Positions 1 to 64,000 of a stretch of DNA of 64,000 nt are shown here, piece after piece; within the stretch, counting starts at the first letter, position 1, and each line of letters opens with the position of its first letter. The position numbers were made by a program, and so were the translations under genes. Below the pieces are notes generated by a model, which worked only from the letters and a program-made list of their open reading frames with translations, was not told the DNA's origin and did no database searches. The stretch comes from Acidobacteriota bacterium (GTDB lineage: Bacteria; Acidobacteriota; Terriglobia; Bryobacterales; Bryobacteraceae), in contig VFZY01000001.1 of NCBI GenBank assembly GCA_016870915.1, positions 1 through 64,000 of the forward strand. Reading direction: 5' to 3'.

Positions 1-120
1 TACCTGGCGCACCCAGACCGCTTCGTCCGGCGCCCTCCCAAGCCTTTGCCCCTGCCATCGGAGGTTTGGATCAACAAGCCGGTCGACACCAGCCCAACAG
101 ACAGAGAGGAACGTCAGTAA
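1..120 (+). CDS. IS3-family transposase, C-terminal tail (partial)
   Basis: Reading frame 1 runs open from the window edge to a TAA at 118-120 and gives 39 residues. It contains AHPDRFVRRPP, then a proline-rich run, then VWINKP. From memory of the family, tails of the form HPERFV-x-Pro-rich-WIN-x-P are typical of IS3-type integrase-core transposases (OrfB). The catalytic DDE domain is upstream of the window. The codons are GC-rich like the surroundings, so composition does not set the element apart. Confidence 0.6.
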   Translation, partial: YLAHPDRFVRRPPKPLPLPSEVWINKPVDTSPTDREERQ

Positions 121-157
121 ATTCCCATGCCGGGTGTCTCAAAGTTGTTGACACGCG
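1..157 (+). mobile_element. Right end of an IS3-like insertion sequence (partial)
   Basis: The first 120 bases encode the C-terminal tail of a transposase. A short non-coding end follows, probably finishing near the TGTCTCAAAGTTGTTGACA stretch at 139-157. Just after that, sequence typical of the middle of a PQQ dehydrogenase begins in an open frame. The element therefore appears to be inserted into that dehydrogenase gene. The left end, target duplication and DDE domain lie outside the window, so the family assignment rests on the tail alone. The exact boundary (about 150-160) is inferred. Confidence 0.65.
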
Positions 158-782
158 CCGGGCGCAGGCGTCGCGGAATGGGTATTTCTTTGTGCTGGAC
201 CGGGCGACGGGAAAGAACGTGGTGACAACGACGTTTGCCAAGGCGAATTGGGCCAAGGGTCTGGATGCCAAGGGGCAGCCGATTCCCGACCCCGCGAAGT
301 ACCCGCAGATCGACGGTGCGCTGGTGGCGCCGAATCAGGCGGGCGCGGCGAATTGGCCGCCGCCCAGCTTCAGTCCGGCAACCGGGCTTTTCTATGTGAA
401 CGCATCGAATGCCTATAGCGTTTACTACATCTACGACGATGAGGATAAGCCTGAAGGCTGGGGCGGCAACGACCGGGGCGGTTGGTCGGAGAGCATGCTG
501 GAGGCGATCGACTACCGGACGGGCAAGGTGAAGTGGGCTCACAAGTGGGAGGGCCCGGGCGGTCCGCGCTCGGGCGTGTTGTCGACGGCGGGAAACCTGG
601 TGTTCGCGGCGGACCCGAACAATAACTTCGTGGCACTGAATGCGACGACGGGGCAACCGCTGTGGCGCGCCAATCTGGGCGCGGGCATGAGCAACGCACC
701 GATCAGCTATCTGCTGGATGGCACGCAATACATTGTTGTGGGGGCGGGCGATACGCTGTACGCGTTCGCGATGTACAAGTAG
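158..782 (+). pseudogene. PQQ-dependent alcohol/methanol dehydrogenase, 3' fragment cut by IS
   Basis: About 208 residues remain, starting at QASRNGYFFVLDRATGK and ending at ...GAGDTLYAFAMYK. They match the C-terminal third of type-I quinoprotein dehydrogenases. The same block in the intact homologue at 21990-23594 starts about 310 residues into that protein (HANRNGFFYVIDR...). Three propeller-type motifs of the form DxxTGKxxW/ALNATTGQPLW are visible, and the last strands close the propeller. The signal peptide, most PQQ ligands and the metal/catalytic aspartate are missing. The frame continues upstream only into IS-derived sequence. It is almost certainly non-functional unless the IS supplies a start and the fragment folds alone. 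Confidence 0.8.
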
Positions 783-788
783 ACCGGG

Positions 789-1067
789 TTAATCGAAGAG
801 ATTCATCTGGCGCAGGCGCAGGTAGCGCTGGCGTTCTTCGCTGGTGATGACGGGAATCCGCATGAGGACGCGGGCGTTGAACACGGAGGCGATGTGTTTG
901 GCGGTGGTGCGCTCGGGGTCCGAGTCACTGATGGGAGGGCCGCCGGTGCGGTCGATCCATTGGCGGGTGGCGGAGTTGAGATTGTCTTCCAATTCGCGGC
1001 TGGCACAGCGCCAAACGCCATCGCGGAGGAATGCCTTCTGCTTCCGGATTTGGATCAACACGCTCAT
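789..1067 (-). CDS. Conserved-looking hypothetical protein, 92 aa
   Basis: Short protein starting at an ATG. It has no signal peptide or membrane segment and is rich in Arg/Glu. The C-terminal half (SVFNARVLMRIPVITSEERQ) looks like a compact soluble fold. I do not recognise the family. It converges on the broken dehydrogenase fragment with a 6-nt gap. A poly-C stretch (ACCCCC) just upstream of the ATG is not a Shine-Dalgarno. The gene is supported mainly by protein-like composition and its tight fit between neighbours. Confidence 0.5.
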   Translation of the reverse strand: MSVLIQIRKQKAFLRDGVWRCASRELEDNLNSATRQWIDRTGGPPISDSDPERTTAKHIASVFNARVLMRIPVITSEERQRYLRLRQMNLFD

Positions 1068-1166
1068 AGGGGGTAGTGTTGATTCTACAATCGATACCAG
1101 TGTTCGCGCACAGGCGCAACTTGAGCCGAGGCGTTGGCCCGGCGCGTTGAGACGGGGAGGTTCCGA

Positions 1167-1859
1167 TTGAGTTCATTGTGGGAGAGCGACCAGGAGTTGT
1201 TCACGCTGGCGCGGCGGGAGCTTTTTGTGGCCGTGGTGGGCGATGTGATGGACAACTTGGGGCTGCGGAGGCAGTTCCTGCCGCCGCGGATTCAGGCGGC
1301 TCGGCAGGAGATGGTTCTGGTGGGCCGGGCGATGCCGGTGCTGGAAGCCGACGTGTTCGACGAGCACGGTTCGGCACATGGACTGTTGAGCGGACATGCT
1401 TTTGGCCTGATGTTCGATGCGCTGGATTCGCTGGGGCGGGATGAGGTGTACATCTGCACGGGCGCTTCGCCAACCTATGCGCTTTGGGGCGAGTTGATGA
1501 CACTGCGAGCGCGGACGCTGGGCGCGGCGGGCGCGGTGCTGGATGGGTATCTGCGCGATATCAGGGGCATTCTGGAGCAGGACTTTCCGGTTTTTTCCTA
1601 CGGGTCCTACGCGCAGGACCAGGGCCCGCGGGGCAAGGTGATCGACTATCGCATTCCGATTGAGATCGGGGGTGTGCGGATTGAGCCCGGCGATGTGGTG
1701 TTTGGGGATTGCGACGGCGTTTGCGTGGTGCCGCGGCGGGCCGAGGAGGACGTGTTCCGGGCGGCGTTGGAAAAGGCGCGTGGAGAGAAGAGGGTCCGCG
1801 AGGCGCTGGAACGCGGGATGAGCGCACGGGAGGCGTTTGAGACGTTCGGCATCCTGTAA
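1167..1859 (+). CDS. RraA / HMG-aldolase-like family protein
   Basis: A 230-residue protein of the RraA-like family, which includes 4-hydroxy-4-methyl-2-oxoglutarate aldolases and the RNase E regulator RraA. These are trimeric cytosolic proteins. The family signature is clear: GASPTYALWGELMTLRAR, then GAAGAVLDGYLRDIRGI, where the G-x-x-x-DG-x-x-RD block carries the metal/substrate Asp and Arg. A later GDVVFGDCDGVCVVPR motif is also typical. I chose TTG at 1167 because GGGGAGG lies at 1154-1160 with a 6-nt spacer; an upstream TTG at 1134 is in frame but lacks this. Members often act as oxaloacetate decarboxylases or aldolases in aromatic or sugar-acid catabolism, and the substrate cannot be told here. 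Confidence 0.85.
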   Translation: MSSLWESDQELFTLARRELFVAVVGDVMDNLGLRRQFLPPRIQAARQEMVLVGRAMPVLEADVFDEHGSAHGLLSGHAFGLMFDALDSLGRDEVYICTGASPTYALWGELMTLRARTLGAAGAVLDGYLRDIRGILEQDFPVFSYGSYAQDQGPRGKVIDYRIPIEIGGVRIEPGDVVFGDCDGVCVVPRRAEEDVFRAALEKARGEKRVREALERGMSAREAFETFGIL

Positions 1860-1867
1860 GCGGGCGG

Positions 1868-3334
1868 CTACCGGCGGGCGGCCAGCACGGGTGGGCGCGC
1901 GGAGTGGTTCCTGCGGCGGGTGGCGGACTTGATGGCGTCACGGGTATACGAATAGCCGGCGTAGATCGCGTTGCCCCGCCAGATATCGCTGCGGAACGAG
2001 AGGACGGCGCGGCGGGCGTAGCGGAACATGGCGTGCCGACTGGCTGGCGCGGAGTGCGGTTCGTCGACGCCGGTTCGTGGGGCGTCGCAGCCGGCGACGG
2101 AGATCACGGCCAGACGCCCATCGGTGCGCAGCAGATCCTCATTGGCGTTGCGCAGTTCGTGTTCGAGAGCAGGCCTTTCCACAAGGAATGCCGCGGGCAC
2201 ACAGCCCGTGAATGCCAGATCATTGACGATCTTCGTCCGTTCGCGGTCGATCTCGGTGTCGATCAAATGGGTGACGGGGCGTTTGCGGGGCACCACAGCG
2301 ATACCGATGTCTTCCGTGCCGGCAGCCACCCAGAAAGGCACACCGCCGGGACCGGCGCCCGCGGACCAGATGCGGATGTGGTGGCGTTTTGAGAACGTGT
2401 TCAGGCTCTTCTGGTATTCAAGCGCGGGGGGCTGATCGTTCAACAAGAGGGTGGACATGGGGGCCGTTCGATACGGGGTTACGAAGACGATGGAGTAGAG
2501 CGCCTGATAGGAACTACGGCGGTTGCGAGGATCCGCGGGAAGCCATCCGGCCGCTTCGAAGGCAGATCGAATGTCTTTTTCAAAGCCCGAGAACGCGAGG
2601 TTGAGGATATCCGCCGGCCGGCTCTGGCGGGCCGAAATGGTTCGGGCCGGAAGCGCCGCCGCCGCGGCCGCCAGCTGCGGATCAGCGTTGTCGGGCTGAG
2701 TGTGGAGTTCCCAGTTGTCCGGAAGAGACATGGATTGCTCAACTCGGATACGGAGTTCGGCCCCGGCCGGGAAGTGGATTTCCGGCTCCGGGATGGGCAG
2801 CAGAACGGTCTTGGCCGCCCACTGTTCCCAGGCGAAGAAGGGCGCCACCAGGAATCCCACACGCCAGGGAAAGCTGCCGGTGCGGTAGCTGAAGGCGTCG
2901 GTGGGGCGGACACCGCGGAGGCGGCCTTTGGCATCGACGGTTTCCTTGGCGGTGCCGGCCCCGGCCAGCCGCATGGGTACCTTCACCTGGACTCCGCCGG
3001 CGTTCAGGGTATCGAGGTTCAAATCGAGCGACGCCGACTCGCGGACAAAGCCCAGGCCCACACGACGGACGGCGGCGACGGAGCCGGACACGATGGCGCC
3101 CTGGGGAACCAGGATGGCGGAGCCGGCGAGGACAGGTGCTATGACGACGCCGTGAACGGGCTGGCCTGGGCTGGAGACGGTGGTGCCGAGGGCGCGCAGG
3201 AGGCGGATCTCAAGGACGGCGCCGGCGGGCAGTTCGACCGCAGGAGGGGCCTCCGCCGCCGAGGCGTAGACTTGGCACAGGCTCACCGCGAACAGCAACG
3301 TGCGCGGAATGTAGTTCGGCAATTCAATCCCCAT
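1868..3334 (-). CDS. Secreted LssY C-terminal domain protein
   Basis: A 488-residue protein. A hydrophobic N-terminus (about residues 10-27, TLLFAVSLCQVYASAA) looks like a Sec signal. Residues about 35-150 form a beta-rich segment (LPAGAVLEIRLLRALGT..., VPQGAIVSGSVAAVRRVGLG). Residues about 240-410 resemble the LssY C-terminal domain: FEKDIRSAFEAAGWLPADP, ALEYQKSL, RHHIRIWSAG, GVPFWVAAGTEDIGI, THLIDTEIDRER. In LssY this domain follows a PAP2/DedA membrane part; here it is joined to a secreted beta-domain instead. Function unknown. It is divergent from pgi, with a symmetric AGTATACT box at 3365-3372 between them. Confidence 0.6.
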   Translation of the reverse strand: MGIELPNYIPRTLLFAVSLCQVYASAAEAPPAVELPAGAVLEIRLLRALGTTVSSPGQPVHGVVIAPVLAGSAILVPQGAIVSGSVAAVRRVGLGFVRESASLDLNLDTLNAGGVQVKVPMRLAGAGTAKETVDAKGRLRGVRPTDAFSYRTGSFPWRVGFLVAPFFAWEQWAAKTVLLPIPEPEIHFPAGAELRIRVEQSMSLPDNWELHTQPDNADPQLAAAAAALPARTISARQSRPADILNLAFSGFEKDIRSAFEAAGWLPADPRNRRSSYQALYSIVFVTPYRTAPMSTLLLNDQPPALEYQKSLNTFSKRHHIRIWSAGAGPGGVPFWVAAGTEDIGIAVVPRKRPVTHLIDTEIDRERTKIVNDLAFTGCVPAAFLVERPALEHELRNANEDLLRTDGRLAVISVAGCDAPRTGVDEPHSAPASRHAMFRYARRAVLSFRSDIWRGNAIYAGYSYTRDAIKSATRRRNHSARPPVLAARR

Positions 3335-3360
3335 TGAGATCCGTCGATGAGATGATTTAG

Positions 3361-6194
<2,834 letters not shown>

Positions 6195-6231
6195 GAGAGC
6201 TTAGGAATAATCTATCATTCCGCTGGCGGCC

Positions 6232-6237
6232 TATAAT
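6232..6237 (+). promoter_or_regulatory. -10 TATAAT box 8 nt before ruvX start
   Basis: A perfect TATAAT stands 8 nt before the TTG of ruvX, with no Shine-Dalgarno in between (GAAGATGC). The hexamer 17 nt upstream (AATCTA) is not a -35. The geometry would put transcription start within one or two bases of the TTG, suggesting a leaderless message. Confidence 0.5.
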
Positions 6238-6245
6238 GAAGATGC

Positions 6246-6722
6246 TTGCGCATCCTCGCCCTTGACTACGGCAAGAAGCGGATCGGTCTGGCGATCAGCG
6301 ATCCACTCGGCATCACGGCCCAGGGCCTTGAGACGTTCGAACGCACGACGATCCGGGAAGATCTGGCTCGCCTGGCCGCACTGGTCTCGCGTAGGGAAGT
6401 GAGCCTGTTACTGTTCGGCAACCCCTTGCACATGAGTGGAGCGGAAAGCCGCCAGAGCGAGCGGGTGCGCGAGTTCGCGGCCCGGCTGAGCAAGGCGTGC
6501 GGCGGCATACCGGTGGAGTTCTGGGATGAGCGGCTGACCAGCGTGGAGGCGAATCGGGTGCTGCGCGAGAGCGGGATCAGTCTGGCGAAGAGGGTGCGGC
6601 AGGTGGACAAGCTTTCGGCGATGCTGACGCTTGAGAGTTATCTCGAGTCGAAAGAGATCGCGGCGGAGGCCGCCGCCTTGGAAGCAGCCGCGGGCGAGGA
6701 GACGGAATGCGTTTCGCGGTGA
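6246..6722 (+). CDS. ruvX: Putative pre-16S rRNA nuclease / Holliday junction resolvase-like YqgF
   Basis: A 158-residue member of the YqgF/RuvX family with an RNase H-like fold, involved in 16S rRNA 5'-end maturation. The N-terminal RILALDYGKKRIGLAISDP carries the first catalytic Asp and the G-x-R-x-G-x-A signature. Further blocks are LLFGNPLHMSGAESRQSERV, PVEFWDERLTSVEA (DER motif) and the final Asp in RVRQVDKLSAMLTLESYL. The start TTG at 6246 is the only one placing MRILALDYG at the N-terminus, where the family begins. It overlaps mltG by 16 bp; ruvX followed by mltG is a commonly seen pairing. Confidence 0.92.
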   Translation: MRILALDYGKKRIGLAISDPLGITAQGLETFERTTIREDLARLAALVSRREVSLLLFGNPLHMSGAESRQSERVREFAARLSKACGGIPVEFWDERLTSVEANRVLRESGISLAKRVRQVDKLSAMLTLESYLESKEIAAEAAALEAAAGEETECVSR

Positions 6723-7744
6723 TCGGAGGAGCCGCAATGGCGCTGGCCGCCGGGGCGCTGATGTTTGCCCTGCGGGCTCCCTATGCGGGATTCGATCAGC
6801 CGGTGCTGGTGGACATTGAACGCGGAACCCCGGGCGGACGTCTGGCGGAGATCCTTGAAGAGCGCGGTGTGGTGCGCCACCGGTGGCTGTTTCAGGCGGC
6901 CCGCGGGGTACGAATGGGTGCGCGGATTCAGGCGGGCGAGTACCGGTTCGCGGGGAAGGATTCGGCGTGGACGGTTCTGGACCGACTGGTGCGGGGCGAT
7001 GTCCACTATTACGAGGTAACGATACCCGAGGGGTCGAATCTGTTCGACATTGCGCGGCGTGTGGAGGCCACCGGCCTGATGGCGAGCGATGCTTTTCTCG
7101 CGGCGGCGCGGGATCCGGCCCTGGTGCGGGACTTGGACCCCGAGGCTCGAACGCTGGAGGGTTATCTGTTTCCGGCCACGTATCGCATCACGCGGCACAC
7201 TTCGGCCGCGCAGTTTTGCCGTGATATGACGCAGCGTTTCCGGCGGGCGCTGCACTCCCTTGGCATTCCCGCTGGAGAGGTGGCGCGGATGGTGACGCTG
7301 GCATCGCTGGTGGAAAAGGAGACGGCGGTGCCGGCCGAGCGGCCGCTGGTGGCTTCCGTCTACACAAACCGATTGCGCCGTCACATGCGTCTGGAGTGCG
7401 ACCCGACGACGATCTACGCTGCGCTGCTTGAAGGGCGGTACCGGGGTGTGATCCACCGGTCCGACCTGGACTCCAAGCATCCCTACAACACGTACCAGAA
7501 TGCCGGTCTGCCGCCGGGGCCCATCGCGAACCCCGGTCTGGAGGCTTTGCGCGCCGCCTGGCAGCCGGCCGGCACGGAGTACCTGTTTTTTGTCGCCAGG
7601 CCGGATGGTTCCGGCGGGCATGTCTTTTCGGAAGGAATCGCGGCGCACAACCGCGCCGTGGCGGACTATCGCCGTGGCCAAAAAGTCCAGCAGGCAAGCG
7701 CGTCTGGCGGAGTTGCTCGCCGTGGCGCGGCCGGCCGTCATTGA
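6707..7744 (+). CDS. mltG: Endolytic murein transglycosylase MltG (YceG-like)
   Basis: A 345-residue inner-membrane lytic transglycosylase that cleaves nascent glycan strands. One N-terminal helix (about residues 6-25, IGGAAMALAAGALMFAL) anchors it. A LysM-like segment follows (GGRLAEILEERGVVRHRWLF; EVTIPEGSNLFDIARRV). The catalytic YceG part has TLEGYLFPATYRITRHTS, the Glu motif ASLVEKETAVPAERPLVASVYTNRL, ECDPTTIYA and YNTYQNAGLPPGPIANPG. The C-terminal YLFFVARPDGSGGHVFSEGIAAHNRAV is also typical. It starts at ATG 6707, overlapping ruvX, so the two are probably translationally coupled. The C-terminus overlaps the next small gene. Confidence 0.93.
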   Translation: MRFAVIGGAAMALAAGALMFALRAPYAGFDQPVLVDIERGTPGGRLAEILEERGVVRHRWLFQAARGVRMGARIQAGEYRFAGKDSAWTVLDRLVRGDVHYYEVTIPEGSNLFDIARRVEATGLMASDAFLAAARDPALVRDLDPEARTLEGYLFPATYRITRHTSAAQFCRDMTQRFRRALHSLGIPAGEVARMVTLASLVEKETAVPAERPLVASVYTNRLRRHMRLECDPTTIYAALLEGRYRGVIHRSDLDSKHPYNTYQNAGLPPGPIANPGLEALRAAWQPAGTEYLFFVARPDGSGGHVFSEGIAAHNRAVADYRRGQKVQQASASGGVARRGAAGRH

Positions 7745-8126
7745 TGAGCCGTTGGCGCGGTGGCTGGCGGCGGAGTTGCGGCCCATCTCCGAAGACACGC
7801 TGCGGCGCCTGATCCGTGCAACCGGGCTGCCGATGACCGCCGTGGTGGAAGGCGTACGGCAGGACTCGTTGGAGGAACTGGAACGCACGCTGGGTGCTCT
7901 GGCTCTTGAGTATGCCGCACGCAGCGGGCCGGGCACGATGGCGGTGCGGCGGCCGGTGTTGCGGGCCAAGCGGCACGCTCAGTTTACGTTGAAGAGATCG
8001 CCGGAAAGCACACTTCGGCGCGAGGTGGTGCTATGGATCGACACGTGGCTCTACAATCCGCCGCTGTTCCCGGCGTGGGTACTGGCAAGGCGGCGGGCTA
8101 CTGCAACTCCAGGCTCTGAACCTTGA
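7674..8126 (+). CDS. Hypothetical helical protein overlapping mltG
   Basis: A 150-residue protein starting at GTG 7674 (VAKKSSRQARLAELL), inside the last 71 bp of mltG in a different frame. A longer frame back to 7500 is only mltG shadow. The middle (PLARWLAAELRPISEDTLRRLIRATGLPMTAVVEGVRQDSLEELERTL) is strongly amphipathic-helical, and the C-terminal part is basic. No membrane segment is seen. I do not recognise the family. Its composition is protein-like after 7674 and the order ruvX-mltG-this gene suggests one operon. The last 29 bp overlap the convergent gene at 8098. Confidence 0.55.
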   Translation: MAKKSSRQARLAELLAVARPAVIDEPLARWLAAELRPISEDTLRRLIRATGLPMTAVVEGVRQDSLEELERTLGALALEYAARSGPGTMAVRRPVLRAKRHAQFTLKRSPESTLRREVVLWIDTWLYNPPLFPAWVLARRRATATPGSEP

Positions 8127-8418
8127 CCACATCGCCAGCGAGGGTGCCGTTGACCTTGGCCTTGAGGTCCTTCTCCTTGGTGGCGGCTTTGAGCAGAGCG
8201 AAGGCGCGAGCATTGCCGCCCTCGTCGAACTTGACGAACTTGCCGTCGGGCAGCACCAATCCGTAGCCCCCCTTGGCGCATTTCACGGCGCAGTCACGGG
8301 TGTGACCCGCCAGGTCGCGGCCCTTGCACATCACATCGACCACTGTGCCCGTGAGGGTCTCCGCGGCCAGGGGGAGACAGGAGAGCGCCAGGAAAAGCAG
8401 AGTCCGCTTCATGAACAC
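8098..8418 (-). CDS. Small secreted protein, DUF5818-like
   Basis: A 106-residue protein with a clear Sec signal (MKRTLLFLALSCLPLAAE; the second Met at 8412 may be the true start). The mature part begins TLTGTVVDVMC, followed by HTRDCAVKCAKGGYGLVLPDGKFVKFDEGGNARAFALL. Several acidobacterial secreted proteins share a TGxxxDxMC...C...CxxxG-YxLV...-Y-L/F-D layout (DUF5818 as I recall it). The three cysteines of the mature part (VMC, RDC, VKC) could bind a metal or form disulfides. Divergent from the PIG-L gene with only 14 nt between starts. Confidence 0.6.
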   Translation of the reverse strand: MFMKRTLLFLALSCLPLAAETLTGTVVDVMCKGRDLAGHTRDCAVKCAKGGYGLVLPDGKFVKFDEGGNARAFALLKAATKEKDLKAKVNGTLAGDVVKVQSLELQ

Positions 8419-8419
8419 T

Positions 8420-8425
8420 TATAAT
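8420..8425 (+). promoter_or_regulatory. -10 TATAAT box 7 nt before PIG-L gene start
   Basis: A perfect TATAAT stands 7 nt before ATG 8433; the spacer ACGGACC holds no Shine-Dalgarno and no -35 is apparent. This supports ATG 8433 as a leaderless start for the long PIG-L-type gene, over the internal ATG at 8463. The complementary TATTAT is too close to the divergent start at 8418 to serve it unless the Met at 8412 is used. Confidence 0.5.
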
Positions 8426-8432
8426 ACGGACC

Positions 8433-11033
8433 ATGCGACTCGAACGCAAGGGTCGTGTCCTTATGGGACGCTGCCAACGCAAGCTGCTCATCGCCACGCT
8501 TTCCGCTCTGCAGTGCGTCGCACGGCAGCCCATTCCCGAGGATCGCGGCGCGGTGGCGCTGGCGCAGCAGTTACGCCGTCTGCAGACAACGGCCCGGGTG
8601 ATGACATTCACGGCTCACCCGGATGACGAGGACAGCGGCACGATCACGTGGCTCAGCCGGGGCTACGGCGCCGAAGTGACGATGCTGGTGCTGAACCGGG
8701 GGGAATCGGGCGCGAATCTGGTGAGCAGCGACTTTTTCGATGCGCTCGGGATGCTGCGAACCGCCGAGCTGCGGAAGGCGGCCGAACACTACGGCGCCCG
8801 GCTGCGGTTCACCCGGTTCATCGATTACGGCTTCTCGAAAAACGTGGAGGAGACGTTTCGCAACTGGAACCGGGAGGATCTTCTGCGCGATGTGGTTCGG
8901 ATCGTCCGGCGGGAGCGCCCCCACATCCTCGTTTCCCGGTTTCAGGGGACTGTGCGCGACGGGCACGGCAACCATCAGGCGGCCGGGTTGATGGCACTGG
9001 CTGCGTTTGAGGCGGCGGGCGACCCGAAGCGATTCCCCGAACTGGCCGGCGAGGGTCTGGCTCCGTGGCAGCCACTGAAGCTTTACACCGGGGGGTGGCG
9101 CGAGAACGAGGCCTGGACAGTGGCGGTGGACTCCGGTATCTACGACCCTGTGCTTGGGCGTAGCTACGCTCAGTTGGGCCGCGACGGCTACCGTTATCAC
9201 CGTTCGCAGGGCATGAGCCTGGCGATGGGCCGTCCAGGGCCGCAGATCGCCTACTACAAACTGCAGGGATCCCAGGTGGGTGACGCCGTCAAGGAGGCCA
9301 GTCTGCTTGAGCGGACGAACTTCGGGCTGGCGAAGTACGTGGAGTTGGCGCGCGAAGTGGAGAGCGCGGCGCAGGCTTTTGCCATCGACCGGCCAGAGGC
9401 CTGCGTGGCGCCGCTGGCCAACGCGCTCAGGATCGCCGCCGGGCTGCGAAGGGCCGCGCCCGGGGACTACGATCTTGAGATCAAGCAGCGCCAGATCATG
9501 CGGGCACTCACTCTGGCCACGGGCGCCGAACTCGATGCGATGGTGGAACCGGCCAATGCACCCACGTCGCCCTTCGCCATGATGAGGGCGGTTGAGACGT
9601 TCGCGCTGGCGGTGCCCGGGCAGACGTTCCGCGTGGCGGTCACGCCATCCGTTCGCGGACGGGCGGCCGCGGAAGTGCTTGAGATCGGGCTCCAGGCGCC
9701 GCCGGGCTGGACCGTACGCGAACTCGGAAAGGGCCGGTTCGAAGTGACGGTAGCAGCCAACGCGGCCTCTTCACGCGCCTACTGGACCCGGCCGAGCGTC
9801 CGCGCCACCAGCTATGCGCTCACCGAGCCGGCCCTGTTCAGCCAGCCATTGACCCCGCCGCCGCTTCAGGCCAGAGTGCGGCTTCGGACAGGCGGCGTGG
9901 AGTGGACCGTGATGGAGTCCGTGGAAACAAGTTCCGCCGATTCCGTTTCCGGACAGCAGCGCCGCGCCCTGGCCTCAGGGCCCGTTGTTTCGGTGCGATT
10001 TGCCACCGAAGCGGGAATTCTGCCGGTTGACCAAGCCCGGTACACGGCGGCTGTGTCGGTGCGCAACAACCAGTCCGGGAAGACCTTGGGGACGGTGACG
10101 CTCGATCTGCCGGGGGGCTGGCGTTCGGAGCCTGCCGGGGCGCCGTTCCAGTTCGAGAAAGAGGGCGAGGAGTGGAGTACGGTTTTCCATGTGATTCCCG
10201 CAGCGGGGACGCAGCCCGGTGAGTATCCCGTGACAGCCCGGGCGATGGTGGAGGATCGTGCGCACACGGACACGTTTCTGCCCATCACTCAGCCTGGGCT
10301 GGAGACGGTCTACTTCCAGAAACCGGCACGGCACGCCGTGCGGGTGGTGGATGTGAAGGTGGCTTCGGGGCTTCGGGTGGGCTATGTTGCGGGTACCGGC
10401 GACGACGTGCCGGAAGGCATCCGGCAGCTTGGAGTTCCCGTGGACATGCTGGATACCACGCAACTGGCGGCAGGCGACTTGAGCCGCTATCCGGTGATCA
10501 TGCTGGGGATCCGGGCGTATGCAGCGCGGAAGGATGTTCGAGTGCACAACGCGCGGCTGCTGGACTATGCGGAGCGCGGCGGAGTGTTGATTGTTCAGTA
10601 CAACACGCAGGAATACGACCACAACTACGGCCCGTTCCCGTACACGATGGGCATGCGGGCGGAGGAGGTGAGCGAGGAGGATTCGCCGGTTGAGATTCTG
10701 GACCCGGCCGACTCGGTGTTCACGGCTCCGAACCGGATCACTTCGCGGGATTTCGAGGGATGGGTGGAGCAGCGGGGGTCCAAGTTCTGGACAACGTGGG
10801 ATGAACGGTACAAGCCGCTACTGGCGACCAACGACCGTGGGCAGGCGCCGCAGCGCGGCGGTTGGCTTACGGCGCGGCACGGCAAAGGTCTCTATGTGTA
10901 TTGCGCGTACGCGTGGTACCGGCAGTTGCCTTATGGAGTGCCGGGTGCGGCTCGGCTGTTCGCGAACCTGTTGTCGCTCGGCGCGGCGGATGCGGGCTGG
11001 AGAAAACAAGGAGGCCGGAGCGGCGCCCGATGA
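8433..11033 (+). CDS. PIG-L family deacetylase with C-terminal ThuA-like domain
   Basis: An 866-residue multi-domain protein. The N-terminus has a weak hydrophobic stretch (LLIATLSALQCVA), so export is possible. Residues about 55-260 are a PIG-L/LmbE zinc amidohydrolase: the AHPDDE metal motif is at 61-66, and VRDGHGNHQAAG gives the third His near residue 175. Such enzymes remove acetyl groups from N-acetylglucosamine-type substrates. Residues about 390-630 are beta-rich Ig-like segments (LPGGWRSEPAGAPFQF...). Residues about 640-860 resemble a glutamine-amidotransferase-like/ThuA-type fold (VGYVAGTGDDVPEGIRQLG ... GGVLIVQYNTQEYDHNYGPFPY). It probably acts outside the cytoplasm on glycans or glycoconjugates. 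The substrate is unknown. Confidence 0.85.
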   Translation: MRLERKGRVLMGRCQRKLLIATLSALQCVARQPIPEDRGAVALAQQLRRLQTTARVMTFTAHPDDEDSGTITWLSRGYGAEVTMLVLNRGESGANLVSSDFFDALGMLRTAELRKAAEHYGARLRFTRFIDYGFSKNVEETFRNWNREDLLRDVVRIVRRERPHILVSRFQGTVRDGHGNHQAAGLMALAAFEAAGDPKRFPELAGEGLAPWQPLKLYTGGWRENEAWTVAVDSGIYDPVLGRSYAQLGRDGYRYHRSQGMSLAMGRPGPQIAYYKLQGSQVGDAVKEASLLERTNFGLAKYVELAREVESAAQAFAIDRPEACVAPLANALRIAAGLRRAAPGDYDLEIKQRQIMRALTLATGAELDAMVEPANAPTSPFAMMRAVETFALAVPGQTFRVAVTPSVRGRAAAEVLEIGLQAPPGWTVRELGKGRFEVTVAANAASSRAYWTRPSVRATSYALTEPALFSQPLTPPPLQARVRLRTGGVEWTVMESVETSSADSVSGQQRRALASGPVVSVRFATEAGILPVDQARYTAAVSVRNNQSGKTLGTVTLDLPGGWRSEPAGAPFQFEKEGEEWSTVFHVIPAAGTQPGEYPVTARAMVEDRAHTDTFLPITQPGLETVYFQKPARHAVRVVDVKVASGLRVGYVAGTGDDVPEGIRQLGVPVDMLDTTQLAAGDLSRYPVIMLGIRAYAARKDVRVHNARLLDYAERGGVLIVQYNTQEYDHNYGPFPYTMGMRAEEVSEEDSPVEILDPADSVFTAPNRITSRDFEGWVEQRGSKFWTTWDERYKPLLATNDRGQAPQRGGWLTARHGKGLYVYCAYAWYRQLPYGVPGAARLFANLLSLGAADAGWRKQGGRSGAR

Positions 11034-11080
11034 AGTTGGACCTGGACAACCGCTCCGGTTATGAAAAAGATCGGATGAAA

Positions 11081-11239
11081 TCAGCGGCCGGCCGACCGCC
11101 GGAATAGGCCGGCACTCACCAGGAGGCCGCCCGCCACAAACATGTTTCCGACGGAAGCCAGATGGCTACCGCCCGCAACTGAACTGGCGCCGAACAGCGC
11201 GCTTGCCACAAAAAGCCCAAGAATGACCGTCGTTTTCAT
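11081..11239 (-). CDS. Putative 52-aa membrane/exported microprotein
   Basis: An ATG at 11239 opens a 52-residue frame: a signal-like N-terminus (MKTTVILGLFVASALFGAS), a Gly-rich turn (VAGGSHLASVGN), a second hydrophobic run (MFVAGGLLVSAGLF) and a basic end (RRSAGR). A hydrophobic run capped by RR resembles short C-terminal sorting signals, though no PEP box is present. It fills the 340-bp gap between the PIG-L gene and the ceramidase-like gene. A weak CGGGAAATTC precedes the ATG. The rest of the gap (11240-11373) holds nothing I can identify. The only support is composition, so it may be spurious. Confidence 0.4.
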   Translation of the reverse strand: MKTTVILGLFVASALFGASSVAGGSHLASVGNMFVAGGLLVSAGLFRRSAGR

Positions 11240-11373
11240 GAATTTCCCGTTTTCTTTTTTGTTTTGGGCCCCTTACGTCCGGGCTTGATTCAAGAATAAC
11301 GGTGGCGCCGCTCGCGGCCAACAGGACTTCGGTGCCAGTTCCGGGTAGAACCCGGAGCGAGTTGTACCGGGAC

Positions 11374-12708
11374 TCAGTTCCGGCGGCCGACGCGCTTCAT
11401 GACTTGAGCGATCGCGGATGTCACACGCTCCTCCACTTCTTCGGTGAAGGGACCGGGCTGGCCGTAGTAGATCATGCTGTCGTTGGCCTCATAGCCGCCT
11501 TCGCGCAGAATCCGGACGTTGGGGATGTAGCACATGACGTCGTTCGAATAGCCGAGAACAATTGTGTCCTCGCGCGGAAACGCTTTCTTGGTATTGAGGC
11601 TATAGTCGACAACCACTTCGCCGCCCAGAGCCACCATGGTCAACTGATCGCCGAAGCGGACGGCCTGAACCGGGTATGGCGTCGAACGGATGGGCCGTTT
11701 TTCGTCCATGGCTTTGAGCATCACCTGGGCCCGGCGGACTTTGGAGGCATTGGTATCCTTGAGTTCCTTCTCAAAGTCTTCACGAGAGCGCGGGGCGAAT
11801 GGAAGTTCTGTGACTGTGAACGCCGTGCGGAGGCGGCCGCCGGCGCGTTTCATGGGCGATGCCATGGCTTTGGCCACCGCGCCGGCGAGGGCCTTGCCGT
11901 GCTGTTCGGCCAATGCGAGAGAACTGCGGGGGTTGGGGTTCTGGTCGGCTCCGCAGAGCATGAGGAAGAGTGCGGTGGCGCCGGGGTTGACTCGCTCGAT
12001 TTCGGCCTGCGCGAAGCCGGCATAGTCGCCACTCATTTTGTAGAATTCGCCGGTGAGGGTGGTGTTGTGGCAGGCGTAGCCGAACAGGATGGCCACCACG
12101 GCGCCATCGGACCGGGTGATGCGAATGACCGGGACGTCGTGGTCCACCGGGCCCTGGCGGTTCACACCGATGGACACGCCGGATGCCGCCCGTTGACGGC
12201 GGTTGATGGCGAAGTCCGTCGTGGAATGGGCAATATCGAGCCGCACCGGTTGCATAGCGCCGAGCGCGCGGCCCGTAAGCGCGATGAGTTCGGCGGTGAG
12301 CCACGCCGTGTACTCATCCACGGTGCGGCGCTGTTCCGGCGTGAAACCGAACATGGTGTGGAGATTGGGCCAGACGACGGGTCCTGTGTGAGTGTGCGAG
12401 GAATTGAGGACCAGCGAGGCGCGGGGGAGGCCGTGGGCTTTGCCGGCCGCGGCGGCGATCTGTTCGGAGACGGCGCGAGGCAGGCCGATCAGGTCGGTTG
12501 AGACGATGACCACGCGGCCGCCGCGTCCATCGGAGATGGCGACGGCTTTGGCCCAAAGCGGGTGTAGAGCGCCTTCCGAGGTGTGATTGCGTCCGCCGTA
12601 ACCGGAAAGCCAGATGGATCCCTTGGGTGTGATGTCCGTTCGCGCGATTCCGGCGTGATATTCGGCCAGAATTGGCAAGGCAGCTAACAAAAGTGTCACT
12701 GTTCGCAT
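11374..12708 (-). CDS. Neutral ceramidase N-terminal domain-like secreted protein
   Basis: A 444-residue protein with a short Sec signal (MRTVTLLLAALPILAEY). The mature N-terminus AGIARTDITPKGSIWLSGYGGR and the metal-site NSSHTHTGPVVWPN belong to the neutral/alkaline non-lysosomal ceramidase family, as does FGYACHNTTLTGEFYKMSGD. True ceramidases have a Gly-Asp-Val-Ser-Pro-Asn nucleophile motif; the matching place here reads CGADQNPNP, without the serine. The protein is also shorter than classical enzymes (about 650 residues). It may hydrolyse something other than ceramide, perhaps through the zinc site only. Divergent from the TonB receptor gene, 56 nt away. Confidence 0.75.
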   Translation of the reverse strand: MRTVTLLLAALPILAEYHAGIARTDITPKGSIWLSGYGGRNHTSEGALHPLWAKAVAISDGRGGRVVIVSTDLIGLPRAVSEQIAAAAGKAHGLPRASLVLNSSHTHTGPVVWPNLHTMFGFTPEQRRTVDEYTAWLTAELIALTGRALGAMQPVRLDIAHSTTDFAINRRQRAASGVSIGVNRQGPVDHDVPVIRITRSDGAVVAILFGYACHNTTLTGEFYKMSGDYAGFAQAEIERVNPGATALFLMLCGADQNPNPRSSLALAEQHGKALAGAVAKAMASPMKRAGGRLRTAFTVTELPFAPRSREDFEKELKDTNASKVRRAQVMLKAMDEKRPIRSTPYPVQAVRFGDQLTMVALGGEVVVDYSLNTKKAFPREDTIVLGYSNDVMCYIPNVRILREGGYEANDSMIYYGQPGPFTEEVEERVTSAIAQVMKRVGRRN

Positions 12709-12764
12709 AGGTATTCGATAGAATTACAATAGCTGTTCTAGACTGATGTTTGAGAAGGAGTCAC

Positions 12765-15700
12765 ATGTCTCGCTTGGTATGGCTGGTGTTGACGTTCGCG
12801 GTCGCCGCTTTCCCGCAGGCCACGAGCACGTTTGGGGAGTTGCGGGGCAACGTGGTTGACGCCTCGGGAGCGGGCGTGGCGGGTGCCAAGGTGACAGCGG
12901 TGAGCACGGCAAGCGGGCTCACCCGCGCCACCGCGGCCGATGGGGCGGGCCACTACGTGCTGCCGCTGCTTCCGCCCGGGTCCTATGACGTGAAGGTGGA
13001 GGCCGCGGGCTTCTCCGGCAAGCGGTTCGAGGGCGTGGAGATCCGCGTGGGCGACATCCGCGGGATGGACGTGGAACTGGCGGTGGGACAGGTTTCCGCG
13101 GAGATCGAGGTGCGGGACGAGCCGCCACCGGTTGAGACGGAGCGCACGCAGCAGGCGAACACGGTGGAGCAGGTGCGGATCAACAATCTGCCGATCAACC
13201 GCCGGAACTATTTGGATTTCGCTTTGCTGACGCCGGGCGTGGTGGAAACCACGACGCTGGTGGATGACGCGAACTTCCGGCCGATCCAGACGCCTAATTC
13301 AGGGCTGAGTTTCGGCGGGAGCAACGGGCGGGGGAACGGATTCTACATCGACGGCCTGGAAAACTACGGTGGCTCGAGTGGCGTGCGGCCGTCCGTTTCC
13401 CAGGAGGCGGCACTTGAGTTTCAGATCAACCGCAACAGCTTCACGGCGGAGTTCGGGAACGCGCAGGGCGGCATCATCAACATCATCACCAAGAGCGGGA
13501 CCAATGACCTGCACGGCAACGTGTTCGGGTTCATCCGGCAGCGCAACATCCAGGCGCGCAACTATTTCGACCCGGCCAAGTCCGCGTTCACTCGTGTGCA
13601 GGCGGGTGCCACGCTGGGCGGGGCGATCAAGAAGGACCGGTCTTTTTTCTTCACCGCGTATGAGAGACTGAACCGGCGCGAGACCAGCTTTGTCCCGATC
13701 GCCAGCGACCGTTCCCTGTTCACGCGGCTGACACCTTCGCAGGAGCAGTTGGTCGGTTTCTTTGAGGCCACCGGAAATCCTCTGCTGCGCGGACTGGCGG
13801 TGCAGGCCCGTCAGTTGCTGACCCCGGCCAACAACCCGGCAGTGCCGCGCCTGTTCGCGCAAAACACGGGCAACTTCCCGTTCGCCGAGGATACGGACTC
13901 ATTCTCGCTGCGCCTGGACCACCGGTTCACGGACAACCATTCGATCTTCCTGCGATCCAACACGGCGTGGGCTTTCCAGCAGAACTCGTCGTTCGGCGCC
14001 CTGGACGGCTACAACCGGGGCCGTTCGCTGGATAGCGCCGATACGACGGTGGCCCTGGGCGATCTCTACGTGGCCTCTTCCAGCTTTTTCATCGAGACGC
14101 GGGCGATGTTCGCCTACGCGCAACTGGACGTGATTCCGACGAATCGGATTGGACCTGAGATCAACATCAACGGCTATGGCTTCTTCGGACGGCAGATTTT
14201 CCTGCCCTATGACGGGATCGAGCGGCATTATCAGTTCCTGCAGAACTACACGAAGCTGCAGGGCAAGCACACGCTGAAGTTCGGCTTCGACGTGAACCCG
14301 ATGCGGAACAGCATCGAGAGCGAGACGTTCTTCGGTGGCCGGTTCACATTCGGAACCCGCATTCCTCTGGCAAGCGTGCTGATCAGTGCGACGGGCGACC
14401 CTAGTTTTCCGAATACGGTGGCGGCGCTGCTGACCGCATCGGGCCAGCAGCGGCTGATTCCCAACCTGACGCAACCGATCACGGCCTTGCAATCCTTCGC
14501 ACTGGGAATTCCTGAGTTGTACCAGCAGGGATTCGGAATTCCGAACTACGTCAACATGATCTACCGGAACCACTTTTATGTACAGGACACCTGGAAGGTC
14601 TCACCACACTTGAGCCTGAACTTCGGCCTGCGGTACGAGCTTGAGAAGCATAACCCGATCATTCCCAAGGACCGGAACAACATCGGCCCCCGGTTCGGTT
14701 TCGCCTGGTCCCCGGGAAAGAGCATGAAGACCGCCATCCGGGGCGGCTACGGTCTCTACTACGGGCAGATCACGTCCAACGTCGCTGGCACATCGGATCC
14801 GCTTTCGGGACGGTTCATCAACCAAATCCTGTTGACGCCCTCGAGCACCCTGTTCCGGGACGCGCGGGGCCAGTTTGTGACGTCGGCCACGGTGTACCAG
14901 ACTTTGCAGGGGCGTGGCATTCTAAACGCGCGGTCCATCCAGGAGAGCGACCTCTCGCAGTTGTTCAACATCCGTGTGGGTCCGAATCTGCCAGGATCGG
15001 TGGTATTCGCGGTATCACCGGACATGGTGAATCCGTATGCGCATCAGGCGAGTTTCGAGATCGAGCGGCAGGTGGGATCCTTCGCTGTGTCTGCGGCGTA
15101 CAACTTCAACCGGGGCGCTCATCTGGCGCGGATTCGTGGAACCAACGTGCGGTACGGTGCGCAACGGCTGCCGGACGGGCGGCCGACGTTTGAGCGGATC
15201 AACCCATTGGTTTTGCAGCACAACGTCTTTGAGTCGAATTCGAACTCCTTCTATCACGCGGGCATCCTGCAGGTGACCCGGCGCTTTTCGAAGGGCTTCA
15301 TGCTGAATGCGCACTATACGCTGAGCCGGGCGATTGACGAGTTCACGGATTTCAATTCGGACTATTCGCCGGCCGACCAGTTGAACGCGCGGGGCGACCG
15401 GGGGCTTTCCTCGTTCCATCAGAAGCACAGGGTTGTGGTGAACGCGGTGTATGAGTCGCCGTGGCGCGCCGGGCGCGGGAAGTCCGCCAAGGAGAATGTC
15501 TTCGGATCGTGGACATTGGCGCCGATCTTCAATTACAACTCCCGGCGTCCGTTTAACGTCATGTCGGGTGTGGATGTTCAGGGCGACACGTACGTGAACA
15601 ATAAGAGGCCCGCGCATCTGGGGCGTAACATGGGCCAGGGTCCGAACTTCGCCACGTTCGACGCGCGTTTGGCGCGCAAGTTCGCCTACGGTGAAGGGTC

Positions 15701-15905
15701 GCGGTATGTGGAGTTTATCGCCGAGGGGTTCAATCTGTTGAACCGGACGAACTTCCGCAGCTTGAACAACGTGGTTGGCGATGTGCCCATTTCAGCCCTG
15801 CCGAACCCGATTGTGGGCAACCGCGGATTGCCGTCGACCCCGCTGGCTTTCACCGGCGCGTTCAATCCGCGCCAGTTCCAGTTCGGACTGAAGATCTACT
15901 GGTAG
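12765..15905 (+). CDS. TonB-dependent receptor with carboxypeptidase-regulatory-like domain
   Basis: A 1046-residue outer-membrane receptor of the large acidobacterial (Oar-like) type. A Sec signal (about 1-18) is followed by a carboxypeptidase-regulatory Ig-like domain (about 25-105: GELRGNVVDASGAGVAGAKVTAV ... GHYVLPLLPPGSYDVKVEAAGF). The plug has VEQVRINNLPINRRNYLDFALLTPGVV and FYIDGLENYGG (about 130-230), and ITKSGTNDLHGNVFGF marks the start of the barrel. The chain ends in an aromatic residue (LKIYW), as expected for outer-membrane barrels. AAGGAG at 12755-12760 selects ATG 12765 over the TTG at 12750. Ligands of this class are mostly unknown, often plant or microbial glycans. Confidence 0.93.
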   Translation: MSRLVWLVLTFAVAAFPQATSTFGELRGNVVDASGAGVAGAKVTAVSTASGLTRATAADGAGHYVLPLLPPGSYDVKVEAAGFSGKRFEGVEIRVGDIRGMDVELAVGQVSAEIEVRDEPPPVETERTQQANTVEQVRINNLPINRRNYLDFALLTPGVVETTTLVDDANFRPIQTPNSGLSFGGSNGRGNGFYIDGLENYGGSSGVRPSVSQEAALEFQINRNSFTAEFGNAQGGIINIITKSGTNDLHGNVFGFIRQRNIQARNYFDPAKSAFTRVQAGATLGGAIKKDRSFFFTAYERLNRRETSFVPIASDRSLFTRLTPSQEQLVGFFEATGNPLLRGLAVQARQLLTPANNPAVPRLFAQNTGNFPFAEDTDSFSLRLDHRFTDNHSIFLRSNTAWAFQQNSSFGALDGYNRGRSLDSADTTVALGDLYVASSSFFIETRAMFAYAQLDVIPTNRIGPEININGYGFFGRQIFLPYDGIERHYQFLQNYTKLQGKHTLKFGFDVNPMRNSIESETFFGGRFTFGTRIPLASVLISATGDPSFPNTVAALLTASGQQRLIPNLTQPITALQSFALGIPELYQQGFGIPNYVNMIYRNHFYVQDTWKVSPHLSLNFGLRYELEKHNPIIPKDRNNIGPRFGFAWSPGKSMKTAIRGGYGLYYGQITSNVAGTSDPLSGRFINQILLTPSSTLFRDARGQFVTSATVYQTLQGRGILNARSIQESDLSQLFNIRVGPNLPGSVVFAVSPDMVNPYAHQASFEIERQVGSFAVSAAYNFNRGAHLARIRGTNVRYGAQRLPDGRPTFERINPLVLQHNVFESNSNSFYHAGILQVTRRFSKGFMLNAHYTLSRAIDEFTDFNSDYSPADQLNARGDRGLSSFHQKHRVVVNAVYESPWRAGRGKSAKENVFGSWTLAPIFNYNSRRPFNVMSGVDVQGDTYVNNKRPAHLGRNMGQGPNFATFDARLARKFAYGEGSRYVEFIAEGFNLLNRTNFRSLNNVVGDVPISALPNPIVGNRGLPSTPLAFTGAFNPRQFQFGLKIYW

Positions 15906-15906
15906 C

Positions 15907-16464
15907 TCATCGCAGCGCGCGAGTCACGGCGCGCAGGATAGGCGCTGGAAGCCCGTAGCGCGGGGCGTCCCCGGGGAGGCACCAGGCGACGCCTTTTGTC
16001 TCGGAGGTGACGCGAATCCGGTCCGAGACCGCCGCCAAGGCGACAATCAGGTCGTGGTGCAGGTGATAGGGCTCATCGAGTTTGCCTGAGCGTTTACCGG
16101 GGATACCGTGGACGTCGATGCCGGCGATGGCCGGCTCATCCGAAGGCGCAAGCAGGATGCCCGTCTCTTCTTCGGCTTCGCGGCGGGCAGAGGCCCAGAC
16201 GGTGCCGTCATCCGGTTCGACGTGGCCGCCGGGAAAGAGCCAACGGTCGAGCCGTTTGTGGTGGATGATGAGGAAGCGGCGTCGGTCCGGATGCAGGACG
16301 CAGGCCGTGGATGTGATGTGGCCCGGTGTGAACTGATGGCGTGAGAAGGGCTCCGGCGTGTGACGCAGCAGTCCAAGGACCAGTTCACGGCTCTTTTCGG
16401 CGAGATCATCGCCCGCGGGATCGAAGGATTCGACGAGGACAGAAAGGCCGGAGGCGGTGAGCAC
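15907..16464 (-). CDS. Nudix hydrolase
   Basis: A 185-residue protein. The Nudix box is recognisable as GGHVEPDDGTVWASARREAEEETGI (about residues 79-103), with the REAEEETG core intact and one extra residue before it compared with the standard spacing. PGHITSTACVLHPDRRRFLIIHHKRLDRWLFPGGH precedes it, as in a large family of ADP-ribose/nucleotide-type hydrolases with an N-terminal helical extension. The substrate cannot be predicted. The GTG start at 16464 lies on the opposite strand to the neighbouring lipoprotein gene; a GATAAT-like box lies 6 nt upstream. It converges on the TonB receptor with a 1-nt gap. Confidence 0.85.
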   Translation of the reverse strand: MLTASGLSVLVESFDPAGDDLAEKSRELVLGLLRHTPEPFSRHQFTPGHITSTACVLHPDRRRFLIIHHKRLDRWLFPGGHVEPDDGTVWASARREAEEETGILLAPSDEPAIAGIDVHGIPGKRSGKLDEPYHLHHDLIVALAAVSDRIRVTSETKGVAWCLPGDAPRYGLPAPILRAVTRALR

Positions 16465-16472
16465 AAATCCAT

Positions 16473-16478
16473 TATCCT
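16473..16478 (+). promoter_or_regulatory. -10-like TATCCT box 8 nt before a TTG start
   Basis: TATCCT stands 8 nt before the TTG at 16487, the same geometry as at several other genes in this window. On the other strand the same bases read AGGATA within AGGATAAT, a possible -10 for the divergent Nudix gene. Accepting it removes an otherwise awkward 8-bp overlap between the two divergent coding regions. Confidence 0.4.
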
Positions 16479-16486
16479 GGTTCTGT

Positions 16487-17464
16487 TTGCGCCTTCCGAT
16501 TCTCTTCTTGGTCTTCCTGAGTGCCTGTTCGCGTCCATCGGGCCGTCCTGCCGTGCGGCTGGCGATTGGCGGTCAGGATCACATGGTCTATCTGCCGGTC
16601 ACGTTGGCGGCCGAACTCGGCCAGTACGAGGCGGCCGGTCTGGACGTGCGGCTGGAAAACCTGCAAAGTGGATCGAAGGCGTTGCAGGCACTGCTGGGCG
16701 GCAGCGCCGATGTGGTGAGTGGTTTCCACGACCACACGATCCAGATGGCAGCCGAGGGGCGGCCGCTACGCAGCTTTGTCCTGATGCTGCGCACGCCCGG
16801 TTTGGCGGTGTTGGCCGGCCCCAGAACATCGGGCCGAATTCGTCGCGTGGCGGATCTTGGCGGCGCGACGGTGGGTGTGACCGCGCTGGGTTCGGCGACC
16901 CACTTCTTCCTCACCTACCTGCTGGCCAAGCATGGCGTGGAGGGCGTTTCGGCCATTGGCGTGGGAGGCAACACCACGGCCCTGGCGGCCTTGGAGCAAG
17001 GGAAGGTGGACGCGGTGGTGATTACGGATCCGGCGGCGACCGTCGCCCGGGAACGGAACCCGGGGCTCTCGATTCTGGCGGACACGCGGGACGGGGTTGG
17101 CACGGAGTTTGCACTGGGGTCCCCGGTGGCGTATTCGTCGGTGCTCTATGCGCCGGCGGCGTGGCTTGATGCGCACCCGGACAAAGCGGCCCGGCTGGCA
17201 GGGGCAATCCGCGCGACTTTGGAATGGATGGCGTCCCATTCGGCCGACGAGATCGCGGCGCGAATGCCAGCCGCCCTGCGCGGCGAATACGGCCGGCTGT
17301 ATGCGGCGGCGCTGCAAAGAAACAAGGCCAGTTTTTCGCCGGACGGCCGCTTTGAAGCAGCGGGCGTTGAGGCGGTGCACAAGAGCCTCTCCCTTTCGTT
17401 GCCCAAGGTGAAGGAGGCCCGGATCAACCTGAGCGACACCTACACGAACCAGTTTCTGCCATGA
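16487..17464 (+). CDS. NMT1/SsuA-type ABC substrate-binding lipoprotein
   Basis: A 325-residue periplasmic binding protein from TTG 16487. This start gives a compact lipoprotein signal (RLPILFLVFLSAC with lipobox LSAC|S). A GTG at 16457 would add ten residues and overlap the divergent Nudix gene. The mature part VRLAIGGQDHMVYLPVTLAAELGQYEAAGLDVRLENLQSGSKALQALLGGSADVVSG is classic NMT1/THI5/SsuA-like, the family binding thiamine pyrimidine precursors, sulfonates or nitrate. GATVGVTALGSATHFFLTYLLAKHGVE follows. No permease or ATPase lies beside it, so partners must be elsewhere. Its 3' end overlaps the next Nudix gene by ATGA. Confidence 0.85.
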   Translation: MRLPILFLVFLSACSRPSGRPAVRLAIGGQDHMVYLPVTLAAELGQYEAAGLDVRLENLQSGSKALQALLGGSADVVSGFHDHTIQMAAEGRPLRSFVLMLRTPGLAVLAGPRTSGRIRRVADLGGATVGVTALGSATHFFLTYLLAKHGVEGVSAIGVGGNTTALAALEQGKVDAVVITDPAATVARERNPGLSILADTRDGVGTEFALGSPVAYSSVLYAPAAWLDAHPDKAARLAGAIRATLEWMASHSADEIAARMPAALRGEYGRLYAAALQRNKASFSPDGRFEAAGVEAVHKSLSLSLPKVKEARINLSDTYTNQFLP

Positions 17465-17967
17465 ATGCGAGCCTTGAAGAAGTGGTGATTGTCGATCGCG
17501 AGAATCGCGTCACCGGCCAGGCAACACGAGGCGAGATGCGGGCGCGTGGCCTGATTCACCGGGCGACGTATATCCTAGTTTTCAACTCCGCGGGGCAAAT
17601 TTTCGTTCAACACCGGACGATGACCAAGGATGTTTACCCCGGCTATCTGGACCCGGTGACCGGTGGCGTGGTGTTGGCTGGTGAGAGCTATGAGGAGTCG
17701 GCTGAACGCGAGTTGGCGGAAGAGATCGGGGTGCGGGGCGTCGAGATCGCCCGCCACGGCGACTTCTACTTCGAGAGCGAGGCGCCGGTTTGGGGGGCGC
17801 TCTTCAGTTGCACCTGGGATGGGCCGCTGGTGTATCAGCCCGAAGAGGTGGCCGGTGGCGAGTGGATGAATCCCGAAGAGGCCCTGGCGCGAGCCGGAAC
17901 GGAGAACTTCACCCCGGATGGTCTGGTGGCGGTGAGGCTCTGGTTGGAGCGGTACCGTCAGCGGTAG
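17461..17967 (+). CDS. Nudix hydrolase, YfcD/IDI-like
   Basis: A 168-residue protein. An N-terminal EVVIVDRENRVTGQATRGEMRARGLIHRATYILVFNSAGQIFVQHRT resembles the YfcD and isopentenyl-diphosphate isomerase-like branch. The Nudix box GGVVLAGESYEESAERELAEEIGV (about 67-90) is complete: G, E five residues on, and RELAEEIG. ATG 17461 overlaps the stop of the binding-protein gene (ATGA), suggesting translational coupling. Pairing a Nudix enzyme with an NMT1-type binding protein could point to salvage of a phosphorylated cofactor precursor, but that is inference. Its 3' end overlaps the convergent PPC gene by 10 bp. Confidence 0.88.
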   Translation: MNASLEEVVIVDRENRVTGQATRGEMRARGLIHRATYILVFNSAGQIFVQHRTMTKDVYPGYLDPVTGGVVLAGESYEESAERELAEEIGVRGVEIARHGDFYFESEAPVWGALFSCTWDGPLVYQPEEVAGGEWMNPEEALARAGTENFTPDGLVAVRLWLERYRQR

Positions 17968-18512
17968 GTCTTGTCGTCGAGCCTGGTGAGATCGGCGTTA
18001 TCGTCGAGGATGCCAAGCGTGACGATGGCAAAGGTGAAAACGTTCGTGCCTGGCTCGATGTGGCCGCCGAACGCCCGGTGTTCATCGGCCATGGTCATGT
18101 GAGCGTGAATCTTGCCGTTCATGACGTAGCCGTTGATGCTGATGATATCGGCGGGTGTGGACGGGTCCTTCAAGTAGACGTTCTTCGAAGGAAAGGTCCG
18201 GTTGCTCACCGAGTGGATGTGATAGTTGCGCACGGATCCGACGCCGCTCAGGAAGACAGCGTTCTTGATCTTGTGCTGCTTGACCATCTGCTCCAGGCCC
18301 GCGAGCAGGTCCGCCTGGTATTTGAAGCGCAGAATCACCACGCGCTTGATGTCGGCGGCCACGGCGTAGACATCGGGAACCGCGGCGGAGTTGGGTTTGG
18401 CGTCATCGGCGGGCGTGGTGGCCTTGGTAATCTCGGTGCGCGTGACCTGGGCGGAGACAGAGGCGGCGCAAAGCAGGGTGGCGCAAAGCAGGGTGGCAAT
18501 GAGAGTGTGCAC
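17958..18512 (-). CDS. Secreted PPC-domain (DUF296) protein
   Basis: A 184-residue protein starting at GTG 18512. The signal peptide contains a duplicated ATLLC motif produced by a 15-bp tandem repeat. The mature part has a DUF296/PPC fold: RVVILRFKYQADLLAGLEQMVKQHKIKNAVFLSGVGSVRNYHIHSV ... INGYVMNGKIHAHMTMADEHRAFGGHIEPGTNVFTFAIVTLG. The HxHxTM...H...GGH pattern is the metal-binding site of bacterial PPC proteins. Most PPC proteins are cytosolic or AT-hook fused, so an exported one is less common. Last gene of a probable three-gene minus-strand operon. Confidence 0.8.
   Translation of the reverse strand: MHTLIATLLCATLLCAASVSAQVTRTEITKATTPADDAKPNSAAVPDVYAVAADIKRVVILRFKYQADLLAGLEQMVKQHKIKNAVFLSGVGSVRNYHIHSVSNRTFPSKNVYLKDPSTPADIISINGYVMNGKIHAHMTMADEHRAFGGHIEPGTNVFTFAIVTLGILDDNADLTRLDDKTYR
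18465..18497 (-). repeat. 15-bp tandem duplication inside a signal peptide
   Basis: GGCGCAAAGCAGGGT occurs at 18465-18479 and again at 18480-18494 with no mismatch, and the next three bases continue the unit. On the coding strand it yields ATLLC-ATLLC-A in the hydrophobic core of the PPC protein's signal peptide. The length is a multiple of three, so the frame is kept. This looks like a recent slippage duplication. Confidence 0.85.
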
Positions 18513-18521
18513 GATTTTCAG

Positions 18522-19436
18522 TTAGACCTTGTCGATCACTTTGAGCAGGGCGGTGAGGGACGTGCGGCTGGCATGAGCTTTGCCGAGCGGGCTCTTGTAG
18601 TGGGTTTCAAGGGTAAAGGTACCGCGATAGCCGGCCTTGAGCAGGTCGCGGATCTGGCCCAGGTTGTCCATTTCGCCTTCCCCGACGGCGGTCCAGTCGC
18701 CTTTTTGACCATTAGCGGCTTTGCGGTAATCGCGCAGATGGACGTGAATGATTCTGGCCGGATCCAGCTTGCGGTAGCCGTCGGGGTAAGCCTGTTCGCC
18801 GGAGAGGCCGGCGTTGTTGGGATCCCACGTCAGGCCGAGCGCCGGATGCTGCACGGCCTTCAGCAGATTGGCGGCCTCGGCGCCGGTGGATACATAGCTG
18901 CTGCCGACGTTTTCAAGAGCCAGTTGGAAGCCGCGTTCACCGGCCATGCGGGCCGCCTGCGCGACCAGTTCGTAGATGCGAGGGTAGTGCTTCGGATCGG
19001 CGGCGCTGCCCTGGTAGGTGAAGGCAAAGGTGCGGATCCTGGTGGTGCCCATGATCTTGGCGCGTTCAAACGCCGAGTTCAGCAGCGCCCATTGATTGTC
19101 GAGTGTGGCCCGGCCTTCGGGAGTCTCCATGGGCAGCGGAATCTTGAAAAACGCGGTGCCGAGCGTGGAAGTCTGGATCTTGTGCGCATCGAAGATGCCC
19201 CGCAGTTCATGGATCTTTTCCAGTGGCTGCGCGGTATTGTACTTGCCCCAGACGTTGCGGATCTCAGCCCAGTTCAGGTTGAACTCGCGGAGAAACTTCG
19301 CGGCCGCCGCGGGGTCGTCATCGATCTCATCGGTGGTGACTCCGAGTTTGATCCGGTCGAGCGGCAGCGCGGCCAGGGGCACAGCGGCGGCGGAGGCGAG
19401 CCAGCGGCGGCGGGTGATGGAAACCATGGCTGTCAT
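18522..19436 (-). CDS. Secreted sugar phosphate isomerase/epimerase-like TIM-barrel protein
   Basis: A 304-residue protein with a twin-arginine-like leader (ITRRRWLASAAAVPLAALPL). The rest is an AP-endonuclease-2/xylose-isomerase-like TIM barrel: IKLGVTTDEIDDDPAAAAKFLREFNLNWAEIRN, ERGFQLALENVGSSYVSTGAEAANLLKAV, LTWDPNNAGLSG, IIHVHLRDYRK and a C-terminal YRGTFTLETHYKSP. The Glu, Asp and His of the metal site are in ALEN, TWDPNN and HVHLRD. The ATG at 19436 begins one base after the TAA of the upstream gene, which suggests coupling; a second Met at 19427 is possible. The substrate is unknown, probably an exported sugar or polyol. Confidence 0.82.
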   Translation of the reverse strand: MTAMVSITRRRWLASAAAVPLAALPLDRIKLGVTTDEIDDDPAAAAKFLREFNLNWAEIRNVWGKYNTAQPLEKIHELRGIFDAHKIQTSTLGTAFFKIPLPMETPEGRATLDNQWALLNSAFERAKIMGTTRIRTFAFTYQGSAADPKHYPRIYELVAQAARMAGERGFQLALENVGSSYVSTGAEAANLLKAVQHPALGLTWDPNNAGLSGEQAYPDGYRKLDPARIIHVHLRDYRKAANGQKGDWTAVGEGEMDNLGQIRDLLKAGYRGTFTLETHYKSPLGKAHASRTSLTALLKVIDKV

Positions 19437-19437
19437 T

Positions 19438-21123
19438 TTATCTCGCCCCGCCGGCCAGCAGGAGCCGCTCGGCCAGCAGCAGGGCGTCACAGGTCCAATA
19501 CTCGCGCGGGCGCGGGGCGGGGGTTCCGGGCACGGGGCGCCGCGTCAGCACGTCAATTCTCCACGCGAATGGAATGGCTGCGCGTCCATGGACGGCGCCA
19601 AGCAGGCCGCCGGCAACCGCCGCGTTAATCCCCACCTGCCCCCCGGATTCAAGCGTTGCGCTGACGCCGGCTTCGAACGAGTGGGCCGCGAGCAGCCGGT
19701 GAAATGCGTTGTGTAACGCGACCAGAACCCAATCCGGCTTCGTTTCGAAATCGCGCGGCGGGCCGGCTTCGGCCGAAAGCAGAAGACGCTTGAGCAGACG
19801 TGCGCGCGAAACCGCATGTTCAAAGACCTGACGGGGGCCAGCGCCTGTCCGCACGGCAAACGCCACGGCGGCGGCCAGGACGGCGCTTGCCTCCTGGCAG
19901 TGGGCATGCGGGTGGGTGATGGCGGCGTCCAGCCTGGCGCACTCGTCCAGGTGGTCATCCGTGACCTGCGAACCCCAAACGCCCAGGGCAACGGCCCGAA
20001 TGAGGGCGGAACTGTCTTCGCTGGCGGAAAGCTTGGCGCCGCCGCCGAGAGCGGATTTGAGGGCCGCGCCGGGATCGGATGGATTCGAAGCAAGCCAGGC
20101 GCGATAGGCGGCGATGACAGGCAGAGGTTCGAAGGCCTCATGGTCGGCGAGACAGCGCGCCAGGCCGGTGGCGAGTTCAGCGGGTGGAGCGCCGGACAAG
20201 GCCGCGCCAAGCAGGGCTCCCTGGGCTCTTGACAGGCATTCCGGCCGGGCGATCTTGCGGTCCCGGACGGGAACCGCCAGAACGTGGTTGCGCCGGTCAG
20301 GCGGCGGGAGCGGGGTGTTGGGCGGGTCCAGCTTGAAGCTGGCCAGATGCCGGATGAGCGGAGGTGGCCCGGCCAGGCAACGGCCCTCGCATTCGCCGCT
20401 GCCATCGCGGCCATAGGCCACAGGGCGTGCACTGCCGTCCACCAGATCGGCTCCGGCGCTTCGCAGAAGGGCGTGACCGGCCGCGATGTCCCAGGCGGAA
20501 AGCGTGTGGATGGAGGTGGTGGCGTCACCTTCACCGGCGGCCACCAGCGCCAGGCGGTAGGCGATGCTGGGCAGGCAGAGGTAGCGCATCGGGGCCAGGC
20601 GGGTGACCGTGATTTCGGCGCGGCGATCACCGTGTTGCGAAACCAGGAGCAGCGTACTGGAATCCACCGCATCGGGCCAGACGCGGCTTACGGGTTGGCC
20701 GTTGCGATGGACAGGACCTTGCCCTTCCGCCCAGGTGATGAGATCGCCGGAATCATCGGGGGCGGCGTAGGCGAAGACGACGCCAAGCACGGGTTGACCT
20801 TCGCGAAGCAGGGCGATGGAAACCGCGGCGCCACGATAGCCGCGGAAGAAGCCGCTGGTGCCGTCATTCGGATCGACCAGCCAGCAGTGGCCCGCGGGAT
20901 CGCGTACGGCGGCGCGCAAGCCACGCTCCTCGCCACGGAAACCGTAGCCGGGGAACGCGGCGTTGAGGGCTGCGAAGATGCCGTCTTCGGCCTCTCCATC
21001 CGCGTCGGCTTTGTGAGCGGTCCCTCGCGGACCGCCTGGGCGATAAAACTCGCCCAGCAGCAACGCTCCGGCCTCGCGCGCGGCGCTAATGGCGGAATCC
21101 AACTGTGCGGAATAATCGAACAC
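19438..21123 (-). CDS. Fusion: inositol monophosphatase-family domain + degenerate ADP-ribosylglycohydrolase-like domain
   Basis: A 561-residue two-domain protein. Residues about 5-265 are an IMPase/CysQ-family phosphatase with all metal motifs: GFRGEERG (about 62), WLVDPNDGTSGFFRG (about 80) and SAWDIAAGHALL (about 208). Residues about 290-555 resemble an ADP-ribosylglycohydrolase: LSRAQGALLGAALSGA, THPHAHCQEASAVLAAAVAFA, and GGQVGINAAVAGGLLGAVHGRAAIP. In active enzymes the last block carries GGDxDTN and an N-terminal TDDT; neither acidic cluster is present here (QVGIN replaces it). The first domain should be an active sugar/nucleotide phosphatase, whereas the second is probably non-catalytic. 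GTG 21123 has AAGGA upstream. First gene of a three-gene operon. Confidence 0.78.
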   Translation of the reverse strand: MFDYSAQLDSAISAAREAGALLLGEFYRPGGPRGTAHKADADGEAEDGIFAALNAAFPGYGFRGEERGLRAAVRDPAGHCWLVDPNDGTSGFFRGYRGAAVSIALLREGQPVLGVVFAYAAPDDSGDLITWAEGQGPVHRNGQPVSRVWPDAVDSSTLLLVSQHGDRRAEITVTRLAPMRYLCLPSIAYRLALVAAGEGDATTSIHTLSAWDIAAGHALLRSAGADLVDGSARPVAYGRDGSGECEGRCLAGPPPLIRHLASFKLDPPNTPLPPPDRRNHVLAVPVRDRKIARPECLSRAQGALLGAALSGAPPAELATGLARCLADHEAFEPLPVIAAYRAWLASNPSDPGAALKSALGGGAKLSASEDSSALIRAVALGVWGSQVTDDHLDECARLDAAITHPHAHCQEASAVLAAAVAFAVRTGAGPRQVFEHAVSRARLLKRLLLSAEAGPPRDFETKPDWVLVALHNAFHRLLAAHSFEAGVSATLESGGQVGINAAVAGGLLGAVHGRAAIPFAWRIDVLTRRPVPGTPAPRPREYWTCDALLLAERLLLAGGAR

Positions 21124-21189
21124 CGGTTCCTTCAGGCTAGCAGGCGTGCCGGTTTCATCGCGGCGCGCCGGTCCGGTAGGCTAGAAGGG

Positions 21190-21993
21190 ATGCGAGTTCC
21201 AATGTTCCGCGCGCTGGGAGTGTTGCTGGCGTGTAGTCTGGCGGCCCAGCGCAGGGACGAGCTTCGGAATCCGGTGGATGGCTCACCAGAAGCCATTGAG
21301 GCGGGGCGCAAGCTGTACGTGAATTCGTGCAGCGGTTGCCACGGGGCGAACGCGGAAGGCGGACGCGGACCGCGTCTGCACAGTTCACGGTTCGTTCGCA
21401 ATGCCGGCGATGAGCGGCTGTTCGATTCGCTGAAGAGTGGAATCAAGGGTTCCGACATGCCGGCCACGCCGCTGCCCGATGACCAGATCTGGCGGATCCT
21501 GGCGTTTGTGCGGTCGCTCAACGCATCGGCCTATGAGACGCCAGTCGCGGGCGATGCGGCGGCGGGGGGCCAATTGTTCGAGTCGGCCGGGTGCCGGAAC
21601 TGCCACCAGATCGCGGGCAAGGGCGGGGTGCTGGGTCCGGATCTGACCAATCTGGGTTTGACTCGTTCCGTCGCGTCGATCCGTGAGTCGATTCTGAAGC
21701 CCAATGAGCGCTGGACCGAGGGCCACCGGGGCGTGACGGTGATTTTCCGCGATGGCGGGAAGCTCGAGGGTGTGGCTCGCAACAACACCAACTATGCGCT
21801 TCAGGTTCTGGATGCCCGGGGTGCGCTGCATCATGTGGACAAGGCTCAGGTGGAAGAGCTGGCATGGAGCCGGAAATCGTTGATGCCGGAAGACTATCAG
21901 ACACGGCTGGGACGGCAGGGTTTGAATGACCTGATCGCGTTTCTGAGCCGTCAGGCCGGGCGTGCTCCGGCCCCGAAGGAGGAAGCACGTTGA
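21190..21993 (+). CDS. Exported diheme c-type cytochrome with PVC-type heme-binding domain
   Basis: A 267-residue protein. After a short signal (about 5-19), residues about 35-115 form a small cytochrome c domain with heme motif CSGCH at 47-51 and candidate Met ligand in GSDMPATPLPDDQIWRILAFVRSL. Residues about 125-225 carry a second heme motif, CRNCH, and match the putative heme-binding domain known from Pirellula/Verrucomicrobium proteins: GGVLGPDLTNLG, SIRESILKPNERWTEGHRGVTVIFRDGGKLEGVARNNTNYALQVLD. It overlaps the following PQQ dehydrogenase gene by 4 bp, so it is probably the enzyme's electron acceptor. TAGGCT stands 7 nt before ATG 21190, with AGAAGGG in between. Confidence 0.88.
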   Translation: MRVPMFRALGVLLACSLAAQRRDELRNPVDGSPEAIEAGRKLYVNSCSGCHGANAEGGRGPRLHSSRFVRNAGDERLFDSLKSGIKGSDMPATPLPDDQIWRILAFVRSLNASAYETPVAGDAAAGGQLFESAGCRNCHQIAGKGGVLGPDLTNLGLTRSVASIRESILKPNERWTEGHRGVTVIFRDGGKLEGVARNNTNYALQVLDARGALHHVDKAQVEELAWSRKSLMPEDYQTRLGRQGLNDLIAFLSRQAGRAPAPKEEAR

Positions 21994-23594
21994 GGCTGTT
22001 TCTGGTTGCACTTGCCGCGACGGTCGCGGTGTGGGGGCAGGTCTCCTATGAGCAGATCCGCAATGGCATGGGCGCTGAGTGGCTAACCTATGCGGGCGAC
22101 TATTCGGGGAAGCGGCACAGCCCGCTGAAGCAGATCACGGTGGCCAACGCCAATCAGCTCGCGGCCAAGTGGGTGTATCACATGGAGGTGGGCCGCAGGC
22201 TGGAGTGCGTGCCACTGGTGCACGACGGCGTGATGTACGTCACCAACTCGAACGAAGTGCATGCCCTGGACGCGCGCACCGGCCGCCGGATCTGGATGTT
22301 CAAGGACGAGCAGGTGAAGGGGTCGCGCGTGAATCGCGGCGCGGCGGTGCTGGGCGAGCGGGTGTACTTTGTCACTACCGACGCGCATCTTGTGGCGCTC
22401 AACCGGCGCACCGGCGCCCTGATCTGGAGCAAGCAGTACGCGGACCCGGCCAAGGGGTACTTTGGTTCCGCGGCGCCACTGGCCGTGAAGAACCGGCTGA
22501 TCGTGGGCGTCGGGGGTGGGGACAGCGGCATGCGCGGCTTCGTGGCCGCGCTTTCGGCCGAGACAGGCGACGAGCTTTGGAAGACCTACACGATTCCGGC
22601 GCGCGGTGAACCGGGATCCGAAACCTGGGACGAGAAAGTGATCGACTGGGGCGGCGGCGGCACCTGGCTGAGCGGCACCTTCGACCCCGAATTGAACCTG
22701 CTGTATTGGACCACCGGCAACCCCTGGCCCGATTTCTATGGCGGCGACCGGAAGGGAGACAACCTCTATTCGGACTCCGTCCTTGCACTGGATGCCACGA
22801 CGGGCAAGATGAAATGGCACTTCCAGTTCACGCCGCACGACGTCTGGGACTGGGATGCACAGGCCTGGCCGGTGCTCATCGAGATGCCGTGGGAAGGCAA
22901 GCCCCGCAAAGTACTGCTGCACGCCAACCGCAATGGATTCTTCTATGTGATCGACCGGGTGACGGGCGAGTTCCTGCGTGCCACGCCCTATGTGGACAAA
23001 CTGACGTGGGCCAGGGGCGTGGATCCGAAAGGACGACCCATCGTGGTTCCGGGACAGGTGCCCTCGCCCGCGGGAACGAAGATCTGCCCGGCGGTGCGCG
23101 GGGCGTCCAATTGGATGTCGCCGTCGTTCAACCCGGAAACGGGGCTGCTGCATGTGCCGGTGCTTGAGCAGTGCGATATCTACACCAGTTCGGCCAAGGA
23201 TCCGCAACCGATGAAGGGCTTCGCCGGCACAGGAGGCGAACAGATCCCCGCCGAGCCGGGCAAGTTCTACATGCGCGCTCTTGATCCAAAGACCGGCAAG
23301 CGGATCTGGGAATATCCCATGACGGGCCCCGTCACGATGTGGGCAGGAACGGTCTCAACCGCTGGCGGCGTGCTGTTCTTTGGCGACGACGACGGGCAAC
23401 TGGTGGCGGTTGAATCGAAGACCGGGCGCCATCTGTGGCATTTCCAGATGGGGCAGATGCTCACCGCATCGCCGATCACCTGGGAACTGGATGGCAGGCA
23501 ATATGTGACCATCGCGGCGCAGACCGACGTATTCACGTTTGGCCTGCATGAGGCCCAGCGCTCCATTCCGGTTGTGCGCGAGCGCGAGAAGTAG
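21990..23594 (+). CDS. PQQ-dependent alcohol/methanol-type dehydrogenase (quinoprotein)
   Basis: A 534-residue periplasmic quinoprotein. The TTG start at 21990 has AAGGAGG at 21977-21983 with a 6-nt spacer, and overlaps the cytochrome stop. A Sec signal (about 1-16) is followed by WLTYAGDYSGKRHSPLKQIT, a classic N-terminus of the methanol/ethanol dehydrogenase family. Tryptophan-docking repeats such as LDARTGRRIWMF and VALNRRTGALIW follow. WTTGNPWPDFYGG supplies the metal-binding Asn. The catalytic block reads HDVWDWDA; the second Asp, two residues after the catalytic one, is the position linked to lanthanide use in XoxF-type enzymes. No fused heme domain is present, and the cytochrome upstream likely fills that role. 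Confidence 0.92.
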   Translation: MRLFLVALAATVAVWGQVSYEQIRNGMGAEWLTYAGDYSGKRHSPLKQITVANANQLAAKWVYHMEVGRRLECVPLVHDGVMYVTNSNEVHALDARTGRRIWMFKDEQVKGSRVNRGAAVLGERVYFVTTDAHLVALNRRTGALIWSKQYADPAKGYFGSAAPLAVKNRLIVGVGGGDSGMRGFVAALSAETGDELWKTYTIPARGEPGSETWDEKVIDWGGGGTWLSGTFDPELNLLYWTTGNPWPDFYGGDRKGDNLYSDSVLALDATTGKMKWHFQFTPHDVWDWDAQAWPVLIEMPWEGKPRKVLLHANRNGFFYVIDRVTGEFLRATPYVDKLTWARGVDPKGRPIVVPGQVPSPAGTKICPAVRGASNWMSPSFNPETGLLHVPVLEQCDIYTSSAKDPQPMKGFAGTGGEQIPAEPGKFYMRALDPKTGKRIWEYPMTGPVTMWAGTVSTAGGVLFFGDDDGQLVAVESKTGRHLWHFQMGQMLTASPITWELDGRQYVTIAAQTDVFTFGLHEAQRSIPVVREREK

Positions 23595-23601
23595 CCTGGC
23601 C

Positions 23602-24483
23602 GTGCCCGAGCTTCCGGATATCACGGTGTACCTGGAGGCGCTTGAGGCTCGCGTTCTTGGGCACACGTTCGAGCGGGCCCGGCTGGCAACGCCGTTTCTC
23701 TTGCGTTCCGTGGAGCCGGCGCTCGACGAGGCCGAGGGACACACGGTGGCGGCCCTGCGGCGCGTGGGCAAACGGATCGCGCTGGGCCTGGACAACGGCG
23801 TCTGGCTGGTGCTGCATCTGATGATCGCGGGGCGGCTGCATTGGGCCAGGCGGCAGGCGAAGATTCCAGGCGGCAAGAGAGGCCTGGCGGCATTTGATTT
23901 TTCCAGCGGCACTCTGCTGCTGACCGAAGCGGGCACGCAGAGGCGGGCCTCCCTTCTGCTGGCCCGCGGCGAGGAAGGCTTGCAGGCGATCGACCCGGGC
24001 GGCATCGACGTGTTCGCGGCATCGCCCGAGGAGTTCGCGCGAGCGCTCACGCGTGAGAACCATACGCTCAAGCGAGCGCTCACCGATCCTCGCGTGTTTT
24101 CCGGCATTGGTAATGCCTACTCCGATGAGATCCTGCACCGGGCCGGACTTTCGCCCGTGCAACTGACTCAGAAGATGCAGCCGGAGCAGCTGGAAAGGCT
24201 GCGTGATGCAGTCCGTGCAACGCTCACCGAATGGACCGCCAGGCTGCGGGCAGAGGCGGCCGGGGAATTCCCCGAAGGCGTCACGGCGTTCCGGCCGGAC
24301 ATGGCGGTGCATGGGCGATTCAAACTTCCCTGCCCTGTGTGCGGCGGCAAAGTTCAGCGGATCCGGTACGCTTCCAATGAGACGAACTACTGCCCGAAGT
24401 GCCAGACCGGGGGCCGGCTGCTGGCGGACCGCGCGCTGTCTCGCCTGCTGGGGCAGGACTGGCCGCGGATGGCCGAAGAGTAG
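23602..24483 (+). CDS. Fpg/Nei-family DNA glycosylase
   Basis: A 293-residue cytosolic base-excision repair enzyme. GTG 23602 gives PELPDITVYLEALEARVLG, placing the catalytic Pro2 and Glu3 right after the initiator; a frame extension to 23539 would bury them. A Lys in RRVGKRIALGL fits the conserved beta-hairpin lysine. The helix-two-turn-helix region is DPRVFSGIGNAYSDEILHRAGLSP. A C-terminal zinc finger, CPVCGG...NYCPKCQTGGR, is intact. The PELPDIT start differs from the PELPEVE of standard MutM, so this is a divergent branch and its lesion preference (8-oxoG or pyrimidine) is uncertain. It lies 7 nt after the PQQ dehydrogenase, on the same strand. Confidence 0.88.
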   Translation: MPELPDITVYLEALEARVLGHTFERARLATPFLLRSVEPALDEAEGHTVAALRRVGKRIALGLDNGVWLVLHLMIAGRLHWARRQAKIPGGKRGLAAFDFSSGTLLLTEAGTQRRASLLLARGEEGLQAIDPGGIDVFAASPEEFARALTRENHTLKRALTDPRVFSGIGNAYSDEILHRAGLSPVQLTQKMQPEQLERLRDAVRATLTEWTARLRAEAAGEFPEGVTAFRPDMAVHGRFKLPCPVCGGKVQRIRYASNETNYCPKCQTGGRLLADRALSRLLGQDWPRMAEE

Positions 24484-24510
24484 GCGCATGGAACAGACGC
24501 CGGAGATACG

Positions 24511-25341
24511 GTGTCCAAGACGAAGATGATGCGGTTGACCGTGATCTTGGTTTGTCTGGGCGGGGTTTGTCTGAGCTTGACCTCTTGCGCGGCACGCAGG
24601 CCCACCCTGGGGCCGGCCCGCTGGCAGGTGGCGGCGGCACAGCCCGAATACCTGCTGCGCGGCAACGGGCCCGACATTCCCTTCAGCCAGATTTTCGAGC
24701 GCTACAACGGGTACGTGCTGGGCAAGGAGTGGCTTGAGGTGAGCGGCCCGATGCGGCTGAAGATCGAGAACGCCTACTACAGGCAGGGCATGCCGAAACG
24801 TGGTCTGAAGGGGTTTCTGGGCACCGAGATCGCACAGTACGATCTGGGGCCGGGCGAACGGCCCAGGCTGCGGGACAAGAGTTCGAACCTGACCGGGGCC
24901 CGGCCCCCGGATCAGCCCCCCGTGACAGCGTTGATGAAGATGAATCGCTGGCGCCACTACCGTTTCTTCTTCGCCTTGAAGTTCAAGAAGCTGGGCAGCG
25001 AACGGAGTTCGGTTCTGATTGGCGGCCGAACGCCGGCGGCTCTGGACGCGCTGACGAAGGCCCTGCTGACGGACGCCGACGCGGCGTGCCGCAAGCAAGA
25101 CGGGGCGTGCGTGATCTTTCCGGAGGCCTGCTCGGTTTCGCCGCAGGTGCGGGTGATGGTGAACGGCGAGGAGAAGCACTTCGTCTGGGGGTCGCCGCTG
25201 GCCGCCGTGGCCAGGTCACCCAGGCATCTGGAACTGGTCCGTCTGACGGCATCCGGATTGGTGCCTGTGGAACTCGATCCTTCGGATGCCAACGCACTGC
25301 GCCTGCCGCTGCTGCCGGGCGACAGGATCACCTGGCAGTAG
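24511..25341 (+). CDS. Putative lipoprotein, possibly GfcC-like (capsule/exopolysaccharide)
   Basis: A 276-residue protein starting at GTG 24511. The signal ends in a lipobox (LSLTSC|A at about residue 26). The mature N-terminal part has no recognised motif (EYLLRGNGPDIPFSQIFERYNGYVLG). The end (HFVWGSPLAAVARSPRHLELVRLTASGLVPVELDPSDANALRLPLLPGDRITW) resembles the SLBB-like C-terminus of GfcC/YjbG capsule-assembly proteins, where 'V-LxPGDxV' closes the domain. This link is weak and from memory. It sits between a DNA glycosylase and an ABC ATPase on the same strand. Confidence 0.5.
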   Translation: MSKTKMMRLTVILVCLGGVCLSLTSCAARRPTLGPARWQVAAAQPEYLLRGNGPDIPFSQIFERYNGYVLGKEWLEVSGPMRLKIENAYYRQGMPKRGLKGFLGTEIAQYDLGPGERPRLRDKSSNLTGARPPDQPPVTALMKMNRWRHYRFFFALKFKKLGSERSSVLIGGRTPAALDALTKALLTDADAACRKQDGACVIFPEACSVSPQVRVMVNGEEKHFVWGSPLAAVARSPRHLELVRLTASGLVPVELDPSDANALRLPLLPGDRITWQ

Positions 25342-25362
25342 CCGTCGTGGCACAGTGGAATC

Positions 25363-26100
25363 ATGATTGCCTGCCGCGGCCTGACCGTGCGTTATGGTGA
25401 ATTCACGGCGCTCGATGACTTGCATTTTGAGGTTGGCGCCGGTGAAATTTGCGCTCTGCTGGGCCCGAACGGCGCAGGCAAATCAACCACACTTAAGGTC
25501 CTGGCCGGTTTCGCCGAGCCTTCTGCCGGCGAAGTGTCCATTGATGGCCAGGCGCCCGGCCAGGCCCGCCAGCGGATCGGTGTCATGCCGGAGAGCCTGG
25601 CGCTGTTCGAGGATCTGACCATCGAAGAGCACCTGCGCCTGACGGCCGGCATGCACGGGGCGCCGTTGGACCGGATCGGCCAGCTTCTCCGGGTGTTGAA
25701 GATCGAACCTGGGCGCGGAACGCTGGCACGGCACTGTTCGCACGGCATGCGGAAGAAGACGTCATTCGCTATGGCGCTGCTGCACAATCCGCGGGTGCTG
25801 CTGCTCGATGAGCCGTTCGAAGCCGTGGATCCGGCAAGCGCGCGCATGATGTTCAACCTGCTCCGCGACGCCTCGCGCCATCGCGGCCTCACCGTGCTGC
25901 TGACGTCGCACATCCTGACACTGGTGGAGCGGCTGGCGGACCGCTTTGTGCTCCTCCGCGGCGGGAAGCTGGTGATGAATGAACCAGCAGGACCGGCGAC
26001 GGCGGCCCTGGAAGAGGTCTACTTCCGGATGATTGAACCGCCGGGTGTGGAGACGCCAGGTGCGGAGACATTGGAATGGCTCGGCTCATCCGCGTCCTAG
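25363..26100 (+). CDS. ABC transporter ATP-binding protein
   Basis: A 245-residue ATPase. Walker A is GPNGAGKST (about residues 34-42), the Q-loop region VMPESLALFEDLTIEEHLRL, the signature CSHGMRKK replacing the standard LSGGQ, and Walker B RVLLLDEPFEAVD; the switch His is in LTSHIL. The 'SHGM-K-K' signature is common in ABC-2-type exporters of antibiotics or membrane proteins. It overlaps the downstream membrane-protein gene by 25 bp, which therefore is the probable transmembrane partner. The substrate is unknown. Confidence 0.93.
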   Translation: MIACRGLTVRYGEFTALDDLHFEVGAGEICALLGPNGAGKSTTLKVLAGFAEPSAGEVSIDGQAPGQARQRIGVMPESLALFEDLTIEEHLRLTAGMHGAPLDRIGQLLRVLKIEPGRGTLARHCSHGMRKKTSFAMALLHNPRVLLLDEPFEAVDPASARMMFNLLRDASRHRGLTVLLTSHILTLVERLADRFVLLRGGKLVMNEPAGPATAALEEVYFRMIEPPGVETPGAETLEWLGSSAS

Positions 26101-27089
26101 CCGCGGCCGGCAAGGCGGCCCGGCGCAGGTCAAAGCACCTCCGGCAACTGAGCGGGAACAACATGTTCTATGCCGGAGTGACGCTGCTATTCATGATGGA
26201 CCCGGCGGGGCTGGGACTGTTCCTGTTGTTCATGGGTCTGGTGCTCTTCCTGCCGTCGAGTGCCGATCCGATGGCAGCCGTGCCGCGCGAGAGGCTCGCG
26301 CTTTGGCCGCTGGCGCGGGGGGAGCGCGTGGCCCTGCGGCTGGTGAGTCCGCTGCTCAACCCCATCACGTGGGTGTTGTTGGCGGGGCTGGTGTGGCGGC
26401 GCGTCACCTGGGGTCTGTGGGCGTTTGTGGCGCCTGTCTTCCTTGTGGGCTTTGCGGGATCCGGGCGGACCTTTCCCACCGTTTGGAATGTGAAGGTACC
26501 CGCGGGCCGGTTCGCGGAGCTGGTGAGTAAGGACTTGCGCCAGTTCCTCACCGCGCTCGATCTGTACTGCGCTCTGCTGGTCTTCGGACCCACGCTGTAC
26601 CTGCGATTGGATGAGCAGTTGCCGGCCGAAGCAGGAACTCCGTTCACCATTCTGGTGAACATCATGATGTCCACGATGGCGATCACGCTGTTCGGCGTGG
26701 ATGGGCGGGCGGGGCTGGAACGGTACCGGCTGTTGCCCGTGGCGGGATGGACGGTGCTGCTGTGCAAGGGCGCGGCGTTCCTGTTGTTGACGCTGGTGGT
26801 GACGGCGCCGCTTGGCCCGGTGGCCGGTCTGGCGGGCGGAATGATGTCGCTGGCGGTGGGTCAGTGGTTTTCCGTGCGGCGGTGTCTGCCGCAGTACCGG
26901 TGGCGGTTTCGCGCCAGCAGCCCGTTTGGGGCAAGCCTGGGCCAGATGGTGGCAGGGTTGGCGGGAATCGCGGCAGTGGTGCAGTTAAGCACATGGTGGC
27001 TCCTGGTCTGCGCTGCGATCTACGCCAGCTCCGTGGCGGCAAGCGGCCGGGCGCTGGATGCCGGCACGACGCATCCCGGCGATGCGTAA
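26076..27089 (+). CDS. Multi-pass membrane protein, probable ABC exporter permease
   Basis: A 337-residue protein with roughly seven hydrophobic segments, such as FYAGVTLLFMMDPAGLGLFLLFMGLVLFL, VTWGLWAFVAPVFLVGFAG, TILVNIMMSTMAITLFGVDG, GWTVLLCKGAAFLLLTLVVTAPLGPVAGLAGGMMSLAV and LVCAAIYASSVAASGRAL. The soluble stretch between the first groups contains RERLALWPLARGERVALRLV. No conserved motif places it in a named permease family. The 25-bp overlap with the ATPase gene and the lack of any other permease nearby make it the likely membrane subunit. The N-terminus is basic (RVLAAAGKAARRRSKHLRQL), consistent with a cytoplasmic start. Confidence 0.7.
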   Translation: MARLIRVLAAAGKAARRRSKHLRQLSGNNMFYAGVTLLFMMDPAGLGLFLLFMGLVLFLPSSADPMAAVPRERLALWPLARGERVALRLVSPLLNPITWVLLAGLVWRRVTWGLWAFVAPVFLVGFAGSGRTFPTVWNVKVPAGRFAELVSKDLRQFLTALDLYCALLVFGPTLYLRLDEQLPAEAGTPFTILVNIMMSTMAITLFGVDGRAGLERYRLLPVAGWTVLLCKGAAFLLLTLVVTAPLGPVAGLAGGMMSLAVGQWFSVRRCLPQYRWRFRASSPFGASLGQMVAGLAGIAAVVQLSTWWLLVCAAIYASSVAASGRALDAGTTHPGDA

Positions 27090-27099
27090 GCTATAGGGT

Positions 27100-28494
27100 A
27101 TGCCCTTTTCGACACGCAGGGAGTTCCTGACAACCGCCGCCGGCGCTGTGTGCGCCAGCGCGGCAAACACCGGCCGGCCGATGAACGTGTTGTACGTGGT
27201 GTCCGACGATCTGTCGCCGACGGCGCTGGGATGCTACGGCCATCCGCTGGTGCAATCGCCGAACGTCGATTCGATTGCCCGCGCGGGCGTTCGGTTCGAC
27301 CGCGCCTATTGCCAGTTCGCGCTGTGCGCGCCGTCGCGGGCCAGTTTTCTGACGGGATTGCGCCCAGACACGACGCGGGTACGTTCGAACGGACCCGACT
27401 TCCGCGAGTTCCTGCCGGACGCCGTGACTCTGCCCCAGTTGTTCAAGAACAACGGCTACCGGGCGATTCGAGAAGGCAAGATGTTCCACATGGGAGTGCC
27501 CACGACGGTGGGAACGGACCGGTGGCAGGATGCGGCCAGTTGGTCCCACAACGGAAGCCCGCAGGGCAAGGAAGATCGCTCCCGCGGCGAGGGCCGCAAT
27601 CTTACCCCCAAACACGATGCCGGACGGGCGATGAACTACATCCGCACCCCGGACCCTTCGGAGCAGGCCGACTTCGACGCCGCCAACCGGGCGATCGCGC
27701 ATCTGGAAGCCAATCGCAACCAGCCCTTCTTCCTGGCCGTGGGCTTTGTCCGGCCGCACGTGCCGCTGGTGGCGCCGGACCGCTTTTTCGACCTCTACCC
27801 GGTAGCCAAGATCAGACCCTTCGTTTCCCCCGCCGGGGACACCGATGACATTCCGGCGCTTGCGCTTCGGGCCCTGGGCAATACCACCGGACACATGGGC
27901 ATGGATGAAGACAAGCAGCGGGAAGCGCTTCGGGCATACTTTGCGTCGGTTTCGTTCATGGATGAGCAACTGGGGCGGGTGTTGAGGACACTTGACGCTC
28001 TGAAGCTGCGCGACAACACCGTGATTGTGTTCCAAAGCGACCATGGCTGGCATCTGGGCGAACACGGAATCTGGCAGAAGCGTTCGTTGATGGAGGAATC
28101 GGCGCGGGTGCCGTTGATCATTTCGGCTCCCGGCCGCAAGGGCCGCGGGCGGCGCACGCGGGCAATCACGGAACTGGTGGACGTGTACCCCACGGTGGCC
28201 GAACTGTGCGGGCTGACCCCGCCTGCCCGCCTTGAAGGGAAATCGCTGGTACACCTGCTGGACAACCCGGCGCGGGAGCACAAAGCCACAGCACACACCC
28301 AGCTCGATACCCCGCAGGCACAAGGGCGAGCCGTGCGGACCGATCACTTCCGGTACATTCGCTGGGGATCAGCGAGCGAGACCGGCGAGGAGCTGTACGA
28401 TCACCGGCGGGACCCCCGCGAATTCCGCAATCTGGCAGCGGACCCGGCAGCCGCGCCTGAACTGGCGCGGCACCGGGCGTTGGCGGGGGCGTGA
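27100..28494 (+). CDS. Sulfatase, iduronate-2-sulfatase-like
   Basis: A 464-residue enzyme with a twin-arginine leader (STRREFLTTAAGAVCASAA). The formylglycine motif CAPSR lies at about residue 82 (QFALCAPSRASFLTGLRP), giving a Cys-type sulfatase that needs maturation. NVLYVVSDDLSPTALGCYGHP carries the first calcium-site aspartates, FKNNGYRAIREGKMFHMG the usual GK-H element, and QSDHGWHLGEHGIWQKRSLMEES the C-terminal metal and Lys residues typical of IDS-like enzymes. It probably removes sulfate from polysaccharides in the periplasm. It begins 10 nt after the ABC operon on the same strand and converges on a hypothetical secreted gene. Confidence 0.92.
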   Translation: MPFSTRREFLTTAAGAVCASAANTGRPMNVLYVVSDDLSPTALGCYGHPLVQSPNVDSIARAGVRFDRAYCQFALCAPSRASFLTGLRPDTTRVRSNGPDFREFLPDAVTLPQLFKNNGYRAIREGKMFHMGVPTTVGTDRWQDAASWSHNGSPQGKEDRSRGEGRNLTPKHDAGRAMNYIRTPDPSEQADFDAANRAIAHLEANRNQPFFLAVGFVRPHVPLVAPDRFFDLYPVAKIRPFVSPAGDTDDIPALALRALGNTTGHMGMDEDKQREALRAYFASVSFMDEQLGRVLRTLDALKLRDNTVIVFQSDHGWHLGEHGIWQKRSLMEESARVPLIISAPGRKGRGRRTRAITELVDVYPTVAELCGLTPPARLEGKSLVHLLDNPAREHKATAHTQLDTPQAQGRAVRTDHFRYIRWGSASETGEELYDHRRDPREFRNLAADPAAAPELARHRALAGA

Positions 28495-28500
28495 CCGGCG

Positions 28501-29022
28501 TCAGAGACCGGCGTCGACGAAGTAGCCGACAATCGAAAGATTCGCGAAGTTGACTCCGCCCGCCCCTAGGTCGTCCGTTCTTAGGATCTGGTAGCTGAGG
28601 CTCTCCCCACTGGAGATGAGCACGTTCACGGGTACATTTGAGACAAAGGTTCTCTGTCCGCCGGGGCTTGAGCCCTGAAAGCTGTGGTCAAGATAGAACC
28701 TGATGTCAGTTCCCGAAATACTGAAGACGACGTTCCGGTGCGACTGACCGTCGGTGAATTGGACTTGGCTGCTGACAGACTGGATGAAAAGCTTCTTGCC
28801 AACGGGAATCGCCGGGGTTAAAGATTCAGTGCGCGAGAATTGTCCGGCGATGAAGCTCAGTGGGATCACCGCACCGAATCGGGTACCCCGAACCGGCGAA
28901 TCCATGTCTCGCACGAGCGCAGCCTTGATCTGCGCCACCGCCACCGGGGCCAGCGTTCCAAGCAGCGCCGCCAGGGCGAGGGCTCCGCTCGCAAACCAGA
29001 ACGTGTTCTTCCACTTGTTCAT
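28501..29022 (-). CDS. Secreted/anchored hypothetical protein, 173 aa
   Basis: Starts at ATG 29022, chosen because GGAGG (complement of 29028-29032) lies 5 nt upstream; an ATG 12 nt earlier has no such site. A signal or membrane segment (FWFASGALALAALLGTLAPVAVAQ) is followed by a beta-rich body: VIPLSFIAGQFSRTESLTPAIPVGKKLFIQSVSSQVQFTDGQ, VVFSISGTDIRFYLDHSFQG, VPVNVLISSGESLSYQILRTD and FANLSIVGYFVDAG. It looks like a single jelly-roll or Ig-like domain. I do not recognise the family. It is convergent with the sulfatase gene, 6 nt apart. Confidence 0.6.
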   Translation of the reverse strand: MNKWKNTFWFASGALALAALLGTLAPVAVAQIKAALVRDMDSPVRGTRFGAVIPLSFIAGQFSRTESLTPAIPVGKKLFIQSVSSQVQFTDGQSHRNVVFSISGTDIRFYLDHSFQGSSPGGQRTFVSNVPVNVLISSGESLSYQILRTDDLGAGGVNFANLSIVGYFVDAGL

Positions 29023-29184
29023 TGTGTCCTCCATTCGGCGCGGCGATGATTCTTGGGAGGGCCGCGCCGTTCAGGCCAGCTTAGCAGAGATTTTCACGGC
29101 GCGAGAGGCTGGCTGGATACCCGGACTGGGGCGCCCCATCGGCTGGCGGGAGGACCGTTGATACCCCTACGCGATGTCGGCCGG

Positions 29185-30630
29185 CTACTTCCGGGTCACG
29201 GGACCCATGGGTGGGCCTGTTTCCCGTTCCCGTGCCGGGTCGAACTGAGGATTGCGTACCGGCAGGCGTGCCCCGGTTTGACGCAGCCAGCTTTCAAGCC
29301 GGGCTCGCAGGCGGCTGGCCTTCGCGGGTTGTTCGGCCGCCAGGTCGCGCGTTTCACCCGGATCGGCACGCAGGTTGTACAACTCGGTGTGGTCGTCCTC
29401 GTAGAAAAGGATCAGCTTGTCGTCTCCATGGCGAATGGCGGCCGAGGGTTTGCCCAACTGCGGACTGTAATGGGGGAAGAACCAGATGATGTCGCGCGGG
29501 CCCAGCGTGCTCCGTCCTCGCAGCAAGGGCGCAAGGCTGTGGCCATCAAGCGCGGTGGGCACCGGGAGTCCGGCCATGTCCAGCATCGTGGGCAGGAAGT
29601 CCGTGGTGGAAACGGGGTCGTCTGACCGGCTTCCCGGGCGGGTCACACCGGGCCAACGCACCAGAAGCGGCACACGGATGCCCCCCTCGTAAAGATGGCC
29701 TTTGCCGGCGCGCAGCGGCAAATTCGAGGTGACAGGCCGCTTCTTCCATTCAAGCGATGACACCCCGCCATTGTCGGAGGTGAAAATCACAACGGTGTTG
29801 TCCGCCAGTTTCAATTCATCCAGTGCATCCAGGATGCGGCCCACGCTCGCGTCCATGCTCTCGATCATGGCGGCGTATTCGTCATAGTTGTGCCCGCCGT
29901 CCGGAGGTTTCGAGGCGTACTTCCGCACCAGATCGGGCTTGCCCTCGATGGGCACGTGGACGGCGAAGTGAGGCAGATAGAGGAAGAACGGCCGGGTTGC
30001 GTTGTCGTGGAGGAAGCGGACGGCTTCCGTGGTCAGACGGTCGGTGAGGTAGTCGCCTTCCTCGCCTTCAAGCGGGATCTTGGCCTTCCACTTCGGGTAA
30101 AAGAAACTGTTGGTGGACCCGGCTTCGTCGCCGCCCAGGCCGATGTCGAAACCCTGATCGGTGGGCAGGAATCCGGCGCCGCCCAGGTGCCACTTGCCGA
30201 TGCAAGCGGTGCGGTAGCCGCCGTCGCGGAGGTACTCGGCCAGGGTCTTCTCTTCCAGGGGCAGTTCCAGCCGGTGCGGCGGAGGCAGCAGCTTTGAATA
30301 CGGCAAGCGGTGGGTACCCTGCAAGTGCAACGTGACTCCGGTGCGGGCCGGATGGCGGCCAGTCATGAGCGCGCCGCGCGTGGGTGAGCACACAGGCGCC
30401 GCGGAGTAGCCGTTGGTGAACTGCATGCCGGTGCGGGCCAGACGGTCGATGTGGGGTGTCTGGTAGTAGCGGCTGCCGTTGTAACCGGTGTCACGCCAGC
30501 CCAGGTCGTCGATCAGGATGAAGATAAAGTTGGGCCGGCGAGTGGCTGCGCTGGCCAGCCCGGCTGCGAGGGTGCCCAGGAAGGCGCGGCGGGAAGTCAT
30601 GGGGTTGCGGGCGGCCTTACTTAGGGTCAT
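29185..30630 (-). CDS. Sulfatase, arylsulfatase A-like
   Basis: A 481-residue enzyme with a twin-arginine leader (TSRRAFLGTLAAGLASAA). The formylglycine motif is CSPTR at about residue 81 (APVCSPTRGALMTGRHP), and NFIFILIDDLGWRDTGYNGS provides the first calcium ligands. CIGKWHLGG, HFAVHVPIEGKP and IFTSDNGG complete the active site. The C-terminal FYEDDHTELYNLRADPGETRDLA block is usual for the family. Substrates could be sulfated polysaccharides or aryl sulfates. The start is either ATG 30630 or ATG 30600 (MTSRRAFLG); neither has a convincing Shine-Dalgarno. A cupin gene follows upstream on the same strand, 23 nt away. Confidence 0.92.
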   Translation of the reverse strand: MTLSKAARNPMTSRRAFLGTLAAGLASAATRRPNFIFILIDDLGWRDTGYNGSRYYQTPHIDRLARTGMQFTNGYSAAPVCSPTRGALMTGRHPARTGVTLHLQGTHRLPYSKLLPPPHRLELPLEEKTLAEYLRDGGYRTACIGKWHLGGAGFLPTDQGFDIGLGGDEAGSTNSFFYPKWKAKIPLEGEEGDYLTDRLTTEAVRFLHDNATRPFFLYLPHFAVHVPIEGKPDLVRKYASKPPDGGHNYDEYAAMIESMDASVGRILDALDELKLADNTVVIFTSDNGGVSSLEWKKRPVTSNLPLRAGKGHLYEGGIRVPLLVRWPGVTRPGSRSDDPVSTTDFLPTMLDMAGLPVPTALDGHSLAPLLRGRSTLGPRDIIWFFPHYSPQLGKPSAAIRHGDDKLILFYEDDHTELYNLRADPGETRDLAAEQPAKASRLRARLESWLRQTGARLPVRNPQFDPARERETGPPMGPVTRK

Positions 30631-30653
30631 TTGACATCCACGGTGTCGAGCGC

Positions 30654-31493
30654 CTACTTGGAGCGGGCCACGCCCACCACCATCAGTTCCAGATCGCCGG
30701 CGCCGGTGTTTTCAAACGAATGAATCTCGTTGAGGAAGACAGGCACGGCATCACCCTTGCGGATGGGCGCCGATTCCTTGTCGATGAGGACACGGCCCTC
30801 TCCGTTCATGACGTAGTAAAACTCCTCGACGCCCTCATGCCGGTGGCGGCCAACGGTGACACCCGCGGGCAACAGGAGATGATCGACGTAGGACCAGTTT
30901 GTGTAGAAGACTTCGGGTGGAAGCGCGCGGCGATAGCGAGCCTCGCCCTTGCCACCGTTCAACGAAGCAACGGGCCGCAGCAGAGCGCGATCAAGCCGCA
31001 GGGTGATGAAGACAGGCTTGGGGTCGAGAGACACACCCTTGCGGTCGTCCCCAAGGTCGAAGGCGTCGTACTTGCCTTTGATGGTGCCCACCGCGATGTT
31101 CATCCATTCAGTCGGTTTGTCCGTCGGGTTGTAGATGGCGTGGGAACTGCCCATGCGGTTGGGCGCTCCGGCCGGTCCCTTCAGCACGGAAGTGCGGCCG
31201 TTGATGGTGAATTGAGCTTCGTTGTCGAAGATGACGAACATCTCTTCCATGTGGTTGTGGAAGTGGTGGCCGATGCCGCCGCCGGGGGGCAGCACGCCCT
31301 TGTGCAGAAAGATGAAGTTCGTGTTGAAGGTCTGGGCATCGAACAGGCCCTGGTAGTGGAGCTCCCCGGCGCCGGCATGGACGGACTTGGCCTGGCGGAA
31401 CTTGGTGGGCTCCGTGTGGGCGATTCGTTGGGGAAGGGGGTCGCGAGCCAGGAGGGCGGAGGCGGCCAGGACAGGAAAGATCAGACGGTTCAT
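30654..31493 (-). CDS. Secreted bicupin protein
   Basis: A 279-residue protein from ATG 31493 (MNRLIFPVLAASALLARD, a Sec-type leader), with AGGAG 2 nt upstream. The frame extends further upstream but only as shadow of the VWA gene. Cupin 1 (about 65-130) shows GGGIGHHFHNHMEEMFVIFDNEAQFTING, and cupin 2 (about 195-275) shows GVTVGRHRHEGVEEFYYVMNGEGRVLIDKESAPIRKGDAVPVFLNEIHSFEN. The His-x-His...Glu metal sites are intact in both. The function is unknown; sugar isomerase or dioxygenase activities are common. Upstream TAGAGT lies 10 nt before the ATG. Confidence 0.82.
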   Translation of the reverse strand: MNRLIFPVLAASALLARDPLPQRIAHTEPTKFRQAKSVHAGAGELHYQGLFDAQTFNTNFIFLHKGVLPPGGGIGHHFHNHMEEMFVIFDNEAQFTINGRTSVLKGPAGAPNRMGSSHAIYNPTDKPTEWMNIAVGTIKGKYDAFDLGDDRKGVSLDPKPVFITLRLDRALLRPVASLNGGKGEARYRRALPPEVFYTNWSYVDHLLLPAGVTVGRHRHEGVEEFYYVMNGEGRVLIDKESAPIRKGDAVPVFLNEIHSFENTGAGDLELMVVGVARSK

Positions 31494-31542
31494 ACTCCTG
31501 TTCACTCTATACCGGTCCGGGCGCCGATTCAACCAATCACGG

Positions 31543-32538
31543 TCACTGCGGCTGCGCGGGCGTCGAGGGGAGTGGCTCCGCGGCGCCGGCGTAGTAGGTT
31601 CCCCGGGCTCGAAGGACAGCCTTGGGAAACTTCTTCCTTGCGGCGGGCGCCAGCTCCACCCGAACGCGCCGCAGGCCATCGCCGGGGGCCGGCCGGTACG
31701 AGAGCCGGTAGCGGCTTCGCAACTCGGTGATGAGCCGGATCAGGGATTCGCCCGTGCGGCCGGACTGCAGGACGGCGCCGCCGGTCTCCTCGGCCAGGTG
31801 GAAGACGTTCGACGGCGTGAAATCGGGGTTCACCACGCCTCGTTCCGGCTTGGGGCTCTCCGCATCGGGTGTGAGAATCGCGTTGAGCGTGACGTTCGCG
31901 CGGGCCATGGCTTCGATGACCTGCGCGTCGGTGATCTGGTAGTTGAGGCGGCGGTTGTCCGTCAGGATGGCAAGCATGCGGCTGTGTGTGGCGGGCTCGG
32001 CCCGCAGCAGTTCGACGGCATCGAGGACGGAGCGATTGATGGCCGTTCCATTGCCCAGGTCCGCACTCCATCGGACAGTCTTCAAGGCCTGGGCGGCAAG
32101 ATTCCGGTTGTGCGTGCAACTGACATCCGTCCCGGCACGGGCCGCAAATGACATGACGCAGGCGCGGTCCGCGTTGTTCAGGCCGTTGAGTGCCGTGGTG
32201 GCGACACTGGCCATTTCCTTGAGGTAAGGTTGCATCGATCCGCTGACATCGAGCAGAAGCAGCAGAGAGAGCGGCTCGTTCTCAAAGCCGAAGGAGGTGA
32301 TCGGGCGCGGCTGTTCTTCATCCAGAAGGCGGAAATCAGCCTCCACCAGTCCGGCAACGGGCTGGCGATTCTGCATCACGACGACATCCACCCGTACCTC
32401 GGTGACTTCGGTCCGGAACGTCGGCCGGGACGGCTGATCCTGCGCCGGGGGTCGCGAAAAGACAACGCCCGGAAGTGCCGCCAGGAAAGCGGCGGCAAAA
32501 AAATTGCAGGGCTTGATCATTTTTGGTTTGCGAGGCAA
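31543..32538 (-). CDS. VWFA-related acidobacterial-type protein
   Basis: A 331-residue exported protein. After a signal (NFFAAAFLAALPGVVFS), a short domain with VTEVRVDVVVMQNRQPVAGLVEADFRLLDEEQPRPI precedes the VWA fold, as in the VWFA-related family that is expanded in acidobacteria. The MIDAS motif DVSGSM (about 93-98) binds Mg. The later TAI and RMLAILTDNR stretch give the other metal positions (here TD-N). The C-terminus LSYRPAPGDGLRRVRVELAPAARKKFPKAVLRARGTYYAG is the typical YRPxxxxDGxxRxIxVxLxR segment. The role is probably protein-protein interaction. TTG 32538, with TATCAT 9 nt upstream, or ATG 32520 may be the start. Confidence 0.85.
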   Translation of the reverse strand: MPRKPKMIKPCNFFAAAFLAALPGVVFSRPPAQDQPSRPTFRTEVTEVRVDVVVMQNRQPVAGLVEADFRLLDEEQPRPITSFGFENEPLSLLLLLDVSGSMQPYLKEMASVATTALNGLNNADRACVMSFAARAGTDVSCTHNRNLAAQALKTVRWSADLGNGTAINRSVLDAVELLRAEPATHSRMLAILTDNRRLNYQITDAQVIEAMARANVTLNAILTPDAESPKPERGVVNPDFTPSNVFHLAEETGGAVLQSGRTGESLIRLITELRSRYRLSYRPAPGDGLRRVRVELAPAARKKFPKAVLRARGTYYAGAAEPLPSTPAQPQ

Positions 32539-32632
32539 TCTCGCCGTATGATATCCTATGAATGCCTTGTCGGGACAGTTGTGTTTCTACCATTCCGGCA
32601 AAAACCCCACGGAGCGTGACTAACCCCTCGGA

Positions 32633-33061
32633 ATGAGCTTCACCGTTTTTATTGGCAATCTTCCAGCTTGGGTGACTGCCGACGACATCAAGACTTGGCT
32701 CGCCGCCGACAACATGGTGGCTGATAGCGTGAAGGTCATCCGCAATCCCGAAACCCAGGAATCGAAGGGTTTCGGCTTCATTGAGGCTCCCAACGAAGAG
32801 GAGATGCACGCAATCATCCGCCGTTTCGATCGCGCTCCTCTGGAAGACCGTCTTCTCCGCGCCAATCCGGCGCAGCCCCTCAAGGGCAAAGGTGGGCCGC
32901 CCGTACCCGCCGGTGCAGGCCGCCCCGGCCCGCAAGGAGACCGCCCCCCCATGGGCGGCCCGGCCGGCGAACGCCGCGAACGCGGTGGCAAAAAACACCG
33001 CAAGAAGGGCCGTCCTGAGCCCCAGAGTGCCTTCGCTCAGGAACTGGCCAAAGCCCTCTAA
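32633..33061 (+). CDS. RRM-type RNA-binding protein
   Basis: A 142-residue protein with one RNA recognition motif (about residues 3-80): RNP2 VFIGNL and RNP1 KGFGFIEA. Aromatic positions are only partly kept (RNP2 Phe and RNP1 Phe-x-Phe). The tail (about 85-142) is rich in Gly, Pro and Arg (PAGAGRPGPQGDRPPMGG) and ends with a basic cluster (KKHRKKGRPEP) and AFAQELAKAL. Bacterial RRM proteins of this size are often cold-responsive RNA chaperones; this is known of the class, not shown here. It starts at ATG 32633. There is a 93-nt gap to the divergent VWA gene. Confidence 0.88.
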   Translation: MSFTVFIGNLPAWVTADDIKTWLAADNMVADSVKVIRNPETQESKGFGFIEAPNEEEMHAIIRRFDRAPLEDRLLRANPAQPLKGKGGPPVPAGAGRPGPQGDRPPMGGPAGERRERGGKKHRKKGRPEPQSAFAQELAKAL

Positions 33062-33231
33062 ATCTGTTTACAAATCTCTAGCCCTGACGCCGGATCGTAC
33101 CGTGCTGGTACTACTGTGGACGCCGGAAGCGGGGTGGTATACTCGAGCCGGGTGTTTGTAGTTTCATCCAGGTATTGAGTGTCCCGGTTTTCCGACCGGA
33201 AGTTTCGGCACGGCACCCGGAGAGCTTTTTT

Positions 33232-34425
33232 GTGAACGATCTATTAATCATTCGGATTCTTGCCGTTGCAGCACTCACGGTGGCGGCCGCCCTTCAGGAA
33301 CCCTTTGGATTGAACGCGCCGGTGGCGGCAGCCGCCGGGGCCGCGGGCGGTGCGGTCTTGGTCTTCTTGGAGACGCGCCTTCAGAAACTCAGTCTACGGC
33401 GGCTGGGCGGCGGAGCGCTGGGCCTGTTGGGTGGCTGTCTGGCGGCGCTGCTGATCACGCTGACTCTGGAAAAGGCGTTTCCCCTGGCTGGCCCCACCGT
33501 CCGGTTCGCGGAGGTAGCGATCCTGCTGGCCATGGCATTTCTTGGCGTGGCGCTCGGAACCAAACGCGGGGACCCGTTGATGATGCCGTTGACTCCGGAA
33601 GCCGTGGCCGCTGCGAGCGACAAGCCGGCGGCGCCGGCGGTGAACAAGAAGGCGTACCGGATTCTCGATACCAGCGTGGTCATCGATGGCCGCGTGGCGG
33701 ATATCGCCGAGACCGGATTTCTCGACGGCGTTCTGGTGATTCCGCAGTTTGTGCTGCGGGAGTTGCAGTTGGTGGCGGATTCGCCCGACTCGATGAAGCG
33801 CAATCGCGGCCGGCGTGGTCTGGACTTGCTGCAGCGGGTGCAGAATATCAGCGACATCAAGGTGTTGATCGTGGAGGAGGATTTTCCGCACGTCCGCGAT
33901 GTCGACATGAAGCTGATCGAACTGGCGAAGCTGTACGAATGCAAGGTGGTCACCAATGACTTCAATTTGAACAAAGTGGCCCAGCTTCATAAGGTGGCTG
34001 TGCTCAACATCAACGAACTGGCCAATGCCCTGAAACCGGTGGTGTTGCCCGGCGAGACCATGAAGGTCTTTATTCTCAAGGAAGGCAAGGAGTACAACCA
34101 GGGCGTGGCGTACCTGGATGACGGCACCATGGTGGTGGTGGACAACGCGCGGCGGATGGTCTCGAAAACCATTGAGGTGGCGGTGACCAGCGTCCTTCAA
34201 ACCACCGCGGGCAAGATGATTTTCGGCCGCTTTGACGAGCGCATCCATACCGTGGACAAGGCCGGCGGCACGCACCCGGACCGGCACGAATCGAAGACCC
34301 CGCATACGGGCACGCCACACGCCGGCACTCCGCAATCCGGCACCCAACACGAACGGCGCACGGGTGAAACCCATCCCATGCCCGACCAGCCCGCCAGCGC
34401 CGCTACGGCGCCGCCCAACGCCTGA
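33232..34425 (+). CDS. PIN/TRAM domain membrane protein (YacL-like)
   Basis: A 397-residue protein. GTG 33232 is chosen because GGAGAG at 33219-33224 precedes it by 7 nt. Four N-terminal helices (about 1-115) are followed by a linker and a PIN nuclease domain with [38 protein letters not shown] and [16 protein letters not shown] (Asp residues typical of PIN). A TRAM-like RNA-binding part follows ([39 protein letters not shown]). This order is that of Bacillus YacL-type proteins, which often sit upstream of ispD-ispF as here. The final 45 residues are a His/Thr/Gly/Pro-rich tail with [15 protein letters not shown] repeats, unusual for the family. Confidence 0.85.
34303..34347 (+). repeat. Degenerate 15-bp repeat encoding a pentapeptide tail
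   Basis: Three consecutive 15-bp units encode [10 protein letters not shown] and QSGTQ near the end of the PIN-TRAM protein. They share the pattern x-x-GGC-AC(g/t/c)-C(c/a)(a/g) and are clearly diverged, so they are older than the perfect duplications elsewhere in the window. Confidence 0.6.
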
Positions 34426-34475
34426 GCGTACCGGACGGGTACACTAGGAGAACAGCCCAGGGCTTCCAAACGCCG

Positions 34476-35201
34476 ATGAAAATCAGTGTCATCCTTCCCG
34501 CCGCCGGACTCGGCACACGGATGAGCCGTCCTTCGCCCGCCCACCACGGCGTGAGCCGCAAGCAGTTCATGCTGCTGGACGGCGAGACGATTCTGATCCA
34601 TACCATCCGCAAGTTTTCCGCCGTGCCACGGGTGTGCGAGATTGTGGTGGCCCTGCGAAAGGAAGATGTCGATTGGGTCAAGGATTCGCTGACCGCGGCC
34701 GGCATCGCGACACCGGTTCGGTTGGTGGAAGGCGGCGGATCGCGTCAGCAGTCGGTGCAGAATGCCCTCGCGACGATCGGCCAGGAGGTGGATCTGGTGG
34801 CCGTGCACGACGCCGTGCGGCCGTTCGTGGACACGGGTCTGATTGACCGGGTAATCGACGCGGCGGAAGCGTCCGGCGCCGCGATCGCGGGCATTGTTCC
34901 CGTGGACACGGTCAAACAGGTGCACCGGAGCCGCGTTCGGGCCACCATTCCAAGAGACCGGCTGGTGCTGGCTCAGACGCCGCAGATCTTCCGGCTGAAC
35001 CTGCTGCGCCGGGCCTACCAGAAGGCGCAGGACGACGAGTTCACGGGCACCGATGAATCAAGCCTGGTGGAGCGGATGGAAGAGGTGGAGGTGACCGTAG
35101 TGGCAGGCAGCGACCGGAACATCAAGATCACACGCCCCACCGACATGGAACTCGCCCGGCTCTTCCTGGCGGAAGAACAGGCGGCCGGAAACCAGGCATG
35201 A
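34476..35201 (+). CDS. ispD: 2-C-methyl-D-erythritol 4-phosphate cytidylyltransferase
   Basis: A 241-residue cytosolic enzyme of the MEP isoprenoid pathway that joins CTP and MEP. The nucleotide-binding start ISVILPAAGLGTRMSRP is followed by RKQFMLLDGETILIHTIRKF (loop with catalytic Lys). VEGGGSRQQSVQNAL carries the Gly/Ser substrate loop, VAVHDAVRPFVDTGLI the HDAxRP signature, and FTGTDESSLVERM the C-terminal Asp-Glu element. It begins at ATG 34476. The 4-bp overlap with ispF downstream fits the usual ispDF arrangement. Confidence 0.96.
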   Translation: MKISVILPAAGLGTRMSRPSPAHHGVSRKQFMLLDGETILIHTIRKFSAVPRVCEIVVALRKEDVDWVKDSLTAAGIATPVRLVEGGGSRQQSVQNALATIGQEVDLVAVHDAVRPFVDTGLIDRVIDAAEASGAAIAGIVPVDTVKQVHRSRVRATIPRDRLVLAQTPQIFRLNLLRRAYQKAQDDEFTGTDESSLVERMEEVEVTVVAGSDRNIKITRPTDMELARLFLAEEQAAGNQA

Positions 35202-35695
35202 GCGAAGAGTTTCGCACCGGAATCGGGTGGGATGTCCACCGCATGGCGGCAGACCGTCCCCTGATCCTGGGCGGTGTCACCATTCCCGCGGACGCTGGCC
35301 TTGACGGCCATTCAGATGCAGACATCATCCTGCATGCGCTCACCGACGCCCTTTTGGGTGCCCTGGCGCTGGGCGACATCGGGATGATTTTCCCCGATAC
35401 CGACCCGCGATGGAAAGGCGCCGACAGCCGGGTCTTTCTGGAGCACGCGCGCGAACTGGTGCAAAAGCGCGGGTTCCGGCTGGTGAACGTGGACTGCACC
35501 GTGATCCTTGAACGGCCCAAACTGAAGGACTATCGCCAGGCGATCCGCGAGAGCGTGGCCGGCATGCTGGGCCTCGCGATTGAGCGTGTGTCGGTGAAGT
35601 TCAAGACGGCGGAAGGGCTGGGGCCCGCCGGCCAGGGACTGTCGGCCGAGGCGCAGGCGGTGGCCACGGTGAGGAGCGTCGGCTGGGATGGCTAA
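35198..35695 (+). CDS. ispF: 2-C-methyl-D-erythritol 2,4-cyclodiphosphate synthase
   Basis: A 165-residue enzyme of the MEP pathway that cyclises CDP-ME-2-phosphate. The zinc site GIGWDVHRMAADRPLILGGVTIPADAGLDGHSDADIILHALTDALLGALALGDIGMIFPDTDPRWKGADS contains the D-x-H motif, the DGHSDAD block and the FPDTDP block. The C-terminal end VSVKFKTAEGLGPAGQGLSAEAQAVATV has the phosphate-binding KxTTxE-like stretch, here KFKTAE. ATG 35198 overlaps the ispD stop by 4 bp and the end overlaps galU by 8 bp, so the three are likely one transcript. Confidence 0.97.
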   Translation: MSEEFRTGIGWDVHRMAADRPLILGGVTIPADAGLDGHSDADIILHALTDALLGALALGDIGMIFPDTDPRWKGADSRVFLEHARELVQKRGFRLVNVDCTVILERPKLKDYRQAIRESVAGMLGLAIERVSVKFKTAEGLGPAGQGLSAEAQAVATVRSVGWDG

Positions 35696-36593
35696 GGGCG
35701 CGCCTCAATCAAAACACAGCGTCCGCAAGGCAGTCTTTCCAGCCGCCGGACTGGGCACCCGCTTTCTGCCCGCAACCAAGGCGCAGCCAAAGGAGATGCT
35801 CCCGATTGTCGACAAGCCGTTGATCCAGTACGGCGTGGAAGAGGCGATCAGGTCCGGCATCTCAAACATCATCATTGTCACCGGACGCGGAAAATCGTCG
35901 ATTGAAGACCACTTCGATGTGAGCTTTGAACTTGAGCACATGTTGGAGAACAAGCGCCCGAACCGGGAACTGCTGTCACTGGTCCGGAGCGTAGCCGCCG
36001 ACGCGGACATCTCCTATTGCCGCCAGAAGGAGGCGCTGGGGCTTGGGCATGCCGTGCGCCGGGCACGGGAGTTGGTGGGGAACGAACCGTTCGCGGTGGT
36101 GCTGTCCGACGACCTCATCCATTCCAGGACGCCGTGTCTCGATCAGTTGATCCGGGCGTTTGATCACACCGGCGGCGCTCCGGTGCTGGCGCTGATGGAG
36201 GTCCCGCGGACAGATACCCACCTGTACGGCGTGGTGAAAGCGGAACCGGTTGAGAACTACGATGGGCGGCTGTTTCGCATCACGGATCTGGTGGAGAAAC
36301 CCGCACCGGCCAAAGCACCCTCGAACCTGGCCATCGTGGGCCGGTACGTGCTGATTCCGGAAATCTTCGATTCCATCGACCGGACGGGACCCGGCGCGGG
36401 CGGCGAGATCCAGTTGACGGACGGTCTCAAGCACCTTCTGCGCACGCACACACTCTACGGCTATCTGTTCGAAGGTGAGCGCTACGACGCGGGCGACAAA
36501 ATGGGGTACCTCCGGGCGACCGTGGAGTTCGCGCTTCGGCGGCCGGATCTGGGCCGGCCGTTCCGTGACTATTTGAAGTCCATCAAGCTGTAA
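35688..36593 (+). CDS. galU: UTP-glucose-1-phosphate uridylyltransferase
   Basis: A 301-residue cytosolic nucleotidyltransferase producing UDP-glucose. The N-terminal KAVFPAAGLGTRFLPATKAQPKEMLPIVDKPLIQYGVEEA is the GalU signature with the catalytic Lys/Arg region. YCRQKEALGLGHAVRRARELVGNEPFAVVLSDDLI binds the nucleotide and magnesium. GGEIQLTDGLKHLL and FEGERYDAGDKMGYLRATVEFAL are typical C-terminal motifs. It starts at ATG 35688 inside the end of ispF. UDP-glucose would feed exopolysaccharide and cell-surface glycan synthesis. Confidence 0.96.
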   Translation: MAKGAPQSKHSVRKAVFPAAGLGTRFLPATKAQPKEMLPIVDKPLIQYGVEEAIRSGISNIIIVTGRGKSSIEDHFDVSFELEHMLENKRPNRELLSLVRSVAADADISYCRQKEALGLGHAVRRARELVGNEPFAVVLSDDLIHSRTPCLDQLIRAFDHTGGAPVLALMEVPRTDTHLYGVVKAEPVENYDGRLFRITDLVEKPAPAKAPSNLAIVGRYVLIPEIFDSIDRTGPGAGGEIQLTDGLKHLLRTHTLYGYLFEGERYDAGDKMGYLRATVEFALRRPDLGRPFRDYLKSIKL

Positions 36594-36609
36594 TGGCGCC
36601 TCTCACCCC

Positions 36610-37656
36610 ATGATTCCACTCGACCTGCCGTTTCGCGCCCCGGAGGCCGGCCGCGTGGCCGAAGCCGTTCTGGCGCAACTGAAAACGAGTCCCCGGCTGG
36701 ATGACGCGGCGCGGGCGCGGATTGAGACGCGCATCGAGGCACTGCGCCTGGAGAGCCTGACGGCCTTCGCGCGGTCCATTGAAGCGGACCCGGTTCACAA
36801 CGGGGTCTACTACATCGCGGTGGATAGCCGCGAGCCCTTCAGGCATTACCTTTTGCGGATTGCGCCGGCGGCCGCGCCGGCCACCAGTTCCTTCCGGAAG
36901 CCGATCCTGATCGCGCGGCTCCGGCTCGCCACCGGGCCCGAGGTGGTGCTGAACGCGATCCCGTTCGCACCTGGCGACCCGGAGGCGATCCATAGCTTCA
37001 CAACCGTGGTGAACCGGGCATTCCTGCCGCGGCCGTGTGGACCTCAGGCGCTGATCAGCGTGTCCGGTGGCGACTGGGTGCGCACGGCGGAGAGCGTCAT
37101 GCAGGCGGCCGCTTCCCTGCCCCGCCAAGCCTCTGTCTGGTTGGGATTGCGGACAGACGCCGCGGGGTTGAAGGCGGCTGCGTTGGCGGCCTCATGGGCA
37201 GCCGTGCGGGCCGGTTGGCGAGGCGGCTACAGCCTGTGCCTGGACGATCCCGCGTTGCCGGCAGATCATGGATTGGCGTCCCGGTATGCGTGCCGGATCG
37301 CCTCCGGCGCCCTCGAGTTCCAGGGCTCGGTGAGGCGGACACGCCCGGCCGAGGCCCGGTCATTCGATCTGGACATTGTGGCGACGGCGCCGGAAGCCGC
37401 CGTGCTGCGGAGCGCCGGCGTGATTGTGCATGGCGTGGAGGCGCCCGTGGACGGACAGTGGCTCGAAACGGCCGAGGCCGTAAAACGGTTGGGGGCGGCT
37501 CTGGTGGTGGACGGGGCCTCTGCAAGCCCGGCCCTGCTCACGGGTTTGAACGCGGCAACAGCCGGCCGCTGGCACTGGAAGGCGCCGCCGGGAAGGGTTG
37601 AGGCAGCCCAGATCGTGGCATTGGCCACGGAGCTTCGCAGTGGAGTCACAGGCTAA
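36610..37656 (+). CDS. Hypothetical protein, 348 aa
   Basis: A soluble alpha/beta protein with no signal peptide. The N-terminal helix-rich segment (RIETRIEALRLESLTAFARSIEADPVHNGVYYIAVDSREPFRHYLLRIAP) and a middle with VVLNAIPFAPGDPEAIHSFTTVVNRAFLPRP resemble nothing I can name. Later blocks (ALISVSGGDWVRTAESVMQAAASLPRQASVWLGLR; GVEAPVDGQWLETAEAVKRLGAALVVDGASASPALLTG) hint at a repetitive alpha/beta or TIM-barrel-like layout. The clean frame, GC-rich codons and position 16 nt after galU support a real gene. It precedes the groESL promoter region, 197 nt away. Confidence 0.6.
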   Translation: MIPLDLPFRAPEAGRVAEAVLAQLKTSPRLDDAARARIETRIEALRLESLTAFARSIEADPVHNGVYYIAVDSREPFRHYLLRIAPAAAPATSSFRKPILIARLRLATGPEVVLNAIPFAPGDPEAIHSFTTVVNRAFLPRPCGPQALISVSGGDWVRTAESVMQAAASLPRQASVWLGLRTDAAGLKAAALAASWAAVRAGWRGGYSLCLDDPALPADHGLASRYACRIASGALEFQGSVRRTRPAEARSFDLDIVATAPEAAVLRSAGVIVHGVEAPVDGQWLETAEAVKRLGAALVVDGASASPALLTGLNAATAGRWHWKAPPGRVEAAQIVALATELRSGVTG

Positions 37657-37726
37657 TCAAAATCTATTGGTCCAGTTAAATAGATCGCCAACTTCCCTAG
37701 ATTTATCAATTCGTTACAGAAATCTC

Positions 37727-37756
37727 TTGTCACTCCTCGGTGGAGTGTGCTAATAC
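37727..37756 (+). promoter_or_regulatory. groESL promoter with imperfect CIRCE-like inverted repeat
   Basis: TTGTCA (37727-37732) and TAATAC (37751-37756) are 18 nt apart, a reasonable sigma-70 promoter. Within the spacer lies CACTCC-TCGGT-GGAGTG (37731-37747), and the right side continues into GTGCTAA. The HrcA operator CIRCE is TTAGCACTC-N9-GAGTGCTAA; here the halves are similar but the spacing and two bases differ. It may be a degenerate or alternative heat-shock operator. The mRNA leader would be about 90 nt. Confidence 0.5.
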
Positions 37757-37853
37757 TACAAGTGGGCACGGGCCGGCGGGGAGTCCCGAAACGCGCGCGC
37801 GCCATAAACCTTTAAGTCCATCGAACGGAAACCTCAGGGAGGCAGATTCGACA

Positions 37854-38144
37854 ATGAACATTCGTCCGCTTTATGACCGGATTGTGGTCAAGCGCATTGA
37901 GGAGACGGAAACCGTGATGAACGGCATCATCATTCCGGACTCCGCGAAAGAGAAGCCGCAGGAAGGCGAAGTGGTGGCCGTCGGCCAAGGCAAGCGCCTG
38001 GACAGTGGCAAAGTTGCTGGGCTGGATGTGAAGGCGGGCGACCGCATTCTATTCGGCAAGTATTCCGGCAACGAGATCAAACTGGATGGCCAGGAGTACC
38101 TCATCATGCGTGAAGATGAAGTGCTGGGCATTCTGCAGAGCTAA
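37854..38144 (+). CDS. groES: Co-chaperonin GroES
   Basis: A 96-residue protein that caps GroEL. It begins at ATG 37854 ([17 protein letters not shown]), with CAGGGAGG at 37836-37842; a longer frame to 37740 adds only promoter sequence. The mobile loop [28 protein letters not shown] and the roof [33 protein letters not shown] match the family. It is followed by groEL after 15 nt and is surely co-transcribed with it. Confidence 0.98.
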
Positions 38145-39797
<1,653 letters not shown>

Positions 39798-39821
39798 AAA
39801 CAGTCCGGCTTCCGAAACAGG

Positions 39822-39867
39822 AAAGCCCGCCAGTCCCGCGAGGGGCCGGCGGGCTTTTCTCTTTTTT
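39822..39867 (+). terminator. Rho-independent terminator after groEL
   Basis: AAAGCCCGCC (39822-39831) pairs perfectly with GGCGGGCTTT (39848-39857), a 10-bp stem around a 16-nt loop, followed by TTCTCTTTTTT. It starts 24 nt past the groEL stop. With A's before the stem it may also serve the convergent M20 peptidase gene, whose stop is at 39882. Confidence 0.85.
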
Positions 39868-39881
39868 AGTTCGCAGCCGGC

Positions 39882-41000
39882 TCAGCCTTCGAAACTCATG
39901 ATCATTCGATGGTAGAATTCGGCCGCCTGGATGACTTGGCTGCACTCCACCCACTCCACCGCGGCGTGCGCCTGATCGATGCTGCCGGGGCCGAAGACAA
40001 TGGTCGGGACGCCGATACGGTGCAGCTTGCTGCCATCGCTGCCGTATGGGACGCCGCAGGGCTCGGCCGGAAGGCCCATGGCGGCCAGGGCTGCCGAGGC
40101 CGTGGCGGCAACCGGGCTCTCAGCCGCGGTTTCAAGCGCTTCGTCGGCCAGCATCGGTGGACGTTCCACTTCGCCCATGTCCTCAACCAGCGCCTGGTAG
40201 TGGTTGAGGAGCCCCTCGGCGCTTTCGCCCGGAAGCAGGCGGCGGTCGATTTCGATCTCGCAGTGATCCGGGACGAAATTGACCTGAACGCCGCCGCGGA
40301 TCACGCCGACGTTGGTGGTTCCCGGGCCGAGGAGCGGATGCACCGTGCCGGCAAGCGAAGCGCTGTCGCGGTTCACGCGTTCAATCACCCGCATCATATC
40401 CTCGATGGCGTTGTGGCCCAGATGCGGCTTTGAGCTGTGCGCAGCGCGGCCGCGGGTGTGGATCTTCCAACGCAGCACTCCCTTCGTCGCGACCACGTTG
40501 CGCAATTCAGTGGGTTCGGCCACGATGGCTCCCTGAGCCGTGAGGCCCTGGCAAAGACCGAGCACTCCCTGGAACGCATACTCTTCGTCGATCACCGCAG
40601 CCAGCCAAACCTCGCACGGTGGCGCGACGCCCGACTCCACCGTCCGCGCCACCGCTTCGATCATCCCCGCCAGCCCGCCCTTGGTATCGCACGAGCCGCG
40701 CCCATACAGGAGGCCCTCGCGAATCACCGGGTCAAACGGCGGAATCGTCATCCCGTTGATGGAAGCGGTATCCATGTGGGCCTCCAGGATCAGACGGCGC
40801 GAGGAACGGCCGGGGATCTTGACGATCAGATTGGGGCGCCCGGGAAGCACTTCCCGCCGGACAGTCTCAAGGCCGTAGGGGGCGAAAAACCGCTCAATCC
40901 AGTCCGCCACGGCGGCCTCGGGAACCCCATGGTCATAGGCGGGGTTGATGGAGTTGATGCGCACGAGAGCGGCAAGCGTATCGAGAACGCGATGGTTCAT
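39882..41000 (-). CDS. M20-family metallopeptidase (ArgE/DapE-type)
   Basis: A 372-residue cytosolic di-zinc enzyme. The motif block LILEAHMDTASING carries the first His and the Asp, GRGSCDTKGGLAGMIEAV the bridging Asp, and AVIDEEYAFQGV the catalytic Glu pair. The dimerisation region shows RGRAAHSSKPHLGHNAIEDMM, and the last His is in DQAHAAVEWVE. Members remove acyl groups from amino acids (acetylornithine, succinyl-DAP) or are carboxypeptidases; the exact substrate is open. ATG 41000 overlaps the stop of the upstream MFS gene as ATGA, so transport and hydrolysis are probably coupled. A frame extension to 41237 is shadow. Confidence 0.9.
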   Translation of the reverse strand: MNHRVLDTLAALVRINSINPAYDHGVPEAAVADWIERFFAPYGLETVRREVLPGRPNLIVKIPGRSSRRLILEAHMDTASINGMTIPPFDPVIREGLLYGRGSCDTKGGLAGMIEAVARTVESGVAPPCEVWLAAVIDEEYAFQGVLGLCQGLTAQGAIVAEPTELRNVVATKGVLRWKIHTRGRAAHSSKPHLGHNAIEDMMRVIERVNRDSASLAGTVHPLLGPGTTNVGVIRGGVQVNFVPDHCEIEIDRRLLPGESAEGLLNHYQALVEDMGEVERPPMLADEALETAAESPVAATASAALAAMGLPAEPCGVPYGSDGSKLHRIGVPTIVFGPGSIDQAHAAVEWVECSQVIQAAEFYHRMIMSFEG

Positions 41001-42214
41001 GGTGAGGTCTCCCAGGAGATCGGGCGGATGGGCCCAACAGCCCGAAGGTGGATCAGTGCGCCCAGCAGCGCGACAGCGGCGGCTCCGAGAAACGCCCACT
41101 GGAAGGAGCCGTGGCGCTGGACGATCACACCGGTCAGGTAAGGCGCCACAACTCCGCCCAGGTTGCCCACGCAGTTCTGAATTCCGGTCCATTTGCCGGC
41201 CGCTCGTGGACCGGCCAGAGTCTGCGTGATGGCCCACACGTTGGAGGTAAAGAGGCCAAAGAACAGGCAGGCTGTCGAGATGAGTGCCAACGCCTGGGGG
41301 GCCGTTCGGGCGGCGTACACCGGGGCCAACCCGGCGGCGCAGAGTGTGAGGCCGAGCACAGCAAACAGGCGCCGGACGCGGGCGGCTGGCCGGCCCTGGC
41401 GAATCAGGCGGTCCGAAAGCCAGCCCCAGAACGTGGAGCCGGCGGCCAGAGCCAGGAAAGGAAGTGTGCCGCCCAGCGCCATGTCAGACAATGAGAGGCC
41501 GCGCTCACGCACCAGGTAGCCGGGGAGCCACGTGACTAGGAAATACCAGACATAGCCCAGGCAGAACATGGCGAAAGACGTGGCCCAGACCTGCCGGCGG
41601 CCAAGCAGCGTCCGGTAGGAGATAGACGATTGAGCGGCACTCTGCGGCGCGGGGTCGCGATAGTAGTACAACCAGGGAATCAGCCAGAGCAGGCTCACGA
41701 GGCCGGTCACGATGAACAGGGCACGCCAGCCGGTGCGGCCAACGATCAGGCCCCCGGCCAGGATGGTCAGCGCGGGGCCAAGTTTCGAAGCAGCATCGAG
41801 AATCGCATTGGCGAAGCCACGCCGCTCCTCCGGGAAGCCCGCCGCCAGAATCCGGGAGTAGGCCGGATACGCCACGCTTTCGCCAAGGCCCAGCGCAAGG
41901 CGGGTCCCAAAAAGTGAAACGAACCCGGCGGACCAGCCCGCGGCGGCGGTGGCCAACGACCAGAGAGCATAGCCGGCAGCGAAAGACCAGCGAACCGAGT
42001 AGCGCTCGACCACCCACCCGGACAGGATCTGGCCTAGGGCATAGCTCCAGAAGAAGCCGGAAAGCAACAGGCCCTGCCTCTCCGGATTCAGGTCTAACTC
42101 TTTGGAAATGAGCGGCATGGAGACCGCCAGGGTCCCCCGGTCAATGTAGTTCACACCCACCGAAACAGCCAGCAGCAGCAGGAGCACGCTGGCATTGGTT
42201 GCGGGGGCGGACAT
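40997..42214 (-). CDS. MFS transporter, anion:cation symporter-like
   Basis: A 405-residue protein with about 12 hydrophobic segments. The N-terminal VNYIDRGTLAVSMPLISKELDLNPERQGLLLSGFFWSYALGQILSGWVVERYSVRW and RLALGLGESVAYPAYSRILAAGFPEERRGFANAILDAASKLGPALTI are characteristic of the ACS family (hexuronate, glucarate, tartrate-type organic anion transporters). LGYVWYFLVTWLPGYLVRERGLSL begins the C-terminal half. It overlaps the M20 peptidase gene by 4 bp, which suggests that the imported compound is an acylated amino acid or similar carboxylate. TATACT lies 8 nt before ATG 42214 on its strand. Confidence 0.9.
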   Translation of the reverse strand: MSAPATNASVLLLLLAVSVGVNYIDRGTLAVSMPLISKELDLNPERQGLLLSGFFWSYALGQILSGWVVERYSVRWSFAAGYALWSLATAAAGWSAGFVSLFGTRLALGLGESVAYPAYSRILAAGFPEERRGFANAILDAASKLGPALTILAGGLIVGRTGWRALFIVTGLVSLLWLIPWLYYYRDPAPQSAAQSSISYRTLLGRRQVWATSFAMFCLGYVWYFLVTWLPGYLVRERGLSLSDMALGGTLPFLALAAGSTFWGWLSDRLIRQGRPAARVRRLFAVLGLTLCAAGLAPVYAARTAPQALALISTACLFFGLFTSNVWAITQTLAGPRAAGKWTGIQNCVGNLGGVVAPYLTGVIVQRHGSFQWAFLGAAAVALLGALIHLRAVGPIRPISWETSP

Positions 42215-42222
42215 TTCGTTCT

Positions 42223-42228
42223 AGTATA
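42223..42228 (-). promoter_or_regulatory. -10 TATACT box 8 nt before MFS gene start
   Basis: On the minus strand TATACT is followed by AGAACGAA and the ATG at 42214. The spacer has no Shine-Dalgarno, and the hexamer 17 nt upstream is AAAGGG, not a -35. The geometry matches the other candidate leaderless genes here. Confidence 0.5.
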
Positions 42229-42265
42229 CGCCGGAAACTTTTTCGCCCTTTCTTCGCTTTTTCCC

Positions 42266-42294
42266 TTGACCTCGCCGACGATTCCAGCTATTCT
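42266..42294 (+). promoter_or_regulatory. Sigma-70-type promoter of DUF72 gene
   Basis: TTGACC (42266-42271), 17-nt spacer, TATTCT (42289-42294). The expected leader is about 54 nt and contains GGGAGG at 42343-42348, 6 nt before ATG 42355. The leader also holds a tiny frame, ATG 42309 to TAA 42329 (MANIQR), which may be chance. This is the clearest conventional leadered promoter in the window and contrasts with the TANNNT-only starts. Confidence 0.6.
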
Positions 42295-42354
42295 CAAAAG
42301 GCGAAGACATGGCGAATATACAAAGGTAAAACGGGAGCCGCAGGGAGGTAGCCA

Positions 42355-43260
42355 ATGCCAGAAACCCAACTTCATATCGGACCGGCCGGGTGGTCATTTC
42401 CGGAATGGGATGGCCTGTTCTATCCTGAGAGCCGGCCGCGCGGTTTTCACGCGCTGGAGCATGTGGCGCGGCATTTCAACATGGTGGAGGTGAATGCATC
42501 ATTCCACCAGCCGCTTCGCCCTGAGGTGTCGAGGCTTTGGGTGAAGAAGGTGGAACGGAATCCCGGCTTCCTGTTCACCGCGAAGCTGCAGCGGCGATTC
42601 ACCCATGACCGGATCCTGCTGCCGGAAGAGATCAACCGGTACCGGGAGGGGATCGAACCGTTGGCACAGGCCGGGCGGCTGGGGGCGGTGCTGATGCAGT
42701 TTCCATGGTCCTTCCGGTACACGGAAGAGAATCGCGAGTACCTCATCCGGCTGCGGCGCTCGTTCGCGCGCCTGCCGCTTGTGGCGGAGATGCGGCACTC
42801 GAGTTGGACAGCGGAAGAGGCGGTGGGAACCTTGGTGGATTACCACATCGGTTTCGTGAACATCGATCAGCCTGAGCATGCCCGAGGAACGCGGCCGTCG
42901 GCGATTCTGACCACTGGCGTGGGCTACGTTCGGCTTCATGGACGATCCGCGGAAGGCTGGTTTGACGACTTCGGTACGGACGGTGAGGCTCAGGGCCGCT
43001 TTGGTTATCTCTACTCGCCCGCCGAGCTGGCCGAATGGAAGCCGCGGATTGAGCGGCTGCGGCAGCACGCGCAGCGGGTGTTTGTGGTGGCGACGAACCG
43101 CACCGGCGCCAAGTCGCTGGTCAATCTGCTTCAGATTCGGGAGATGTTCGGTCAGGCGGGCGAGGCCCGCGTTCCGGCCGGACTGCTGCGGCGGTATCCG
43201 GTGGAACTGGGCGGTCACCGCCCGGACGCGCCGGTACAGCAGGTGCTGTTCGCGGCCTAG
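42355..43260 (+). CDS. DUF72 family protein
   Basis: A 301-residue soluble TIM-barrel-like protein. Family marks are LHIGPAGWSFPEWDGLFYPESRP at the start, FNMVEVNASFHQPLRPEVSRLWVKKVERNPGFLFTAKLQRRFTHD, GAVLMQFPWSFRYTEENREYLIRLRRSF, LVAEMRHSSW and YVRLHGRSAEGWFDDF. Usual members begin I-G-T-S-G-W and contain 'YLRFHG', so this is a slightly variant copy (GPAGWS, VRLHG). The biochemical role of DUF72 is not established. The start is fixed by GGGAGG 6 nt upstream. Confidence 0.9.
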   Translation: MPETQLHIGPAGWSFPEWDGLFYPESRPRGFHALEHVARHFNMVEVNASFHQPLRPEVSRLWVKKVERNPGFLFTAKLQRRFTHDRILLPEEINRYREGIEPLAQAGRLGAVLMQFPWSFRYTEENREYLIRLRRSFARLPLVAEMRHSSWTAEEAVGTLVDYHIGFVNIDQPEHARGTRPSAILTTGVGYVRLHGRSAEGWFDDFGTDGEAQGRFGYLYSPAELAEWKPRIERLRQHAQRVFVVATNRTGAKSLVNLLQIREMFGQAGEARVPAGLLRRYPVELGGHRPDAPVQQVLFAA

Positions 43261-43317
43261 AGTTCTCCCAACGAGTGTGGGTCCCCGGGTACGGTCAAAT
43301 CTTAGGGGGATGGTGGG

Positions 43318-45747
43318 TCATCGACCTGCTACGGCCGGCGCGGGGATCCACTTATTGATCATGTCGCGAACGTCATCGGGGCGGACGGGTTTGGCGAGAT
43401 AGTCGTCCATGCCGGCGGAAAGGCACCGTTCCCGGTCGCCGGAAAGCGCGTTGGCGGTCATGGCTACGATGATGGTGCGGTTTTTCCCGGTTTCGGTGCG
43501 CCGAAGCTCGCGGGTGGCCGTAAAACCATCCATTTCCGGCATCTGGCAATCCATGAAGACCAGGTCGAAGCGCTGCTGGCGGATGGCGTCGAGCGCCTCA
43601 TACCCATTGACCGCGATATCCACCCGGCACCCCAGCTTTCGCAACAGACCGATGCCGACACGGCGGTTGACCGGATTGTCCTCGACCAGCAAAACGTGCG
43701 CGGCGTGGGGCGTATCGCCGGCTTTGGGCGCTGGGACCGCTGAACGGGAGTCGCGGTTCAGGGCGCCCGCAACGGCCTGGATCAGTTGCGACGGCCGCAC
43801 CGGCTTCATGACACAACCCACCACGTCGATGGACTTGGCCCGCTGGACAACGGCCCGCTCACCCGCCGCGGTCAGCATGACGAGAGGTAACGCTTTGAAT
43901 GCCGCTTCGCTCTTCACCGCCCGCGCAACCATCAGGCCGTCCATGAGCGGCATGCGGAAGTCCAGGAGCATCAGATCGAAGGGCTCCTTCATGCGGGTTG
44001 AAGCCTGAAGCAGGTGGTAGGCTTCCGGGCCGGAGTTGGCGGTGGCCACCACAATGCCTTCGCGCATCAGTTCCCGTTCGATGATACGGCGGCTGGTGGC
44101 GTTGTCGTCCACCAGCAGAACTCGGCGGCCGGCACACTTGCCTGCCAGGCCCGGCGCCGCTTCGTACTCGCGGGTGACCGGCAGCGTGACCGTGAACCAG
44201 AACGTGGACCCGGAGCCCACTTCGCTCTCCACGCCGATTTCGCCGTTCATCATCGCGATAAGGCGGCGGGAGATCGCGAGCCCCAGGCCCGTGCCCCCAT
44301 AGCGGCGTGTTGTCGACGCATCCCCCTGCGAGAAGGACTCGAACAAACGGTTCTGCTGTTCGGGTGAAATGCCGATACCGGTGTCGGTCACCTCAAAGCG
44401 CAGTTGCACCTGATTGCCATCCCGCGCCTGGGTGTGAATCCACGCCGAAACCTCACCGGCTTCGGTGAACTTGACGGCGTTGGTGAGCAGGTTAAGAAGA
44501 ACCTGGCGGACACGCCCCGGGTCCCCGATGATCCCGGCGGGCACATCGTCGTCGATGGAAAGGGTGAGTTCCACGCCTTTCGAAAAGGCCTGTTCGGAGA
44601 CCAGTTCCATGGCCTGGCCCACGGCATAGCGCAGGTCGAAGTCACGCTCCTCCAGTTCCAGTTTCCCGGCTTCGATCTTTGAGAAATCCAGAATGTCGTT
44701 GAGGATGGTGAGCAGGGCGCCGCCCGAGGTGCGGATGGTTTCGGCCAATTCCCGTTGCTCGTCGGTGAGAGCGGTGTCGAGCAAGAGATTGGTCATGCCG
44801 ATGACCCCGTTCATCGGCGTCCGGATCTCATGCGACATCATCGCCAGAAACTCATTCTTGGCCTGAGCCGCGGCTTCGGCCTGATGACGGGCGTATTCGA
44901 GCGTGGCCGCCTGTTCAGCCAGTTGGGCGCGGCTGCGCTCCAGCTCAGCCACGTGGATGGCAAGCGACTCCTCGGCGCGCTTCTGATCGGTGGCATCAAT
45001 GAGCATGCCCACCCAGACGAAGTTCCCGTCTTCCTGCCGCACCGGCTTGGCTTCACCCTGAATCCAGCGTTTTTCGCCATCCCGCATCACGCGGTAGCAG
45101 GCTTTCCAGTTGCTTTTGGAAACGATCGCCTGCAAGATCGAGGACTTGACCATCTGCCGGTCTTCCGGCACCACGGAGCGGAGCATCAGCCGGCCGTCCC
45201 GCATCACGGCATCCGCCTCCACGCCGCAAAAACTGGCCAGCCCCTCGCCCACATAAGGAAACGAGTAACGCCTCCGCCCGGCGAACCGGAACTGGAACAT
45301 CACGCCCGGCGCGACACGGGCAATGCGTCCCAGTTTCTCGTCGCAATCCGCGGAGCTGAGCAGCGGCGCGATGTCCGCATGGTAGGACACGATGTGGGTG
45401 GGAGCACCCTGGTCATCGCGCGCGATGTGCAGGCGAACTCCATCGGCCACGGCACCCCCCGTGGCAAGAGTCAGTGTGGCCAGAAACTGTTGTTCCGAGT
45501 CGGCCGCGAGCGCGTCCCGCAAACGGGCCAGGGATTGGCGGTGAAAGCAGGCGTTGAGTTCACTGGCCGGGCGGCCCTCAAGACAGTCGCGTGGAAAGCC
45601 CGTCAACTGGCAGAACGCATCGTTGACCAGGATCGCTCGCGGGTCCGGCGAGCCATGTTCAAACACAATCACGGCCTGGCGCGACATCTCCAGAGAGCGC
45701 CGCTCCGGGCCCGTGATTCCTGCGGAATGGATAGAGCAGTCGAGCAA
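43318..45747 (-). CDS. Hybrid sensor histidine kinase with two receiver domains
   Basis: An 809-residue cytosolic kinase with no evident membrane segment. Two PAS domains (about 15-120 and 130-255; [18 protein letters not shown] closes the second PAC) lead via a coiled coil into His[27 protein letters not shown] with the phospho-His. HATPase motifs are [17 protein letters not shown] (N box), [22 protein letters not shown] (G1/F) and [14 protein letters not shown] (G2). Receiver 1 has [18 protein letters not shown] and MLTAAG; receiver 2 has [18 protein letters not shown] and AMTANA with final Lys in YLAKPVRP. Such BarA-like kinases usually pass phosphate to an Hpt domain, absent here. TTG 45747 has AGGAA 7 nt upstream; ATG 45687 is an alternative. 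Confidence 0.93.
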
Positions 45748-45842
45748 CCAGCGTTCCTGCTTGACATATCGGCGCTTTTGCCGGGAAGTTCAGGCCGGGG
45801 TAGCGCACAGGTGTAATCACGCTACAGTGGGTAGACGGCGTG

Positions 45843-45870
45843 CCAATCGCGGCAAACCAATCGCGGCAAA
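45843..45870 (+). repeat. 14-bp perfect tandem duplication upstream of YkgJ gene
   Basis: CCAATCGCGGCAAA occurs at 45843-45856 and again at 45857-45870 without mismatch. It lies between the divergent kinase gene and the YkgJ gene, 6 nt before the ATG at 45877, so it could change the spacing or structure of the translation start region. No known operator is recognised. Confidence 0.85.
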
Positions 45871-45876
45871 CCCATC

Positions 45877-46281
45877 ATGGATATACGATTTCAATGCCAG
45901 CCGGGCTGCACGGCGTGTTGCGAGGTCAAGGGGTATGTCTACCTGACAGAACAGGACCTGGAGCGCGCGGCGGCCTTTGCCGGGCTGACCGCCCAGGAGT
46001 TCGAACGCAAGTACGTCTATCGCACGCGGCATCTGCTACGGCTGCGGAAGCCCCGGGATCGGAACTGCGAGTTTCTGGGCGCGGGCGTGTGCACAATTCA
46101 TCCGGCCAAGCCCACGCAGTGCCGGGTGTTTCCGTTCTGGCCGGAGATGGTGGAGGACCGGCGGGAGTGGAAGCGCGCGGGCAAGTTTTGCCCGGGAATC
46201 GGACAGGGGCCGCTGGTGCAGATCGGAACCGCCCTCGAGAAAAGCTCCGAGATGAAAAAAGCGTACCCGTCGATGTATTGA
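45877..46281 (+). CDS. YkgJ-family cysteine cluster protein
   Basis: A 134-residue protein. The cysteines of the family are in CQPGCTACCEVKG (four), then RNCEF, GVCTIHPAKPTQCRVFPFWPEM and KFCPGIGQG, making eight in all. The motif C-x3-C-x2-CC...C...C-x-I-Y/H-x-x-R/K-P-x-x-C-R-x-F-P-x-x, followed by a last Cys, is the UPF0153/YkgJ zinc- or iron-sulfur-binding pattern. The biochemical role is unknown. It starts at ATG 45877. No Shine-Dalgarno is visible; a tandem repeat immediately precedes the start. Confidence 0.88.
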   Translation: MDIRFQCQPGCTACCEVKGYVYLTEQDLERAAAFAGLTAQEFERKYVYRTRHLLRLRKPRDRNCEFLGAGVCTIHPAKPTQCRVFPFWPEMVEDRREWKRAGKFCPGIGQGPLVQIGTALEKSSEMKKAYPSMY

Positions 46282-46427
46282 TGGTTTGTGAGCCCTCAGA
46301 ACGGCTCCGGCTTCCGCTGCCTCGCAGCCAAGTCACCTGGATCACGCGGCCCGCCGCAGGGCGGCTGTCTTGCCACACCAGATCCAGGGCGCGCCTTGGC
46401 CCCAGTCATACCCGGCAAGCCCGGACG

Positions 46428-47198
46428 CTACCACGCCGGATCAAGCGAACGGAACGCGAGCGCATAGCGCCGGCCGAGCTCGCGCAGGCCCGGCGAATCA
46501 AAATGTACAACATCGCCCTTGTGGCCCAGACTCGCCGAAGAGGCGAAAGCGACCCGGTCCAAGTGGAGCGGCAGGGTGGCCAACTGCTCGTTGACCACGC
46601 CGCTGAAGGGGCTGGGATTGCCTTCCCGATCCCGCAGGAACTCACCCAACTGGCCGGCCACCACCGGGAGTCCGGCGCCCAGTTCGGCCCGGAGCGCGCT
46701 GAGCATCACGGCGAAACGCTGGCGGTAGGAGCGGGCCTTGGACTCATCGGCGGAGTCAGCCTCTCCCTGATGCCATAGGATGCCGCGAAGCTGGCCGTTC
46801 TTCATGGCCGCGCGGGCACGAGCCACAGCGTTCTTGAAGTGATTGGTACCGGGCTGCCATTCATCCAGCGCGGAGCCGCCAAAGGCCGCCGGAATAAGCC
46901 CGATACGAGTTCCTGGACGCGCGCGCAACAACTCGCGGGCGAAGGAGCGGCCAAGCCCGGTGCCAATGATCGTGGGCCGGTCAAAGTGCATGGGATCGAC
47001 AGCCGGCGCCCAGGTGAGTTCCTTCGTCAGCATGAAGACACCGGGGATCGGAGTCTTATCCTGTTCTTCCACGGCGCCGCGGCCCGCCATGTTGGACTGT
47101 CCTGCGAGCAGGAAAAGTTCGAGCCCGGTGGGGGCGGAATCGGCTGGCGGGTTTTGACCAGACAGCGATAGACAGGCAAGAAAAAGGAGGCCGCGCAC
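46428..47198 (-). CDS. Secreted SASA-family carbohydrate esterase
   Basis: A 256-residue protein starting at GTG 47198, with a signal (RGLLFLACLSLSGQ). The nucleophile motif LFLLAGQSNMAGRG (Ser in GQSN), the oxyanion block IPAAFGGSALDEW, GILWHQGEADS and the Asp-His pair in GDVVHFDSPGLRELGRRYA match sialate O-acetylesterase/plant xylan-acetylesterase-like enzymes. It probably removes acetyl groups from polysaccharides in the periplasm. It starts 9 nt after the lipA stop on the same strand; the 146-nt gap downstream (46282-46427) shows no gene. Confidence 0.88.
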   Translation of the reverse strand: MRGLLFLACLSLSGQNPPADSAPTGLELFLLAGQSNMAGRGAVEEQDKTPIPGVFMLTKELTWAPAVDPMHFDRPTIIGTGLGRSFARELLRARPGTRIGLIPAAFGGSALDEWQPGTNHFKNAVARARAAMKNGQLRGILWHQGEADSADESKARSYRQRFAVMLSALRAELGAGLPVVAGQLGEFLRDREGNPSPFSGVVNEQLATLPLHLDRVAFASSASLGHKGDVVHFDSPGLRELGRRYALAFRSLDPAW

Positions 47199-47207
47199 GG
47201 ATTGAGA

Positions 47208-48092
47208 CTAACACACCGGCGCGGGCCGTACAGCTTCATCCGCGTGATAGGAACTGCGGACCAGCGGACCCGCCTCGACATGACGAAACCCAAGCGCGGC
47301 GCCTTCGGCACGCAGTTGTTCGAACTCCTCCCGGGGAACGTAGCGCAGGATAGGCAGGTGCTTGGGAGAAGGACGGAGATACTGGCCAATGGTCATGATG
47401 CCGACGCCATGGGCCCGCAAGTCGCGCATGGTCTGGCGGACTTCATCAACCGTCTCACCCAGGCCCATCATGAGCCCGGACTTTGTGGGCACATCGGACC
47501 GGAGCCGCCCCGCCCAGGCAAGCATCTCAAGCGACCGCTCGTACCGGGCGCCCAGCCGGACCTGGCGGTACAGGCGGGGCACGGTCTCAATGTTGTGATT
47601 GAGCACATCCGGGCCAGCCTCCATCACAACAGCCATGGCGTCGCGATTGCCCTGGAAATCGGGCACCAGCACCTCGACTTTGCAGCCCGGGATGCGCTCC
47701 CGAATGGCGCGGATCGTGAGGGCGAACAGTTCGGCTCCACCGTCCTTGCGGTCGTCACGGTTGACGGAAGTGATCACGGCGTAGTCCAGGCCCAGGGCGG
47801 CCACGGCTTCCGCCACCCGGCGCGGTTCGTCGTAATCCACTTCAAGCGGGGCGCCTTTTTGAACCGCGCAGAATCCGCAACGGCGTGTGCAGAGGTTGCC
47901 GAGGATCATGAAGGTTGCGGTGCGCCGGTTCCAGCAATCGCCCACGTTGGGGCAGGCGGCGCTCTCGCAGACGGTGTGAAGCTGGAGCCGTGTGACCAGA
48001 TCCTTCAACTGCCGGTAGTTCTCACCGGCCGGGGCGGGGGCGCGCAGCCATTCCGGACGGGCGGAACGTTGGGATTGAATGTTGACCAGCAA
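47208..48092 (-). CDS. lipA: Lipoyl synthase
   Basis: A 294-residue radical-SAM enzyme inserting two sulfurs into octanoyl groups. The auxiliary cluster motif is CESAACPNVGDC and the radical-SAM CxxxCxxC is CTRRCGFCAV. EVLVPDFQGN, YEADPDVLNHNIETVPRLYRQVR-like (GPDVLNHNIETVPRLYRQVR) and SGLMMGLGETVDEV are typical, and the C-terminal RSSY (in LVRSSYHADE) provides the Ser that ligates the auxiliary cluster. TTG 48092 is supported by GGAGG 7 nt upstream. No lipB is beside it, so lipoate ligation genes are elsewhere. Confidence 0.96.
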   Translation of the reverse strand: MLVNIQSQRSARPEWLRAPAPAGENYRQLKDLVTRLQLHTVCESAACPNVGDCWNRRTATFMILGNLCTRRCGFCAVQKGAPLEVDYDEPRRVAEAVAALGLDYAVITSVNRDDRKDGGAELFALTIRAIRERIPGCKVEVLVPDFQGNRDAMAVVMEAGPDVLNHNIETVPRLYRQVRLGARYERSLEMLAWAGRLRSDVPTKSGLMMGLGETVDEVRQTMRDLRAHGVGIMTIGQYLRPSPKHLPILRYVPREEFEQLRAEGAALGFRHVEAGPLVRSSYHADEAVRPAPVC

Positions 48093-48265
48093 GGAGACAC
48101 CTCCAGTGTATCGTGGCGCGGCAGTGTGCCTGTGGACCGGACCACCACCAGGGCGAATGGCCGGCGCCGCCGGTTTGAAATGACAGAGCGGCCGGTTTTG
48201 ATATAACAGACTAGAGCCTCGCGCGCGTGCGGCGCTCGTTCCTTGACGTGGTGAAAGGTAGTGGC

Positions 48266-49828
48266 ATGAGAAGAGCTATTGCGGGTGGATTGTCCCTGTT
48301 TCTGGCCCTGGGTGCGGGCGCCGCGCCGAGCCTGGCAGCCGATTGGCTGACCGACGGCGGCGACATCCGGCGCACGAACTGGCAGAAGGATGAAAAGATC
48401 CTGACCAAGGCCAATGTCAAGGACATGAAGCTGCTTTGGAAGACGAAGCTCGACAACGAGCCGCGTCAAATGCACTCGTTGCTTGAACCTCTTGTGATCG
48501 GGCGCGTGGAGACGAAATCCGGACCCAGGGAGATGGTGATCCAGGCCGGGGTTTCCGATAACATCTACGCCCTGGATGCATCCACGGGCCAGGTGATCTG
48601 GAAGCGGCACTTCGAGAGCACCTTCAAGGATCAGCCCGGCGGCCGGGGACCGAGCGTTCTTTGCCCGGGCGGAATGACCGCGAATTCGGTGATCGGCCCG
48701 GGGGACGGCGCGGGCAAATACATCATCTACTCCGTGGGCTGGGACGGGCGGCTGCAACGCCTGAATGCCGCCGACGGCGAAATGCTGGCGCCCCCGGCAA
48801 AGTTCATGCCTCCCAACGGCAAACCGTACGCGTTGAACCTGGTGAACAACGTCATCTACACGCATTCGGCACAAGGCTGCGGCGGCAACCCGAACATGGC
48901 CTACACCTACGACTTGGCAAGCAAGAAAGTTGGAAGCTGGGGACCGGCGGGCGGCGGCATGTGGGGCCGCTCAGGACCGGCCGTGAGCAAAGACCTTGTG
49001 ATGTACACCGGCACCGGCGACGGCCGCTGGGACCCGGAAAACGGGCTGTATGGCAACGGGCTGATCGGTGTGAAGCAGAACCCCGAAACGAAGGCCCTGG
49101 AACTGGTGGATTACTACGGGCCGTCCAATGCGGAGTGGCTGTTCAAGCGCGACCTGGATATGCAGGTCACCCCGGCGATCTTCGAGTGGAAGGGCAAGGA
49201 GTACATGGTGGGTGCGAGCAAGGAGTGCCGCATTTATCTGATGGACACCGAGTCGATTGGTGGAGACGACCACCGGACGCCGGTCTACCGGACTCCGCTG
49301 ATCTGCAACGAAATTGTAGATTTCGCCGAAGCCGGGATCTGGGGATCGCTCGCGACGTGGGATGAGCCGAACGGTACGCGCTGGGTGCTGACCCCGTTCT
49401 GGGGTCCGAAGCACTCCCGGTTTAAGGCGCCCATCGAGAATGGCGAGGTGAAGAAGGGCGCCATTGCGGCGTTCAAAATGGAGATGGCGGGCGGGAAGGC
49501 CCGTCTTGCCCCGGCGTGGATCTCGCGGGATATGAATCAGGCGGAGCCGCCGCTGATCGCCAACGGCATGATCTTCGCCTATGGCAGCGGCGAGAATACG
49601 GCCCAGGCATTCCCCGACGTCGGTCTCGACTTCCGGATGGACCGGCGCGTTCCTCTTTCCACGCACGCCGTGCTCTACGCGCTGGATGCGCAGACGGGCA
49701 AGGAACTGTGGTCCAGTGGCAAGGAGATCACCTACTGGAACCACTGGGGCGGCCTGGCGCTGGCCAACGGCAAGGTGTATATCAACACCTGGGATGGCTA
49801 CCTGTATTGCTTCGGCTTAAAGAAGTAA
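48266..49828 (+). CDS. Secreted PQQ-repeat beta-propeller protein
   Basis: A 520-residue protein from ATG 48266 with a Sec signal ([25 protein letters not shown]); an upstream in-frame start is only leader extension. Propeller-type repeats include [30 protein letters not shown] and [13 protein letters not shown]. The catalytic motifs of alcohol dehydrogenases (TTGNPWP..., HD-x-W-D) are not seen, so it may bind PQQ-like cofactor or none. Cysteines at [17 protein letters not shown] and ECRIY could form disulfides. The role is unknown. It overlaps the following SGNH gene by 22 bp. Confidence 0.8.
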
Positions 49829-50562
49829 CGCGGATCGCACTGGCGTTGGCCGCGTCCGTGAGCCGTGGCGCGGCGCAGGAAGACCTTTCGCGCGAAGACC
49901 TGCAACGGGCCGTGCGGGCGTACCGCCGCCTGATGCTCGACTGGGGCGGCCTCACGCGCTACGGAAGTGAGAACGCGGAACTGCGCTTGAAGCCCGGCGA
50001 GCAGCGGGTGGTCTTTCTGGGCACCGAAATCACCGAAAACTGGAGTGAGGACGGCCGCGAATTCTTCCCGGGCAAGCCGTACCTCAACCGTGGCATCGCT
50101 CGCCAGACAGCGGCCCAGATGCTGGTGCGATTCCGGCAGGACGTAATCGCGCTTTCGCCGCGCGCGGTGGTGATCGAGGCGGGCACCAACGATATCGCCA
50201 GTGTGATGGGGCCATCCACCGAAGGAGCCATGGCGGATCATTACTTGTCCATGCTGGACCTGGCGGCCGCCCATTCCATCCGGGTGGTTCTGGCGTCTGT
50301 GCCACCGGTTTGCGATTGCGTACCCGGTGCTCCCAAACAGAGCGCCCGGCGCCCGGCGGGAAAGATCATCAGTTTGAACGGATGGCTTCGGGATCAGGCC
50401 AGGAAGAGCGGCGCCGTGTTCCTGGATTACCACGGAGTGCTCGCCGAAGGCCGCGGACTCAACAGTGCGTACACATCTGACGGATTTCTGCCCAACAGCG
50501 CCGGGTACCGCCAGATGGCCGGTGCGGCCGAGCGCGCCATCGCGGAAGCGCTGGCCCGCTGA
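49807..50562 (+). CDS. SGNH/GDSL-hydrolase fold protein lacking catalytic Ser and His
   Basis: A 251-residue protein. TTG 49807 lies inside the end of the propeller gene and gives a signal peptide ([23 protein letters not shown]). The fold is clear: [12 protein letters not shown] at block [15 protein letters not shown] at block [12 protein letters not shown] at block III and [17 protein letters not shown] at block V. Active enzymes read G-D-S-I-T in block I and D-x-x-H-P in block V; here they read G-T-E-I-T and D-G-F-L-P. The nucleophile Ser and the base His are both gone, while the oxyanion Gly and Asn remain. The protein is probably a non-catalytic binding protein, or uses another mechanism. 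Confidence 0.75.
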
Positions 50563-50563
50563 G

Positions 50564-50608
50564 ACTTCCCCAGGAACGGTCGCTGTTCCGTGCGCTTTCG
50601 GAAGTTTT
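50564..50608 (+). terminator. Possible terminator after SGNH gene
   Basis: ACTTCC (50564-50569) can pair with GGAAGT (50600-50605), and an inner GGAAC (50573-50577) pairs with GTTCC (50585-50589), followed by TTTT. The structure starts right after the SGNH stop. The stems are short and the T-run brief, so this is a moderate candidate separating it from the PAS-motA unit. Confidence 0.35.
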
Positions 50609-50655
50609 ACCGATGAGTGCAACCCGGTTGACGATATGGCCAACAGAGGTGCACG

Positions 50656-51255
50656 ATGCAGCGGCTATCCCTGCCACTGGAGAATCTACGCGAAAGCCGG
50701 AACAAGAGCCCCGGGCTGACGGCTGATGGGCCTGGGGCGGACCACTACCCGGTCCACCACCGGAACGAGTCTCAGGCGGTCCTGGATCTGACCCCGATTC
50801 CGATTCGATTGGTGGACCGGGATGGCCGTGTGGAGTTCGCGAATCGTGCGTGGATGCTGTCGGCGGGAGTGGCCCGGGAAGCAACCACTTGGGAGAATCT
50901 CTTGGCCCGCGGAGTCCGGGAGGAGGGCAAGCGGCAGTGGTTTGCAGCCTTCGAGTCACGGAAGCCGTATCAGATTGCGTTCGCGGTGGCGCGCACCGAT
51001 GGCCAACATCTCCATCTGACGGAGGTCGGGCAGCCCCGGTTGGGGCAGGACGGGGTCTTCCAGGGCGCCGGGACAATACGGGCGCTGGAGTCCCGTCTTA
51101 ACGAGGCCGGCAAGCCGTTACCCGTGCTCGATCTGGCCCGAATGGCCGGCCAGGCGGCGGGCGCCACGCATACCGAAAGCTTGAGCCACTGGAGCAGCAG
51201 CGTGGAGAGTTGGCTCACACTGGCCAGTCTGGCTCCATCCCGGGGCGCGGTTTAG
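50656..51255 (+). CDS. Small PAS-domain protein
   Basis: A 199-residue cytosolic protein. Residues about 40-145 form a PAS fold: AVLDLTPIPIRLVDRDGRVEFANRAWMLSAGV at the start, a helical segment WENLLARGVREEGKRQWFAAFESRKPYQIAFAVAR, and the sheet HLHLTEVGQPRLGQDGVFQGAGTIRAL. No effector domain (kinase, GGDEF) follows; the C-terminal 55 residues are a polar tail. AGAGG 9 nt before ATG 50656 is a possible ribosome site. It stands 27 nt before motA, so it might be an input module for motility or be cotranscribed by chance. Confidence 0.72.
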   Translation: MQRLSLPLENLRESRNKSPGLTADGPGADHYPVHHRNESQAVLDLTPIPIRLVDRDGRVEFANRAWMLSAGVAREATTWENLLARGVREEGKRQWFAAFESRKPYQIAFAVARTDGQHLHLTEVGQPRLGQDGVFQGAGTIRALESRLNEAGKPLPVLDLARMAGQAAGATHTESLSHWSSSVESWLTLASLAPSRGAV

Positions 51256-51282
51256 GCGAAAAGGAGTTCTCGAACCAATTCC

Positions 51283-52140
51283 ATGTTTGCAATCATCGGA
51301 ATCGTAATCGTATTCGGCAGCGTCATCGGTGGCTACCTGATGGCGCACGGACACCTGGAAGTGCTGTTCCAGCCGAACGAACTGGTGGTGATCTGCGGAG
51401 CGGCTCTGGGCAGCATGCTGGTGGCGAACCCGCTGCCGATCGTGATTGGCGTGATGAAAGGGTTGATCGGCGTCTTGAAGGGAAGTCCCTACAACAAGGC
51501 GATGTACCTGGAAAACTTGAAGATGCTGAACGCCGTATTCACGCACGCCCGGAAGAACGGCCTGGTGAAGCTGGAAGCCGACGTGGATGAGCCCGACAAG
51601 AGCCAGGTGTTCTCGCAGTTTCCTAACTTCCTCAAGAATCACGCGGCGGTGGGACTGGTGTGCGACACGTTGAGAACGGCGATCAGCGGCGGCATCGGGC
51701 ACCATGAACTGGATCAGGTGATGGAGCAGGACATCGAGATCCACGCCCATGAGCAGAACCTGATCGCCACGGCGCTGAACACCACGGCCGACGCATTTCC
51801 CGGCCTTGGCATCGTCGCCGCCGTGTTGGGCGTCATCGTCACCATGGGCGCCTTGGGCGGCCCTCCCGAACAGATTGGCCATCACGTGGCGGCGGCGCTG
51901 GTAGGCACGTTCCTGGGTATTCTGCTGTGCTACGGCATTCTGGGTCCCCTGGCTTCAAACATGACCAAGATCATCGACTGCGAGAAAGAGTACCTGCTGT
52001 TTCTGCGCGCGGGCGTGATGGCGTTTGTGCGCGGCGCCGCGCCCATTCTGGCCTCTGAGATCGCGCGGCGCGCCATCCCGCACCACGAACGGCCGTCGTT
52101 CAAAGAGATGGAAGAGGCCTGCCGCGGCGGTGCCAAGTAA
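51283..52140 (+). CDS. motA: Flagellar motor stator protein MotA
   Basis: A 285-residue inner-membrane stator subunit, full length for the family. Helices: IIGIVIVFGSVIGGYLM (1-20), VVICGAALGSMLV (36-52), GIVAAVLGVIVTMG (about 175-190) and AALVGTFLGILLCYGILGPL (about 205-225). The prolines of the proton path are present in FPGLG and GILGPLASN. The cytoplasmic loop has KNHAAVGLVCDTLRTAISGGIGHHELDQVMEQDIEIHAHE. The C-terminus ends in GGAK exactly at a 15-bp tandem repeat. The next gene, which should be motB, is truncated. Confidence 0.93.
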   Translation: MFAIIGIVIVFGSVIGGYLMAHGHLEVLFQPNELVVICGAALGSMLVANPLPIVIGVMKGLIGVLKGSPYNKAMYLENLKMLNAVFTHARKNGLVKLEADVDEPDKSQVFSQFPNFLKNHAAVGLVCDTLRTAISGGIGHHELDQVMEQDIEIHAHEQNLIATALNTTADAFPGLGIVAAVLGVIVTMGALGGPPEQIGHHVAAALVGTFLGILLCYGILGPLASNMTKIIDCEKEYLLFLRAGVMAFVRGAAPILASEIARRAIPHHERPSFKEMEEACRGGAK

Positions 52141-52164
52141 GGCGGTGCCCGCTAACGCGGCGCC
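52126..52164 (+). repeat. 15-bp tandem repeat at motA end/motB deletion junction
   Basis: GGCGGTGCCAAGTAA (52126-52140) is followed by GGCGGTGCCCGCTAA (52141-52155), then CGCGGCGCC (52156-52164), a further partial unit. In motA's frame these read GGAK-stop, GGAR-stop, RGA. The repeat sits exactly where the motA stop meets the motB remnant, suggesting slippage or recombination at this point. Confidence 0.8.
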
Positions 52165-52633
52165 AGGGGAGTTCTTTCAGAGCGGCAGCCCGGACCCCAC
52201 CGGAAGTGGTGAGGAACTGCTGATCAAGATGGCCGGTGAGCTCTCCCAAATCCCAAACACGGTACTGATTGAGGGCCATACCGACTCGAAGCCATTCAAC
52301 CGCGAAGGCTATTCCAACTGGGAGCTTTCGGTGGACCGGGCCAACGCGGCGCGCCGCCTGATGATGATGTACGGCCTGCGGTCCGACCAGGTGATGCAGG
52401 TGCGCGGCTTCGCGGACCAGCGGCTGTTCACCCAGGATGACCCGGAGCATCCCTCCAACCGGCGCATATCGGTGCTGGTGCAGTATGCCGATTCGCCGCC
52501 TGGGACAAACCTCGATCCGATGACCGAGGCCGGCAAGAAGGCCGCCGGCGGCGAGGGCGGCGAGCCGGCCCCGGCAGCCGGGGCCAAGGCCGAGGAAGCC
52601 AAACCCGAGGAGAAGAAGTCCGGCGGGCACTGA
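52130..52633 (+). pseudogene. motB: motB remnant: OmpA-like domain only, no membrane anchor
   Basis: At most 167 residues from GTG 52130 (or 153 from GTG 52145). The body FFQSGSPDPTGSGEELLIKMAGELSQIPNTVLIEGHTDSKPFNREGYSNWELSVDRANAARRLMMMYGLRSDQVMQVRGFADQRL is the peptidoglycan-binding OmpA domain of MotB, complete and well conserved, ending in an Ala/Glu/Lys tail. A normal MotB has an N-terminal membrane helix with the proton-carrying Asp and a plug, about 150 residues; none is found in any frame here. No signal peptide is present either, so the product could not reach the wall. It is most likely a deletion pseudogene, unless the assembly collapsed the region. Confidence 0.75.
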
Positions 52634-52638
52634 GGGCA

Positions 52639-52644
52639 TATACT
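52639..52644 (+). promoter_or_regulatory. -10 TATACT box before coiled-coil gene
   Basis: TATACT precedes ATG 52650 by 5 nt and the second in-frame ATG (52653) by 8 nt; the spacer is GGCGG. It is another instance of the TANNNT-start geometry. If the 8-nt distance is preferred, the protein would begin at the second Met. Confidence 0.4.
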
Positions 52645-52649
52645 GGCGG

Positions 52650-53141
52650 ATGATGAAACCGCATCGAACGATCCCCGCGGCAATCCCGGCCGCCGCCATC
52701 CTGATCGCGTTCGCGGCCGGGCCATCCAAGGCGCAGCAGCCCGATCTGGCAGCCGAGATCCGGGCCCTGCGGGCATCGGTGGAAAAGCTGGCCCGTTCCC
52801 AGCAGGAGTTGGTGCTGCTGACGCGGGTCCAGATCACCGAAGCGCGTGTGGCGCCGCTGGAGGCGCAACGGTCACAATTGCTGATGCAGGAAGCGCAACT
52901 GGACCGCGAACTGGCAGCCATGCAGGGCGGCGCCGGACAGGCCTCAAGCCAGGCGGCGGCGTTGGCGGGAGCTGGGCAGGAGTTCGTGGCCACTTCTCCC
53001 GGCGCGCCGCAGATGACCTCGGAACTGAGCCGGCGGCTGGATGAGGTGCGGCGTGTGCGCCACGGACTCGATCAGCGGATTCAGACATTACGAGCGCGCA
53101 GCGCGGTGTGGGAACGGCAGATCGAAGAGTTGCAGAAGTAA
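52650..53141 (+). CDS. Secreted coiled-coil hypothetical protein
   Basis: A 163-residue protein with a signal peptide (RTIPAAIPAAAILIAFAAGPSKAQ). Two heptad-rich stretches are visible: AAEIRALRASVEKLARSQQELVLLTRVQITEARVAPLEAQRSQLLMQEAQLDRELAAM and LSRRLDEVRRVRHGLDQRIQTLRARSAVWERQIEELQK. A Gly/Ala/Gln linker (GGAGQASSQAAALAGAGQ) joins them. It would form a periplasmic rod or oligomer. No family is recognised. The three AAGATCTG copies start at its stop codon. Confidence 0.65.
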   Translation: MMKPHRTIPAAIPAAAILIAFAAGPSKAQQPDLAAEIRALRASVEKLARSQQELVLLTRVQITEARVAPLEAQRSQLLMQEAQLDRELAAMQGGAGQASSQAAALAGAGQEFVATSPGAPQMTSELSRRLDEVRRVRHGLDQRIQTLRARSAVWERQIEELQK

Positions 53142-53178
53142 GATCTGCGCGGAGCAAGATCTGAGGAAGGAAGATCTG
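53140..53178 (+). repeat. Three AAGATCTG copies spaced 16 and 15 bp
   Basis: AAGATCTG occurs at 53140-53147, 53156-53163 and 53171-53178; the bases following the last two (AGGAAGG, AGAAAGC) are similar. The first copy overlaps the stop of the coiled-coil gene. The 15/16-bp period matches other short tandem duplications in this window. No operator function is known to me. Confidence 0.75.
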
Positions 53179-53196
53179 AGAAAGCAGGGCCGTGGT

Positions 53197-53739
53197 TCAA
53201 TCGCGGCGCCAGTCGCGCGAGAGCATGGAGTAGACCCTCAGATCGGTGAACTCTCCGTTCAACAGTTCACCCTCCCGCTCAACGCCCTCCAGAACAAATC
53301 CCAAGCGCTCCGGCACCCGCCAGCTTTCCTGATTCCCCGGCGCGCACTTGATCACCACGCGGTTGTAGCCTTGTCCGAAGAGCAGACCCGTCACCGCCCG
53401 GCAACACGCCGTGATGATGCCCTTCCCTCTCGCCTCCGGCGCCAGCCAGTAGCCCAGATCCACGGAGCGGCCCAGCCGGCTGCCCGGATGCGCCCCAAAG
53501 CCGCCCGAAAACACGCCGCCGCGCCAGATGCCGCCGGCGAATCCATCACCGGAATGCTGGCGCCCGGCGGCCCACCGGATGAAGTTCAAGCTGTCTTCGG
53601 CCCCGTGCGTGTCCTGCACCCACGGAAGCCAGCGTGCCAGATCGGCTCGGTGCTTGTCGATCACGGAAAACAGGAGTGAGGCATCGTCTTCTGCATACGA
53701 GCGGATCTCTGTGACGTCATCAACCTGGATCGGGAGCAT
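53197..53739 (-). CDS. GNAT N-acetyltransferase, RimJ/RimL-like
   Basis: A 180-residue cytosolic enzyme. The acetyl-CoA site is in VDLGYWLAPEARGKGIITACCRAVTGLLFGQ (R/Q-x-x-G-x-G/A as RGKGI), preceded by IRSYAEDDASLLFSVIDKHRADLARWLPWVQDTHGAEDSLNFIR, which is typical of the RimL-like branch acting on ribosomal protein N-termini or small amines. NRVVIKCAPGNQESWRVPERLGFVLEGVEREGELLNGEFTDLRVYSML closes the fold; a standard N-x-x-S reads N-Q-E-S here. The substrate is unknown. It is divergent from the hydrolase-propeller gene. Confidence 0.88.
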   Translation of the reverse strand: MLPIQVDDVTEIRSYAEDDASLLFSVIDKHRADLARWLPWVQDTHGAEDSLNFIRWAAGRQHSGDGFAGGIWRGGVFSGGFGAHPGSRLGRSVDLGYWLAPEARGKGIITACCRAVTGLLFGQGYNRVVIKCAPGNQESWRVPERLGFVLEGVEREGELLNGEFTDLRVYSMLSRDWRRD

Positions 53740-53767
53740 CGATGCGTTCCGGGCAGCCGTGGAGTGC

Positions 53768-53773
53768 TATGCT
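53768..53773 (+). promoter_or_regulatory. -10 TATGCT box 8 nt before esterase gene start
   Basis: TATGCT is followed by GTCAACCG and ATG 53782, with no Shine-Dalgarno. The hexamer 17 nt upstream is not a -35. TTGACA occurs on the opposite strand at 53773-53778 and may belong to the divergent GNAT gene, though no -10 follows it. Confidence 0.45.
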
Positions 53774-53781
53774 GTCAACCG

Positions 53782-55422
53782 ATGCATCTTATCACTCTCG
53801 CGGCCTGTCTTTTCAGCGTGCAGAATCCTCCGGTCCCCAAGATCCCCGAAACGCTCATCCACGACCCCGGCGTTGTCTACTCCACCGTGGGCGGGCGCAT
53901 GGAAATGGATGTCGTCCGTCCTCGCAACGCAGCCGGCGCGCCCGCGGTGGTGCTCATCCACGGCGGCGGGTTCCGGCGCGGCAACCGGCAGAGCCAGTTG
54001 CCGCTGGCTGTGAAGCTGGCCGAGCGGGGCTATGTCGCCGCGGCCGTCACTTACCGGCTGTCGCCCCGCAATCAGTTCCCTGCCCCGGTGCATGATGTGA
54101 AGGCAGCCGTGCGATTCCTGCGGGCAAACGCGGTCCGCTTCAACCTGGACGGATCCCGGGTCTGCGCCTGGGGCGGGTCGGCGGGGGGCCATCTGGCACT
54201 CATGCTTGGGCTCACCGCCGGTGTCGCGGAGTTTGAAGGCTCCGGCCCCAACCAGGACCAGCCAAGCTCCGTGAACTGCGTCGTGAACTACTATGGGCCC
54301 ACGGATTTCACGCAATCCTATGCCAAGAGCGTCGACGCCGCGGAAGTGCTTCCGCTGTTCCTGGGCGGCAACCTGGAGCTTGCCCGGGCGGCACACATCA
54401 AGGCAAGCCCGCTCAACTGGGTGACTCCGGCCGCGGCGCCCGTGCTTTCCGTCCACGGCACACAAGATGCCTATGTGGCCTATGAACACTCCGTCTGGCT
54501 CACCTCGCGTCTGCTCGATGCCGGGGTGGCGGCGGAGATCGAAACGCTTTCCGGCGCGGGGCACGGCTTCCGCGGCGCCGACGCGGAGCGGGCCGAGGCG
54601 CGAGGATTTGCGTTCCTTGAGAAGCATCTGGCCGGGAAACCGCAGAAGCGCATTCTGGTGTCGGACCACGGCCCCGGGGGAGAGATTCTTGCACTCGAGT
54701 GGCCCTCGGGCCGCGTCCTGTGGCGCGTGCCCAATCAGCGCGGCCACGACGTGCAGTGGCTGGAGAACGGCCACGTGCTGTTCACCATCGGGCCCAGCAG
54801 GAAAGTGGTTGAACTGGGGCCGGACCGGCGCGAGGTCTGGAGCTATTCCGAAGGGCTTCAGCACCCCCTGGCGGCACAGCGCCTGCCGAACGGCAACACG
54901 CTGATCGGCGATCCGGTGGCCGGCAAAGTCATCGAGGTGACGCCCGCCAGGCAGGTGGTGTGGACCTACGAAAGCCCCGACATCGGCAAAATGCGCATGA
55001 GAAACTCGAAGCGCACGGCCGCCGGGACGACGCTGATCGCAATCGAGGCCGTGTCGAAGATCATTGAAGTGGATCAGGCGGGCAAGATCATCTGGACCTG
55101 GCAGGCGCCGAACGGCGAGAACCGGCGAGCCTACCAGGCCATTCGGCTGGAGAACGGGAACACCATGGTCAGTCTGTCGGATCCGGGCGAGGTGGTGGAA
55201 GTGGACCGGTCCGGAAAAGTGGTCCGCTCGGTGGGTGGAACCAATCCGAGCCTTCAAATGGGGTGGGCTTCCGGCATCAAACCGCTGGCCAACGGCGGAA
55301 TCCTGATCTCGGACTACACCGGCCGGCGGCTGGTGGAAGTGGATGCCAAGGGTAACGTGGTGAACGAATTGCGCACCGGGCCGTGGACCATTGCCAGCGT
55401 GGAGACAATCGACCGCTGGTAG
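53782..55422 (+). CDS. Fusion: secreted alpha/beta-hydrolase esterase + beta-propeller
   Basis: A 546-residue protein with a short signal (HLITLAACLFSVQ). Residues about 20-285 are a BD-FAE/hormone-sensitive-lipase-like esterase: oxyanion VVLIHGGGFRRG, nucleophile CAWGGSAGGHLAL (Ser), Asp in VHGTQDAYVAYE and His in LSGAGHGFRG, so the triad is complete. Residues about 290-546 form a propeller of repeats such as ILALEWPSGRVLWRVP, VVELGPDRREVWSY, VIEVTPARQVVWTYESP, IIEVDQAGKIIWTWQAP and VVEVDRSGKVVRSVGG, similar to arylsulfotransferase-like/PQQ-type propellers. The fusion suggests an esterase with its own carbohydrate- or polyphenol-binding module. Confidence 0.85.
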   Translation: MHLITLAACLFSVQNPPVPKIPETLIHDPGVVYSTVGGRMEMDVVRPRNAAGAPAVVLIHGGGFRRGNRQSQLPLAVKLAERGYVAAAVTYRLSPRNQFPAPVHDVKAAVRFLRANAVRFNLDGSRVCAWGGSAGGHLALMLGLTAGVAEFEGSGPNQDQPSSVNCVVNYYGPTDFTQSYAKSVDAAEVLPLFLGGNLELARAAHIKASPLNWVTPAAAPVLSVHGTQDAYVAYEHSVWLTSRLLDAGVAAEIETLSGAGHGFRGADAERAEARGFAFLEKHLAGKPQKRILVSDHGPGGEILALEWPSGRVLWRVPNQRGHDVQWLENGHVLFTIGPSRKVVELGPDRREVWSYSEGLQHPLAAQRLPNGNTLIGDPVAGKVIEVTPARQVVWTYESPDIGKMRMRNSKRTAAGTTLIAIEAVSKIIEVDQAGKIIWTWQAPNGENRRAYQAIRLENGNTMVSLSDPGEVVEVDRSGKVVRSVGGTNPSLQMGWASGIKPLANGGILISDYTGRRLVEVDAKGNVVNELRTGPWTIASVETIDRW

Positions 55423-55440
55423 CCGCCGGCGGGAACAGGA

Positions 55441-56409
55441 TTAGTCATCGTCCGGGGCCACGAAGTTCGTGAGCATGACGGCTCGCTTCCTGTTCACGCC
55501 GTGGACGTGGCCGTAGAACTTGCGGGCCCGGTTGATCACCACGTCAATCGTGCGGTCAGCCGGGTAGTCAAACATCAACACATCCCCGGGCGCCAGGTTC
55601 AGGAGATTCTGGACGCTCAACGTTGGTCCGCGTAGCCGGGTATCGACGAGCAGCCGCGTGGGGCGAACCAGGCTGAAGACGCGCCGTTGCTCCGTCTCGG
55701 ATGATTCGGTTTTGCGCGCCGACCACTGCTGATCGAACTTCTGGCCCAGCATCTTGATGATGATGGAGGGGATACCGATGTTCATCATGCCGGACAGCTC
55801 ACCGATGCGCACCTCAATGCTGACGGCGACGACGGCTTCGTTCGGCGCCAGAATCTGCAACAGTTGCGGTTCGGTTTCGAAGGCTTCGATGGAAAAGTCG
55901 ATGACGGCCACCTGACGCCAGGCTTCTTTCAGATCCTTGAGAATGATGCGGATCATGCCATCGAGGATCGCCTGCTCGATCTCCGTGACCTCGCGCTCAA
56001 ACTTGGCGCCGGCGGCCACCCGCCCCCCGAGCAGCGTTTCAAGAATGGGAAAGACCAGGGACGGGTTCAGTTCAAGCAGAGCATTGTTGTCGAACTGGAG
56101 CATGCCCAGCGAAACGATGCACGTGGGCGAAGGCAGACACTGGGAAAACTCCATGAAGGAGAGCTGTTCCACGCTGACCAGGTTGACCATGACGTAGGCG
56201 CGAAGATACGCCGAAAGGCTGGACGCCAGGCTGCGGGCGAAGTTTTCATGAAGCAGGTGGATGGAACGAAGCTGGTCCTTGGCAATGCGGTCCGGGCGGC
56301 AGAAGTCGTACGGCTGTGCCTTGCCGGCCTGGTCCTCGTTCTGCGGGACTTCACGCAGATTCTTGAATACATTGTCGATTTCCTGCTGTGTGAGGACACG
56401 ATCACTCAT
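55441..56409 (-). CDS. fliM: Flagellar motor switch protein FliM
   Basis: A 322-residue switch protein, full length. ATG 56409 (MSDRVLTQQEIDNVFKNL) is chosen since GGAG precedes it by 8 nt and since this start puts the CheY-P-binding peptide LTQQEID at the N-terminus; a frame to 56433 adds eight residues. The middle domain shows YDFCRPDRIAKDQLRSIHLLHENFARSLASSLSAYLR and the GGR-V motif LLGGRVAAGAKFEREVTEIEQAILDGMI. The SpoA-type C-terminus is LRGPTLSVQNLLNLAPGDVLMFD. FliM normally lies in a flagellar operon (fliL, fliN), absent here. It is close to motA but on the opposite strand. Confidence 0.93.
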   Translation of the reverse strand: MSDRVLTQQEIDNVFKNLREVPQNEDQAGKAQPYDFCRPDRIAKDQLRSIHLLHENFARSLASSLSAYLRAYVMVNLVSVEQLSFMEFSQCLPSPTCIVSLGMLQFDNNALLELNPSLVFPILETLLGGRVAAGAKFEREVTEIEQAILDGMIRIILKDLKEAWRQVAVIDFSIEAFETEPQLLQILAPNEAVVAVSIEVRIGELSGMMNIGIPSIIIKMLGQKFDQQWSARKTESSETEQRRVFSLVRPTRLLVDTRLRGPTLSVQNLLNLAPGDVLMFDYPADRTIDVVINRARKFYGHVHGVNRKRAVMLTNFVAPDDD

Positions 56410-56478
56410 CCGGAATGCTCCAAAGGCATCCATCGGCGGAAAGTGCCGGGGACTTGACGGGCGCCCGGCGGCTCCGGG

Positions 56479-57981
56479 CTACTTCGCGGCCGGGGCCTGT
56501 TTGCGAACCTGCTCGAAGTACTGCTGCACGTAGTCCTGGTAGATCAGCGGGATCTCATCGCGATGAATCTCGCCGCCAAGATCGGCGTGTTTGCCCTTCT
56601 TCTGCGAATACGGTGTCTTCAACTGCTGGCGGCCGCTTGAGACCTCAACCATCACCTCGCCCTGGATGTTCTGGGCGCGCTTTCCGATGATCTCGCTGAT
56701 CTTGCCCATGGCGCTCAACTGCTCCGCCAACTGGGTGTCCTTGTTGCCGTCCTGCTTGCCCATGCCGCTCTTGGCATCCTTGGCGGCCTGCTGATCGCTC
56801 TGATCCCCGCTCTTGCCCTGGGCGCTTTCGGACTTCTCGCCGCCCTCGCCCTGGGGATCGCCTTGCTGCTCCTCACCCTGCTGGCCGTCTCCGGTTTGTT
56901 TACCGGGCATCTGCTGGCCCTTCTGGGATTGCTGCTGGCGCGAGGCCGGGGACTGCTGGCCGGACTTCTGATTGGCCGCCTGCTGATCCCCGCCCTTGGG
57001 CTTGATGTTCATTTTGTTCATCAGGTTGGCGAAGGCATCCCTCATCTTGTCGAGCAGGCTGGAATTTTCGTTCTCGCCGTTGCCCTGGCGTCCCGATTTC
57101 GAGTCGTCCTGCTTGGACTTCTGGCCGCCCTTGTTCTCGCCGGAAGCCGTGTCCTGTCCGCTGGGCTGCTGATCGTCGCCGGCATTCATGCCCTCGGCCT
57201 GTTCGCCCTCTTCAGAGGGCTCCGCGGAAGGGTCCGGTGAACGCTTCTGGCTTTCCCTGCCCTTGTCGCCGGACTCAACGCCCTGGTCGACATCGGGCAC
57301 CTCGATCGTGCCCAGGGCCTGTTGGCTTGCCGGGTCGAGTTGCTCGGCTTTATCCGGACCTTCGTTGTGCTCCCCAATTCCCTTGATGTCCTGCTCAGGC
57401 CGCTTGCCGCCCTTGCGCTGGGCCACTTCCTCCGGCTGGGACTGGAACAGGTCGAACGCCATCGCAACCATCGGTTTCGACAGGTCCAGACCGTTCATCA
57501 CCCCATAGCGGACGCCGAAAAGCACCGCCGCCCCCAGCGCCAGAACGGCGGCCGCCAGCGCGGCGCGCGGAAAGCTGAACGGCATCGCTTGCGCCGGGGC
57601 AATCACCGCGGCCTGATCCTCGGCCTGTTGGCGCTGGCGGTCGCGGACGGCGGGATCGAAGAGCCGGTTGTCGGGATCCAGAAAGTAGAAAGCCGTGGAA
57701 AGGGAGTCGTCCAGCCCAAGCCGCTGGTCGATCTGCTGCGCAATGCGGTAGGCGGGCAGGATCCGGCTGCGGAAGCGGACCACGCCGATGCCGAAGCTGA
57801 TGGTGAACAGCAGCACCGGCCAGTACCAGTCAAGCACCTGGGTCCCCAGGAACAGTAAAAGAATAAACCCGCCCAAGCCGATAGATGCCGAGTAGGCGGT
57901 CTGGACGGCCAGAAGTTGCAGGATATGGCGGCGGCGCGCACGTACAACCAGAGTCCGGAGCGCCTCGGACGAAATAGGCAA
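56479..57981 (-). CDS. DUF4175-like membrane protein with Gln/Gly/Lys-rich disordered region
   Basis: A 500-residue protein. Two N-terminal helices (about 25-45 and 50-68) and a third (about 138-160) form the membrane part; RIAQQIDQRLGLDDSLSTAFYFL lies between. From about residue 180 to 430 the chain is a low-complexity run of Gln, Gly, Lys, Ser, Asp and Glu (GGDQQAANQKSGQQSPASRQQQS and similar). The end (LSAMGKISEIIGKRAQNIQGEVMVEVSSGRQQLKTPYSQKKGKHADLGGEIHRDEIPLIYQDYVQQYFEQVRKQ) is a folded tail. The layout resembles DUF4175/BatD-BatE-associated proteins, but that is from memory. TTG 57981 has GGGAAGA upstream. Confidence 0.65.
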   Translation of the reverse strand: MPISSEALRTLVVRARRRHILQLLAVQTAYSASIGLGGFILLLFLGTQVLDWYWPVLLFTISFGIGVVRFRSRILPAYRIAQQIDQRLGLDDSLSTAFYFLDPDNRLFDPAVRDRQRQQAEDQAAVIAPAQAMPFSFPRAALAAAVLALGAAVLFGVRYGVMNGLDLSKPMVAMAFDLFQSQPEEVAQRKGGKRPEQDIKGIGEHNEGPDKAEQLDPASQQALGTIEVPDVDQGVESGDKGRESQKRSPDPSAEPSEEGEQAEGMNAGDDQQPSGQDTASGENKGGQKSKQDDSKSGRQGNGENENSSLLDKMRDAFANLMNKMNIKPKGGDQQAANQKSGQQSPASRQQQSQKGQQMPGKQTGDGQQGEEQQGDPQGEGGEKSESAQGKSGDQSDQQAAKDAKSGMGKQDGNKDTQLAEQLSAMGKISEIIGKRAQNIQGEVMVEVSSGRQQLKTPYSQKKGKHADLGGEIHRDEIPLIYQDYVQQYFEQVRKQAPAAK

Positions 57982-58074
57982 TGCGTTCTTCCCGGTTTCA
58001 TTATGTCATCGTTCACGAGTTCTCTGCGAACCGGATTGGTCCGGCGGACGTCCAGGTATGATGAAGAGAAACGC

Positions 58075-59154
58075 ATGGTGTTGAGTTCAGGAGCCGGCGG
58101 ATCACCCGGTGGGGCGCCCGGCGGACCAGCCGGTGGAAAAATGACCGGCTGGGCAAAGCTGCTGCTGGTGGCGGCCAACGTCGTTTCCGTCGCCTGCCTC
58201 GTTTGGGTGCTCCGGGGCGCCGAATTGACCGGTCTCGACGAGGAACTGGCCGCTCTGCACTGGGGGTGGGTGGCGGTGGCCGTGGGCGCCGACATTCTGG
58301 TCTACGTCTGGCAGGGGCTGCGATGGAGCGTCCTGCTGAACCCGGTGGAGCGGATTCCGGCCGGGCGCTCGGTGCGCGCAATCTACGTGGGCCTGTTTGC
58401 CAACGAACTGCTGCCCCTGCGGCCCGGCGAAGTGATCCGGGCGTATCTTCAGGCCCGTTGGAGCAGCATTCCGTTTTCCGTCACCCTCACCTCGGCGGTG
58501 ATCGAACGCGTCTTCGACGGCATTTGGATCATCACCTGCCTCGCCGTCTCCCTGCAAATGGGGACCATCCCGGCCGCGGGCGTCGCGGGCGGAAGGCTGG
58601 AAAACGCCGCCTGGGCACTGGGGGCGGTGGTGGCCGTGGGAGCACTGATTCTGGGCTTCATCATGTTCCACCGGCAGCGTGCGGAAGAAGCCGCGGCATC
58701 CACGCGGTGGGCGCGGAAGTTCAAGGTGTTCGTGGCGGATTTGCACGCCATGGGCAACTCCGTCTCCTTTCTGTGGGCCTTTGGCTTGAGCCTGCCGCAC
58801 CTCCTGCTGCAGGTGGTTCCCATCTATGCCCTGGCCCGGGCCTTCGAGATGGAAGAACTCACCCTGGGCGCGGCAATGTTGACGCTTCTTACCCTGCGGC
58901 TGGGCACCGTGATTCCGAATGCGCCGGGAAACCTGGGTACGTTTCAGGCACTGGCCGTTTTTGCCCTGCAGCTGTTCCTGGTGGAAGGCGTACGGGCCAA
59001 ACGGTTCGCACTGGTGCTTTGGGGAGTCGTAACCCTGCCGCTGCTGATCGCCGGCGCCGTGGCGCTGGCGGTAACAGGGCTCAAGATCCGCGAGCTCATC
59101 CGGCAGGCCGAACAGACGCATCCGCAAGCGGAAGTGGTAGACTCACTCAAGTAG
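58075..59154 (+). CDS. Lysylphosphatidylglycerol synthase-like flippase (UPF0104/AglD-type) membrane protein
   Basis: A 359-residue protein with about eight helices. ATG 58075 is preceded by GAAGAG; ATG 58141 (MTGWAKLLL) is an alternative just before the first helix. Family motifs are WQGLRWSVLLNP, YVGLFANELLPLRPGEVIRAYLQARW and SAVIERVFDGIWIITCL, typical of LPG_synthase_TM/UPF0104 proteins (the membrane domain of MprF-like enzymes and AglD-like flippases). LTLRLGTVIPNAPGNLGTFQALAVFALQLF is the closing signature. No catalytic synthase domain follows, so a lipid flippase role is more likely. It overlaps nothing and precedes the DUF1592 gene by 17 nt. Confidence 0.85.
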   Translation: MVLSSGAGGSPGGAPGGPAGGKMTGWAKLLLVAANVVSVACLVWVLRGAELTGLDEELAALHWGWVAVAVGADILVYVWQGLRWSVLLNPVERIPAGRSVRAIYVGLFANELLPLRPGEVIRAYLQARWSSIPFSVTLTSAVIERVFDGIWIITCLAVSLQMGTIPAAGVAGGRLENAAWALGAVVAVGALILGFIMFHRQRAEEAAASTRWARKFKVFVADLHAMGNSVSFLWAFGLSLPHLLLQVVPIYALARAFEMEELTLGAAMLTLLTLRLGTVIPNAPGNLGTFQALAVFALQLFLVEGVRAKRFALVLWGVVTLPLLIAGAVALAVTGLKIRELIRQAEQTHPQAEVVDSLK

Positions 59155-59171
59155 CCATCCCAGAGTAAAAC

Positions 59172-61655
59172 ATGCTCTTTCCGCTGCTGATGCTGACCGC
59201 GGCTTCCGGCTGGAGCGCGGTCCCCGCAAAACCAATCCTGGCCGCGTGCGGCGGCTGCCACGGAGCCACGAAGCCCGCCGGTGGCCTGAACCTCGCCTCG
59301 CTCTCCCCAAATCTTGAGGACAAGTCTGTTCGCGAGCGCTGGACTCGTGTGCATGACCGCGTGGAGCGAGGCGAGATGCCTCCGCCGGGAGTGCCTTTCG
59401 CCCAACCGGCGAAGGCGGCCATCCTCCGCGATCTGCGGCGTGCGTTGCATGAGGCCGACGCCCGCGAAGTGGCCCGGCAGGGACGCGGTCCCGTTCGGCG
59501 GCTCAACCGCGATGAGTACGAACAGAATTTGCGCGACCTTCTGGCGTTGCCTCATCTGGATGTCCGGGACATCCTGCCGGAAGACCGCGAAGCATTCCAT
59601 TTCAACAAGACCGCCGAGGCGCTCGACATGTCGCGCGTGCAGTTGACCGCTTACATGGATGCGGCCGAAGCAGCTCTGCGCGAGGCCATGGCAACCACCC
59701 CGGCGCCGCCCGAAGCCACCGTGCAGCGGGCCTTCGGCGCCAGGCTCTTCCCCGGCCAGCGAAGCACCGGCGGGCGCGAGTCAATGTTCTTCCTCAAGGA
59801 CAACCAGGGAATCAATGTGGAGCGGGCAGCGGCGGTTCCGTGGACTCGCGAGACGCTGGAGGATCAGGCCGTGGAGATGGGGCTGTTCCGGTCTCCTGGC
59901 TGGCCGTACGGAGCGTTCCCGCAGCGGATCGCAACGAAGCACCCGGGCCTCTATAGAGTACGTTTCGCGGCTCGCGCGGTGCTGCAGCATCCCGGCTTCC
60001 GGCTCACCGACGCCTCGCACACGGTGCCGATGACGCTGCGGTCGCGGCGGCCCACCAATCACGATATCGCCGAGGACGTGAAGTCGGTAGGCGGGATTTT
60101 CGACATCCGGCCTGGGCGCGGCGTCTATGAGACCGTTGTCTACCTGCGCGAAGGCCAGACGGTCGAATATGGGCTGCTCGGCCTGCCGGTGCCGCAGGTG
60201 GATGCCATTCCCAGCCAGCCGGGAAGCTACCGTTATCCGCCGTTTCCCGCCGGCGGCCAGCCTGGCGTGGCGTTCAACTGGATTGAGTTGGAAGGCCCCT
60301 TGCCACCCGCTTCGTGGCCGCCAGCCAGCCATCGTGTCCTGTTCGATGAACTGGGCATCCACCCGTCGCCCGCCAATGCCCGCGCGGAAGCCCGGCGTCT
60401 GCTGCGGCGATTCATGGGCCGGGCCGCAAGACGTCCGGTGCCGGAGACCGCCGCCGCGCCATTCGATCAGTTGATCGCCCGGCGTCTGGACAAAGGCGAG
60501 CCGTTCGTTGAGTCGGTGATCGCGGGCTACCAGGCATTCCTGTGCTCCGGCTGGTTCCTTTATCTGGAGAACCCGCCGGACGCCCACGCCATCGCCGGCC
60601 GCCTGTCGCATTTCCTGGCCAATACCGCGCCCGACACCGAGTTGCGCAGCCTGGCCGAGTCCGGCCGCATCAGGGAGCCGGCAGTGGTCCGCGCCCAGGC
60701 GGATCGCCTGATCCAGTCCCCTGGATTCGAGCGCTTCGTAAAGGCTTTTGCCGGGTACTGGCTCAATCTGCGCCACCTTCGGCGCGACGATCCGGATATC
60801 CGGCTGTATCCCGAGTACCGTCTGGACGAGTACCTTGTGGATTCGATGGAGCGCGAGACGCTGGCGTTCATCACCACGCTGGTGCGCGAGAATCTGCCCG
60901 CCGCGTCACTCGTGAACGCGAACTTTACCTTCGTCAATGAACATCTCGCCCGGCATTACGGCCTGCCGGCCATGGAAGGCTCGCGGCTGCGGCGTGTGGA
61001 GTTGCCGCCATCCAGCCCGCGCGGCGGCCTGCTCACTCAGGGCGCGATTCTCAAGATCACCGCCAACGGCACCTCGACATCACCCGTGCTGCGCGGCGCC
61101 TGGATCATGGACCGCATCGCCGGGGACCCGCCGCCACCGCCGCCACCCAACGTGCCGGCCGTCGAGCCCGACATTCGCGGCGCCAAAACCATTCGTGAGC
61201 AACTGGCGCTGCACACCAGGTCCGCCCAGTGCGCCGGTTGCCATGCAAAGTTCGACCCGCCTGGCTTCGCCCTTGAAAACTTCGATGTTCTCGGCCGCTG
61301 GCGCACGCGGTATCGCGGCGTCGCGGAAGGCGAACGCGTCACCGGCATCGATCACACCGGGCACGACTTTGCGTACACCGTGGCTGGCCCCGTGGATGCC
61401 GGCGGCACGCTCGCTAATGGAAAGACGTTCCGGAATGTGCTGGAACTGAAAGCCATACTCGCCTCGGATCCGCGGCCGCTGGCTCGGAACCTGATGCATC
61501 AGTGGATCGTGTATGCCACCGGAACTCCGGTGCGTTTCTCCGATCGCGCTGAAGTGGAACGGCTGCTCGACCAATGCGCCCCGGCCGGATATCGCGTGGG
61601 CGATCTGTTGCGGGCGTTCGTCGGTAGTAAAATCTTTCTCGGGGGCACTTCGTGA
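59172..61655 (+). CDS. DUF1592-family (planctomycete-type) heme protein
   Basis: An 827-residue secreted protein. A signal (MLFPLLMLTAASGWSA) and a heme motif CGGCHGATKPAGG (about residue 26-38) start it. DUF1587 follows (RRLNRDEYEQNLRDLL, about 110), then DUF1592 (AYQAFLCSGWFLYLENP...LSHFLANTAPDTELRSLAESG), DUF1588 (NANFTFVNEHLARHYG... SPRGGLLTQGAILKITANGTSTSPVLRGAWIMDRI) and DUF1585 at the end (FRNVLELKAILASDPRPLARNLMHQWIVYATG). A second CxxCH (SAQCAGCHAKFDPPGFALENFD) lies in the C-terminal part. This domain order is standard for the family, whose function is unknown; it is usually paired with a DUF1552 gene, as here, with a 4-bp overlap. Confidence 0.92.
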   Translation: MLFPLLMLTAASGWSAVPAKPILAACGGCHGATKPAGGLNLASLSPNLEDKSVRERWTRVHDRVERGEMPPPGVPFAQPAKAAILRDLRRALHEADAREVARQGRGPVRRLNRDEYEQNLRDLLALPHLDVRDILPEDREAFHFNKTAEALDMSRVQLTAYMDAAEAALREAMATTPAPPEATVQRAFGARLFPGQRSTGGRESMFFLKDNQGINVERAAAVPWTRETLEDQAVEMGLFRSPGWPYGAFPQRIATKHPGLYRVRFAARAVLQHPGFRLTDASHTVPMTLRSRRPTNHDIAEDVKSVGGIFDIRPGRGVYETVVYLREGQTVEYGLLGLPVPQVDAIPSQPGSYRYPPFPAGGQPGVAFNWIELEGPLPPASWPPASHRVLFDELGIHPSPANARAEARRLLRRFMGRAARRPVPETAAAPFDQLIARRLDKGEPFVESVIAGYQAFLCSGWFLYLENPPDAHAIAGRLSHFLANTAPDTELRSLAESGRIREPAVVRAQADRLIQSPGFERFVKAFAGYWLNLRHLRRDDPDIRLYPEYRLDEYLVDSMERETLAFITTLVRENLPAASLVNANFTFVNEHLARHYGLPAMEGSRLRRVELPPSSPRGGLLTQGAILKITANGTSTSPVLRGAWIMDRIAGDPPPPPPPNVPAVEPDIRGAKTIREQLALHTRSAQCAGCHAKFDPPGFALENFDVLGRWRTRYRGVAEGERVTGIDHTGHDFAYTVAGPVDAGGTLANGKTFRNVLELKAILASDPRPLARNLMHQWIVYATGTPVRFSDRAEVERLLDQCAPAGYRVGDLLRAFVGSKIFLGGTS

Positions 61656-62938
61656 ACTTCCTTTCGACACCCACGCTTCCGCGACGCACAGTGCTGCGGT
61701 CCGCCGGCGCCTCGCTCGCGCTGCCGCTGCTTGAGTGCATGACGCCCGCGCGCGCCTCCGCCGCCGAACCGCCGCGCCGCATGCTGATCTTCGTCAACAA
61801 CCTGGGCGTGTTGCCGAAGAATTTCTTCCCTTCCACCGCCGGCCGCGACTACGAAGCGTCGCCCTATCTCAAGGAACTGGCATCGGTGCGAAACGAGTTC
61901 ACGGTCTTCAGCGGCTTCTCGCACCCGGGCGTGAGCGGAGGCCACAGCACCGATAACTGCTTCCTGACAGCGGCCCGCGGAGCCTTTAAGAGCGGGTTCC
62001 GGAACTCCATTTCGCTCGATCAGTTCGCCGCGGACAAACTGGGCCAGGTGACCCGCTTTCCCACCCTGAACCTGGGTGTCAACATCGACAAAGGCAACCG
62101 CAGCCTGTCATGGACACGCGACGGCGTCCTGCTGCCCGCCGAAGACAGCGCTCCAAAGCTCTACGAGAAAATGTTCGTGCAAGGCGACCAGGAATCCGTG
62201 GCGCGCGAACTGCGCCGCATTGAGAGCCGGGGCAGCATCCTCGACACTCTGCGCGGCGAAACCCGGCGCCTTCAAGACCGGCTGGGCAGCGCCGACAAGG
62301 AGCGCCTGGACCAATACGCCACCTCCGTCCGCGAAGTGGAGCAGAGGCTGCAGGTAGCGCGATCCTGGGAGATGAAGGCCAAACCATCGCCCAGTGGCCC
62401 GGCGCCAGCCGATCTGCAGGACAAGAAGCTGTTCTTTGAAAAGATCGGCCTGATGCTCTCCATCGCCCAGCTTGCTTTTGAAACCGATTCCACGCGCATC
62501 GTGACCCTGATGGCCGACGCCTTTGTCACTCCGGCCTTCCAACTGAACGGCCGCGCGCCCACCACCGAGAGTTACCACGGTCTCAGCCACCACGGACAGG
62601 CGGAAACCAAGGTGAAGCAGTTGGAAGAGGCGGACCGCCAGCAAATGGCCCTGATCCGCGATCTGATCGGCAACCTGGCCCGGCGCCAGGAGGCCGGAAG
62701 CCGTCTGTTGGACCAGACCATGGTGCTCTATGGCAGCAACATGGGCGATGCCAACATTCACGACAATACGAACCTGCCGCTCATTCTGGCCGGTGGCGGC
62801 TTCCGTCACGGACAGCACATAGCCCACCGGCGCGACAACAACACGCCGCTTTGCAATCTGTTCATCACCCTGCTGCAGCGGATGGGAGTTGAAGCCGATT
62901 CGTTTGCCAGCAGTTCCGGCCGGCTTGAATTGGCCTGA
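61652..62938 (+). CDS. DUF1552-family Tat-exported protein
   Basis: A 428-residue protein starting at GTG 61652, overlapping the DUF1592 stop (GTGA). The twin-arginine-like leader LPRRTVLRSAGASLALPLLECM is followed by RRMLIFVNNLGVLPKNFFP, SGFSHPGVSGGHSTDNCFLTAA, GTRFPTLNLGVN-like stretches, FETDSTRIVTLMADAF and YHGLSHHGQAETKVKQLEEADR. These are the repeated marks of DUF1552. The His/Asp-rich sites (HPGVSGGHS, HGLSHHG) suggest a metal-binding, alkaline-phosphatase-fold-like domain related to DUF1501. The function is unknown. It probably acts with the DUF1592 heme partner. Confidence 0.9.
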   Translation: MNFLSTPTLPRRTVLRSAGASLALPLLECMTPARASAAEPPRRMLIFVNNLGVLPKNFFPSTAGRDYEASPYLKELASVRNEFTVFSGFSHPGVSGGHSTDNCFLTAARGAFKSGFRNSISLDQFAADKLGQVTRFPTLNLGVNIDKGNRSLSWTRDGVLLPAEDSAPKLYEKMFVQGDQESVARELRRIESRGSILDTLRGETRRLQDRLGSADKERLDQYATSVREVEQRLQVARSWEMKAKPSPSGPAPADLQDKKLFFEKIGLMLSIAQLAFETDSTRIVTLMADAFVTPAFQLNGRAPTTESYHGLSHHGQAETKVKQLEEADRQQMALIRDLIGNLARRQEAGSRLLDQTMVLYGSNMGDANIHDNTNLPLILAGGGFRHGQHIAHRRDNNTPLCNLFITLLQRMGVEADSFASSSGRLELA

Positions 62939-62965
62939 CCGGACCAAGGCCCCTGCCGGGCGCGG

Positions 62966-63862
62966 CTATTCCAGGTTCAAGGCCTGCTCGCGGATCTTCT
63001 CAATCGCCGCCTTCGCTTCCAGGCCCAACCGCGTGATCTCCAGCCCGAACTCGCCCGCGTTACCCGATTTCGAAACCACCGTGTTGGTTTCGCGCCCCAG
63101 TTCCTGCACCAGGAAATCGATCTTCTTGCCGGTCTCACCGCCACGGTCAAGCAGTGTTTCCAGTTCCCTGGTGTGAATCTTCAGCCGGGCGATCTCTTCC
63201 GCCACATCGCTGCGGTCGGCAAGCAGAGCCGCTTCCTGTGCCAGACGCGCCGGGTCCACACCGGGACCATTCAGCAGCTCGCGGATCCGGTTCTCAATGG
63301 CCGTTTTCATCGCCGGCACAGCCTGGCCGCGCAGCGCTTCAATGTCGCGGGCCACCCGGCTGATGGTCTGATTGTGGCGGCGGATCTCAGCGCCCAGTTC
63401 CGCGCCCTCACGCTCGCGAAACAGGTTGAGAGCCGCCAACGCCTCTTCGGCCGCGCCCAGCACCAGCCCTTCCAGTTGCGGGTTCGGTTCGGCCGGCGCC
63501 GTATCGCCGAACATGCCCGGCACCGCGAGCATCCGCGTCACGTCCAAACGCGCCTCAACCCCATGTTCGGCGGCAAGATCGCCCAGGGCGCGCACATACG
63601 CGGCCGCCAGGCCACGGTTCAACGCCGGTGGCCGCGCCGCGCCGGCATCCTGCCAGTTGACACGCACATCGATATGGCCGCGCACGGCGTAGCGCCGGAT
63701 GAGGTTCCGCAAGGCGGGCTCAAACGGCTCCACCTCCGCGGGCAGTTGAAAGTGTAGATCCAGCCCCCGGTGATTGACGCTCTTGACGGCGACGATCACG
63801 CTGGTGGCTTCAAAGGCTCGCGCGATGCGCGCGAAACCGGTCATGCTGCGGAGAATGGGCAC
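62966..63862 (-). CDS. YicC family endoribonuclease
   Basis: A 298-residue cytosolic protein. The N-terminus RSMTGFARIARAFEATSVIVAVKSVNHRGLDLHFQLPAEVEPFEPALRNLIRRYAVRGHIDVRVNW is the YicC signature, as is the C-terminal EEIARLKIHTRELETLLDRGGETGKKIDFLVQELGRETNTVVSKSGNAGEFGLEITRLGLEAKAAIEKIREQALNLE, where DFLVQELGREINTxGSKS is normal and here reads TNTVVSKS. YicC proteins degrade small RNAs in E. coli. GTG 63862 has AAGGA 9 nt upstream; ATG 63844 would start at MTGFAR. It follows an ABC exporter gene on the same strand by 12 nt. Confidence 0.93.
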   Translation of the reverse strand: MPILRSMTGFARIARAFEATSVIVAVKSVNHRGLDLHFQLPAEVEPFEPALRNLIRRYAVRGHIDVRVNWQDAGAARPPALNRGLAAAYVRALGDLAAEHGVEARLDVTRMLAVPGMFGDTAPAEPNPQLEGLVLGAAEEALAALNLFREREGAELGAEIRRHNQTISRVARDIEALRGQAVPAMKTAIENRIRELLNGPGVDPARLAQEAALLADRSDVAEEIARLKIHTRELETLLDRGGETGKKIDFLVQELGRETNTVVSKSGNAGEFGLEITRLGLEAKAAIEKIREQALNLE

Positions 63863-63874
63863 GGGGATGATTCC

Positions 63875-64000
63875 TTATCCGGGGAGTAAACCGGCTTCCA
63901 GATACTGTAGCTCATGCAGGCGCTGGTAAATGCCGCCGCCGCTCACCAGTTCGTCGTGGGTTCCTGTTTCAGTGATCTCGCCCCGGTCGAGCACCACAAT
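63875..64000 (-). CDS. ABC exporter ATP-binding protein, C-terminal end (partial)
   Basis: 41 residues before the TAA at 63875: IVVLDRGEITETGTHDELV, then GGGIYQRLHELQYLEAGL. The pattern I-V-V-L-D-x-G-x-I-x-E-x-G-T-H-x-E-L is the D-loop/H-loop tail of MsbA/MDR-type fused ABC exporters. The rest is beyond the window. It is upstream of yicC on the same strand. Confidence 0.82.
   Translation of the reverse strand: MVVLDRGEITETGTHDELVSGGGIYQRLHELQYLEAGLLPG

Follow-up and report, generated by a model that had tools for sequence, protein, structure and literature searches.

The two-domain gene examined here probably descends from a bifunctional fused enzyme, a phosphatase joined to an ADP-ribosylglycohydrolase (ARH), whose ARH half has decayed in this lineage and left the phosphatase. 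It lies in the window, by which we mean the whole 64,000-nucleotide stretch of DNA analysed, and its features are listed in Table 1.

Fusion of a phosphatase to a degenerate ARH

The open reading frame begins with a GTG start, and its coordinates agree with those of an earlier note made from the sequence alone, which had described a phosphatase fused to an ARH. The fusion was confirmed by the Pfam matches to Inositol_P (PF00459; 115 bits, gathering score 27) and ADP_ribosyl_GH (PF03747; 81 bits, gathering score 26.2), the latter spanning positions 54-285 of the 287 in the profile. We take GEE, DPxDGT and WD in the phosphatase, and TDD[ST] and GGDxDT in the ARH, to be the metal-ligand motifs. 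All three phosphatase motifs of the IMPase/CysQ superfamily occur in the window protein (GEE, DPNDGT, WDIAAG), complete as the note had read them. CysQ was the top NCBIfam phosphatase model for this protein, with every equivalog cut-off missed (CysQ TIGR01331, 75.4 bits against a curated cut-off of 228.8; the equivalog for DraG, dinitrogenase reductase-activating glycohydrolase, TIGR02662, 39.6 bits against 337). Six relatives scored 125-145 bits against the DraG equivalog (cut-off 337), and CysQ was the top phosphatase model, again below cut-off, for five of them; the sixth, G029, whose phosphatase is dead, matched none. Best-scoring though below its cut-off, CysQ points to nucleotide rather than inositol substrates.

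The C-terminal domain is of the ARH fold and of no unrelated fold, as judged from the Pfam match and from the match of the family ARH profile to DraG 3g9d (E 2.6e-43, nearly whole length), in which the family TDDSE aligns with DraG TDDTE and GGDTDT with GGDADT. A direct search of DraG structures with the window protein alone gave a weak match (E 0.0017 to 2woc). A single-protein structure prediction of the window protein, with a mean pLDDT of 34.7, was set aside as evidence.

Table 1 Features of the fused gene and of the two genes that follow it, in window coordinates
Feature	Position	Strand	Basis
Two-domain gene, 561 aa: IMPase/CysQ-type phosphatase + degenerate ARH	19438..21123	-	ORF, Pfam
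Inositol_P (IMPase/CysQ-like) domain, residues 11-239	20407..21093	-	Pfam E 5.8e-33
GEE motif, residues 64-66, intact	20926..20934	-	
DPNDGT motif, residues 84-89, intact	20857..20874	-	
WDIAAG motif, residues 211-216, intact	20476..20493	-	
ADP_ribosyl_GH match, residues 317-518	19570..20175	-	Pfam E 1.6e-22
Junction of the 36-residue gap, residues 307/308 (G027 has LAGDALGSLVEF...GGSWN there)	20200..20205	-	Alignment
GGQVGIN, residues 494-500, replacing the metal-binding GGDTDTN	19624..19644	-	Alignment to relatives
Xylose-isomerase-like TIM barrel gene, starting 1 bp past the stop of the fusion	18522..19436	-	Pfam
PCC/PPC-domain gene (PF03479), after the isomerase gene	17958..18512	-	Pfam

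Loss of the ARH catalytic clusters, also claimed in the note, was borne out by alignment to intact fused relatives. The window ARH is without 36 residues, an in-frame gap, that bear the GDALG..VEF motif, and has a 2-residue gap at the end of the TDD motif, where it reads PP--AEL; GGQVGIN stands at the second metal site. This leaves it without the TDD[ST] and GGDxDT metal motifs, and every ARH motif in our active-site table is altered except THPH, which is retained, as is much of the C-terminal third. Both the domain matches and the alignment to intact relatives, residue by residue, far exceed chance, and the window ARH half is a homologue by descent whose site is gone, and no active member.

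The threshold for a conserved ARH position was conservation in 90% or more of 31 intact ARHs. Of these positions, the window ARH keeps 5/18 catalytic ones and 48/74 others (48/63 with gaps excluded), whereas the six intact-ARH fusions listed in this retention test keep 18/18 and about 92-99%. In the same test the window phosphatase half retains 10/10 catalytic and 39/40 other conserved positions. Catalytic positions were thus preferentially lost in the window ARH, yet the remainder has eroded too. G+C by codon position follows one pattern in the two halves, with close values of 0.766, 0.570 and 0.736 in the ARH half and 0.745, 0.565 and 0.733 in the phosphatase half. The chance of the 265 ARH codons staying open is 0.05 or 0.008 under two base-composition models, so that an open frame by itself counts for little. 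Taken together, the open frame, the normal codon-position composition and the ungapped non-catalytic positions kept argue that the dead ARH is not freely drifting, through either recent decay or some remaining constraint. This pattern of conservation would suit either a loss of fairly recent date or a remnant under weak constraint and is no proof of function. No close orthologue of the window gene was found in the 121 near genomes, where the best fused relative shares 50% identity over the phosphatase half.

Distribution, active sites and evolutionary rates of the fusion family

The earlier note had proposed a search for the same two-domain architecture. The first search, of 121 near genomes, turned up fusions in five genomes other than that of the window (G026, G027, G028, G029 and G055). 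A profile built from these six fusions and run on 237 genomes of the window's taxonomic family matched 19 genomes at E 1e-40. Thirteen of the 237 carry fusions, namely the window and the five above plus G140, G170, G191, G193, G197, G220 and G221; stand-alone ARHs occur in five of the 19 matched genomes (G056, G178, G179, G217, G264) and a stand-alone phosphatase in one (G177). At the phylum level, 17/396 genomes, the window among them, matched at E 1e-60. This included six more fusions (G308, G347, G349, G501, G620 and G324, the last ending at a contig end), nine ARH-only matches (several at contig ends) and a phosphatase part at a contig end (G609). The G193 gene is split between its halves by a frameshift and that of G620 is frameshifted in the ARH, and in draft assemblies such frameshifts may be errors. 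Two ARH genes of different types adjoin in G264 (convergent) and G499 (tandem).

Four of 176 matching plasmid records span at least 80% of the fused query, all proteobacterial: Azospirillum brasilense, A. ramasamyi, Rhodobacter sp. CZR27 and Pseudomonas luteola. Annotation exists for three of these, each called 'inositol monophosphatase family protein', and is absent from the A. brasilense stretch. A phage origin was rejected, with no fused relative in 50,697 phage records and none confirmed in viral contigs; 19 phage records match, all 19 over the ARH half and none spanning 80% of the query. A further scan of genome contigs yielded two haloarchaeal stretches only. The fusion family is scattered, very patchy and little studied; neither a description nor biochemistry of an IMPase-ARH fusion was found in the open-access literature searched.

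Active sites were tallied in the 21 fusions scorable in both halves, which leaves out G324 and G609 (contig end), G620 (ARH frameshift), G177 (phosphatase only) and the stand-alone ARHs. Small variants that keep the acidic residues we take to be metal ligands were scored as intact; examples are SEE and GEDTDTN (G140), DVHDGT (A. ramasamyi) and HDVAGA (P. luteola). Both sites were intact in 14 fusions, the ARH was altered in three (window, G347, G028) and the phosphatase in four (G026, G029, G221, G170). Both halves were altered in none, where about 0.6 would be expected among the 21, so the absence of double loss is not significant and could be chance. In G347, the Glu of VEF is gone and the ARH motifs read SADTEL and GGDTDHN; G028 has TDAS, and its GGDADTN is also seen in an otherwise intact stand-alone ARH. 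Among the phosphatases, G029 has GRE and DVSRGT, G221 has GAA and HPLDSP, and both are without WD; in G026, GEE is deleted and AAHDGR replaces the second motif, and loss of WD is the sole change in G170. The dead phosphatase of G221 retains 37/40 non-catalytic conserved positions and is a cleaner pseudoenzyme profile than the window ARH. The note had built its reading of the architecture on the dead ARH; that reading is not supported, as ARH metal sites are intact in the fused relatives G027, G055, G191, G197, G220 and others. Its idea of a regulatory ARH likewise fails at the family level, where in some relatives it is the phosphatase site that is gone.

To compare rates, trees of each half were built from the same 21 fusions and the mean path to the 14 intact references was taken. 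The ratio of ARH to phosphatase path length averaged 0.77 in the intact references (sd 0.11, range 0.51-0.97), compared to 1.53 in the window, and was 0.36 and 0.48 in the dead-phosphatase fusions G026 and G029. Inside the intact range were G221 (0.57), which also has a dead phosphatase, G170 (0.79), G347 (0.97) and G028 (0.94); the last two sit at its edge, and their partial degeneration is weaker evidence. In larger trees of each half, the window phosphatase has an ordinary end branch (0.48; tree median 0.43), and the window ARH has one of 1.89 changes per column (median 0.41), the sole ARH branch flagged as long. The sole phosphatase branch so flagged was that of G026 (2.76). Since the tree positions of such long rows are unsure, we base the statement on path lengths and not on branching order: in the clear cases (window, G026, G029), the dead half is the fast-evolving half. 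Alignments and trees thus establish that the two domains are fused, that most relatives have both sites intact, that one half or the other has been lost in particular lineages and that, in the clear cases, the halves evolve at unequal rates.

Gene neighbourhoods and other ARH genes

The isomerase and PPC genes downstream of the window fusion had been read in the note as one operon with it, and this unit is not conserved. An isomerase is found at E 1e-30 in 152/237 family genomes, with up to 73% identity, and is strongly conserved; in the 19 other loci fetched, neither a PPC/PCC gene nor a fusion lies within 1.5 kb of it. With the isomerase widespread without the fusion and its partners absent nearby, the window operon is a local arrangement, and we rejected the idea that the fusion, the isomerase and the PPC/PCC gene form a conserved pathway. 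The window gene also has two plain NUDIX genes 1.5-5 kb away, outside its operon.

The neighbour set comprised 111 genes no more than three genes from 19 fused loci, of which 72, plus 24 of the other 39, were scanned; all tallies are raw counts without a random-locus control. No Pfam family recurred in more than two of the 72 scanned neighbour proteins. An all-against-all comparison of 223 neighbour genes placed AAA ATPases from six loci in one group, with every other group confined to two loci, and most chromosomal copies have unrelated neighbours. An AAA ATPase adjoins the fusion or lies close to it in G140 and in three members of one clade, G220, G221 and G029. Nudix genes are directly downstream of the fusion in Rhodobacter and in G308. 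WYL regulators occur in three of the four plasmid loci, which also hold TM0106-type and restriction-like nucleases. The A. brasilense plasmid locus has two calcineurin-like phosphoesterases, a WYL regulator and further ARH-like frames; these frames (L077:3112-5286 and 19376-19825) flank the fused gene within 20 kb. In G191, the fusion is followed directly downstream by a sigma-54/CARF RtcR-type regulator (PADLOC RtcR_PspF2, E 2.6e-127) and ARPP-1 (E 5.7e-90), a row spanning L102:6607-11314, and its close relative G193 has the same gene sizes there. RNA damage signals might control the fusion in this row.

A second ARH-like protein is encoded in the window's genome (contig 235, L117:1457-3031), in a 525 aa open frame, probably exported, with the motifs VDDDWYYE and GGDFTDADCN. 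PF03747 frames of similar size (518-536 aa) occur in several relatives. Redundancy as the cause of the ARH loss was rejected, as the contig 235 ARH is of a different, probably secreted type. It also fails elsewhere, since G177 is without any ARH and G191 has only the fused one.

Proposed activity, rival explanations and known systems

For the substrates, the sequential chemistry and the phosphatase activity of the window protein, we infer the following from sequence. In intact members, the C-terminal ARH half would cleave by hydrolysis an ADP-ribosyl bond, be it on a macromolecule or on a small molecule, freeing ADP-ribose or a derivative. The N-terminal metal-dependent CysQ/IMPase-type half would then take a phosphate off the released nucleotide or sugar product, or may alternatively act on a related bisphosphorylated nucleotide. 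Along the lineage of the window, deletion removed the first ARH metal motif and substitution the second, and the ARH half now evolves fast, while the phosphatase half has an ordinary rate and all its motifs. Only the phosphatase step should remain, and the window protein is most likely a phosphatase alone.

Three other explanations were weighed against decay of the ARH half. The first is a pseudoenzyme regulator: the dead ARH would still tune the phosphatase, by binding ADP-ribose or a nucleotide, as the earlier note had suggested, or by contact. This agrees with the fold-level conservation (48/63 ungapped non-catalytic positions kept vs 13/18 catalytic lost), with the open frame of normal codon composition and with the existence of dead ARHs that have biological roles, such as vertebrate Adprhl1, as described in PMC7390403. 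However, the window ARH, at 1.89 changes per column vs a median of 0.41, evolves far faster than any other ARH in the set, and such a rate sits poorly with strong conservation of a regulatory domain. Both metal motifs and adjoining residues are gone, making a surviving ADP-ribose pocket unlikely, and a dead ARH is not common to the relatives, most of which are intact while others lose the phosphatase instead. Overall we consider regulation unlikely; a lineage-specific regulatory role for the window's dead half is possible, though not favoured.

Decay may instead extend to the whole gene, the phosphatase having become dispensable after the ARH loss and the open frame being a leftover. We regard this as improbable. 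The patchy distribution (19/237 family genomes with any member), the frameshifts in G193 (between halves) and G620 (in the ARH) and the non-negligible chance of an open ARH part (0.05 by one model) would suit it, but the window phosphatase keeps 10/10 catalytic and 39/40 other positions on an ordinary branch, and the draft-assembly frameshifts may be errors. A metal-independent or rewired activity of the window ARH on an ADP-ribose derivative seems very improbable: THPH and much of the C-terminal third are kept, but both acidic clusters of intact relatives and DraG are absent.

Decay of the ARH half thus remains our preferred explanation, under which the window gene alone matters less, as one decayed member. 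More broadly, ADP-ribose removal and phosphate removal appear coupled in one polypeptide, with each half knocked out separately in related species, and these separate natural losses are ready comparisons for the role of each half and for whether a dead domain still matters. Should the dead halves still serve as structural or sensing partners, which we rate as improbable, the pseudoenzymes of the family would be mutually exclusive: some species would use a dead ARH to tune a live phosphatase, others a dead phosphatase (e.g. G221) to tune a live ARH.

Like CysQ/IMPase phosphatases, the window protein has the full GEE, DPxDGT and WD motifs; unlike them, it is fused to an ARH. Intact family members carry the TDD and GGDxDT metal motifs of DraG but, unlike DraG, are fused to a phosphatase, and the window copy is without the metal motifs. 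The vertebrate dead ARH Adprhl1 (ARH2) is presumably not fused to a phosphatase. The window ARH is a pseudo-ARH as Adprhl1 is, but its loss is lineage-specific, whereas Adprhl1 is described as expressed in the heart of all vertebrates (PMC7390403).

Systems centred on an ARG (ARH) are predicted to undo viral ADP-ribosylation, and in PMC9503650 itself protection from phage ADP-ribosylation is a prediction. According to its main text, a phosphatase is in the same polypeptide or adjacent in a little over 55% of ARG systems, the types named being rhodanese-, calcineurin-, HD- and HAD-type; other associates are Nudix or WYL regulators, chaperones, REases and ARPP. The word 'inositol' is absent from that main text, to which the check was confined. 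Unlike these systems as described there (PMC9503650), the fusion family has an IMPase/CysQ-type phosphatase, and the window operon is without those partners and its ARH is dead. Like them, the family couples an ARH and a phosphatase in one polypeptide, with the window ARG inactive. WYL/Nudix genes, calcineurin-like phosphoesterases, AAA ATPases, restriction-like nucleases and ARPP-1 lie near some fused relatives, though not near most chromosomal copies. That IMPase-ARH fusions are an undescribed phosphatase variant of ADP-ribose-countering conflict systems, with either half repeatedly lost and the other kept, is a speculative proposal that we rate as improbable. Set against the main text of PMC9503650, the IMPase-ARH fusion fits ARG systems as a further phosphatase variant, and the family widens the set of ARH-coupled phosphatases in predicted ADP-ribose conflict systems.

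Follow-up and report, generated by a model that had tools for sequence, protein, structure and literature searches.

The window analysed here is a 64-kb stretch (64,000 nucleotides) of an assembly of 6.61 Mb in 367 contigs, estimated at 96.9% complete. On its forward strand lies a motA gene (51283-52140) that encodes a full-length protein of 285 residues. Both the MotA_N (PF20560) and the MotA_ExbB (PF01618) domains are matched, and the MotA1 equivalog model TIGR03818 is matched over positions 1-281 of 282 with 360.9 bits, against a cut-off of 303.8. These matches, with identity of up to 71% to MotA from other genera in the family, place the protein in the MotA1 or E. coli type.

Immediately downstream on the same strand is a short frame that we describe as a remnant of motB (52145-52633), based on alignment with 27 full-length MotB sequences and on matches to PF00691 and NF006548. 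It consists of about seven codons resembling a MotB N-terminus (MPANAAP) and an OmpA-like peptidoglycan-binding domain. A GTG at 52145, 4 nt downstream of the motA stop codon, could serve as the start; read from there, the frame is open and gives MPANAAPGEFFQSGSPDP. The offset agrees with that of the relatives, in which motB mostly starts between -4 and +18 from the motA stop; a ribosome-binding site at good spacing from this GTG was not found in the sequence.

A first-pass annotation had described the locus as full-length motA followed by only the OmpA-like half of MotB, and the profile searches bear this out. In the frame that ends at 52633, OmpA (PF00691) is the only Pfam match above cut-off (47.1 bits versus 27.2), and of the 287 positions of the E. 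coli-type MotB model NF006548, only 170-273 are covered. The same annotation had seen no membrane helix in any frame, and we likewise find no convincing one in the six frames of 52140-52640. The highest 19-residue Kyte-Doolittle mean there is 1.65, in a minus-strand frame, and no plus-strand stretch exceeds 0.80, compared with 2.04 for the MotB helix of a relative, and a profile search for MotB_plug (PF13677) gave no match in the 64-kb window. The helix with the proton-binding Asp, where relatives carry WKVAYADFVTAMMALFIVLWL, is missing from the remnant, as are the plug and linker, where the alignment shows a gap between residues ~8 and ~130. The remnant protein has neither a signal peptide nor a membrane segment to take the OmpA domain to the periplasm.

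What is left of MotB was said to be well conserved, and it is: in comparison with the relatives, 38 of 39 conserved positions of the OmpA domain are intact. Its divergence is ordinary relative to that of MotA (rank 34 of 51), and a search for relaxed constraint on this domain, again relative to the relatives, saw none. In MotA itself (51283-52137), 10 of 105 conserved positions are changed, including F125L, H155A and P161I, where a conserved position is one that is the same in at least 90% of the compared relatives. Only three sequences, all of them more divergent, exceed this number. These changes are a hint of relaxed constraint on MotA, though not a decisive one, as its terminal branch (0.26) is close to the stem of the sister clade (0.20) and is not unusually long. 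The next gene, 3' of motB at 52650-53141, encodes a product with a signal-like N-terminus and a coiled-coil-like composition; it has no significant Pfam match, and nothing in the fetched flanks of the relatives matches the gene.

In the genome set used for comparison, the genus is represented by the window's own genome only. Of 200 genomes sampled from the family, 160 carry an orthologous motA (E <= 1e-60). Among the loci retrieved, 51 relatives, nearly all from the same family and with MotA identities of 47-71%, had enough DNA 3' of motA for the locus to be classified. In every one of the 51, the gene after motA encodes a full-length MotB with a WKVAYADF-like helix motif; the window is the sole exception. 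Two other loci end at a contig edge and were left unclassified: L017 shows a MotB N-terminus before the edge, and L026 keeps only 259 bases. Because all comparable relatives are full length, a family of naturally short MotB proteins is ruled out, and the window's state is best read as a derived loss of ~370 bp. The deletion proposed in the first-pass annotation thus gains support, and its stated alternative, a short gene shared by all the relatives, is the opposite of what they carry. Scanning GTDB contigs for close relatives returned nothing but one distant Zixibacteria locus. A comparison of four flanking genes with the relatives' loci, most of which have only ~1.5 kb of flank, gave no matches, while the motA control was matched.

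The alignment also indicates where the loss would have occurred. The remnant begins MPANAAP|GEFFQSGS, and the two pieces align with the relatives on either side of a single gap. MPANAAP aligns to the start of the relatives' MotB (for example, MPDQDVAP-VIVIKKK in L009 and MSNSGQTAP-IIIVKKK in L007) and, judging from these seven residues, is probably the original N-terminus. GEFFQSGS aligns at the relatives' G-x-FF-x-SG motif, near residue 130. The Gly codon preceding FF is 389-476 nt past the motA stop in the relatives (median near 397) and 25 nt past it in the window, so about 370 bp are missing. The Glu of GEFF (52169-52171) is unusual, as the relatives mostly have M, T, V or L. Together, the alignment, the Gly-codon offset and the odd Glu put the putative junction at about 52163-52171 on the forward strand (CCA GGG GAG), as would fit an internal deletion that kept the reading frame.

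Slightly upstream, an imperfect tandem repeat of 15 bp (52126-52155, forward strand) spans the end of motA and the presumed start of motB; its copies, 52126-52140 and 52141-52155, are identical at 12 of 15 positions. The first-pass annotation had placed this repeat right at the join and considered it a plausible footprint of the deletion. The repeat does exist, but it is not at the join: since about seven MotB-N-terminus-like codons survive between motA and the join, the break at ~52163-52171 lies downstream of it. Nor is it a footprint, because recombination between short repeats leaves one copy rather than two in tandem, and two copies remain here. Neighbouring 15-mers that agree at 12 or more positions form 12 clusters in the 64-kb window; the repeat is no more than what GC-rich coding DNA yields here, and is incidental.

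It had further been suggested that motA would lack a partner unless the genome held another motB, and that the genome be searched for a second motAB. Its own MotB is indeed broken, but the cell is not stator-less: contig C45 carries a complete second pair, of MotCD type, with MotA-like and MotB-like proteins of 275 and 368 residues. The former passes the MotC model NF006583 (288.3 bits, cut-off 237); for the latter, the best model is MotD NF006541, at 224.7 bits, which is below the cut-off of 283. The pair is located at L001:562-2502 (about 10.0-11.7 kb on contig C45 of genome G000), and imperfect repeats (ARASVTGLEARTPMTGLEARAPMTGLEARASVTTLEARTP) occur in the long C-terminal tail of its MotB. 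Genes for FlhA, FliG and flagellin are also present in the genome. In the family, eight members (G008, G013, G017, G018, G019, G025, G027 and G029) have FlhA but no stator pair other than the C45 type; thus, the MotA1-type pair is dispensable in the family. In another member, G004, the MotAB and MotCD-type pairs are convergent within about 3 kb (L065, G004:C8:172041-175282), whereas the window genome has them on two different contigs.

The lost MotB N-terminus was not found elsewhere in the assembly, either by a search for PF13677, whose only match is on contig C45, or with a relative's complete MotB as the query. The latter aligned with the window only from residue 129 on, and gave a weak match along the length of the C45 gene. 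Relocation or inversion of the N-terminus to another place in the assembly is thereby ruled out.

We think it probable that this is a two-stator bacterium in which the motB of the MotAB pair has been internally deleted and is now a non-functional remnant, with the MotCD-type pair presumably powering the flagellum. Stator function requires the ion-binding Asp of the B-subunit helix and is regulated by the plug and linker (PMC9093738). A deletion of ~370 bp, compatible with the frame, would have removed codons ~8 to ~130 of motB and with them the plug, the linker and the membrane helix that carries the proton-binding Asp. The product from GTG 52145, if translated, would be a soluble OmpA-like domain that has no export signal and stays in the cytoplasm. 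Such a domain could neither enter the periplasm nor build a channel; it would leave MotA without a cognate partner and the pair non-functional, and the complete pair on C45 would be left to drive the flagellum. The missing segment, the full-length genes of the relatives, the second pair and the flagellar genes are observed directly; we infer that the deletion is real and recent, that the remnant starts at the GTG and that function is lost.

As a long-dead gene would have decayed, the intact OmpA domain leaves two options, a recent deletion or a wrong assembly. The latter is possible, if on balance rather doubtful: the true motB would be full length, with about 370 bp dropped or collapsed in an assembly that is split into 367 contigs. 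An internal drop-out would keep both ends in the correct order, the two surviving parts show little or no decay, and the short state is unique among the compared loci, all of which speaks for such an error. However, the missing segment is on no other contig, no long repeat that could trigger assembler collapse is visible at the join, and short-read assemblers seldom lose a unique internal segment cleanly. Given the complete second pair elsewhere in the genome, the short motB is most probably just a defective spare, or perhaps the product of an assembly gap.

The conserved OmpA domain, the open frame and the intact MotA frame would also fit a short MotB that still functions, as an OmpA-domain protein kept for another role or with MotA pairing with MotD of the second pair. 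We consider this very unlikely, given that the protein has neither a signal peptide nor a membrane segment for placement in the periplasm, that the GTG lacks a well-spaced ribosome-binding site and that none of the relatives has such a form; the more specific proposal of a free domain selected for a new role, or of MotA re-paired with MotD as a hybrid motor, is slightly less likely still. Least likely of all is a phase-variable or programmed rearrangement, with the N-terminal segment stored elsewhere and switched in; the clean join would suit it, but the segment is absent from the genome assembly.

If real, the deletion is a recent loss of one flagellar stator set out of two, and several other members of the family already get by on the MotCD-type set alone. 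It would then serve as a modest natural case of a redundant motor module being lost, and it leaves existing knowledge of stators unchanged.

Compared with the E. coli-type MotAB stator (TIGR03818 MotA1, NF006548 MotB), the window shares motA, the gene order and the OmpA-like peptidoglycan-binding domain, whereas about 120-125 residues of its MotB, comprising the helix, channel Asp, plug and linker, are absent. Pseudogenised flagellar genes occur, for example, in Brucella; the common trait is a motor gene lost by mutation, but in the window genome the loss concerns a redundant stator set rather than the whole flagellar system. In Pseudomonas aeruginosa, two stator sets, MotAB and MotCD, serve one motor with distinct roles (PMC12288467). 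The window genome likewise has two stator gene pairs and one flagellar gene set, with the difference that its MotAB is broken, which leaves the MotCD-type pair as the one complete set in the assembly.
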